32,197 nt of DNA from a virus: IMG/VR virus record IMGVR_UViG_3300035211_000269, positions 1 through 32,197 of that record; one strand, written 5' to 3'. Position numbers and translations under genes: made by a program. A model generated the notes under the pieces. The model made no database searches. It was not told the DNA's origin and saw only the letters and a program-made list of their open reading frames with translations. Below, piece by piece: positions 1 through 32,197 of this stretch (position 1 is its first letter; each line of letters starts with the position of its first letter).

Positions 1-28
1 ATGGACAAAAGTTTAAACTTTTGTCCAT
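1..28. repeat. Perfect 28-bp palindrome at window start
   Basis: Bases 1-28 read identically on both strands; the centre is GTTTAAAC and the arms begin ATGGACAAAA. It lies at the very first base of the window, so it may be part of a longer inverted repeat, a junction, or a feature of a contig end. No gene function is assigned. Confidence 0.85.
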
Positions 29-105
29 TATGGTTTATTTTATACGCAAGCTTTAAAAAAATCAAGTGGAAAAAATTTATTTTCTGCCCAAAGGGCGTAA
101 AAAAA

Positions 106-309
106 CAAGAAACCATATGTGAAGAATTGGGCGACCGCGCCGGACTGGCGATATGCTGGTGGAACCAGGGACTGATTCATAATCAAAACAAAAATTATAC
201 AAAACAAATCCAACTCTGGGAAAAATCCATTCAAATGAAAAAAAAGATCGGTATTCCCACAGAAAAAAATGAAAAGGCTCTGGCAAAATTAAAGAAAGAT
301 AGGGCTTAG
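106..309 (+). pseudogene. TPR-repeat protein, C-terminal fragment
   Basis: The frame from about base 106 encodes a tetratricopeptide-type helix pair: EELGDRAGLAICWWNQGL, followed by a second helix KQIQLWEKSIQMKKKIG. This is the typical ending of large bacterial TPR regulatory proteins. The same frame is open back to base 1, but residues 1-35 do not look like TPR and come from A+T-rich sequence containing the palindrome. The true N-terminus is therefore missing and the piece is probably a remnant. It is the only host-like coding sequence in the window and may mark DNA flanking the prophage. The family call rests on the repeat pattern and not on a database search. Confidence 0.6.
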
Positions 310-424
310 GTTCGCTGCGCTCACAACGGTGATTGGTCATTAGTCATTGGTTATAGGTCATTTGTGGCCGGATGGGTGCAAAAAATAAAATTACAAATTA
401 CAATGTCCGAAATTACAAACAGTC

Positions 425-583
425 CCTAAATCCACCACCACTTTTTAACTTTTTCTTTGCCACCAAGACACAAAGACACTAAGGGGCACAAGGGTAATAT
501 TTTTTTTATCCCTAAAATAAAACCCCTTTGTGGCTCTTTGTGCCTTCGTGCCTTGGTGGCTAAAATTAGACGGTGGATTTAGG
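425..583. repeat. Intergenic inverted repeat (GCCACCAAG / CTTGGTGGC type)
   Basis: The outer arms CCTAAATCCACC (425-436) and GGTGGATTTAGG (572-583) are exact complements. Inner arms begin GCCACCAAGACAC (459 on) and end GTGCCTTGGTGGC (ending 560), with several imperfect matches inside. Sequences of this GCCACCAAGACACAAAG type recur between genes in many environmental bacterial genomes (general knowledge). It is probably a host intergenic repeat and not phage. Confidence 0.65.
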
Positions 584-733
584 AGCCCTGACAGGCTTGA
601 TAAAAGACACCATATCGGTTCCAACTTGGCCTGGGCCGGATTCGTAGTGTTGACCGGTCCATTCGGTACTTTTACCTATTTGGGCGTGAGAAAACTTTTG
701 CTCATTATTGAGATAACTTTTCCTTGATTTTTG

Positions 734-748
734 TTGCACATAGTGCAA
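734..748. other. Short hairpin just downstream of the methyltransferase gene
   Basis: TTGCAC (734-739) and GTGCAA (743-748) are perfect arms around a 3-base loop, close to the 3' end of the leftward operon. On the leftward transcript the stem is not followed by a U run, so an intrinsic terminator is possible but weak. Confidence 0.3.
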
Positions 749-759
749 AAAAAATGTTT

Positions 760-1521
760 TCAAAAATCCCTTTCCTTTCCATTATTTAGAACCTTTATCG
801 CCTCAAAAAATAAGTAGGCTATCTGGGGCACTATTGTATTGCCTAATGCCTTAAGTCTGTCCAGTTCATAGGGAAGCCCATCAGCATTTCTACAAAGCAA
901 GGATTCGTCGGCTTTCCAAAACTCAACCTTATTAACTCCACGATGGATAAACCGAATATTTTTCCAGTGTCTGATTGCCTTTTCAATTTCTTTATTACTG
1001 ACTTTCGTTTGAAATTTTGTTGTATCGCCATACTGGCAAGAGGTGTAGGCAATAATCCAGACTCTATCCCGTCTGTGAGGGGCATTAAGGGCACAAGCTG
1101 GTATACAAAACGTTTCGCAGGTGTAACCACTATCTTCCAGATCAATAAGCGTCTGGTCGAGTGCCATATTGATGATTCCATAAACATTCTCCCCAAGGAC
1201 AAAGGATGGTTTAACAATTCTAATGATCTCAAGCATTTTCGGCCATAGATAACGGTCATCCGCTTTGCCGCGTCGTTTCCCGGCATAGGAAAAGGGCTGA
1301 CAGGGGAATCCTCCGGAAATAATGTCAACTGGTTCAAGCTCATTTAGGTTCACCTCCATTATATTTTTATATTTTTTTGTTTTTTTAAAATGGAGGTTAA
1401 GTATCTCTCGACAATATTCATCGACTTCAATCGACCAGTTCGTCTCTATCCCAGCCCACCTGGCGGCAATCTCAAAGCCGCCTATGCCAGAAAAACAGCT
1501 TCCGTGTGTCAATTTTGACAT
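760..1521 (-). CDS. C5 cytosine-specific DNA methyltransferase (phage Dcm-like)
   Basis: Transfers a methyl group from S-adenosylmethionine to carbon 5 of cytosine at a specific DNA site. The 253-residue protein shows the family motifs in order: motif I FSGIGGFE (about 10-17, SAM binding), motif IV GGFPCQPFS (70-78, catalytic Cys74), motif VI ENV (111-113), motif VIII HRRDRVW (149-155) and motif X GNTIVPQIA (227-235). The target-recognition region between VIII and X is very short (about 160-215), as in many phage enzymes. The start has a strong AGGAGG site 7 bases upstream. It is the last gene of the leftward late operon. No restriction enzyme gene is adjacent, so it probably acts alone, for example in protecting phage DNA; this role is inferred. 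Confidence 0.95.
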   Translation of the reverse strand: MSKLTHGSCFSGIGGFEIAARWAGIETNWSIEVDEYCREILNLHFKKTKKYKNIMEVNLNELEPVDIISGGFPCQPFSYAGKRRGKADDRYLWPKMLEIIRIVKPSFVLGENVYGIINMALDQTLIDLEDSGYTCETFCIPACALNAPHRRDRVWIIAYTSCQYGDTTKFQTKVSNKEIEKAIRHWKNIRFIHRGVNKVEFWKADESLLCRNADGLPYELDRLKALGNTIVPQIAYLFFEAIKVLNNGKERDF

Positions 1522-1585
1522 TATAACCTCCTTTCAAAACTTCTTTCTTTTATTACCGGAAGCTGATATAATAAAAATATACCTT

Positions 1586-1651
1586 GGAGGGGCTCCGGCC
1601 TAACGGTGGGAGGTTCACCGTTGCAGGGGTACTTGCACTACTCCTGCCTCC
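1586..1651. ncRNA. Cloverleaf-like structured element, function unknown
   Basis: This 66-base stretch folds into a closed four-way junction. The closing stem is GGAG (1586-1589) with CTCC (1648-1651). Arm 1 is GGC/GCC around TCCG (1591-1600). Arm 2 is AACGGTG (1602-1608) with CACCGTT (1616-1622) around a 7-base loop. Arm 3 is a 9-bp stem (1623-1631 with 1639-1647) around a 7-base loop. Arms 1-3 are contiguous apart from one base at 1601. It begins directly after the stop codon at 1652 on the operon strand. One pair is G-U on the plus strand and A-C on the minus strand, a slight hint for plus-strand RNA. It could be an RNA, a processing or termination site, or a DNA cruciform. It does not match tRNA consensus bases. 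Confidence 0.45.
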
Positions 1652-1900
1652 TCATTGAAGTTTCATTCTTAATCTTTCAATAAGTTTTTCCATTAATTTT
1701 GCATTTGCCCATGTCGCTTTTGCCAAAACTTGTAATCCGTTTTGAACGTTTTGTCCTAACGAACCAAAATCGGAACAAAAATCTTCTACCTCTTGTTCCG
1801 TCTTGTCAGCGATATTAGAAAGTAATTGGAAATATCGCTGAATAGTCGCTTTTTGAGTTATAAGCTCCGTTTTTTTTCCTATTAGTAATGGTTCAACCAT
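1652..1900 (-). CDS. Small helical protein following tail fibre genes, unknown
   Basis: 82 residues, predicted largely helical, with no recognised domain. The start overlaps the end of the upstream gene by 8 bases, and an AGAGG site lies just upstream, so translation is probably coupled. Position after the tail-fibre genes fits a fibre-assembly chaperone or minor structural protein, but nothing in the sequence proves this. The gene ends exactly where the cloverleaf element starts. Confidence 0.7.
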   Translation of the reverse strand: MVEPLLIGKKTELITQKATIQRYFQLLSNIADKTEQEVEDFCSDFGSLGQNVQNGLQVLAKATWANAKLMEKLIERLRMKLQ

Positions 1901-2504
1901 CGATAACCTCTTTCAGGATAAAACTAACATCTTCTCCTGTATTAGCGGGGATATATCCTTCTATGAGAATATCTCCTTCTAATCCAATGACAATAGGACC
2001 AGCCAGGCTAAGTTCATCACCTGTGCTCAAATCCTCTATGGGAGGATCTACTGTAATTAAAGAATTTGCTTTATCTATATTGATTAACCTATATATGTTT
2101 TCCCCTCTTTTCAAAGATAAATTCAATTTTAGACCTATTTCTAAAACATTCAGATCGCCTTCAATGGCAAAATTATTTTTTGTTCCAGTAAAGCTTTCAT
2201 TGGCGGTATAAATTACAGTGAAATCTTGCCCTGCAAATAATTCAATGGGAATTACCTCAAACTGACTCCCTGTATAAATAGATATAACGAAAATTACTTT
2301 ATCAAGAGTGTCATCTCTTGTTATTGGAATCACATCTGCTGGCACATCAAAATATGAAAATCCTTCAGCATCAACTTGATCTCCGACAGGTGTAAAAAAT
2401 TTAAAAGCATCCCACTTTATTTTCAAATCGTCATATTGAAAATTTGGGATTGAATAAATCACCGTTTTTCCTTTGTTTCCTTTTATTATTTTTGTTTCAA
2501 TCAT
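1893..2504 (-). CDS. Phage distal tail protein, unknown (beta-rich)
   Basis: 203 residues with many short alternating hydrophobic strands and no signal peptide or membrane segment. A strand-rich protein placed between a fibre C-terminal domain protein and a small helical protein suggests a tail-tip or baseplate-associated virion component. It follows the fibre gene with no gap (2504/2505) and overlaps the next gene by 8 bases. I do not recognise the family. Confidence 0.7.
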   Translation of the reverse strand: MIETKIIKGNKGKTVIYSIPNFQYDDLKIKWDAFKFFTPVGDQVDAEGFSYFDVPADVIPITRDDTLDKVIFVISIYTGSQFEVIPIELFAGQDFTVIYTANESFTGTKNNFAIEGDLNVLEIGLKLNLSLKRGENIYRLINIDKANSLITVDPPIEDLSTGDELSLAGPIVIGLEGDILIEGYIPANTGEDVSFILKEVIDG

Positions 2505-2960
2505 CTATCCTCCATAGGCAATCCAACGGACAGCGGTAGCTGCGGTTGATTTCAATTTAAACCCTGTAGTTGTGAAATTTTCACCCCAACAGGTATTTCC
2601 TGCCTCTGGACATAACCCTATATTAGGGGCGCTCGAAAACGCCTCCGAAAATGTTACAAGTTTCCCACCCGTTAGTGCGTTATTTCTTCCACTGTCAAAC
2701 TTCTTCCCCCGGAGAAAATCAGCGTCTAATAGACTTCCTGTGCCATCAACTGTCAGTAATAAGGCGAGTGATTCACTGGCACTATTACCGATCTCTTTTT
2801 CAACTCCATTTTCCTTAATTACTAAAGTAAATTTTGAACCGCTTTTCTTGAGCCTCACTTCAAGTTCATCTAAAGCTGTTATGTCACCATATCCTAATTG
2901 TTTGATTGTTTTATTGGCCTTTTCAACACTGAATTTTTCCGATATCACAAAAAAGGACAT
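2505..2960 (-). CDS. Tail fibre / receptor-binding protein with Gp53-like C-terminus
   Basis: 151 residues. The N-terminal half (about 15-75) is a short hydrophilic attachment or helical region. The C-terminal part (about 95-151) has the pattern VTFSEAFSSAPNIGL, TGFKLKS and a final RWIAYGG, which matches the compact beta domain often found at the tips of phage tail fibres and commonly named Gp53-like C-terminal. It would be expected to sit at the tail tip and touch the host surface. The length is short for a complete fibre, so it may act with the neighbouring hub protein. The start lies 8 bases after the hub gene stop. The C-terminal call is by pattern only. Confidence 0.7.
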   Translation of the reverse strand: MSFFVISEKFSVEKANKTIKQLGYGDITALDELEVRLKKSGSKFTLVIKENGVEKEIGNSASESLALLLTVDGTGSLLDADFLRGKKFDSGRNNALTGGKLVTFSEAFSSAPNIGLCPEAGNTCWGENFTTTGFKLKSTAATAVRWIAYGG

Positions 2961-2968
2961 ATTTCACC

Positions 2969-4387
2969 TCACATAAGAAGTAAACACTCCGGGTCAGTTT
3001 TATTGGTTAATATAGCAACATCCGGGTCAGATTCAGACAACAGTATTATGGTATTCTTAATTAAGGGATATATATCAATCCCTCGGATGCTGTATTCATT
3101 AGCACCACTATGAGCTATTTCAATACAAAGGTAAGTACGATTCTCATTTTTGGATAGCCCATATGAATATGTTAAACTGAATAATTGTCCCAATAGGTCT
3201 ACTTGTGGCAATTCATCCCGGATTGTTTTGAAGCTTATATGCTTAATAATATCTCTCTGCCGGAATATTTTTTGACATACTGTAGTATGAGCGGAAAGGG
3301 AATCCGTATGAAACCGGAGGTCAATAGGTTTGGTATCCGCTGTCCAGCCGGTTTCTATTTTTGATGTGTGGGAATATCGATAACTATTGTTTTGAAAGTG
3401 AAAACAATAATTTCGTTCAGCTTCAGTTAATAGAGAACTTATATCCGGGTGAAGCTCATAGCCTGATATTACGCCTGGAAGAAATTTCTTCGTTACAGGA
3501 ATATTTCCCTCAAAGTCAAGGTAAACAGCCTTAATTTTACCGTTCACCGACATATAAAAAAATGTATCAAAGTTTGTGTTAAACTCATTGATCGCCTGTT
3601 TCCAGGTTTGATCATTTAACACAACAACCGTTTTTTTGAATTTTTCATACTGAGTGGGGAGTATACCTTCAATTTCTATCCCGGCCCCAAAATCGTTTTT
3701 AATCTTGCTGAGCATTTCCCCGGCATTTTCAATGAGTATACTGGACTCCATCATTCCTGAGCCATTAAAAGTAATTTCCGAATCATCGATGGCCTCAACG
3801 GGATAGATATAGCAATATCCATCCCCTTCGTTTTGCCAGGTGTATAATATGGGAGCACCATTTTGATATACAGATGAGATATTAAAACAATGATGCCAGG
3901 CAGCTAAATACTTACCTGCCTCGATCTGATAAGCAGTCAATTGGCCGGTATTGGTCCAGAATTCATCTGTGACCGTTCCACAAAAGACATTTGCTCTTTT
4001 TCCTTCATTTTCAGGAGGGACATTCTCAAACACATCACCTATCCTATATGAAATTGGATTATTAAGGAAAGAATACATATCTCCTTTAATAGTAAATTCG
4101 TGTACGGATTTCGGTTTTGGAAAATCTGATACTTTGATCTTTCCAATCAAAGTATCATTCTCGAAAACCTGAATTTCCCTATCTTTCAAATAACGGTCAT
4201 TTCCTGAAAGGACCTGGCTCCAATGTCCCTGGGAATTATCAAATGTTATTGAGATTTTCTGATTTTCCAATGGGTTAAATAATGATATTGTTCTCCTAAA
4301 ATATGACATTTTCAAGATTCTACCGGACCCTGAGTATGTATACTCTTGTGGTCCACTTTCCGGGAAATCTATAATAATTCTTTTCAT
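2969..4387 (-). CDS. Phage tail hub / tail-associated protein
   Basis: 472 residues, soluble and strand-rich, encoded between the distal-tail-like protein and the fibre gene. The N-terminal region, with an ITFDNSQGHWSQV stretch near 45-60 and a KIKVSDFPKPKSVHEFTI stretch near 83-100, resembles the domain layout of baseplate hub proteins that form a ring under the tail tube (gp27/gp44-like). The middle (about 215-310) resembles the second hub domain, where a protein of this type carries a QAINEFNTNFDTFFYMSVNGK-like strand-helix-strand. No peptidase motif was seen. The start overlaps the upstream gene stop by 4 bases (ATGA), indicating coupled translation. The hub call relies on gene order and overall pattern. 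Confidence 0.65.
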   Translation of the reverse strand: MKRIIIDFPESGPQEYTYSGSGRILKMSYFRRTISLFNPLENQKISITFDNSQGHWSQVLSGNDRYLKDREIQVFENDTLIGKIKVSDFPKPKSVHEFTIKGDMYSFLNNPISYRIGDVFENVPPENEGKRANVFCGTVTDEFWTNTGQLTAYQIEAGKYLAAWHHCFNISSVYQNGAPILYTWQNEGDGYCYIYPVEAIDDSEITFNGSGMMESSILIENAGEMLSKIKNDFGAGIEIEGILPTQYEKFKKTVVVLNDQTWKQAINEFNTNFDTFFYMSVNGKIKAVYLDFEGNIPVTKKFLPGVISGYELHPDISSLLTEAERNYCFHFQNNSYRYSHTSKIETGWTADTKPIDLRFHTDSLSAHTTVCQKIFRQRDIIKHISFKTIRDELPQVDLLGQLFSLTYSYGLSKNENRTYLCIEIAHSGANEYSIRGIDIYPLIKNTIILLSESDPDVAILTNKTDPECLLLM

Positions 4388-5103
4388 TGTGGATACTCAT
4401 AAGGATTTTGTTCAAACTCAAGGGTGAAATAAACACCTTCAAGCTCTTCATCTCCTTTTGGCTGTGATAAAATTCCCTGGTATGCCTCTTTTGTTTCTTC
4501 GGAGACAATCAGTATAATCACTTCATTCTTGGATATTATTTGGCAAATTGAAACAAACTCATCAAGAGGGATAGCTGGAAAGTTCAAGCTGATCTTCCAA
4601 ATCAATACTCCAATGACTTTGTTTTTCTGACCTATATCACTATTTATTATATGACTTGTTTCGACCGGTATTCTTTGTATGGGATAATAAGGATCTTCTG
4701 ATATTTCAGTATAAGTTCCAAGATATAATTGACCAATCCGAAATCCAGTATCATAAGTGTGAACCCAAATTTTAAAATGTTTATGATTTATTCCAGCCAC
4801 TTTTTTGGATATACTATCTTTAGAATATTCTAGAGTAACGTATTCGTTCGTCTGAAAATTATCATTTGATAAAACAAGTGTAAGAGAAACCTGCGAAGGG
4901 AAATCATGGGCGACTATTCCTATTCCATCAAATTCCACTGGATCATCAAATTTCCATAGAATTGTATTGTCTTTTTCCGGGGATAAAAAGTAATCTGCTG
5001 GTGATTCTGTTAGTAAATTTTCAACAGGATGATCTGGATCAGCATAAGTCGAATATAAATATGTACATAAGGGAAAAATATTATCATGAATTATTGCTGT
5101 CAT
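4384..5103 (-). CDS. Distal tail protein-like, with discoidin-like N-terminal half
   Basis: 239 residues. Residues about 25-135 have the strand pattern of an F5/8 type C (discoidin-like) domain, including LWKFDDPVEFDGIGIVAHD and HFKIWVHTYDTG. Residues about 140-239 form a separate strand-rich part. It sits immediately downstream of the tape measure gene, the usual place of the distal tail protein that caps the tube and anchors the hub. The gene overlaps both neighbours by 4 bases (ATGA), so it is tightly coupled. The fold may serve carbohydrate binding or only structure. No database comparison was possible. Confidence 0.65.
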   Translation of the reverse strand: MTAIIHDNIFPLCTYLYSTYADPDHPVENLLTESPADYFLSPEKDNTILWKFDDPVEFDGIGIVAHDFPSQVSLTLVLSNDNFQTNEYVTLEYSKDSISKKVAGINHKHFKIWVHTYDTGFRIGQLYLGTYTEISEDPYYPIQRIPVETSHIINSDIGQKNKVIGVLIWKISLNFPAIPLDEFVSICQIISKNEVIILIVSEETKEAYQGILSQPKGDEELEGVYFTLEFEQNPYEYPQ

Positions 5104-8100
5104 TCGTACTCCTTTAAAATCACAGAAACTTTTTTAGTGAATCCATCGGGGTTATCACCAAGTACTTCCAGAAACATCTCTCGAAAATCATATTTCATCT
5201 GATTTGTGGTTCCCATGGGAAAATAAAGGTTATATATTCTTACGTTTCCGGAAACTTGTGGGTTTTGTTGAGTGTGTTGATTATTTATATTTTCCAAACC
5301 TGGTGTTGGCGGAGTATACTGGGGAGTATACTGGGAAAGTCTAAGATGGGATCGTCTACTATTATTTTCTTCAGGAATAAGAGCTTTCACCTCCTGAAGA
5401 AAACTCAAGTATTCTTCAGTCATAATGTCATCAACCATAGATCCTTTCAAGCTTTTCAGTTGTCTTAAAAATGCACTTGACCAATTTGAATCTGATAGAA
5501 TACGGTCCATATTTTCAGTCCAGGCGTTTTGGAGTGCGAAAAATCTTGTAGTATTAGCTTCCATTTGCTCTTGAGAAAAAATACCAATGCTGGAAAAATC
5601 GAAATTTCCTATTTCCGCGTTCATTTCAAGCATTTCATAATAAGAACGAATAACTCCGTCCTGGCTGAGATGCAGCGTCTCCGTACTATTCACCATTGCA
5701 TGCATAATCAGGTCGTATTTTTGGAGCAATAAATCCATTGCCTCCGGCTGGGCATATCGTATTTGCTCTTCTATATCTTCCAATGCTGCTAACCATTTAT
5801 TTTTTACCTGGTCATCCACGGCCGCCATGACGATACCGTTATTTTCGGTAATAGAAAGTATACTATCTGAAAGACCTTCATAATATTTTTTTTCTACGTC
5901 ATCCAATGATTGCCACCACAACGAAATTTGTTCTACAATGCTATTTCCGGATATGTTGACTTGAGTTTCCACTTGTTGTAGAAATTCAAGGTATTCTGCA
6001 TTCATATAGTCATCAACCATAGAGCCTTGCATATTTTGAAGATCAGATAAGAAAGAAGATGCCCAATTGAAATTAGACAGGATACTATCCATATTCTCAT
6101 TCCATGCGTTTTGCATTGCCAGAAATTTGATTGTACTATCTTCCTTTTGTTCCGGTGAAAATATACCATAATGAGAAAAGTCAAAACTCTGATTTTCAGC
6201 ATTCATCCTTAGCATTTCATGATACGTACGTAGTACCCCGTCTTGACTTAGGTACAACGTTTCGGTTGAGGCTGTCATTTGTGTCATCACCCAGTCATAT
6301 TTTTGCTGAAGCAGGTCTAATGCGTCCGGATGAGCATATCTCATTTGCTCTTCTATCTTTTCAAGTGTTATAAGCCACTTATTTTGAGTTTCCTCTGTGA
6401 TCTCCCTAATTACAATCCCATGATTCTTATGGAAGTTAATCAAGCCGTCATATAATCCTATGTAGTATTTTTTTTCAACTCTATCCAGGGAATCCCACCA
6501 TAATTTTATTTGATTTATTATGGTGTTTCCTGATATGATCTTCGTATTTCGGCGATCTAGATCATCCATGGTTCCCATAATAGAAGCCATTTTATCCTGG
6601 ACATCATCCAGACTACCTTCCCAAAATCCGGTTTTGACAGCCATGCGGTCCAGGGAATCCGTGACCTGACCGGTAAGGCCCTGCAGGGCATAAGGAATAT
6701 CTGCCCCAAGTTTCACTGCAATTACTTCCAGGAGAGAAATTATTTTCTCCTGGCCGGACATGGTTTCTTTTTGAAGAAAGCCTTCTTGACGGGCGTTTTC
6801 AATGAGATTTTTGGTTTTTTCATCCAGTTGGAAATTATAGGCTTCCTGGTATTTGATTAAGTCTTGTAGGGCAGGTGCAAGTAGTCTCAGGGCCATCTCT
6901 TCATCACCTGTCAACCTCATAATCTCTTCAAATTGAAGTAAAGTCTGATTGGAAAAGTTTGTGAAGTCAGTCTGAGTCATAAAAGCACTATCACCGAGCC
7001 CTTCCATCATTTGCCTGGTAGCTTCGATCCGGTTTGCCAGGTCCTCATGCTGCCTTATGAAGTTACTCATATTAAGCATCGCTTGAAGACCTTCTGAAAC
7101 TTGCAGACCATTATTGATAGCCATATCAGAAATGGTGTCAAAATGACTTTCCATCATGCGGACGATTTCAACAAAACCATACCCTTGACTTTCAAGGGAG
7201 TGGAAAAGAGAGGCAGTTGAACTTTGGATGAATTCCCAATTTTGAACGATATCTCCGGTTACCTGGAATAGTTCATTTTGCTTTTGAATCAACTGATCTT
7301 GAAGCTGAAGCGCCTCTTCGGCTTCCAGGTTTCCGGCAGCAATTTTTTCTTGAATTTCTACAATTTCTTTTTGAATCGCCCCGGTATCTTTAAAAGTGCT
7401 AAGAAATAATTCTAAGGCATCTACCCCTTGTAATATCTTTTTATTCGTGTATTCCCAAATTTCCGCCACCTCAAGCCCCCGGGAGCGGACGTCTGAGATT
7501 AGTTCGATCATTTTTTTTGAACCTTCGGTGCCTAATCGTTCCGCATGAGCAAGAAGCTCATTAAAAGCTTTTCCAATAGCTTCCTGGGTTTCGCTTATTG
7601 ACAGGGTCCCCCGGTCAAGGTCTGCCAGGATATCTCTTGTTCTTTGGACGTAATTATCAAAGTTTTGCAGGTTAACATCGGCAGTGGATAGGATTTCCCC
7701 CATTAACTTGCTTATAGCCGCATGGGTATCCCCGGTTACTTCCTCAAGAGACCTGATCTTTTCTTCCATCTCTTCGGTAATATCGATCATTTCCCGTTCT
7801 CTATCAATCGCCTCTCCAACACCATCGCCTTTAAAAAGTGAAGCGATTCCCTTTGCAATCCCGGAAATAATACCCCCGGCCCCGGATATCAAAGAAAGCC
7901 CGGATTGAATTGTCTGGAAAATATTCCCGCTGCCGAAGAAAATACCCTCAAGCCCTTGCGTCATCTGGCCGATGCCACCGGCAATCGAGTTGATTGCAGA
8001 ATTCAATTTATCCGCCGTCCCCTCTGAAATAATTCCAAAGACGTTTAAAGCGGTCTCCCCCAATCTAATTAATTTATCAGCCCAGGAAATAGTCATCTCA

Positions 8101-10022
8101 GACGCCGCTGCCATAGATGACGTGGTCACATCCGTATTTTCCCGGAACTCTTTCATGACTACAATATCCGTATCAAGTGAACCGGCAAGAATTTTAAGGC
8201 TTTTATCCGCCTCCTTTGTAAATTCGTTCTGCTTTTCCTGGAGCTTAACAGCGATTTGAATAGATTCCCATAGTTTTTGGATTTCCTCTGGTGCTTTTTT
8301 TCCCAGGGCTTCATAATTACCTATAATTTCGACCACTTTTTTCGATACGGCGGAAAAAGCGGCTTCAGAGCTAAATAACTGCCCTTCTTTTCCTTTCAAA
8401 GCGGCAGTAAGTAACCTGGTTTCTTTTTCAACATCGGCGAGGTTAACTAATTTTAGGGTTTTTTGATATTTTTCTATTTCTTTGGAAAGGTCCGTGACTT
8501 TTCCTTTTAGGACTTCTGTTTCTTTTTCGACTTTTTTTGATGCTTCATGCCATTCTTCATATTGTTTTGCTAATTTTTCACCATATTTACCGTCTCGAAT
8601 TGCCCTCATAATCTTGTTAAATCTGACTCCCCTATCCTCAATATGGCGAAAATCTGCTGCCATTTTTCTTAATTGATCGGAAGATAAACCTGCGAAATCT
8701 CGAAAATTCCTAAATCTTTCATTAATCTGCTGTATAACATCGTTATTCCTAACTATTGTTGCCATAACAGCTTCATGTTGTTTTTTTAGCGCATTCAATT
8801 TATCATTGATTTCAACGATTAATTTTACTGCGGCTGCAATAGCAAGTATAGGAAGTGCTTTTTTGAAAAGCCCCCATGCTGCACTGGCTGCTTTTGTGAG
8901 CCCAATGTGAGCGGTAAGCAGCAGGTTTGACCCGGTAACACTCCCGCTTAGAGCGGCAAAAGCAGCGGAAGTCCCGGCCATGGCAGAGGTAAAGGCTTGA
9001 ATCTTAGCAACTGAAAAAACAATTGCCATTGTGGCAGCAACAGTTTTAAGCCCCCCGGCCAAATCAACAATGTACTTGATGGCTTTTCCTACATCGATTA
9101 GAAACCTAATAAGAGTTCCTAATGTTTCAATTAGATCAATAATAACCATTGAGACTTTTTCCGCCCATTCCTCAAGAGTTCCATCTGCAGCCCATCGATC
9201 TATCTGCTCGATAAGATCCTCTAATTTTCCTTTGAGATTTTCCAGGATCGGCCCGGCCACCTTTCCCAGGAAAATCTCAAATTTATCTGATAGGGTTGAG
9301 ATTAGACCAGACCAATTTTTGCTCATTTTCTCCATGGCTCCACCGTACATTTCCTGCATGCCGCGGGCCAGGGCTTCAAATACTTTTTGACCTTCTATAC
9401 CTTCCCTCCCGATGTTCCCTACCTGGGCGGCAGTGAGTCCTAATTCTTTTTGAAGAATTCGTTGTACCGGGATACCTCTTTCAATTAGCTGTAACATCTC
9501 TTCAGCCTGGGCTGTTGGTTTGGCGAAAATTTGGCCCATTATTCGGCTGAGATCATTGAGAGGGACCTTCAGCCCTGCTGCCACATCTCCGAAGGTTCGG
9601 AGATATTTCTGACCCTTAATACCGAAGCTTTCAAGCATGATAACCGCCTCGGTTAGCCCCTCCATTTTAAATGGTGTGGTATTGGCAAAATTTTGTATCC
9701 ACTGAAAGTATTTTTGAGCTTCCGAAGCCGAACCCAGCACAGTCTCCAGCTGAAGGTGAATATCTTCAAATTGAGACCCTACTGATAAAACCTTTTCCAT
9801 CGGTAGGCTTAGAAAATGAAAGGCTTTTTTTGCAAATTCAGTCGCCTGGTTGAGATTCATCATACGACCAAAGATTTCATTAAGTCCTTTGGACGCACGA
9901 CGACCACCGCGTTCTCCTTTTTTGCCAATTTCATCGAATGCATCACCGACTTTTTCAAGTCGCAGTTCACCGCTCTCTGTATCTACAGATAAGGAGTATT
10001 CGATGATTGCTGATTTAGACAT
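5100..10022 (-). CDS. Tail tape measure protein
   Basis: This 1640-residue protein sets tail length and is carried inside the tube before DNA ejection. Residues about 70-270 match the N-terminal tape-measure domain, with GSQFEDIHLQLETVLGSA and a PTAQAEEMLQLIERGIPVQ stretch. Hydrophobic stretches lie near 290-350 and a glycine-rich one near 655-735, probably the membrane-active parts. Long coiled-coil regions lie at about 400-560 and 720-930. At the usual 0.15 nm per residue it would predict a tail near 245 nm. Residues about 1162-1549 are two tandem copies of a 194-residue unit, listed separately. The start overlaps the frameshifted GT frame by 8 bases. Confidence 0.95.
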   Translation of the reverse strand: MSKSAIIEYSLSVDTESGELRLEKVGDAFDEIGKKGERGGRRASKGLNEIFGRMMNLNQATEFAKKAFHFLSLPMEKVLSVGSQFEDIHLQLETVLGSASEAQKYFQWIQNFANTTPFKMEGLTEAVIMLESFGIKGQKYLRTFGDVAAGLKVPLNDLSRIMGQIFAKPTAQAEEMLQLIERGIPVQRILQKELGLTAAQVGNIGREGIEGQKVFEALARGMQEMYGGAMEKMSKNWSGLISTLSDKFEIFLGKVAGPILENLKGKLEDLIEQIDRWAADGTLEEWAEKVSMVIIDLIETLGTLIRFLIDVGKAIKYIVDLAGGLKTVAATMAIVFSVAKIQAFTSAMAGTSAAFAALSGSVTGSNLLLTAHIGLTKAASAAWGLFKKALPILAIAAAVKLIVEINDKLNALKKQHEAVMATIVRNNDVIQQINERFRNFRDFAGLSSDQLRKMAADFRHIEDRGVRFNKIMRAIRDGKYGEKLAKQYEEWHEASKKVEKETEVLKGKVTDLSKEIEKYQKTLKLVNLADVEKETRLLTAALKGKEGQLFSSEAAFSAVSKKVVEIIGNYEALGKKAPEEIQKLWESIQIAVKLQEKQNEFTKEADKSLKILAGSLDTDIVVMKEFRENTDVTTSSMAAASEMTISWADKLIRLGETALNVFGIISEGTADKLNSAINSIAGGIGQMTQGLEGIFFGSGNIFQTIQSGLSLISGAGGIISGIAKGIASLFKGDGVGEAIDREREMIDITEEMEEKIRSLEEVTGDTHAAISKLMGEILSTADVNLQNFDNYVQRTRDILADLDRGTLSISETQEAIGKAFNELLAHAERLGTEGSKKMIELISDVRSRGLEVAEIWEYTNKKILQGVDALELFLSTFKDTGAIQKEIVEIQEKIAAGNLEAEEALQLQDQLIQKQNELFQVTGDIVQNWEFIQSSTASLFHSLESQGYGFVEIVRMMESHFDTISDMAINNGLQVSEGLQAMLNMSNFIRQHEDLANRIEATRQMMEGLGDSAFMTQTDFTNFSNQTLLQFEEIMRLTGDEEMALRLLAPALQDLIKYQEAYNFQLDEKTKNLIENARQEGFLQKETMSGQEKIISLLEVIAVKLGADIPYALQGLTGQVTDSLDRMAVKTGFWEGSLDDVQDKMASIMGTMDDLDRRNTKIISGNTIINQIKLWWDSLDRVEKKYYIGLYDGLINFHKNHGIVIREITEETQNKWLITLEKIEEQMRYAHPDALDLLQQKYDWVMTQMTASTETLYLSQDGVLRTYHEMLRMNAENQSFDFSHYGIFSPEQKEDSTIKFLAMQNAWNENMDSILSNFNWASSFLSDLQNMQGSMVDDYMNAEYLEFLQQVETQVNISGNSIVEQISLWWQSLDDVEKKYYEGLSDSILSITENNGIVMAAVDDQVKNKWLAALEDIEEQIRYAQPEAMDLLLQKYDLIMHAMVNSTETLHLSQDGVIRSYYEMLEMNAEIGNFDFSSIGIFSQEQMEANTTRFFALQNAWTENMDRILSDSNWSSAFLRQLKSLKGSMVDDIMTEEYLSFLQEVKALIPEENNSRRSHLRLSQYTPQYTPPTPGLENINNQHTQQNPQVSGNVRIYNLYFPMGTTNQMKYDFREMFLEVLGDNPDGFTKKVSVILKEYE
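5376..6537 (-). repeat. Tandem 194-codon duplication inside the tape measure gene
   Basis: Residues about 1162-1355 and 1356-1549 align along their full length. Shared landmarks are ISGN, the LWW.SLD.VEKKYY.GL segment, NKWL.-LE.IEEQ.RYA.P.A.DLL.QKYD, STETL.LSQDGV, and GSMVDD...EYL.FLQ near the end of each. The copies are clearly related but diverged, so the duplication is not recent. It adds about 29 nm to the predicted tail. Confidence 0.9.
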
Positions 10023-10344
10023 TTCGTTGTTTTTTTTCTTGTTTTAACCTCTCAAGTTCTTTTTGTGTTTTTTCATATTCAACTAGAAGCATTTCTGCCT
10101 CAACAGCATAAGCCAGAATAGATTCAAACCTTAACCATATAACCGGATACATTTTATTTTTACGGTCAATTTTTTCTATTAAATACTCTATGAAATCTTT
10201 AAAATTCGGATCAACACCTTGAGGTGTAGAATTTTCGGGGCAGCCATGACATGCATTTTCCGAATGCTTAAACCGGTTGCAATTATCTTCCCCTGGACAA
10301 TTGCTTTTTTTTGAAGTAGCATAGTTCCTGGCTGCCCGGATCAG
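10015..10344 (-). CDS. T extension of tail assembly chaperone GT (made by -1 frameshift)
   Basis: This frame has no ATG, GTG or TTG start near its beginning. It is open from just upstream of the G stop codon to a TAA overlapping the tape measure start. A -1 shift at the heptamer at 10344-10350 joins it to the upstream chaperone gene, giving a product of about 339 residues (230 + 109). In other siphoviruses GT binds the tape measure and tube subunits. The extension begins LIRAARNYATSKK, then has a Cys-rich segment with four cysteines (NCPGEDNC and ACHGC) that could bind a metal, then a helical part ending KELERLKQEKKQRNV. Gene order directly before the tape measure supports the assignment. Confidence 0.85.
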   Translation of the reverse strand: MIRAARNYATSKKSNCPGEDNCNRFKHSENACHGCPENSTPQGVDPNFKDFIEYLIEKIDRKNKMYPVIWLRFESILAYAVEAEMLLVEYEKTQKELERLKQEKKQRNV

Positions 10345-10350
10345 TTTCCC
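10238..10350 (-). promoter_or_regulatory. -1 programmed frameshift signal
   Basis: On the minus strand the heptamer GGGAAAC (10350-10344) is in the X XXY YYZ register relative to the G frame (G GGA AAC) and is followed at once by the TGA stop. Six bases further, GGGCAGCCA (10337-10329) is a perfect 9-base complement of TGGCTGCCC (10246-10238). This could form a long-range stem at the classic spacing of a stimulator. Confidence 0.85.
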
Positions 10351-11033
10351 TCAATCTCCTCAATCTCGGATAATACTTCGGAAAAAAGAGAATTAATCAC
10401 CTTAATCTTATGCTGCGGTGGGACCATTTTGGCCTCGAAATTCCCTTCAAGGTTATTATAGCCAATCGTTTTAATAATCAACTCATCAAATAGAGTACAC
10501 ATTGCTTGTGCTGTGGCTTTCGATTTCCATATTACTTTACCTTTTTTGAGTGTTTGAGAGTAAGCGTTAGCTGCTTTATAACGCATAACCATGTCCTCAT
10601 CTACAAAATCAAAATCATAAACAATAGGTATTGTTTGATTGGCTTGTTTTGCTAGCGCATATTGGAATAGGAAGTTTGAATTATCTTGAACAAGGTCCGG
10701 GTAATAATCCTTAAAATCATCTTCATCAACAATTTTAAATTTTTGAACTTCTTTAGCAATCTTAATTTTATCTTGAATGGGGACTTTTTTCTGCCAATTT
10801 TTCACATCATAGCCTTCTGCTGCTTCAATTACTTTTTCATAAATAAAAAGATCGATTTGCACTGAATTATTAGGTGTTTCAATATCACCCGTTCTCCTGG
10901 TTGTAATGGTATCAGGAAATTTCAGTTCAATTGTCTTTAAATCATCAAGGTTGAGTTGTCGAAAGGTATAAATATAACCTTTTCTAACTTCAACCTTAAA
11001 CTTCATATCAACAATATATTTTGGATAATCCAT
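10341..11033 (-). CDS. Tail assembly chaperone G
   Basis: 230 residues, acidic and soluble, lying between the tail tube gene and the tape measure gene, where siphoviruses encode the chaperone G. The protein has a strand-rich N-terminal part (FKVEVRKGYIYTFRQLN) and a helical remainder. It ends EIEEIEGN followed by TGA, exactly at a canonical slippery heptamer. A small share of ribosomes would therefore continue in the -1 frame to make GT. The start follows the tail tube gene by 45 bases. The call rests on synteny and the frameshift and not on residue motifs. Confidence 0.85.
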   Translation of the reverse strand: MDYPKYIVDMKFKVEVRKGYIYTFRQLNLDDLKTIELKFPDTITTRRTGDIETPNNSVQIDLFIYEKVIEAAEGYDVKNWQKKVPIQDKIKIAKEVQKFKIVDEDDFKDYYPDLVQDNSNFLFQYALAKQANQTIPIVYDFDFVDEDMVMRYKAANAYSQTLKKGKVIWKSKATAQAMCTLFDELIIKTIGYNNLEGNFEAKMVPPQHKIKVINSLFSEVLSEIEEIEGN

Positions 11034-11078
11034 GTAATGTCTCCTTATTTTTATATTTCTATATTAAAGAAAGGTTAC

Positions 11079-12098
11079 TTATACCGGCAATGCCAGGTAT
11101 TCTGCGATGTTATTCTTCAATGTGATTTGAAACGGTCCGGTAATGGTGTTGTCCCAATTGAAACCAACCTGGCAGTCATAAACATAATAATTGTTCTCTT
11201 TACCGAGGCTGTGACTGTCAATAACCGCTTTGGGAATTTCAATCTTACACTCATGGTTATGAGTTGCATCGATAGGGTCCCCTACGGCGGTAATAGTGAT
11301 ATCCCTTTCGATGTTTTCCAGGTCATCGGTTTGAATTTCGTTATTTTCATACAGCATTTTGAACTTCAAGTCTGCCTGCTCACCGCTCTTCAATAGTCGT
11401 TTCCTAACTGCAACTTCCAAATTATTGGGAGTGATAAACTTTGGACATCCTGGGCAATATCCATCCTTTTCATTCAGTTGGTTTTGATATGAAAAGGTCA
11501 GGTCTTTTACTTTTGCGCTTATATCTACGCCATTATATTGAAACTGGACATTATGGAAAAGTAGGAAACTGGTTGTCACCAGGTCCGGGATACTCACCGC
11601 GCTTGACTCATAATAACCCGAACCGATAATACTATGCTGTGCTTCAATATGTTCCTCTGTTTTCCCGGAGAGGGAAAAGGATTGAATTAGAGCATCACGG
11701 ACGGCAATTTGATTACCATCGGCAAGTTGTTGCCAGACGGTTGTTACCGGTAACTGGTTGACGTTTGCTATTTTGAAAAGGTTCGAATAGACACCGGGAA
11801 CCACTTCTGTTGTTTCAACATATCCCATTGAGAACGATAGAATATATCCTAAAATCCAACTAGAACATTGAAACGTCTGTGAAAGCTTTGCATCCTGTGA
11901 GATTGTCTCTCTTTTTGTAGGCCATCGATGGCCTTTACCATAGGTGTTTGCGTTATTTACCTTTTTGTGGGGAAACTCAAATGTATTATCGTTGTTACAA
12001 TCATGATTGGCTTCAACTGCTGTCAAAGCTGTGCCGTAATCAGATTGCTGTTTTAATGAATAACCAAATTTCAAATCTTTTGTATTATGGAAAGCCAT
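11079..12098 (-). CDS. Major tail tube protein
   Basis: 339 residues, larger than the common 150-250-residue tube subunit, soluble and strand-rich throughout, with no signal or membrane segment. It precedes the G/GT chaperones and tape measure, the standard position. The C-terminal half contains a long strand-helix-strand with KDLTFSYQNQLNEKDG and ITITAVGDPID, consistent with the tube fold seen in phage tube and Hcp-like proteins. An extra part at about 150-240 with a CPGCP cysteine pair may be an added surface domain. Its start shares one base with the stop of the upstream gene (TAATG). Confidence 0.75.
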   Translation of the reverse strand: MAFHNTKDLKFGYSLKQQSDYGTALTAVEANHDCNNDNTFEFPHKKVNNANTYGKGHRWPTKRETISQDAKLSQTFQCSSWILGYILSFSMGYVETTEVVPGVYSNLFKIANVNQLPVTTVWQQLADGNQIAVRDALIQSFSLSGKTEEHIEAQHSIIGSGYYESSAVSIPDLVTTSFLLFHNVQFQYNGVDISAKVKDLTFSYQNQLNEKDGYCPGCPKFITPNNLEVAVRKRLLKSGEQADLKFKMLYENNEIQTDDLENIERDITITAVGDPIDATHNHECKIEIPKAVIDSHSLGKENNYYVYDCQVGFNWDNTITGPFQITLKNNIAEYLALPV

Positions 12099-12337
12099 TA
12101 TTTACCTCCTTTTTTCCTGGCTTTAGCAGGAGTGGACGCCGGGTTTTCTTTTTTCTCAGCGGGTTTATCATGAACTTTTTCCAGTACATCTACCGCATTT
12201 TTAATAACGGGATTTTTTAAGACTTCCGGTTCAACCACCACAGGCCATTTCCTAAAATCAAGAACAAGCCCGGTGGTGGCAATTCTCTTTACTTTTGACC
12301 CTGTCTTAAGGCCAATTTTATATTTTAGTTTATCCAT
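12098..12337 (-). CDS. Small basic protein before the tail tube, unknown
   Basis: 79 residues. The first 50 are a mixed strand-helix region beginning MDKLKYKIGLKTG; the end is Lys/Ala/Pro-rich (PAEKKENPASTPAKARKKGGK), probably disordered and basic. It is coupled to the tail tube gene through a TAATG junction. Small proteins at this place are found in many siphoviruses and their role is unclear. Confidence 0.7.
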   Translation of the reverse strand: MDKLKYKIGLKTGSKVKRIATTGLVLDFRKWPVVVEPEVLKNPVIKNAVDVLEKVHDKPAEKKENPASTPAKARKKGGK

Positions 12338-12339
12338 TC

Positions 12340-12810
12340 TTAAACCTCCTGAAATGGTTTCATTGCCACTTTGATAGGGATAATGGTTTCATGATAATGA
12401 TCTTCCCTATCGGGGAATTGATGAGAATCGTAGGAAACATCTTCCGATACTTCATCCCCAAAGACATCGATAGTGGTTTTGTTTTGCTTAAAAAAACCGG
12501 TTAATGATGTGGTGACATCATCGACCATTGTTATAATCCCGGTTGGATCCGGGGGTTCCCCTGATAATGACAATTCAGGGTTAAAATTACGTACTATACA
12601 GACAATATCCAAAGAATAGATGTATTGATAAATATGGTTACTCAGGCGCTTTTTTTGCCTGGTTTTCGGACTGATAATAATACAGTAGTCCTGGAAAGCA
12701 GGAAGTGCCTTTTTAGTGTATTTTCGTACAGTCACCACTTCCACATAAGAGATATCCCCGTCACCCTCTAAATAAGCTTTTAGCATATTCTGCAATTGTT
12801 TTAAATTCAT
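12340..12810 (-). CDS. Candidate tail terminator / minor tail protein
   Basis: 156 residues. The layout (helical start, then strands with YSLDIVCIVRNFN, then a helix, and a final strand pair with HYHETIIPIKVAM) resembles tail completion or terminator proteins that cap the tube at the head-proximal end. It lies between another candidate of similar shape and the tail tube. It overlaps the upstream gene by 4 bases (ATGA). The call comes mainly from position and pattern. Confidence 0.55.
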   Translation of the reverse strand: MNLKQLQNMLKAYLEGDGDISYVEVVTVRKYTKKALPAFQDYCIIISPKTRQKKRLSNHIYQYIYSLDIVCIVRNFNPELSLSGEPPDPTGIITMVDDVTTSLTGFFKQNKTTIDVFGDEVSEDVSYDSHQFPDREDHYHETIIPIKVAMKPFQEV

Positions 12811-13244
12811 TTAAAAAACTCCCCTTCGATTGAAATATTCTGAAAATACACGGAGTTCTGTTCATGCATACTGAAATCCGCCTGGATATCTCCAAAGGAC
12901 AGATTACACACAAGAAAACCATCCGGGTAAACTGTTGAAGACAATCTCATATTCTCTTTCAATGCCAAGAACACCTTCCCCCCGGCAGTCTCCACAATTT
13001 CTTTGACTGTATTTTCTTGATCATCGCGAGAAATAACACCCAATAGCGAAACCTGGGCCGCCTGCTTGACCGGTTGTTTCAAAGCTTCCCCGGCTTCGAT
13101 CGGTGTAAGATCATCCGCATTGATCAGTATATAGAGCGTAGAACCTTCCGGCCTGGTTTGACCGGTGGTAATCCCCTGGACTTCCGGGAAAGATGAACCG
13201 GCATTTATCAGGGCCGCTTTGATTGCGTTTTCAAATTCACTCAT
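12807..13244 (-). CDS. Head-tail joining or tail terminator protein, candidate
   Basis: 145 residues with an N-terminal helix (MSEFENAIKAALINAG), then alternating strands and helices (LYILINADD, VSLLGVISRDD, KVFLALKE) and a C-terminal strand pair. This is the general plan of tail terminators such as lambda gpU, though the sequence is not recognisably homologous by eye. Two consecutive proteins of this kind (this and the next) suggest one terminator and one joining protein. It shares one base with the upstream gene. Confidence 0.5.
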   Translation of the reverse strand: MSEFENAIKAALINAGSSFPEVQGITTGQTRPEGSTLYILINADDLTPIEAGEALKQPVKQAAQVSLLGVISRDDQENTVKEIVETAGGKVFLALKENMRLSSTVYPDGFLVCNLSFGDIQADFSMHEQNSVYFQNISIEGEFFK

Positions 13245-13780
13245 TATCCCTGAATGCCGTCCACCTCGCGGTCAAAAAAATCCTGTGCCCGCCTGCTGGC
13301 CGCCTCGATTCCCCACTTGAGAAAGGGCTGGGGTTTTTGACCTTTGGTGCTCTTTGCGAATACAAATTTCTTCCGGGCCATTTTCCATCCTACTTTATCC
13401 CGTGGAAAGGGAGTCCAGGGCACTTTAGGCCACACCAGGACCTTTGCTTTTTTCGGGAATATACGTTTTTTCCGGGGTCCGTACAACCCGGTACCTTCGT
13501 GGATATCAGGGGCGTAGTCATGGCCGGTCCGTGGATTTCTGGCAGTTGCACTCAATATTCCCTTGATATTCTTTTTTCTAATCTCCAACCGTGAAGTAAT
13601 TCCACCATGACCGCCCCGGCCGCCTTTGAGCCTGCCTGTCAAACCGGGAGCTTTCTCAATTGCTACCTGCCTGGCAAGTTCAATGATCTTGCCCATGGCC
13701 CGCCGCCCGGCAGCATGCAGACGGGCAGGGGCTTCTTTTACTCCTCTTTCTTTCCTGGAAAATACAACTGTCTTTTTCAT
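13244..13780 (-). CDS. HK97 gp10-like head-tail connector protein
   Basis: 178 residues, strongly basic. It has the family pattern of HK97 gp10-type and virion morphogenesis proteins: an N-terminal helix with AMGKIIELARQVAIEKAP, then GRLKGG, a central YAPDIHEGTGLYGPR stretch, a KAKVLVWPKVPW strand, and a C-terminal GQKPQPFLKWGIEAA helix. In siphoviruses it acts at the head-tail junction. The start overlaps the upstream gene by 4 bases (ATGA). Confidence 0.85.
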   Translation of the reverse strand: MKKTVVFSRKERGVKEAPARLHAAGRRAMGKIIELARQVAIEKAPGLTGRLKGGRGGHGGITSRLEIRKKNIKGILSATARNPRTGHDYAPDIHEGTGLYGPRKKRIFPKKAKVLVWPKVPWTPFPRDKVGWKMARKKFVFAKSTKGQKPQPFLKWGIEAASRRAQDFFDREVDGIQG

Positions 13781-14223
13781 GTTGTTGTCACCGCTGTTAC
13801 AACAGAAGGATTACTGACGTATTTCTTTACACATTTATAAGCAGCAATCAGAAATGGCTTTTTCATTTCTTCTATTTCATCCGGGGTTGCAATTCTAAAA
13901 TTCCCCTCACCGAACTTCTGCGAGAAAGCGGATTGCACAATACCTTCCCGGCCGATTTTGATGTTCAACTTGGGAATTATAGCATACATCAACAGCTCAG
14001 CTTCAGCCCGTTGAAAAGCACTGAGCTGCTTATCTTCATCCGGTGTCCGTTCGCCAGGGTCTTTTCCATTGATAACTTCGGTTTCCTCATATTTTGAATC
14101 CGACGTCATTTCCCGCAAGAGGTCTTCCGCATCATCCAAATGCGAATCAATCAGACCAGCAGGGAAATCACTTCCCTGCTGGCCGTGCCGTGTAAGGAAA
14201 AAAGCTTCATCAATCAGGGGCAT
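13777..14223 (-). CDS. Head-tail adaptor (gp6 / gp36-like)
   Basis: 148 residues, helical, located directly after the major capsid gene. The N-terminal helix pair (AGLIDSHLDDAEDLLREM) followed by AFQRAEAELLMYAIIPKLN and a helical C-terminus fits the small all-helical head-tail adaptor that closes the portal. The family assignment is from gene order and helix pattern only. The end overlaps the gp10-like gene by 4 bases. Confidence 0.6.
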   Translation of the reverse strand: MPLIDEAFFLTRHGQQGSDFPAGLIDSHLDDAEDLLREMTSDSKYEETEVINGKDPGERTPDEDKQLSAFQRAEAELLMYAIIPKLNIKIGREGIVQSAFSQKFGEGNFRIATPDEIEEMKKPFLIAAYKCVKKYVSNPSVVTAVTTT

Positions 14224-14238
14224 TGTGATACCTGTGAT

Positions 14239-15378
14239 TTATGCGGCTTGCAGATGTGCCAGGTAATCGGGGAATCCCTGCGTTGAATATGCAGTACCAC
14301 CATCAATGAGACAACGCGCTTTCCGGTCGATATTTCCAAACCCGCACCGGAGCCAGCAAGTTGCTTCGTGGATCTGCCTGCTGATAATTTTGTCTTGCTC
14401 TACCTGGAAGCCTTCCAGGGAGAACATGCCCGTACAAAAATCCTTTGAAATCAGGAGTAATTTTTTTGTACCGATATTATCTACGGCGGGGTGCATTCTC
14501 CGGGGGGTAGTGATTTCCTCTTCCTCTTCCAGGATGATTTTCGGGGTCCCCTGGGCTTTATCGCTGTACTCCGGCAGGGTCTTGATATCGTTGTACTGCG
14601 TTTCATCGGCAATCATATTGGTGGCCGGGCAGCCCTTAAGGAACATCCTGGTAGATAGCCTCTGAATATCATAGAATTGTATACCGGCCGATGTGCTCTT
14701 TACCCCGACGCTGCCGGCAGTGTCTTCGATTTGGGTGTTGTTTTGGCCCCTGCCACCATCGCCATGAATCATGACATACAGGACATACGCCCGTAGATCA
14801 GCGGCAATGCGGTTTCCAATTTGCTTGAGTTTGGTTGCAAGCAGCGGAAAGGGAACATCTTTGAAATACTCATACGGGATTTTGATGTATTGACCAAATT
14901 TAAATATATCGATTTTCTTCTGGTTAAACTCAACCGTACTTTCATCGAATTGCACTCCAATGGGAACATGGAGGTCCTTTCCGATGACCTTTTTTGTTTG
15001 CTGCTCCTCCGAATAGGGAATCGTAACGGTATCGGCTGTGGTATTGGTAATAAAAGCCAGGAGCTTTTTATAATCAAATATCTTTTCAATTTGCTGCCAG
15101 ATTACGGAGAGAATCATTTCCGGGAAAATCACCTGCATATCACGGAACTCCTCAAGGTCCCAAAAGTTTTTGGCCCGGATTGTCTTGATATCTATCCCCA
15201 GGTCCTTAAAATACTTTTCCAGACCTAAGCTCGGATTTGCGGGATAATATTGATCATATTTATCCGCAATATGACTGCGGATGGTAACGATTTCTCCCTG
15301 TTTCCGCCTGGTTATCATTTCCGCATTCAATTTACGCGGTTTCATTTGCTCAGGACACAATATTTTTAAAGCACTCAT
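14239..15378 (-). CDS. Major capsid protein
   Basis: 379 residues, soluble, positioned between a decoration-like gene and the connector genes, with the protease/scaffold gene just upstream. Features expected of the HK97 fold are present in general form: a long helix-rich middle (PFPLLATKLKQIGNRIAADLR), an RMFLKG-type turn near 240, and strand-rich ends. There is no obvious N-terminal delta domain, in keeping with a separate scaffold. Homology to a specific phage group was not determined. The start follows 35 bases of spacer after the decoration gene. Confidence 0.8.
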   Translation of the reverse strand: MSALKILCPEQMKPRKLNAEMITRRKQGEIVTIRSHIADKYDQYYPANPSLGLEKYFKDLGIDIKTIRAKNFWDLEEFRDMQVIFPEMILSVIWQQIEKIFDYKKLLAFITNTTADTVTIPYSEEQQTKKVIGKDLHVPIGVQFDESTVEFNQKKIDIFKFGQYIKIPYEYFKDVPFPLLATKLKQIGNRIAADLRAYVLYVMIHGDGGRGQNNTQIEDTAGSVGVKSTSAGIQFYDIQRLSTRMFLKGCPATNMIADETQYNDIKTLPEYSDKAQGTPKIILEEEEEITTPRRMHPAVDNIGTKKLLLISKDFCTGMFSLEGFQVEQDKIISRQIHEATCWLRCGFGNIDRKARCLIDGGTAYSTQGFPDYLAHLQAA

Positions 15379-15413
15379 TTTTCTTTCTCCAATTTTTTTT
15401 ACTTATGCTTAAC

Positions 15414-15803
15414 CTATACTGTCAGCATTTTCGCGGTTGTGGTCCCACCTTCCAGGAAATATCCTACAATCAAGACGGGACTGTCAGTCGCATTGTCCCA
15501 GGTGGTAAACCTTTGATTTCCTTCACCGTCAGGTGTACCTATTTTTGCCAGGGTGCCGGGGGTGACTTCCGCATCGACATCAACAGACATCAATTTTTTC
15601 CAGGGGGTATCGCACCCGGCCCATCCGGGATAAACTTTCGGCAGACTGGAAATGGTTCCCAGGACATTTAAATCACCTGCCCCGGCCAGTACAGCCACCC
15701 TTTCGGCATCTGAAATTTTAACCTTAGAATATAAGGCTATCTCGGTGTTAAGCTTAACCTTAACACTCAATACATGATCATCCGAAGTTATTATCGTTGC
15801 CAT
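15414..15803 (-). CDS. Capsid decoration protein (DUF2190-like)
   Basis: 129 residues, beta-rich, with a pattern known from small trimeric decoration proteins: an early VKLNTEIALYSKVKI strand pair, LAKIG and a VLIVGYFLEGG end. It lies between the protease/scaffold and capsid genes, the usual position for decoration proteins in Mu-like and lambda-like heads. It would bind the capsid surface and stabilise it. The family name is by pattern. Confidence 0.65.
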   Translation of the reverse strand: MATIITSDDHVLSVKVKLNTEIALYSKVKISDAERVAVLAGAGDLNVLGTISSLPKVYPGWAGCDTPWKKLMSVDVDAEVTPGTLAKIGTPDGEGNQRFTTWDNATDSPVLIVGYFLEGGTTTAKMLTV

Positions 15804-15837
15804 ATTTTACCTCATTTTAAAGTTAGATAGAGCGATT

Positions 15838-16323
15838 CTACATATACTCTATTCTTTCTACTTCTTCTTTATCCGTGGATTGGGGAACGGAAGGAGTTTC
15901 CGGGGGAACTTCAAAAGAGGAACGATGACTAATATTGGTACTTCCACAGGTTGCACATGTTAAAGGGGGGATTATCTTTTCATACTCTTTTTCCCTTTCC
16001 TCTTTCCATTTTTTCAACTGGTCATAAGTAGCGTTCTGGATGAGTTGTTTTTCCATATCTCCCAGTACTTTATTATCACCGGTGCCCCTGGTTAGCCTGG
16101 TAAACTTTTCAACTTCAGCCCTTAGATCAGTCATAACCTTTTCGTTCAACTCTTTTTGCGGTTGTAAGGTTTTCACCTGGCCCTCAAGGGTATTGACCTG
16201 GCCTTTCAGGGTTGTATTTTCAGTGATAATATTCGTGATGGCATCCTTGATTTGAGTCAAGGTTGCACAATCTTTTCCGGCCTCTTTCATTATTGAAAGA
16301 ATGGCCTGTATTTCAGGGTCCAT
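15838..16323 (-). CDS. Nested scaffold protein (internal in-frame start)
   Basis: An in-frame ATG at 16321-16323 is residue 243 of the protease gene and has a full AAGGAGG site 5 bases upstream (GAAAAGGAGGTTACTATG). The product would be 161 residues: a helix (DPEIQAILSIMKEAGKD), a long coiled coil with ENTTLKGQVNTLEGQVKTL, and a C-terminal tail with a CATC cysteine pair. This is the same arrangement as lambda C/Nu3, where the scaffold is made from the C-terminal part of the protease gene. Expression from this start is inferred. Confidence 0.7.
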   Translation of the reverse strand: MDPEIQAILSIMKEAGKDCATLTQIKDAITNIITENTTLKGQVNTLEGQVKTLQPQKELNEKVMTDLRAEVEKFTRLTRGTGDNKVLGDMEKQLIQNATYDQLKKWKEEREKEYEKIIPPLTCATCGSTNISHRSSFEVPPETPSVPQSTDKEEVERIEYM

Positions 16324-17049
16324 AGTAACCTCCTTTTCTCCCCGGGAAGTTTCAGTGCCCAGGTAGAATGTATTTTTTGATATTGATTTATAGTGCTCTA
16401 ATTTTTCCTCTAAGGCTTTGGCTGATGAATCCGCCCCGTACCACACCAGACTAATTTCAAGCCATTCAAGAATCTCTGTTACGAGCCATCGGACTAATTC
16501 TCCTTCTATCTCCTGTCCCATGGTGTCATAAAATTCATCCCACTTCATATCCGGGTGACTTTGAGCTACTTCCATCAGAAGTGAAAAAGAGCATCGATTC
16601 GCCGCCCCGGTTTCGACATTCCTGGCAGTAATGGAATCCACAAGTGTATCGACCATAAAAGTGAGATCGATACCGCTTAAGCCATTTTTTATCAATGTAT
16701 AGCGAAAATTAGTTCCATAGCCAATAATGGAATTAACACTCCAATGATGATCTTTTAGTAGGCTGAGTTTTTCAGGAAATAAAGAAACACTTTTCTCAAG
16801 TACACCAGAAACGCTATAGTCGAAAAGACCGCAGCAATTCCAAATAAGTGTCTCTGAAAGTCCTCTAAAATCCTTTGCAACAAAACCTTCAGGTACTTCA
16901 ATTGAAGTTTGTTTTTCTTCTTTCTTTTCTAACTTTTGAGTTGTTTGTTGCTTCTGAAGGGATGGAGTAGAGATTATAACAGATTGAGGTACGAATATAA
17001 CTTTATCATTCAAAAAAAAATCTCTGATATTCATATTATTATTTTTCAT
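15838..17049 (-). CDS. Prohead protease-scaffold fusion
   Basis: 403 residues. The N-terminal 60 residues are a polar linker. Residues about 90-230 form the capsid maturation protease: a LSLLKDHHWSVNSIIG stretch (about 95-110) with the likely catalytic His, a CSFSLLMEVAQSHPDM stretch (about 152-168) with the likely catalytic Ser, and EISLVWYGADSSAKAL (about 200-215), a conserved family ending. Residues 243-403 are a coiled-coil scaffold with a C-terminal zinc-ribbon-like CATCGS pair. Together they direct capsid assembly and cleavage. The nested internal start is listed separately. The catalytic residues are assigned by pattern. Confidence 0.75.
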   Translation of the reverse strand: MKNNNMNIRDFFLNDKVIFVPQSVIISTPSLQKQQTTQKLEKKEEKQTSIEVPEGFVAKDFRGLSETLIWNCCGLFDYSVSGVLEKSVSLFPEKLSLLKDHHWSVNSIIGYGTNFRYTLIKNGLSGIDLTFMVDTLVDSITARNVETGAANRCSFSLLMEVAQSHPDMKWDEFYDTMGQEIEGELVRWLVTEILEWLEISLVWYGADSSAKALEEKLEHYKSISKNTFYLGTETSRGEKEVTMDPEIQAILSIMKEAGKDCATLTQIKDAITNIITENTTLKGQVNTLEGQVKTLQPQKELNEKVMTDLRAEVEKFTRLTRGTGDNKVLGDMEKQLIQNATYDQLKKWKEEREKEYEKIIPPLTCATCGSTNISHRSSFEVPPETPSVPQSTDKEEVERIEYM

Positions 17050-17050
17050 T

Positions 17051-19477
17051 TTACACCCCGAATATTGCTTTTAAAATGCACTTGCACAAAACGTGAAAAG
17101 GGGGAATACCCTTCCCTTTTGCCAGCAGGTCTGTTATATCCTCTCCGGCCTCACTCAGGTCTACATTAGAATTTTCAATAAAAGCTGCTGCCTCTTCCAT
17201 ATCATCGGTATCGAGCCAGTTAAGCAAGGCATCATAGACGTCCCATGCTTTGCCCACCGGAATACGTTTCCCGTGCAGTTTCCGGCAGATTTCACAGGTT
17301 GCCATATCAAGAACGGCCACGATTTCAGCATATTGGAAGTCGGCATCTTTAAGCTGGGATAAATAACTGTAAGTTCTCAACCGGGTGAGAGAGGAGTTAA
17401 CAATCCGTTTCATCTGGGCTTCGATATCGCCCTTGAGCGCCCGTCCAAACAGCCGCTTGAATTCCTTCTTTGCGTCATCGGTGAACTGCGAAAACTCGAC
17501 CTCTCCCCGCTCGAATAATTTGGTGACATACTCTTTGATTTGAGACCCAAAATCCTGGTTATAGATGTAGCCGGAAAAATAATAATTATCCAGCTTTTCA
17601 AAAAGCTCACAGGCTTTCATGTCCCCCTGACCGAACTGGAACTCTACGTCCGGTTTGGTCCCGGAAAAGACGGAAAGGTCATCCAACTTGAAATACTTCC
17701 CCGCATCGATAACAAGTGTTTTGGATGTTTCACGAAACCAGGAGTCGTTTTTGATATTCTTGTAAGCCTCATGTTCCCCAATGTACCCCTTGATCTTTTC
17801 AAGTAATTTTTCCGGCCCCCCTTCCGTGGAAATTTCTTCTAAATTTTCCTGGACATACTCAAGGGTCCAGTCGGTCACATCCTCTCCCAATTGGTCCCAA
17901 TAGGGCAGGGTCTCTCTCAGGTAAGCCTCTACAAGCTCCCGCATCTTTTTCTCTGCCGCTTCAGCTATCTTCTTATCATCATCCTTATGGGACACCTTGA
18001 CCTTGACCCGGTCCAGGTCGATCCGGTTTCTCTGTGGTACGTATCTCTGCTTTTGCGAATTCCAGGCAAAGGTCTTTTCAACCTTTCCTCTCTTCAATGA
18101 AGCTGTTTCCTGGGAATCTTGAGTGATTTGCTGGTAGAGCAACTCGACATCATACCAGTCACCATATCCAAGTTCCTGGGCACCTTCATCCGGGGAGATC
18201 ATCCCTTTTGATACTTTGTGCCAAACCGTCGCTATATCGTACCGACTTGCCATTGCTTCAGTATTGGGATTCAATCGGAAGTCCTTATTAAATTGAAGAC
18301 TCAATTCTTCAGGGAAAAGATTATTCAATTCCAGGTGAAGTCGGTAAGTCTTTTCTTGTCGCCTTTTGATTAGACGCCGCAGGTTTGAAGCCATTTGGAT
18401 ATACATGTTATAGATGACCGTGGAGTAGGTTTCCGTGGTGCTGTAGGGCCTGCCGTGTAGTGCTGAATGAGTCTTACTTCCACTAAAGACCTGCTCTTCT
18501 ATCAACTGGACGATTTCCTTGACCCCCCGGTAATCGGAGGTCAGCGCATGATGTCCCCACTCCCAACCCTCCGGGACCACCAATAGTCCTTCGGAAAAAT
18601 TTTTATTAATCGATTCAGCAACCCTTTTGAGGTGTTCCTGGTTTCGTAATGCATAATCATCATCCGACTCTCCAGGTTCCCTTTGCAGGGGTTTCACCTT
18701 CACAATATTGAGACCCAGCAGCCCCAATTTTTTCAAGGCATATCTCAGATTCTTGAACGCATCCTTTTGCAGTATGAGCGGTTCAAGCGCACTCAGAAGC
18801 GGCGGCAGGGCATAAGGGGAATTATCGATGGTCTGTAATGAATAGTAAGAATACGTCACCGGGTTGAGTCTAACAAGGCCCATAGCCGCCCCGGATGTAC
18901 CGTGGAATTTGGTCTGTTGATGGGGCATGTATTCATCATCGATGTACTTAAATCTTATTGTATCCATAGGCACGGTAACAACCTTTTTCACCCCCCGGAA
19001 ATTCGGTAATAAGACGTCTTCACTGGAAATCCCACCATGCCGGGTCCCCTGGTTGGCATAGTGGTTGAATAACCCGTCCACCCCGGCAGAGTGCTTATAT
19101 ATCTCATAGGCCGCCTCATTGATCAAGTCCATCGATGCATCTATGTCCCTGGAATTAGTGTCCTGGATCACAATCTTATGGCCGGTATTGACCATATTCT
19201 GAGTATTGCTCACCACCTGGGAGAGGTCAGGATTGACGGCGGTAACAAGGGTGATATGCTTCAGCACTTCAAAAGGCACTGCCGGGTTAATATAGTCATA
19301 GTGAGCGGCCAGGCCATTGAGACCGGAAATAAAAGACCCGGTTTCCACCGAGGACCTCCCCCCTTCCGGCAGCACATCGATGCTCACGGAGTCCTGCCGG
19401 GATTTCTGGAAAGAAAAATAAGGAAGCTTCCAATTTTTCGTATTGACAAGGGTTTTGTTCCCGTAATTAATGCGCAT
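17051..19477 (-). CDS. Portal protein fused to MuF-type head morphogenesis domain
   Basis: About 808 residues from the preferred start. The N-terminal two-thirds is portal-like: strand-rich wing, a GLLGLNIVKVKPL stretch, and a clip/stem region with KTHSALHGRPYSTTET and a long helix NMYIQMASNLRRLIKRRQEK. The C-terminus carries the MuF/gp7 signature: SLTRLRTYSYLSQLKDAD, then DMATCEICRKLHGKRIPV and PPFHVLCKCI, with conserved cysteines. Most phages encode these as separate proteins. The open frame begins further upstream (19543), but the ATG at 19475-19477 has a GGGGAG site and leaves only an 11-base overlap with the terminase gene. Confidence 0.85.
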   Translation of the reverse strand: MRINYGNKTLVNTKNWKLPYFSFQKSRQDSVSIDVLPEGGRSSVETGSFISGLNGLAAHYDYINPAVPFEVLKHITLVTAVNPDLSQVVSNTQNMVNTGHKIVIQDTNSRDIDASMDLINEAAYEIYKHSAGVDGLFNHYANQGTRHGGISSEDVLLPNFRGVKKVVTVPMDTIRFKYIDDEYMPHQQTKFHGTSGAAMGLVRLNPVTYSYYSLQTIDNSPYALPPLLSALEPLILQKDAFKNLRYALKKLGLLGLNIVKVKPLQREPGESDDDYALRNQEHLKRVAESINKNFSEGLLVVPEGWEWGHHALTSDYRGVKEIVQLIEEQVFSGSKTHSALHGRPYSTTETYSTVIYNMYIQMASNLRRLIKRRQEKTYRLHLELNNLFPEELSLQFNKDFRLNPNTEAMASRYDIATVWHKVSKGMISPDEGAQELGYGDWYDVELLYQQITQDSQETASLKRGKVEKTFAWNSQKQRYVPQRNRIDLDRVKVKVSHKDDDKKIAEAAEKKMRELVEAYLRETLPYWDQLGEDVTDWTLEYVQENLEEISTEGGPEKLLEKIKGYIGEHEAYKNIKNDSWFRETSKTLVIDAGKYFKLDDLSVFSGTKPDVEFQFGQGDMKACELFEKLDNYYFSGYIYNQDFGSQIKEYVTKLFERGEVEFSQFTDDAKKEFKRLFGRALKGDIEAQMKRIVNSSLTRLRTYSYLSQLKDADFQYAEIVAVLDMATCEICRKLHGKRIPVGKAWDVYDALLNWLDTDDMEEAAAFIENSNVDLSEAGEDITDLLAKGKGIPPFHVLCKCILKAIFGV

Positions 19478-21083
19478 AGAAGCTACTCCCCGCCGCATAG
19501 AGCGGCAGCCCGAAGGGCTTGACCACTGGCAATTTACTGGCAATCCTCATACTATTATAGGCCATACCGTAATGGTTATCTACTTTACCTACGTAACTCT
19601 CTACCATGGTGCCATTGGCCTTTTCTTTCCTTTCTTTTTTTAGATTTTTCAAATGGTCCCTGAATTCGGGCATACCTTCACAACTCTTTTTAGGCAGTAA
19701 GGTTTTTTGATTTTGGAATACACCTGTGGTTTTATCAAGGGACTCATCGCGATTGACACTAACCGTAAGCACTTTTTGCTCTTCGCTCATGTCTTCGTCG
19801 TAATACTCATCACCCCTGACCACACTACTTTTTGCCGATTCGGCGAAATATTGGATATAGGCAAACCCTTTATGCTTTACCGCCCAATCTTTTGCCTTCC
19901 CCTTATTGGGCAGCGCATCTCCCACCGCGCACCATACATTGAACAAGGTCATAAGTTCGTCAAGCCGCTTCCACTTCATGGTCTTTTCATACCAGAGTAC
20001 AACCAGTTTATCGCCCACCATATGGCCGATCACAATATAAATCCAGTCCCCCTGGTCAAATCCAAGGTAACTATGAGAGGCAAAAGGAATTAGCCCGTGA
20101 ACACCATGACACTCATTCAAAACCTGGTCTGTAATCGGTTCTAATTTCCCGGCAAAAGCCAACCCGGCCACCGATTGATGAACCCGTTTAGTGTCGTCAA
20201 TATCTTCCGCCCCTTGAATGAGTTGATAAGCTTGATCGCCGGAACTCCTGAAACCGGGAGGTTTCCATGTCCAGTATAATTGACTGAGATGATACCCTCT
20301 TTTTTCTTTGTTTTTCGGCTTTTTGGGAACCCATTTTGCTTTTGCCGGGTCCAGTTCAGCCTTACATTTCATGCAGCCCAGGTATCCACCTTTTCCCTTT
20401 TTCAACGGGAAAAGGTTTTTTGGAAAGTGTTCAATCACATCATTCCACTTGTTACACTTCGGGCACTTCATGAGCCTGAAATGCTGATCCGATTCTTTGA
20501 ATTCCTGGTCTATGCCAAACCCTGGAAGTGAAGGTTTTGAAAGCATATGTAACTCAGGACAGGTGCTGCGCATTAGCCTATCCTTTGCCTCTTCAGCAAG
20601 AATTTGATTACTGATATCGAACTCATCAAAAATGAGTGTATCTGCGTCAACGCTGGCAACATCGGTGCGGGTATTCAACCCACAGAAATATATTGACCCG
20701 CCGCATTCTTTGAGGTATATACCATTGATTGAAAGGGATATTTCAGGAAAGTATTTCAATATTGTATCAACACGATCAGGAGTAAATTTCTTGAAAAAAT
20801 CTTTACTGGGTGCATAGTAAATCCCTTTTAACCTTCCGATAAACATTTTCCAGAGTTTATATAATATTGCCCAGGTGGTAACACCAATCTGGACACCTTT
20901 ACGGATTACTTTCCGGGGGTGCATGTCCATGTATATATCTTTAAGTTCTTCAAAGCCTGTAAAAGAGAATTGCCTTTTTTTCAGGATAATATCATGACTC
21001 AAAACCCAATCTATAAATACACTGCTTTTCTCTTCTTTATCAATACGTTTTAGCAGCAATTCAAGACCGGTTCCATCACTCAT
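19467..21083 (-). CDS. Terminase large subunit (GpA-like)
   Basis: 538 residues. This ATP-driven motor packages phage DNA into the head and cuts it. Residues 60-71 (IRKGVQIGVTTW) are a deviant Walker A. Residues 147-156 (ADTLIFDEFD) are Walker B. A Cys-rich zinc finger (C207, C210, C237, C240) follows, as in the lambda gpA type. The nuclease part starts at LGFDQGDW (340-347), with Asp343 the likely first metal ligand. The start overlaps the small terminase stop by 4 bases (ATGA). Confidence 0.9.
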   Translation of the reverse strand: MSDGTGLELLLKRIDKEEKSSVFIDWVLSHDIILKKRQFSFTGFEELKDIYMDMHPRKVIRKGVQIGVTTWAILYKLWKMFIGRLKGIYYAPSKDFFKKFTPDRVDTILKYFPEISLSINGIYLKECGGSIYFCGLNTRTDVASVDADTLIFDEFDISNQILAEEAKDRLMRSTCPELHMLSKPSLPGFGIDQEFKESDQHFRLMKCPKCNKWNDVIEHFPKNLFPLKKGKGGYLGCMKCKAELDPAKAKWVPKKPKNKEKRGYHLSQLYWTWKPPGFRSSGDQAYQLIQGAEDIDDTKRVHQSVAGLAFAGKLEPITDQVLNECHGVHGLIPFASHSYLGFDQGDWIYIVIGHMVGDKLVVLWYEKTMKWKRLDELMTLFNVWCAVGDALPNKGKAKDWAVKHKGFAYIQYFAESAKSSVVRGDEYYDEDMSEEQKVLTVSVNRDESLDKTTGVFQNQKTLLPKKSCEGMPEFRDHLKNLKKERKEKANGTMVESYVGKVDNHYGMAYNSMRIASKLPVVKPFGLPLYAAGSSFYAH

Positions 21084-21601
21084 TTTTTATACCTTTTCTT
21101 TTTTAAATACTGGGTAAGCGCGTTCTTTTTTTTCACAATAAGTGGTTTTATATCAGTATCTTGTAGGAAAAATTCAATCACCTCATTGTCCTTAATCAGT
21201 TTCCATTCAAGTCTTTTTTCCTGGACGTCTTTAAGTCTTGAAATTTCTTTGGATAACCCGGTCAAAGAGTGATTGAGCTGCGATATGGCATTGATATCCT
21301 CTACTTGGTCAGACGGGATATTATCCAGGATTGAATTGATTTTCTTGAACATGCGAACCAGTGAACCGAAAATCTCTATTTCCAGGTCAATGTCAAGTTC
21401 TGCTTTTTCAACCACCTTTTTTTGGTACTCTTTTGCTGCCGTTTCAAAATCGTTCTGGTATTTTTTATAGCGTCGATACAACCGATTGTAGGTCAAATCC
21501 GGGAATCCATCCACGTTAAGAGTTACAAGCACCTGTGACAGGTTGCCACATTTGGCATATTCCTTTATTGCAACCTGGAGAAGGTTCCATTCATCAAGCA
21601 T
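21080..21601 (-). CDS. Terminase small subunit, candidate
   Basis: 173 residues. The N-terminal part (1-45) could form a helix-turn-helix (AIKEYAKCGNLSQVLVTLN then LTYNRLYRRYKKYQ). A long helical middle with IFGSLVRMFKKINSIL and a basic C-terminal tail (ALTQYLKKKRYKK) follow. Its place directly before the large subunit, with a 4-base overlap, fits the DNA-recognition subunit that forms a ring on the packaging site. No sequence motif proves it. Confidence 0.65.
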   Translation of the reverse strand: MLDEWNLLQVAIKEYAKCGNLSQVLVTLNVDGFPDLTYNRLYRRYKKYQNDFETAAKEYQKKVVEKAELDIDLEIEIFGSLVRMFKKINSILDNIPSDQVEDINAISQLNHSLTGLSKEISRLKDVQEKRLEWKLIKDNEVIEFFLQDTDIKPLIVKKKNALTQYLKKKRYKK

Positions 21602-21704
21602 TTTTCAAGCACTCTTTTATGTATTCTTCAGCCCATTTTTTCAATAGTCTCTTTCTCTTTATCCTCTTGAAAAATAGGTCAATCATTCTTTTTAGCTTTT
21701 CCAT
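21594..21704 (-). CDS. 36-residue basic peptide, unknown
   Basis: A short frame starting MEKLKRMIDLFFKR, highly basic and helical, with a GAGGA site upstream. It overlaps the holin-like gene before it by 26 bases and the small terminase gene after it by 8 bases. This tight overlap with an RBS suggests it is translated, but the function is unknown. Confidence 0.45.
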   Translation of the reverse strand: MEKLKRMIDLFFKRIKRKRLLKKWAEEYIKECLKNA

Positions 21705-21834
21705 TTTTTTTCCTCAATATTTGAATGGTTAGCTGTATCATTTGGTCTGTGCGTTTCTGAAGTTTGAAGAATAAGAACACAACAGCCGAAACCAAACCGC
21801 TACAAGCGGCAACTAACAATTGTTCCGTAGTCAT
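21679..21834 (-). CDS. Holin-like small membrane protein
   Basis: 51 residues with one hydrophobic helix (about 6-25, LLVAACSGLVSAVVFLFFKL) after a short polar start, then a basic tail ending LRKKNGKAKKND. This fits the small single-span class of holins, which make holes in the inner membrane at lysis. The start lies one base after the upstream gene stop, in a weak ribosome-site context, and the following gene overlaps it. Sequence alone cannot distinguish a holin from another small membrane protein. Confidence 0.55.
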   Translation of the reverse strand: MTTEQLLVAACSGLVSAVVFLFFKLQKRTDQMIQLTIQILRKKNGKAKKND

Positions 21835-21835
21835 T

Positions 21836-22525
21836 CTATTTCAACACCGCTTTCAGGATGAACACCAACACCGCCCCGGCCCCGGCCCCGATTCCCACAT
21901 TCTTAACGTTTTTCCAGAAGCGGTTCACCCGGTAAACCCGATCAATTTTTTCCATTCCTTCCGTTACTTTTTCTTCGATCTCTTTCCAGTTCTCTATTTG
22001 ATTTCCTAGACTATCAACGCTTTCCTCAAGCAGTGAGACCTGTGTGGTTAAATTATTCTTTACCTGTCCAAATAAAATCAATACATCATCCTTTGAACTA
22101 TTTAAATCCAGGCATAATTCGTAACTAACCAGCAATTCGCTATATTCGGTTTTACAATCCTCAAGGTTATTTAGATCATCAGGATTGACCGGTTCGGGAC
22201 GTTCACCCAGTTTCTTTTTTAGCTCATTCATGACTCCCCGGGACTTGTCAAGTTTCGTTATAATCCCTTCGTTTTCTTCGTCTCCATATAGAGCCAGGTG
22301 TAACTCTCCTTGACCCTTAAGAAGAGCTTTTACCACATTATTGGAAGTAGTAATACTTTGTTTAATCCCGTCCAAATCGCTTTTAAGAGTCCCTCGAATT
22401 ATTTGTAGATCTTTGCTATAACTACAGCTATTATGAGCAAAAAAACCTAATAGAGCTACCAGGACTACAACCAGGATTATCAAAATTATAAGGACTTTCC
22501 CATTAGAATTCTTAACGTCTGCCAT
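21836..22525 (-). CDS. Bitopic coiled-coil membrane protein, spanin-like candidate
   Basis: 229 residues. One membrane helix near the N-terminus (about 9-31, GKVLIILIILVVVLVALLGF) is followed by a long charged coiled-coil region (about 40-205), then a short hydrophobic C-terminus (about 211-229, GIGAGAGAVLVFILKAVLK). An inner-membrane anchor plus a periplasmic coiled coil is the layout of spanins and other lysis accessory proteins. It lies between the holin-like gene and a second membrane-anchored protein, in the presumed lysis block. A role in lysis is inferred. Confidence 0.5.
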   Translation of the reverse strand: MADVKNSNGKVLIILIILVVVLVALLGFFAHNSCSYSKDLQIIRGTLKSDLDGIKQSITTSNNVVKALLKGQGELHLALYGDEENEGIITKLDKSRGVMNELKKKLGERPEPVNPDDLNNLEDCKTEYSELLVSYELCLDLNSSKDDVLILFGQVKNNLTTQVSLLEESVDSLGNQIENWKEIEEKVTEGMEKIDRVYRVNRFWKNVKNVGIGAGAGAVLVFILKAVLK

Positions 22526-22534
22526 GTTTCACCC

Positions 22535-23233
22535 CTATTTAACGATGCAAAACACAGCATCGCTGATATCGGAAGGGGACAAATCAAATGCATCGCAAAT
22601 GCGCACCAGGCAGGTTCTTGAAGAAACATTCGGAACTGTCCAGGAGTATGAGCCGTCATTGGGAGTGGAAGGTATAAGGATTGTCCAGGTTTTTCCGTTA
22701 TTCGTTGAATATTTAATTTTGACATTTGCCCTTGGAAATTTTGGAATGTAGGTCATGTCCCAGGTGATGTCAAAAGAATCCCCGGCGGTTAATACCTCCC
22801 CGCCATTGGGAGATGTAATGGTTATAGTTTTTTTATTACCTTTACCCAAAAAGCAATCAATCTGATCTTTGAAGTACTCAAACCTGGGTCCCATTTTTAC
22901 TATATCCAGGGCCACGTACCAACAGTTTACGCACTTTGATAGCTTTAGGACTGCCTCAACTTCGGGTCGCATGTCACCCAGGAAATGCTTAATTTGAAAA
23001 TATTTGTCAGTCCAGGCCGCCGCCTCTTCTGTCAGTGCTTTGTTTTCGGCCTTTAGCCTTGAATTTTCCTGTCTTGCCGCGCTTAATTCCTGTTGAACAA
23101 GATTACTCTCGTTCCCAAAAGGGCTTTTGACCTGCCGGGCTATTTCAAAATTCACAATCACAGCAACTAACAAACAAATAGCCAGGAAAAGGCTAATATA
23201 CTTAAAGTTCCAAAACGATTTTTTGTTTTTCAT
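22535..23233 (-). CDS. Membrane-anchored coiled-coil protein with host-type beta-sandwich domain
   Basis: 232 residues. An N-terminal membrane helix (about 12-30) is followed by a coiled coil (about 42-75) and then by a beta-sandwich domain (about 136-230). The domain begins TITSPNGGEVLTAGDSFDITW and includes VKIKYSTNNGKTWTIL, PNDGSYSWTVPNVSS and CLVRICDAFD. This domain is common in exported proteins of several environmental bacterial phyla and not in phages. The protein is placed between a glycosidase and another anchored coiled-coil protein. It may help lysis, decorate the lysogen surface, or bind carbohydrate. The domain call is by pattern. Confidence 0.65.
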   Translation of the reverse strand: MKNKKSFWNFKYISLFLAICLLVAVIVNFEIARQVKSPFGNESNLVQQELSAARQENSRLKAENKALTEEAAAWTDKYFQIKHFLGDMRPEVEAVLKLSKCVNCWYVALDIVKMGPRFEYFKDQIDCFLGKGNKKTITITSPNGGEVLTAGDSFDITWDMTYIPKFPRANVKIKYSTNNGKTWTILIPSTPNDGSYSWTVPNVSSRTCLVRICDAFDLSPSDISDAVFCIVK

Positions 23234-23236
23234 GAT

Positions 23237-24385
23237 TTACCTCCAAAAAATAAAATAAAGAAAGATTGATTTGACAGTTTCCCATACCATCAATCTTTCC
23301 TGATACTTTTTGTAATTCTCCGGGTATTCCCCGTAAAATTCCTGGTATGCTTCTAAAACCCCCAGGATTGAGTCAAGGGGGTCCCCTTTTTCCTTACCGT
23401 ATACTACCTCATAACTTAACTTACCATTTCGGGCTTTTTGGGGCTGTGATTCAAGTGAATATTTAACAATAGCTTTCACCGTATTTCTCTCCGGCCGTGG
23501 ATTTCTGTTTCCATCCTGGGAAATCAGTTCGTTTCGAGTCCCACCCTTCGGCGGATTCTCTCCCAGCATCCTTTTTAGATTTGACAAACTCATATTATGA
23601 CAGGGGGAAATGCATCTTGACTTCAACCATTGCTCCCACTCTTTACCTAATTCTTTTACTACCAGGTTCCGGAAATCACGGTATAACTTTGCGTATTTTG
23701 GGTCTTTCTCTTTCATATCATACTGAATGCCCAGTATGATATCTTCCGGCTGGACCCCCTTCTTTATTAGGTACACAAATGTATCAGCAAGGAACTCCGG
23801 GGTACATAGTGGGAGCCGGGGTTCATTCACCAGTTCAAAACCCATTACCCTACCTTTCCTTATCCGCAGGAAGGCATCAATAAATTGATGACGTGCGTCT
23901 TTTGCCAGCTCTGAATAAAACGCTTTCTCTCCGTAGGCAACAACCCAGGGATTCCATGGGTTATTGCGAATTCCGCAATGGTCAAAAAGACTGACCCAAA
24001 GCTTGACACCATGGCCGTTGTAAGTGGTTGTAATTTTCTCCCAGTTCCATTCGTAGGAATCATTTACGTAAATGTAAAAATCTTCATAATCAGGCTTAAT
24101 CGGGATCATTTCAAAAGGCCGGATTTTCCGCCAGGCATTCTCTGAGTCTATCCAAAAAGGAAATTCCCTTGCCGAATTGGCATATCTGCCAATATATTCC
24201 GCTATTCTCTCAACCGCTTGCATATCCAGACGACCTTCATCAAAATAACTGATGATATAATCCCCGCGCAATATCGAGTAACCACCCAGGGGAGAAAGGA
24301 AAATTTTACATCTGTCAGCGGCATGACAAAGTACTGTGATGGCTAAAACCAAAACAACAAAAAAGAACTTACGCAAATTACCCAT
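23237..24385 (-). CDS. Secreted GH5-like glycoside hydrolase in the lysis position
   Basis: 382 residues. A signal peptide (about 1-22, ending LCHA) predicts export. The body resembles a clan GH-A (beta/alpha)8 hydrolase of the GH5 kind: GVKLWVSLFDHCGI (about 126-139) for an early strand, VMGFELVNEPRL (180-191) with the hallmark NEP and a likely catalytic Glu188, and NELISQDGNR (285-294) as a candidate second catalytic strand, with Glu286 possible but less sure. It is the first gene of the late operon and the only candidate cell-wall or polysaccharide hydrolase in the window. It may replace the endolysin or attack capsule. A clear AAGGAG site precedes the start, and a promoter candidate lies about 50 bases upstream. 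Confidence 0.7.
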   Translation of the reverse strand: MGNLRKFFFVVLVLAITVLCHAADRCKIFLSPLGGYSILRGDYIISYFDEGRLDMQAVERIAEYIGRYANSAREFPFWIDSENAWRKIRPFEMIPIKPDYEDFYIYVNDSYEWNWEKITTTYNGHGVKLWVSLFDHCGIRNNPWNPWVVAYGEKAFYSELAKDARHQFIDAFLRIRKGRVMGFELVNEPRLPLCTPEFLADTFVYLIKKGVQPEDIILGIQYDMKEKDPKYAKLYRDFRNLVVKELGKEWEQWLKSRCISPCHNMSLSNLKRMLGENPPKGGTRNELISQDGNRNPRPERNTVKAIVKYSLESQPQKARNGKLSYEVVYGKEKGDPLDSILGVLEAYQEFYGEYPENYKKYQERLMVWETVKSIFLYFIFWR

Positions 24386-24431
24386 AGTTTGCTCCTTAAA
24401 TTCATAAGTTCTTTTGATTCCCCTTATTGGT

Positions 24432-24466
24432 ATTATAGTCTATCAAATCAATTCTGTCTTACAGAA
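24432..24466 (-). promoter_or_regulatory. Candidate late promoter with overlapping palindrome
   Basis: On the minus strand the -35-like AAGACA (24460-24455) and TATAAT (24437-24432) are 17 bases apart, and the glycosidase gene starts about 47 bases downstream. A palindrome TTCTGT-CTT-ACAGAA (24452-24466) covers the -35 region and could bind a regulator. The -35 is non-consensus, as expected for an activated promoter. Confidence 0.5.
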
Positions 24467-24514
24467 AATACGGAAAAAAAGAGTTTTGATACAAAAAAGT
24501 ACAAAATTAAATGA

Positions 24515-24541
24515 GCGACAGGGACTTTTTGTCCCCGTCGC
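24515..24541 (-). terminator. Intrinsic terminator after the 44-residue peptide gene
   Basis: GCGACAGGGAC (24515-24525) and GTCCCCGTCGC (24531-24541) pair over 11 positions around a 5-base loop. The one non-canonical position is a G-U pair on the minus strand, which gives a complete stem there. The stem is followed on the minus strand by T-rich sequence (ATTTAATTTTG). On the plus strand it is followed by GTTTTT, so bidirectional use is possible. Confidence 0.7.
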
Positions 24542-24561
24542 CCGTTTTTAAAGGTAAAAGG

Positions 24562-24696
24562 TTATGTGATGGATGAGTCTTTTACCATTGGTATGGGATC
24601 GTCAATCACTACCACCGGGGGAGTGACCGGGGGATTCATTGTATTACCGGCAAAAATCTTTGACATTTCGTCTCGATTAAGCGTCTTAACTTTCAT
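24562..24696 (-). CDS. 44-residue RiPP/bacteriocin-like precursor peptide
   Basis: Small frame with a strong AGGAGG site 5-6 bases before ATG, its own consensus promoter upstream and its own terminator downstream, so it forms a complete single-gene unit. The peptide begins MKVKTLNRDEMSKIFAGN, resembling double-glycine-type leaders of bacteriocins and related natural products (L-x-x-x-E-M-x-x-I-x-G-G pattern), here ending in AGN. The remainder is a proline-rich, acidic, cysteine-free core (NPPVTPPVVVIDDPIP). No maturation enzyme is next to it. It could also be a phage regulatory or toxin peptide. The RiPP reading is an inference from the leader pattern. Confidence 0.65.
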   Translation of the reverse strand: MKVKTLNRDEMSKIFAGNTMNPPVTPPVVVIDDPIPMVKDSSIT

Positions 24697-24716
24697 TGTA
24701 GCCTCCTTAAGCACGC

Positions 24717-24745
24717 ATTATAGCCCCCTATCCCCACCCTGCCAA
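24717..24745 (-). promoter_or_regulatory. Strong sigma70-type promoter for the peptide gene
   Basis: On the minus strand TTGGCA (24745-24740) and TATAAT (24722-24717) are separated by exactly 17 bases. The peptide start codon is 20 bases after the -10 element. The spacer is G-rich. Confidence 0.75.
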
Positions 24746-24843
24746 ACAATTTTTACGGAAAAAACGGAAAAAAGCAGAAAAAATTTAGCTCCGACACCAA
24801 ACTGATGACGGAAGCTGGAAATTTCCTATTGACTTAATCAGAA

Positions 24844-24862
24844 AAGCCTCAAATAGAGGCTT
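24844..24862. terminator. Hairpin, possible bidirectional terminator
   Basis: AAGCCTC (24844-24850) and GAGGCTT (24856-24862) around AAATA. On the plus strand AACTTTTT follows; on the minus strand TTCTGATT follows. It stands upstream of the peptide promoter. Confidence 0.5.
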
Positions 24863-24871
24863 AACTTTTTA

Positions 24872-24894
24872 GGTGTCATCAAAACTATGACACC
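24872..24894. repeat. Hairpin GGTGTCAT / ATGACACC
   Basis: Perfect 8-base arms (24872-24879 and 24887-24894) with a 7-base loop, 9 bases after the previous hairpin. No T run follows. It may be a protein-binding dyad. Confidence 0.45.
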
Positions 24895-24915
24895 CTATTG
24901 GTAAAGTTCAAATAT

Positions 24916-24953
24916 CATAAAGGGGGGGGGATACAGTGTCCCCCCACCTTATG
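24916..24953. repeat. Hairpin with G9 homopolymer
   Basis: CATAA (24916-24920) pairs with TTATG (24949-24953), and a run of nine G (24922-24930) faces CCCCCC-ACC (24940-24948) around a 9-base loop. The G run is prone to length change. Confidence 0.5.
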
Positions 24954-24960
24954 AGACTAC

Positions 24961-25260
24961 AAAAAAATTAAAACTTAAAACCATTTTAACCGAGTTGAAA
25001 AAAGATAGTCAAGCCTAACATATGGGCGAAATTCGACCATGAAAAATGGGCCAAAATATATTCAATAAATCCGCAAATACTGACTATAATTAAATTACAT
25101 ACATTTTAGCCCCTGCCAATAGGGGCGAATTTAGACCCTCATTAAACGGACTAAACTTTCCACCAAATAACCCTAAACGCTGTTTATAATTAGATTTCTA
25201 CCATTTTTAGACCATTTACCGGAGGGGCTAAATTTGCCCCTTCCCAACACCTGGCCCACC
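24961..25260. repeat. Degenerate tandem repeat of about 100 bases, non-coding
   Basis: Related blocks recur about every 100 bases. One is GGGCGAAATTCGACC (25024), GGGCGAATTTAGACC (about 25123) and GGGCTAAATTTGCCC (about 25225). The other is TATAATTAAATTACATACATTTTAG (about 25085), TTATAATTAGATTTCTACC (about 25186) and a weaker copy near 24966. No gene is visible between the peptide promoter and 25441. Confidence 0.5.
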
Positions 25261-25278
25261 AAACGCGCAGTCATACCA

Positions 25279-25309
25279 CTACCTACTACCTACTACTTAC
25301 TACCTACTT
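25279..25309 (+). repeat. CTACCTACTA microsatellite
   Basis: Tandem ACTACCT / ACTACT-type repeats. The complementary TAGTAGGTAGTAGG occurs at about 29979-29993 inside a coding region. Confidence 0.7.
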
Positions 25310-25351
25310 CGCAACCCCCCGCCATCATCACGTTTTTTTTAAAAATTTTTA

Positions 25352-25385
25352 TTGACAAATACAAAAAAATATACTATTCTATAAT
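25352..25385 (+). promoter_or_regulatory. Promoter of the accessory two-gene operon
   Basis: Consensus TTGACA (25352-25357), with TATTCT (25375-25380) after 17 bases or TATAAT (25380-25385) after 22 bases. The first gene starts about 60 bases downstream. Confidence 0.65.
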
Positions 25386-25440
25386 ATGATTGATATAAAG
25401 AAAGTTTTCAGGAGAAATCAGTGAAGATAGGAGACATAAA

Positions 25441-26118
25441 ATGATGAAGAAAATTTTAACAGCAATGGTTGTAATTATTGTGCTTTTATTAGGTATGCCT
25501 ATTTATGGCGTAGTTAGTGGCAATTGGGGTTGTGGCCCATTAATTCCTGATGGATGTCAAAATAGCGCTAATACTTCCGGCTTAAGTAGTGTTAAAAGCG
25601 GATATACAATAGGACAATTAATCGCTGAAGGAACATATTATTATACATCAGCGAATTCTAAGTATCAGGAGTTTTTATCAAAGATTGAAATTTCAGAATT
25701 GAGGGGATATAACTTTTCAGAACTTAAAAATATAGTTGATATTGCTTTAAAAAACATGTATATGGCAGAAAGGTTTTATAGGGAAGTATTTGATATAGCA
25801 TCACAATGCGAATGTGATGAAAAATATTTGCAAAAATTAAGAGAATTCGATTATGATGCTTTTCAACAAAAAAACAATTTAATCCCTTCCGTATTGGAGA
25901 AAACCAGAGATTATTTATCTATAGGAAACATAAAGGGAGTCTTTGAGGTAATGTCGGTTGAAAGCTTAAATATTTACAATTTACTAACAGCTATTAAATC
26001 CCAAATTGATATAGAAAAAGTCCCAGAGTACCATTTGATGTGGGATTGTAACCAAAGGTTTTTTGTAACTCATCTTTTTGGTCAATATGTGTCGATGATA
26101 TTTTATAATTTAAAATGA
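25441..26118 (+). CDS. Secreted or membrane-anchored protein of a moron cassette, unknown
   Basis: 225 residues. A hydrophobic N-terminal segment (about 5-24) resembles a signal peptide or anchor. It is followed by a Gly/Cys-rich stretch (GNWGCGPLIPDGCQNS) and then a mainly helical body with a CECDE pair near 120. The family is not recognised. The gene is much more A+T-rich than the phage structural genes, consistent with separate origin. It has its own promoter and a good AGGAG site. The next gene starts inside its stop codon (ATGA), so the two are made together and probably act together at the cell surface. Confidence 0.75.
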   Translation: MMKKILTAMVVIIVLLLGMPIYGVVSGNWGCGPLIPDGCQNSANTSGLSSVKSGYTIGQLIAEGTYYYTSANSKYQEFLSKIEISELRGYNFSELKNIVDIALKNMYMAERFYREVFDIASQCECDEKYLQKLREFDYDAFQQKNNLIPSVLEKTRDYLSIGNIKGVFEVMSVESLNIYNLLTAIKSQIDIEKVPEYHLMWDCNQRFFVTHLFGQYVSMIFYNLK

Positions 26119-27884
26119 TAGAAACGCTAAAACATGAATTTAAGAGAAATGTAAGCATATTAACATTGTCGGTTTATATAATTTTTTTTATACTATCATT
26201 GGTTATGGTACAAATAGGAATAGCTAAGTATGAAAGAGAAAAAATTAGATGTATAGATTTTTCCAATATAGAATATAAAAAGATTCAAAGATACATAAAT
26301 TATCCCCAATACGGCATTTATGGATTTAGAATGATTTTGAAATCCAGGCCAATATCAGCGCTTTTTTTTAATTCTAATCCATTTAATGAACTTGTAGGAT
26401 ATATTGACAATGGAGTCAGGATCGATAATTATGAATCAAAAACAAGCCCTAAAATATACATAAAAGCAACTGGAGGATTTATTGATTTTTCATGGATAAT
26501 GACTATTTTAGGAAGCTTGGTTATATCCACGTGGGGTTTATTCACTTTTAGGGATGTAGAGCACATAGAAAACTTAAAAAATTTTACATCATTAAAAAAA
26601 GTAAGAATTGGGATAATCTTTTTAAGAAGTATATTCGTGCTTATGTTTTTTGTTTTTATAGGTATAACAATATATGTCCAATATTTTTTAAATGGAATAT
26701 CATTGAGTACAAAAGAAATAATAGGAATAATAATCTATTTGTCTTTACTATTTTTTACCCTATTATTTTTTTTAATCATTAGTTCTCTATTTGGGAAAAT
26801 TAAAAAATTGTTTATAGCATGCATCACCGTAGGTATCTTATGGGTGCTTTTTGCATTTCTTTTACCAGAGCTTTTAAGTATCTGTTTTACTTTCAAAATA
26901 GAAGATTCAATGAAATCTGAATACAATCATGAATTAAATAAAACTGAAATACTTATGGATTTTGAAAAGGAAGCCTACACGGTTTCAAAAAGACATGAAA
27001 CAAAATCTGAAAAAATTGAATCAGATAAAAAATATCTAGAAAAATATAAAAAGACAGAATTTCCAATATTGATTAATCTTGAAAAAAGTAGGCTAAATAA
27101 AGTAAGAGATCAAGTAAGGGACTTGCATTTTTGGGCTTCAATATTTCCCGTTACATTCCTTAAATCAATTACTAATGAAATTAGCTCAAGAGGCTATCAA
27201 GCCTATCTGGATTTCTATAATAAAAACAGAGTTCTTCAAGCTGATTTTTTTATTTTTTATTCAGATCACGTATATTCTGACAGCTATGGAAAAGTAACTC
27301 CCTTTCTACAAAAAGGAGAAAATGTTATAACATCTCAGGTCAAAGTTCCAAATTACTTTTTATTGGGATTTCTAATATTAGTTTTATACATTATGGTGTT
27401 TTTTTTCTTATCTGTGGTAGACATTGATGTCTCAAGCAGTAGGTATCACCTCCCTAAAGACGTTGATACCGAATTAATGAAAGGCAAATTAAATTATTTT
27501 CTAACAAAAGACAATATGCTTAAAAGAGCGTTATTAAACCATTTTACTGATTATTGGTACTTACCAAACCTGTCAAAAATTGGATTATCATTCGAATGGA
27601 GTGATATCTTTAATACCGCCCTTAGCTCCGGAAAATCTATTCTTATTGGTAGTGGTTTTCTTGATGGACTTAAAAAGGAAGATATTTTTTCTATTAAAGA
27701 AAATTTAAATAAAAAAAATATCACTTTTCTTGAAATTGGGTGGAATGAACATCAATATTATCAATACGTTGATAAAAAAATCAAATGGATTAATGATACG
27801 ACTATAGATCATGGGGGATATTCCGATTGCTTTGATTCAGATTTCGCCTTAAGAAGGCCAACCAAAAGCGAATTGAATATTTAG
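26115..27884 (+). CDS. ABC-2-type permease-like membrane protein without adjacent ATPase
   Basis: 589 residues. Helix 1 is near 15-35, then an outer loop (about 36-115), helices near 121-143, 165-187, 200-222 and 229-255, a second large outer loop (about 260-412) rich in charged helices, a sixth helix near 416-440 (NYFLLGFLILVLYIMVFFFL), and a 150-residue soluble C-terminal part. Six helices with two long outer loops is the layout of ABC-2 permeases of the DUF3526 kind. No ATP-binding subunit is encoded nearby, so it would borrow a host one or work differently. The C-terminal domain is not recognised. A+T-rich, like its partner. Its stop codon abuts the stop codon of the converging gene. Confidence 0.6.
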   Translation: MIETLKHEFKRNVSILTLSVYIIFFILSLVMVQIGIAKYEREKIRCIDFSNIEYKKIQRYINYPQYGIYGFRMILKSRPISALFFNSNPFNELVGYIDNGVRIDNYESKTSPKIYIKATGGFIDFSWIMTILGSLVISTWGLFTFRDVEHIENLKNFTSLKKVRIGIIFLRSIFVLMFFVFIGITIYVQYFLNGISLSTKEIIGIIIYLSLLFFTLLFFLIISSLFGKIKKLFIACITVGILWVLFAFLLPELLSICFTFKIEDSMKSEYNHELNKTEILMDFEKEAYTVSKRHETKSEKIESDKKYLEKYKKTEFPILINLEKSRLNKVRDQVRDLHFWASIFPVTFLKSITNEISSRGYQAYLDFYNKNRVLQADFFIFYSDHVYSDSYGKVTPFLQKGENVITSQVKVPNYFLLGFLILVLYIMVFFFLSVVDIDVSSSRYHLPKDVDTELMKGKLNYFLTKDNMLKRALLNHFTDYWYLPNLSKIGLSFEWSDIFNTALSSGKSILIGSGFLDGLKKEDIFSIKENLNKKNITFLEIGWNEHQYYQYVDKKIKWINDTTIDHGGYSDCFDSDFALRRPTKSELNI

Positions 27885-28259
27885 TTAAGCTCTCTTTGCT
27901 TCTACACTTAGAATAATATCCCTATGTTCCGCCGTTCTCCTTCTTAGATATCCAGGATGAGCTAACATAATGGAGACATAATCGTATAATTCAGGTTCTT
28001 CTTTTGGATTAATAATAATAGCTTCTGTTTCAAGAGGCTCAATAGCACATTGATCTCCATTGGATTCATCAATAAACATTGACTGCTCTTGTGTTTTTCT
28101 TAATTTTAAAAGATCATCTTTCAATACCATCTCGGCATTTTCTACACTCCGTTCTAAGTAATCTCGCATTACTGGGTCTAAACACATCAGCCTGATTTTT
28201 TTGATTAAATCTTCAACATTTCCCTTATAGCCATTATTGATATAGACTAGTGATGTCAT
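27885..28259 (-). CDS. Unknown protein co-transcribed with the repressor
   Basis: 124 residues from ATG at 28259 (a GTG two codons earlier is possible; the GAGG site fits the ATG better). Acidic, mostly helical, with an NVEDLIKKIRLMCLDPVMRDYLERS helix set and an ending AEHRDIILSVEAKRA. No HExxH metalloprotease motif or DNA-binding motif is visible. It lies 17 bases after the repressor stop, so it likely shares the lysogenic transcript and may be expressed from the prophage. Role unknown; immunity or superinfection exclusion would fit its place. Confidence 0.7.
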   Translation of the reverse strand: MTSLVYINNGYKGNVEDLIKKIRLMCLDPVMRDYLERSVENAEMVLKDDLLKLRKTQEQSMFIDESNGDQCAIEPLETEAIIINPKEEPELYDYVSIMLAHPGYLRRRTAEHRDIILSVEAKRA

Positions 28260-28276
28260 TTTCACCTCACTTTTTA

Positions 28277-28726
28277 TTAACTTTTTTCACCTCCAACCAT
28301 TACCATACCACCTTCTTTTTCCATTTTCCTTTTTAAAAAATAATTTTTAAATGCGGGATCTGACTCAGCCAGCATTATAGCTTTAATCATTTCATTCACA
28401 AGTAGTTTATCATTTAAGGAGTCTATTATTCTTAAAATGTCTTCATTTATCGATTTACCTTTCAATATAGCGTTTATTGCTTGTTCTTTATTTAGATTTC
28501 CGTTTTTTAAATACATATTTCCTTCCCCCATAATTAACCAATTCAAGTTGATTCCAAATTTACTGCTTAACAGACCCATAAATTCAAGGCTTGGATTAAG
28601 ATTCCCTTTCTCAATTTTTGCATAATTAGATTGGCTTACATTTAAATAATCGCACATTTGCTTTTGGGAATATCCTATTTTCCCCCTTATGCACTTAATC
28701 CTATCTGAAATATTTTCACCTGTCAT
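28277..28726 (-). CDS. XRE-family phage repressor
   Basis: 149 residues. Residues about 5-62 form a Cro/CI-type helix-turn-helix domain: IKCIRGKIGYSQKQMCDYLN, VSQSNYAKIEKGNLNPS and LLSSKFGINLNWLIMGEGN. The remaining part is helical, with DILRIIDSLNDKLLVNEMIKAI likely for dimerisation. No S24 peptidase domain is present, so it is not cleaved like lambda CI; release must occur another way, perhaps through an antirepressor such as the BRO-N-like proteins. It reads leftward from divergent-facing control DNA with three dyads. AAGGATGG precedes its ATG. Confidence 0.9.
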   Translation of the reverse strand: MTGENISDRIKCIRGKIGYSQKQMCDYLNVSQSNYAKIEKGNLNPSLEFMGLLSSKFGINLNWLIMGEGNMYLKNGNLNKEQAINAILKGKSINEDILRIIDSLNDKLLVNEMIKAIMLAESDPAFKNYFLKRKMEKEGGMVMVGGEKS

Positions 28727-28738
28727 TTATCCATCCTT

Positions 28739-28753
28739 ATTCCATATTGGAAT
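28739..28753. promoter_or_regulatory. Operator-like dyad O1
   Basis: ATTCCA-TAT-TGGAAT with perfect 6-base arms, just upstream of the repressor start. Probably a repressor binding site (inference). Confidence 0.6.
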
Positions 28754-28790
28754 TCAAATTCTCGAAACCCACCGCCGATGCGCAGAAAAT

Positions 28791-28805
28791 ATTCCAAATT
28801 TGAAT
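28791..28805. promoter_or_regulatory. Operator-like dyad O2
   Basis: ATTCCA-AAT-TTGAAT, same layout as O1 with one mismatched arm base, 52 bases from O1. Confidence 0.5.
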
Positions 28806-28812
28806 TTTTTTG

Positions 28813-28841
28813 TTGACAAATTTCCAAAATGGAATTATAAT
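28813..28841 (+). promoter_or_regulatory. Rightward early promoter (consensus)
   Basis: TTGACA (28813-28818), 17-base spacer, TATAAT (28836-28841). An ATG lies at 28849, about at the expected transcription start. The early leader and genes follow. Confidence 0.85.
28821..28835. promoter_or_regulatory. Operator-like dyad O3 inside the early promoter spacer
   Basis: TTTCCA-AAA-TGGAAT, 30 bases from O2, lying exactly between the -35 and -10 elements of the rightward promoter. Binding here would block RNA polymerase. Confidence 0.6.
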
Positions 28842-28971
28842 TATAGGTATGAGACAAAACGGATTTTTCAGAATGTTGGCTGAGCAAAGTGATAATCAAG
28901 AGAGGATAGGCTCTCCGGGTTTTGGTTACTGGGCTTATTTGAATTGTCAGCCTTTCGGATTTCATGTTACA

Positions 28972-29000
28972 ATAATAATGCACAATTTGAATTTTGTCAA
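28972..29000 (-). promoter_or_regulatory. Leftward promoter facing the early promoter
   Basis: On the minus strand TTGACA (29000-28995), 17-base spacer, TATTAT (28977-28972). The transcript would start near 28965, overlap the early transcript by about 117 bases, and run through the repressor gene. A weaker rightward TTGTCA-18-TACAAT (28944-28973) overlaps it. Confidence 0.65.
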
Positions 29001-29083
29001 CTCATTTCTTCAAAAAAAATTTCGCGCCTTGCTGAAAGCCACCAATAATAAGGAATGGGGATATACCGTTCCTGTCTCATACC

Positions 29084-29098
29084 AGGCATTCTATGCCT
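29084..29098 (+). repeat. Leader hairpin 0 (AGGCAT / ATGCCT)
   Basis: Perfect 6-base arms around TCT. No T run follows. A weaker hairpin lies just before it at 29051-29073. Confidence 0.5.
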
Positions 29099-29106
29099 AC
29101 ATGCCG

Positions 29107-29141
29107 GAGCGGGTGCGCTGCAGCCAACGGTGTACCCGCTC
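29107..29141 (+). terminator. Leader hairpin 1
   Basis: GAGCGGGT (29107-29114) pairs with ACCCGCTC (29134-29141); TATTTGTCTATTTTT follows. Terminator-like. Confidence 0.5.
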
Positions 29142-29182
29142 TATTTGTCTATTTTTATCTTCCTTTATTGATTCCAAATCAA

Positions 29183-29205
29183 GGGACCGGACCAGGTCCG
29201 GTCCC
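29183..29205 (+). terminator. Leader hairpin 2
   Basis: GGGACCGGAC / GTCCGGTCCC with a 3-base loop; six T follow at 29216-29221, 10 bases after the stem. Confidence 0.6.
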
Positions 29206-29256
29206 TCCTTCGCTCTTTTTTCAATCATTTGTGCATCGTTTATCTCTCCATCAAAC

Positions 29257-29281
29257 AGGGACCGGGTCTATCCCGGTCCCT
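29257..29281 (+). terminator. Leader hairpin 3
   Basis: AGGGACCGGG / CCCGGTCCCT with a 5-base loop. Its left arm and the bases before it resemble hairpin 2, so the two units are probably related. No strong T run directly follows. Confidence 0.5.
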
Positions 29282-29330
29282 TCACCTTTATTGCAGTTTT
29301 ATCACCCAACCTCCTATATTTTGTTTTTGC

Positions 29331-29360
29331 AATGGTCCCCGGGATTACCCGGGGACCGTT
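29331..29360 (+). terminator. Leader hairpin 4, strong terminator
   Basis: AATGGTCCCCGGG (29331-29343) and CCCGGGGACCGTT (29348-29360) pair over 13 positions, one of them a wobble, around ATTA, followed at once by GTTTTTATT. Confidence 0.8.
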
Positions 29361-29401
29361 GTTTTTATTAAGGTTCAAGCTTCTGTGGGTTAAAATAAAT
29401 T

Positions 29402-29453
29402 GCGGACCGGACGGGACCCTCATCCTCCAGACATGTTGTCCCGTCCCGTCCGC
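29402..29453 (+). repeat. Leader hairpin 5
   Basis: 16-base arms (29402-29417 and 29438-29453) with one mismatch and a 20-base loop; followed by a C run, so not a classic terminator. Confidence 0.65.
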
Positions 29454-29484
29454 TGCCCCCCCCTCCATCGTTACTCACAACTCA

Positions 29485-29514
29485 GGGGCTCAGCGGCCAG
29501 CGTCGCTGAGCCCC
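29485..29514 (+). terminator. Leader hairpin 6
   Basis: GGGGCTCAGCG / CGCTGAGCCCC, 11 perfect pairs and an 8-base loop, followed by ACTTTTCTTG. Last hairpin before the first early gene. Confidence 0.7.
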
Positions 29515-29586
29515 ACTTTTCTTGAAAAAAATCAGACCAAAAAGGCTTTAAATATAAAAAACACAAAAAACAAAAAGGAGGTAAAA

Positions 29587-29946
29587 ATGGAGTTCATTAA
29601 AAAAGAATATGTCGATCGTATGACCGATTCTTCCGCTGAGATTACATTTTACATAGGTGAAAACAAATTCTGGTTTAAACCGGAAGAAATCTCAATACCA
29701 ATGTCGATAAATGGTGATACTTTACTTGAAACACTTTCTTATCATGGCTATACGTTAAAGAGGCATGTCGGTTGGTTCAATCTTGAGGGAAAAGATGTTT
29801 TCCTGATTTCTTCCGTAGGAATACACTTGCTTGACTTATTGAGTCTCTTTCCATGGGCATATGATTTCTTTTCATGGATAAGAAAAGAGACAGGGCCTGA
29901 TGCAGTTTTTACCCTTTTCAAAGAGCTACAAAAAAAAATAGCGTGA
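29587..29946 (+). CDS. BRO-N-like early protein 1
   Basis: 119 residues. The pattern resembles the BRO-N domain of phage antirepressors: AEITFYIGENKFWFKPEEIS at the start, a central GWFNLEGKDVFLISSVGIHLL, and a final FFSWIRKETG helix. In other phages BRO-N proteins are DNA-binding regulators. The C-terminal domain usual in antirepressors is missing, so this is a single-domain form. It is the first gene after the hairpin leader and has a perfect AGGAGG site. The open frame runs upstream into the leader, but this start is strongly preferred. It is a distant relative of the gene at 30164. Confidence 0.65.
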   Translation: MEFIKKEYVDRMTDSSAEITFYIGENKFWFKPEEISIPMSINGDTLLETLSYHGYTLKRHVGWFNLEGKDVFLISSVGIHLLDLLSLFPWAYDFFSWIRKETGPDAVFTLFKELQKKIA

Positions 29947-29954
29947 GGTGAATT

Positions 29955-30155
29955 ATGATTATCTTTGTAAATGAAGGGTTAGTAGGTAGTAGGTTTGATT
30001 GCGTGATTGAGACTGTCGCTCAACGTGCAGTAAGAGAAAACGCCACACATTGGGAAGATATCGAAAATTTTCTTGCAGATTATCGTGAACACGTTCCCTA
30101 TAGTACGCATGCAATGGCTGCTATTTTCGCAAAAATTGATGAATTAGAGAATTAG
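29955..30155 (+). CDS. 66-residue early protein, unknown
   Basis: Short, helical, acidic protein with a GAGGTG site 4 bases before ATG, 8 bases after the first BRO-N-like gene. The stretch THWEDIENFLADYREHVPY and the ending AIFAKIDELEN suggest a small helical bundle. A TAGTAGGTAGTAGG repeat lies in its first codons. No family recognised. Confidence 0.65.
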   Translation: MIIFVNEGLVGSRFDCVIETVAQRAVRENATHWEDIENFLADYREHVPYSTHAMAAIFAKIDELEN

Positions 30156-30163
30156 GTGACATA

Positions 30164-30517
30164 ATGCAGTTCATCACGAAGTATAATTTCCAGGGGAATG
30201 ATATTTCCTTCTATGTGGAAGGGAATGTTATCTGGTTTGATGCCGCTCAGATTTCTATCGTTGTCGGTTATTGGTCAGAGGGGGGTATTGCTTTTGAGGT
30301 TAATATTGGAGTGCATAAGAAGGAGCTTAAACCCCACGCAAAAGAAATCATATTGCCGGAACACAAAAGAAAAAAAACACTCATGATCAGTGAAGTAGGC
30401 ATACTTAACCTTTTCGCAAAGTATTCAGATCAGAAATATCAAGATTTTCTTAAATGGTATAACGAATTAAAGCAAAAATCAATTCAATTGCAGAATGCAA
30501 TTAAAAGGCAAGCGTAA
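30164..30517 (+). CDS. BRO-N-like early protein 2
   Basis: 117 residues. The N-terminal part NFQGNDISFYVEGNVIWFDAAQI, then VVGY, matches the beginning of BRO-N domains (F-x-G-x-x-I ... W-F-x-A-x-x-I ... G-Y). The middle has KTLMISEVGILNLFAKYSDQ and the end a DFLKWYNELKQKSIQLQ helix. This is closer to the family than the gene at 29587 and probably its paralogue. A role as antirepressor acting on the XRE repressor is plausible but inferred. An AGGTGA site precedes its ATG. Confidence 0.7.
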   Translation: MQFITKYNFQGNDISFYVEGNVIWFDAAQISIVVGYWSEGGIAFEVNIGVHKKELKPHAKEIILPEHKRKKTLMISEVGILNLFAKYSDQKYQDFLKWYNELKQKSIQLQNAIKRQA

Positions 30518-30518
30518 A

Positions 30519-30683
30519 ATGGACTGTACGGTAAATGGTAGAAAGGCAAACAGAGACGCTTCACCCGGTTTCCTGGGTGAAGCTGATCTGTATTCTCCCT
30601 CTCTCCTCATGGAAGCATATAAACACTGGTGGCAATTCAACCAATGGAAAAAATGTTGGCTTGAGATTTTAAGGAGGTATTAA
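30519..30683 (+). CDS. 54-residue early protein, unknown
   Basis: Starts at an ATG one base after the previous stop; the ribosome site is weak (AAGG), so reinitiation is likely. Tryptophan-rich C-terminus (KHWWQFNQWKKCWLEILRRY). The start of this reading (MDCTVNGRKANRDASPG) is polar. Unknown function. Confidence 0.5.
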   Translation: MDCTVNGRKANRDASPGFLGEADLYSPSLLMEAYKHWWQFNQWKKCWLEILRRY

Positions 30684-30865
30684 TGGAACATCTTAAAGAA
30701 AGTGAGCTAGGCTATATCGAACATCTGATGATTAATTGGAAAACAGCGTGGGGTCTATGGAAATCACCCCCCCGTGAATTTCTTCATGGTATAATTCACT
30801 TCTTTCACGGCCTGGTGCCTTTTGACTGGACACTATTTCCCAATTGGAGGGACCATGCTAAATGA
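30683..30865 (+). CDS. 60-residue early protein, unknown
   Basis: Start shares its first base with the previous stop and has an AAGGAGG site. Rich in aromatic residues (NWKTAWGLWKSPPREFLHG, HFFHGLVPFDWTLFPNW), possibly membrane-associated or an inhibitor of a host protein. Its end overlaps the next gene by 11 bases. Family unknown. Confidence 0.6.
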   Translation: MEHLKESELGYIEHLMINWKTAWGLWKSPPREFLHGIIHFFHGLVPFDWTLFPNWRDHAK

Positions 30866-31151
30866 TAAAATAGACAGCCTGAAAAAGGGTGTCGATGGTA
30901 TGCGAATGTACCTTAGTGCATTTAAGTCCTGTCCTAAAAAGGACATCAAAAAGAATTTCCATTTTATTCAAGAAACATCCCTCTCTATTTCATATGCTCT
31001 CGCTAAATGCGGTCTTAATTTCATCCAGGTATGGGAGATTATGGGGGATATTTTTGAAACGATCGGCAATATTAGCAAAGAAAACAAATACCTGAAAGTC
31101 AATAAATATATTCAGGGGTATCTTAATAAGAAGGCAAAAAATGACAAATAG
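30855..31151 (+). CDS. Early protein X, first copy of a duplicated gene
   Basis: 98 residues, helical. It is homologous to the gene at 31600: both share LKKGV-G--YL near the start, FIQ-T--S, KC-LNF-QVW-IM-D-F and a helical tail. Start chosen at 30855, where GGAGG lies 4-5 bases upstream; an upstream in-frame start is less likely. It overlaps protein Y by 11 bases, and the X-Y pair is repeated downstream. Function unknown. Confidence 0.7.
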   Translation: MLNDKIDSLKKGVDGMRMYLSAFKSCPKKDIKKNFHFIQETSLSISYALAKCGLNFIQVWEIMGDIFETIGNISKENKYLKVNKYIQGYLNKKAKNDK

Positions 31152-31263
31152 CAAATTCACTACAAAACGAAAAGTATCAACAACCGGGGTTCTTTCCTAT
31201 AAAGGGACAAAATACTATATTAAGAAAAAGGAACTTAAAGGCCAGATAGTTGAAAGGTTTTAA
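31141..31263 (+). CDS. Early protein Y, short copy (40 residues)
   Basis: A 40-residue frame starting inside the end of X. It contains KRKVSTTGVLSYKGTKYYIK, nearly the same as residues 9-28 of the longer copy at 31871, and stops at IVERF where the longer copy continues. The pattern resembles one small SH3-like barrel such as the C-terminal domain of Mu-type transposases. It may be a truncated duplicate or a functional single-domain form. Followed 2 bases later by the next gene. Confidence 0.6.
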   Translation: MTNSKFTTKRKVSTTGVLSYKGTKYYIKKKELKGQIVERF

Positions 31264-31265
31264 TA

Positions 31266-31598
31266 ATGGATAAAATAAAGCTGCAAGACTTTTTAATTTT
31301 TTTTAACCAAAGCGTTCATCCCCCTTCGGAAAATGACTCGGAGTGTACGCAATTTACCGCAATCAATCTTCACGGTATATCAATGACTTTTAAAACAGGC
31401 GGGCATTTCATCTATAAGTGGACTATGGGAAAAGAAGACTTTGAAAAAATCGAAAAAGAGTTAAAAGATGCTATAAGAAAAGATATTTCCTATAAAAAAC
31501 ATAATCGTAGGATTTTAATGTTTACCGGAGAAGACTTTTTTGAAATAGAGGAACTGCCGGATGAAGAATTATTATCTCTGACAGAGGGCGAGGATTAA
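31266..31598 (+). CDS. 110-residue early protein, unknown
   Basis: Mixed strand-helix protein lying between the two copies of the X-Y block. Central TGGHFIYKWTMGKEDFEKIEK and a very acidic C-terminus (EIEELPDEELLSLTEGED), which might mimic DNA or bind a basic partner. Start at ATG two bases after the previous stop. No family recognised. Confidence 0.65.
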   Translation: MDKIKLQDFLIFFNQSVHPPSENDSECTQFTAINLHGISMTFKTGGHFIYKWTMGKEDFEKIEKELKDAIRKDISYKKHNRRILMFTGEDFFEIEELPDEELLSLTEGED

Positions 31599-31599
31599 A

Positions 31600-31881
31600 A
31601 TGGATAATATGAAAATTGAAACCTTGAAAAAAGGTGTTGAGGGTATAAAGTTGTACCTGGATAATTTTGATCACCGTATTGAGAGTTGGCGTTTTATTCA
31701 AAAAACAACTGTTTCCTTTTTTCAATCTCTCTCAAAATGTGATTTGAATTTTTCGCAGGTGTGGAAAATCATGGAAGATGTTTTTTGCAGTATTAAAATT
31801 ATTTCAATGAACAATAAACACCTGGAACTCGATGGATTTATCAAGGGTGTAATTAATAAGGCGGCACAAAATGAGCAATAG
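31600..31881 (+). CDS. Early protein X', second copy
   Basis: 93 residues, paralogue of the gene at 30855 over its whole length (LKKGVEGIKLYLDNF, WRFIQKTTVSFFQSLSKCDL, LNFSQVWKIMEDVF), with a small gap near residue 25. GAGG lies upstream. It overlaps Y' by 11 bases, the same overlap as in the first copy, so the pair was duplicated as a block. Confidence 0.75.
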   Translation: MDNMKIETLKKGVEGIKLYLDNFDHRIESWRFIQKTTVSFFQSLSKCDLNFSQVWKIMEDVFCSIKIISMNNKHLELDGFIKGVINKAAQNEQ

Positions 31882-32197
31882 TAAAGACACGATTGAACGG
31901 AAAGTATCTAAAACGGGCGTGCTTTCATATAAGGGAAGCAAGTATTATATCAAGGAAAAGGGGCTGAAAGGGCAAACGGTTGAAGTAATTCGTGAGAGTG
32001 AACATAACACTCTCATTGTCAAGCTGGGTAAAACAACGGCCGTTGCCCGTCAATTCGAGATGGTATCCTATTCAAGTCTATTTAAATCGACACAAAATAG
32101 TACTCTGACTCTCTCCCATCAAGGTACTTTTAAATATAAAGGGAAAACATACTTTGTCGATAGCATCCACTTCCATAGTCGGTCCGTTCATGTTGAA
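31871..32197 (+). CDS. Early protein Y', longer copy, cut by window end
   Basis: At least 109 residues with no stop before the window edge. Residues 9-45 (ERKVSKTGVLSYKGSKYYIK on) match the short Y copy. A second related segment near 80-109 (TFKYKGKTYFVDSIHFHSR) suggests two or more tandem SH3-like barrels. The pattern G-x-x-x-Y-K-G-x-x-Y resembles the C-terminal domain of Mu and IS-family transposases. If the frame continues it might be part of such a protein or a DNA-binding regulator; no catalytic motif is present in the visible part. Confidence 0.6.
   Translation, partial: MSNSKDTIERKVSKTGVLSYKGSKYYIKEKGLKGQTVEVIRESEHNTLIVKLGKTTAVARQFEMVSYSSLFKSTQNSTLTLSHQGTFKYKGKTYFVDSIHFHSRSVHVE

Follow-up and report, generated by a model that had tools for sequence, protein, structure and literature searches.

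A periodic array of six RNA hairpins in the early leader of an uncultured phage: a possible transcription barrier

Why should a phage place six strong hairpins, one after another, between a perfect early promoter and the first gene that this promoter serves? The locus belongs to the IMG/VR record IMGVR_UViG_3300035211_000269, an uncultured phage, and was analysed over its 32,197 bases (hereafter the window). The - strand carries the late genes (terminase, portal, protease, capsid and tail), and the small early genes form a rightward run from 29587 up to the contig end, a gene layout from which we infer a temperate phage. The features of the early region are collected in Table 1.

Table 1. Features of the repressor-early promoter region and of the hairpin-bearing leader (window positions)
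Feature	Position	Strand	Properties	Basis
CI-type HTH repressor gene	28277..28726	-		Pfam HTH_3 8e-12, Phage_CI_repr 9e-7; PHROG transcriptional repressor
Probable repressor operator 1	28739..28753		ATTCCATATTGGAAT	repeat and palindrome family
Probable repressor operator 2	28791..28805		ATTCCAAATTTGAAT	repeat and palindrome family
Early promoter	28813..28841	+	TTGACA-17-TATAAT, sigma-70 consensus 12/12	promoter scan
Probable repressor operator 3	28820..28836		within promoter spacer	palindrome TTCCAAAATGGAA
Putative 5' RNA domain	28846..29083	+	closed by 11-bp stem 28846-28856/29073-29083	inverted repeat; fold z = -3.7
Stop-free frame, putative coding	28849..29946	+	365 codons; opens at the transcript's first AUG, spans every hairpin and stays in frame with first early gene	
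Counter-promoter toward repressor gene	28972..29000	-	TTGACA-17-TATTAT, 11/12	promoter scan
Hairpin hp0	29084..29098	+	small, 6 bp	folding
Hairpin hp1	29106..29142	+	15 bp including 4 G-U; -26.7 kcal/mol; terminator score 17	
Hairpin hp2	29182..29206	+	-21.0 kcal/mol; terminator score 5	
boxA-like site	29211..29218	+	CGCTCTTT, in linker 2, just after hp2	boxA search
Hairpin hp3	29257..29281	+	-21.0 kcal/mol; terminator score 1	
Putative anti-Shine-Dalgarno (anti-SD) stretch	29309..29329	+	within linker 3; could form 7+10 bp with first gene's ribosome site	
Hairpin hp4	29329..29362	+	-30.1 kcal/mol; score 48, strongest terminator; TTTTTATT tail	
Hairpin hp5	29402..29453	+	long loop; -29.3 kcal/mol; score -46 (+ strand), 16 (- strand)	
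Hairpin hp6	29485..29514	+	-27.3 kcal/mol; terminator score 40	
Shine-Dalgarno of first early gene	29575..29582	+	AAGGAGGT	sequence
First early gene	29587..29946	+	119 aa, orphan	Pfam/PHROG searches

The six hairpins are real and far beyond chance. All of them were recovered where the original prediction had placed them (29106-29514), preceded by a small seventh one, hp0, which that count had left out. Their stems comprise 10-18 base pairs (-21 to -30 kcal/mol) and are separated by gaps of 31-50 nt. The + strand fold energy of the 29084-29530 segment corresponds to z = -11.6, and five hairpins of -20 kcal/mol or below occur in 450 nt, versus a mean of 0.017 and a maximum of 1 in shuffled sequences; hp5 escaped the simple hairpin scan because of its long loop. 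Shuffling the entire window (n=5) produced no 450-nt cluster of that kind, and the phages lambda, HK022, Mu, P22, P2 and D3 have at most two such hairpins in any 450 nt of their + strand. The regular spacing that had been claimed (70-82 bases) also stands, in that the centres of hp1 to hp6 are 70, 75, 76.5, 82 and 72 nt apart, and their starts 76, 75, 72, 73 and 83 nt apart (range 72-83). The same six hairpins placed randomly match this evenness in about four of 10,000 trials (p ~4e-4).

The claim that the arms differ from one hairpin to the next holds for most units, which are unrelated, but not for hp2 and hp3, the outer nine base pairs of which are identical. The similarity score of hp2 and hp5 is marginal, the remaining units and the linkers show no significant similarity, and no motif common to the linkers was found. 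A repeat-unit RNA of the type III toxin-antitoxin or CRISPR-like kind, which requires near-identical units, was rejected, the units of the array not being alike. As regards the strand, the + strand stems contain seven G-U pairs, all in hp1, hp4 and hp6, which lose 3-7 kcal/mol when folded as - strand RNA; hp5 has the opposite bias, while hp2 and hp3 are neutral. Because G-U pairing gives three of the six stems a + strand preference, the structure appears to be RNA rather than DNA, and on balance the structured molecule is the + strand RNA, as the direction of the promoter predicts. Together, the energy z-scores, the even spacing and the strand-specific G-U pairs support the earlier suggestion that selection acts on structure.

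The array lies in the leader of an operon that is probably under repressor control. Three related palindromes (ATTCCATATTGGAAT and variants of it) precede and overlap the early promoter, and are likely the operators of the repressor. With transcription predicted to start at about 28848, the leader spans about 740 nt, because it is only at 29587 that a gene preceded by a good Shine-Dalgarno starts. No consensus-like promoter was found between the array and this gene, the product of which looks similar by eye to the Bro-N-like product of 30164-30517, an early gene with a weak match to Bro-N and anti-repressor families.

Do the hairpins stop transcription? Using a d'Aubenton-Carafa-type score, we found that hp4, hp6 and hp1 are good + strand terminators, and that hp2 and hp3 are marginal. 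Judged as intrinsic terminators by a GC-rich stem and a U tract, hp1, hp4 and hp6 are clear, hp2 and hp3 marginal, and hp5 fails. The T tracts noticed earlier behind some of the hairpins are thus good behind hp1, hp4 and hp6 and marginal behind hp2 and hp3, but missing behind hp5. On the - strand, hp2, hp3 and hp5 score 10-16, at least as well as on the + strand, so the array may in addition block transcripts running antisense in the direction of the repressor. Over 28400-30600 there are 10 terminator-like sites versus 2.1 in shuffles; the strongest + strand sites of the early region all lie within the leader, and nothing comparable occurs downstream in the early operon. The linkers are rich in C (53) and poor in G (18), with 40 YC steps, a make-up typical of Rho loading sites, and could load Rho. 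They are not unusually unstructured, their unpaired share not exceeding that of shuffled linkers.

Control of phage early operons by antitermination is textbook knowledge. From the above lines of evidence, we tentatively propose, rating it at somewhat less than an even chance, that the array blocks transcription within the leader of a repressor-controlled early operon, as a barrier that would need antitermination to be crossed. The polymerase starting at about 28848 would first make the closed 5' RNA domain, and would then run into six hairpins; hp1, hp4 and hp6, at a minimum, resemble intrinsic terminators, and the C-rich, G-poor linkers could add Rho loading. Transcription that leaks or reads through in a lysogen would be halted ahead of the lytic genes, whereas upon induction the polymerases leaving the derepressed promoter would be turned termination-resistant and traverse all hairpins. 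The barrier could be lifted by the 5' RNA domain, by Nus factors working through the boxA-like sequence, or by ribosomes that translate an open frame. If this reading is true, the six hairpins form a stack of stop signals, lytic gene expression depends on the phage overcoming them, and it must carry a matching antitermination device, perhaps of a new type, in an uncultured lineage. This proposal is favoured by the perfect promoter with overlapping operator-like palindromes directly upstream of the array, by hairpins far exceeding chance with high + strand scores for hp1, hp4 and hp6, by the excess of terminator-like sites and its confinement to the leader, and by the C-rich linkers. By analogy with lambdoid phages (PMC9378689) and with conjugative plasmids, such as pLS20, where multiple terminators and the conAn antitermination system are an established means of silencing a mobile-element operon (PMC8955417), a terminator barrier requiring antitermination would be the most economical mechanism. 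Three observations go against it: neither a protein nor an RNA antiterminator belonging to a known family was found, the - strand scores of hp2, hp3 and hp5 equal or exceed their + strand ones, and no relative bearing the leader was found. Furthermore, termination alone fails to explain six even units, given the marginal scores of hp2 and hp3 and the failure of hp5 to qualify as a + strand terminator.

Concerning the devices that could lift such a barrier, the putative 5' RNA domain occupies the first 235 nt of the transcript, and its closing stem contains the predicted transcript start. The boxA-like CGCTCTTT occurs at two sites in 32 kb, both strands included, one of them being at 29211, so that the chance of finding one in the leader is roughly 2-3%; run on lambda and P22, the scan picks up their nut sites. 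Taken alone, this site is a weak candidate. A boxB hairpin about 8 nt after the boxA is absent, the next hairpin, hp3, starting 38 nt downstream, and among the early proteins of the contig, which ends inside the operon, Pfam and PHROG searches identified none with significant similarity to an N-like arginine-rich protein. Processive antitermination, one of the mechanisms originally put forward, is therefore compatible with the array, but it lacks an antiterminator and a similarity to put, and has a single weak boxA-like match in its favour. Graded attenuation of the refolding kind, put forward at the same time, is not supported, for want of a rival pairing that is strong enough. The best alternatives to the arms of hp1, hp4 and hp6 are about 8-12 kcal/mol weaker, and a refolding attenuator or riboswitch was rejected; with no competing pairing within about 8 kcal/mol, a classical attenuator is unlikely.

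How does the leader compare with known systems? The put RNA of HK022 acts through the zinc-binding domain of the RNA polymerase beta' subunit. It is an antitermination RNA that follows an early promoter and consists of a pair of neighbouring stem-loops, about 70 nt in all (PMC9378689), and the leader is similarly a structured RNA lying soon after an early phage promoter, among terminators. The array differs in size and layout from the 70-nt, two-stem-loop put and has no sequence similarity to it. Its membership in the put family was rejected, since local alignment to the HK022 leader regions expected to hold putL and putR scored like shuffles (p 0.38 and 0.68), and since it has no adjacent pair of stem-loops. 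The conAn system of pLS20, which combines multiple intrinsic terminators and antitermination at the operon start (PMC8955417), resembles the phage in that a mobile-element promoter under tight repression controls several intrinsic terminators, with a structured RNA near the start. However, its terminators are spread over an operon of more than 30 kb, whereas those of the phage are clustered and evenly spaced in the leader, and no ConAn1-like gene was identified in the phage. Similarly to lambda nut/N and tR1 (Rho sites around boxB), the phage has an early leader with C-rich stretches and a boxA-like CGCUCUUU, but neither a boxB at a nut-like distance nor a recognisable N protein. The succession of hp2 and CGCTCTTT recalls the hairpin and nearby boxA of the boxB-boxA rrn leaders, except that the phage has a single weak boxA-like match. 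The dense periodic form of the terminator stack was found neither in Rfam, nor in the literature searched, nor in the six reference temperate phages, in agreement with the earlier statement that no named family has this design. The Rfam covariance models returned no family for the array, the relaxed-threshold matches being far below the gathering scores and taken as chance.

The leader had been called untranslated. One frame, though, stays open all the way between the promoter and the first gene, with 246 codons devoid of stops where about seven stops are expected. Such openness was reached in 7-8 of 10,000 trials (p ~8e-4) with the hairpins fixed and the linkers dinucleotide-shuffled, and at 1e-4 with mononucleotide shuffling, while either half of the frame alone gives p of only ~0.02-0.03. 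The codon score lies in the gene range over 28849-29083 and falls to strongly non-coding values in 29084-29322, which makes up the first half of the array, so that an ordinary coding region across the array was rejected. No homologues of the leader-frame peptide were found. Ribosomes might nevertheless lift the barrier, if a leaderless frame were translated from the first AUG, which coincides with the predicted start site, through the hairpins into the first gene; coupled ribosomes would keep the hairpins from forming behind the polymerase, and the peptide itself may not matter. The open frame and its gene-like beginning speak for this explanation; given the non-coding score in the array, the modest significance of each half, the peptide without homologue and the good Shine-Dalgarno that the first gene has of its own, we regard it as quite unlikely. 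A stricter version, that of a lysogeny safety lock in which a ribosome from the first AUG must trail the polymerase through a stop-free, otherwise unconstrained frame to pass the hairpins, seems more doubtful still. Either way, the stop-free frame offers a testable new route for lifting a terminator barrier.

Other explanations dispense with a barrier. The early promoter could drive a stand-alone multi-hairpin non-coding RNA that stops at hp4 or hp6, after about 515-670 nt, and acts in trans, for instance as a sponge or by target pairing through its linkers. Its regular beads-on-a-string layout with unrelated stems, the + strand G-U bias of hp1, hp4 and hp6, the strength of the hp4 terminator, and pyrimidine-rich linkers that can pair with several phage ribosome sites would all fit, but the early genes would then need another weak promoter, when no consensus-like one separates them from the array. 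As, in addition, the linkers are no more unpaired than shuffled ones and share no motif, and no Rfam family was recognised, we consider this RNA possible but rather unlikely. The linkers could also act in translation control, if linkers 1 and 3 base-paired to the first gene's Shine-Dalgarno and start codon, and the hairpins were spacers bringing these partners together. The predicted pairing is suggestive: each linker pairs at -19.7 kcal/mol, a value reached by 1/300 and 3/300 shuffles, and the ribosome site is about 1% unpaired in the full-leader fold versus 40% without the anti-SD stretches. For linker 1, however, several other ribosome sites are equal or better partners, as one other is for linker 3, and this very unlikely explanation leaves the terminators and the six hairpins unaccounted for. 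Finally, the hairpins could be accumulated palindromes of mobile or host type, or DNA sites, without a joint function, as might be thought from hp2 and hp3, which are partial copies, and from the host-like dispersed repeats and hairpins in other intergenic parts of the window. Against this improbable origin, the four other units differ, the G-U pairs indicate RNA, and the spacing is even. The hp2/hp3 arm pattern matches only these two places in the window and four unrelated single hairpins in viral contigs, and a scattered palindrome family in viruses was accordingly rejected.

Relatives of the phage were recovered through its late proteins, which led to two contigs (L012 and L013) with late genes about 67-87% identical in DNA to the window. 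Their sequence ends at or before window position 24430, ahead of the early region, and the collections searched yielded no relative in which the leader is present. A scan at the 24430 junction returned only the contig of L013 and an unrelated phage (L024), and the terminase had no match among genome contigs. The early proteins had no relatives among viral and genome contigs and are orphans in every collection searched; neither they nor the leader DNA gave anything convincing among phages and plasmids.

Hairpins also occur elsewhere. In the late region, a strong one at 14154-14184 (CCAGCAGGGAA...TTCCCTGCTGG) is kept in relatives (8455-8485 in L012), and the relative contig G001 has two similar hairpins, CTGTCACAA...TTGTGACAG (L022 330-371 and 703-734), at its left end near a methylase-like gene. 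The 24400-25440 segment, about 1 kb of mostly non-coding DNA between divergent genes, contains weaker hairpins at 24515, 24871 and 24920, and imperfect repeats (25020-25056/25119-25155, and inverted 25121-25140/25222-25241). Between the late region and the repressor, 25441-27884 holds two AT-rich genes (27-33% GC) without family matches, probably cargo genes, the second of which encodes several hydrophobic stretches. Within the early operon, a two-gene unit is duplicated in tandem (30855-31263 and 31600-32000), its first proteins being 46% identical and its second ones both displaying, by eye, GVLSYKGxKYYIK. Lastly, dispersed-repeat-like DNA at 300-580 and 25278-25305 (GGTCATTAGTCATTGG; CACCAAGACACAAAGACAC with an inverted partner; CTACCTACTACC), which we take to be of the kind present in bacterial chromosomes, may aid in naming the host or the prophage edge.
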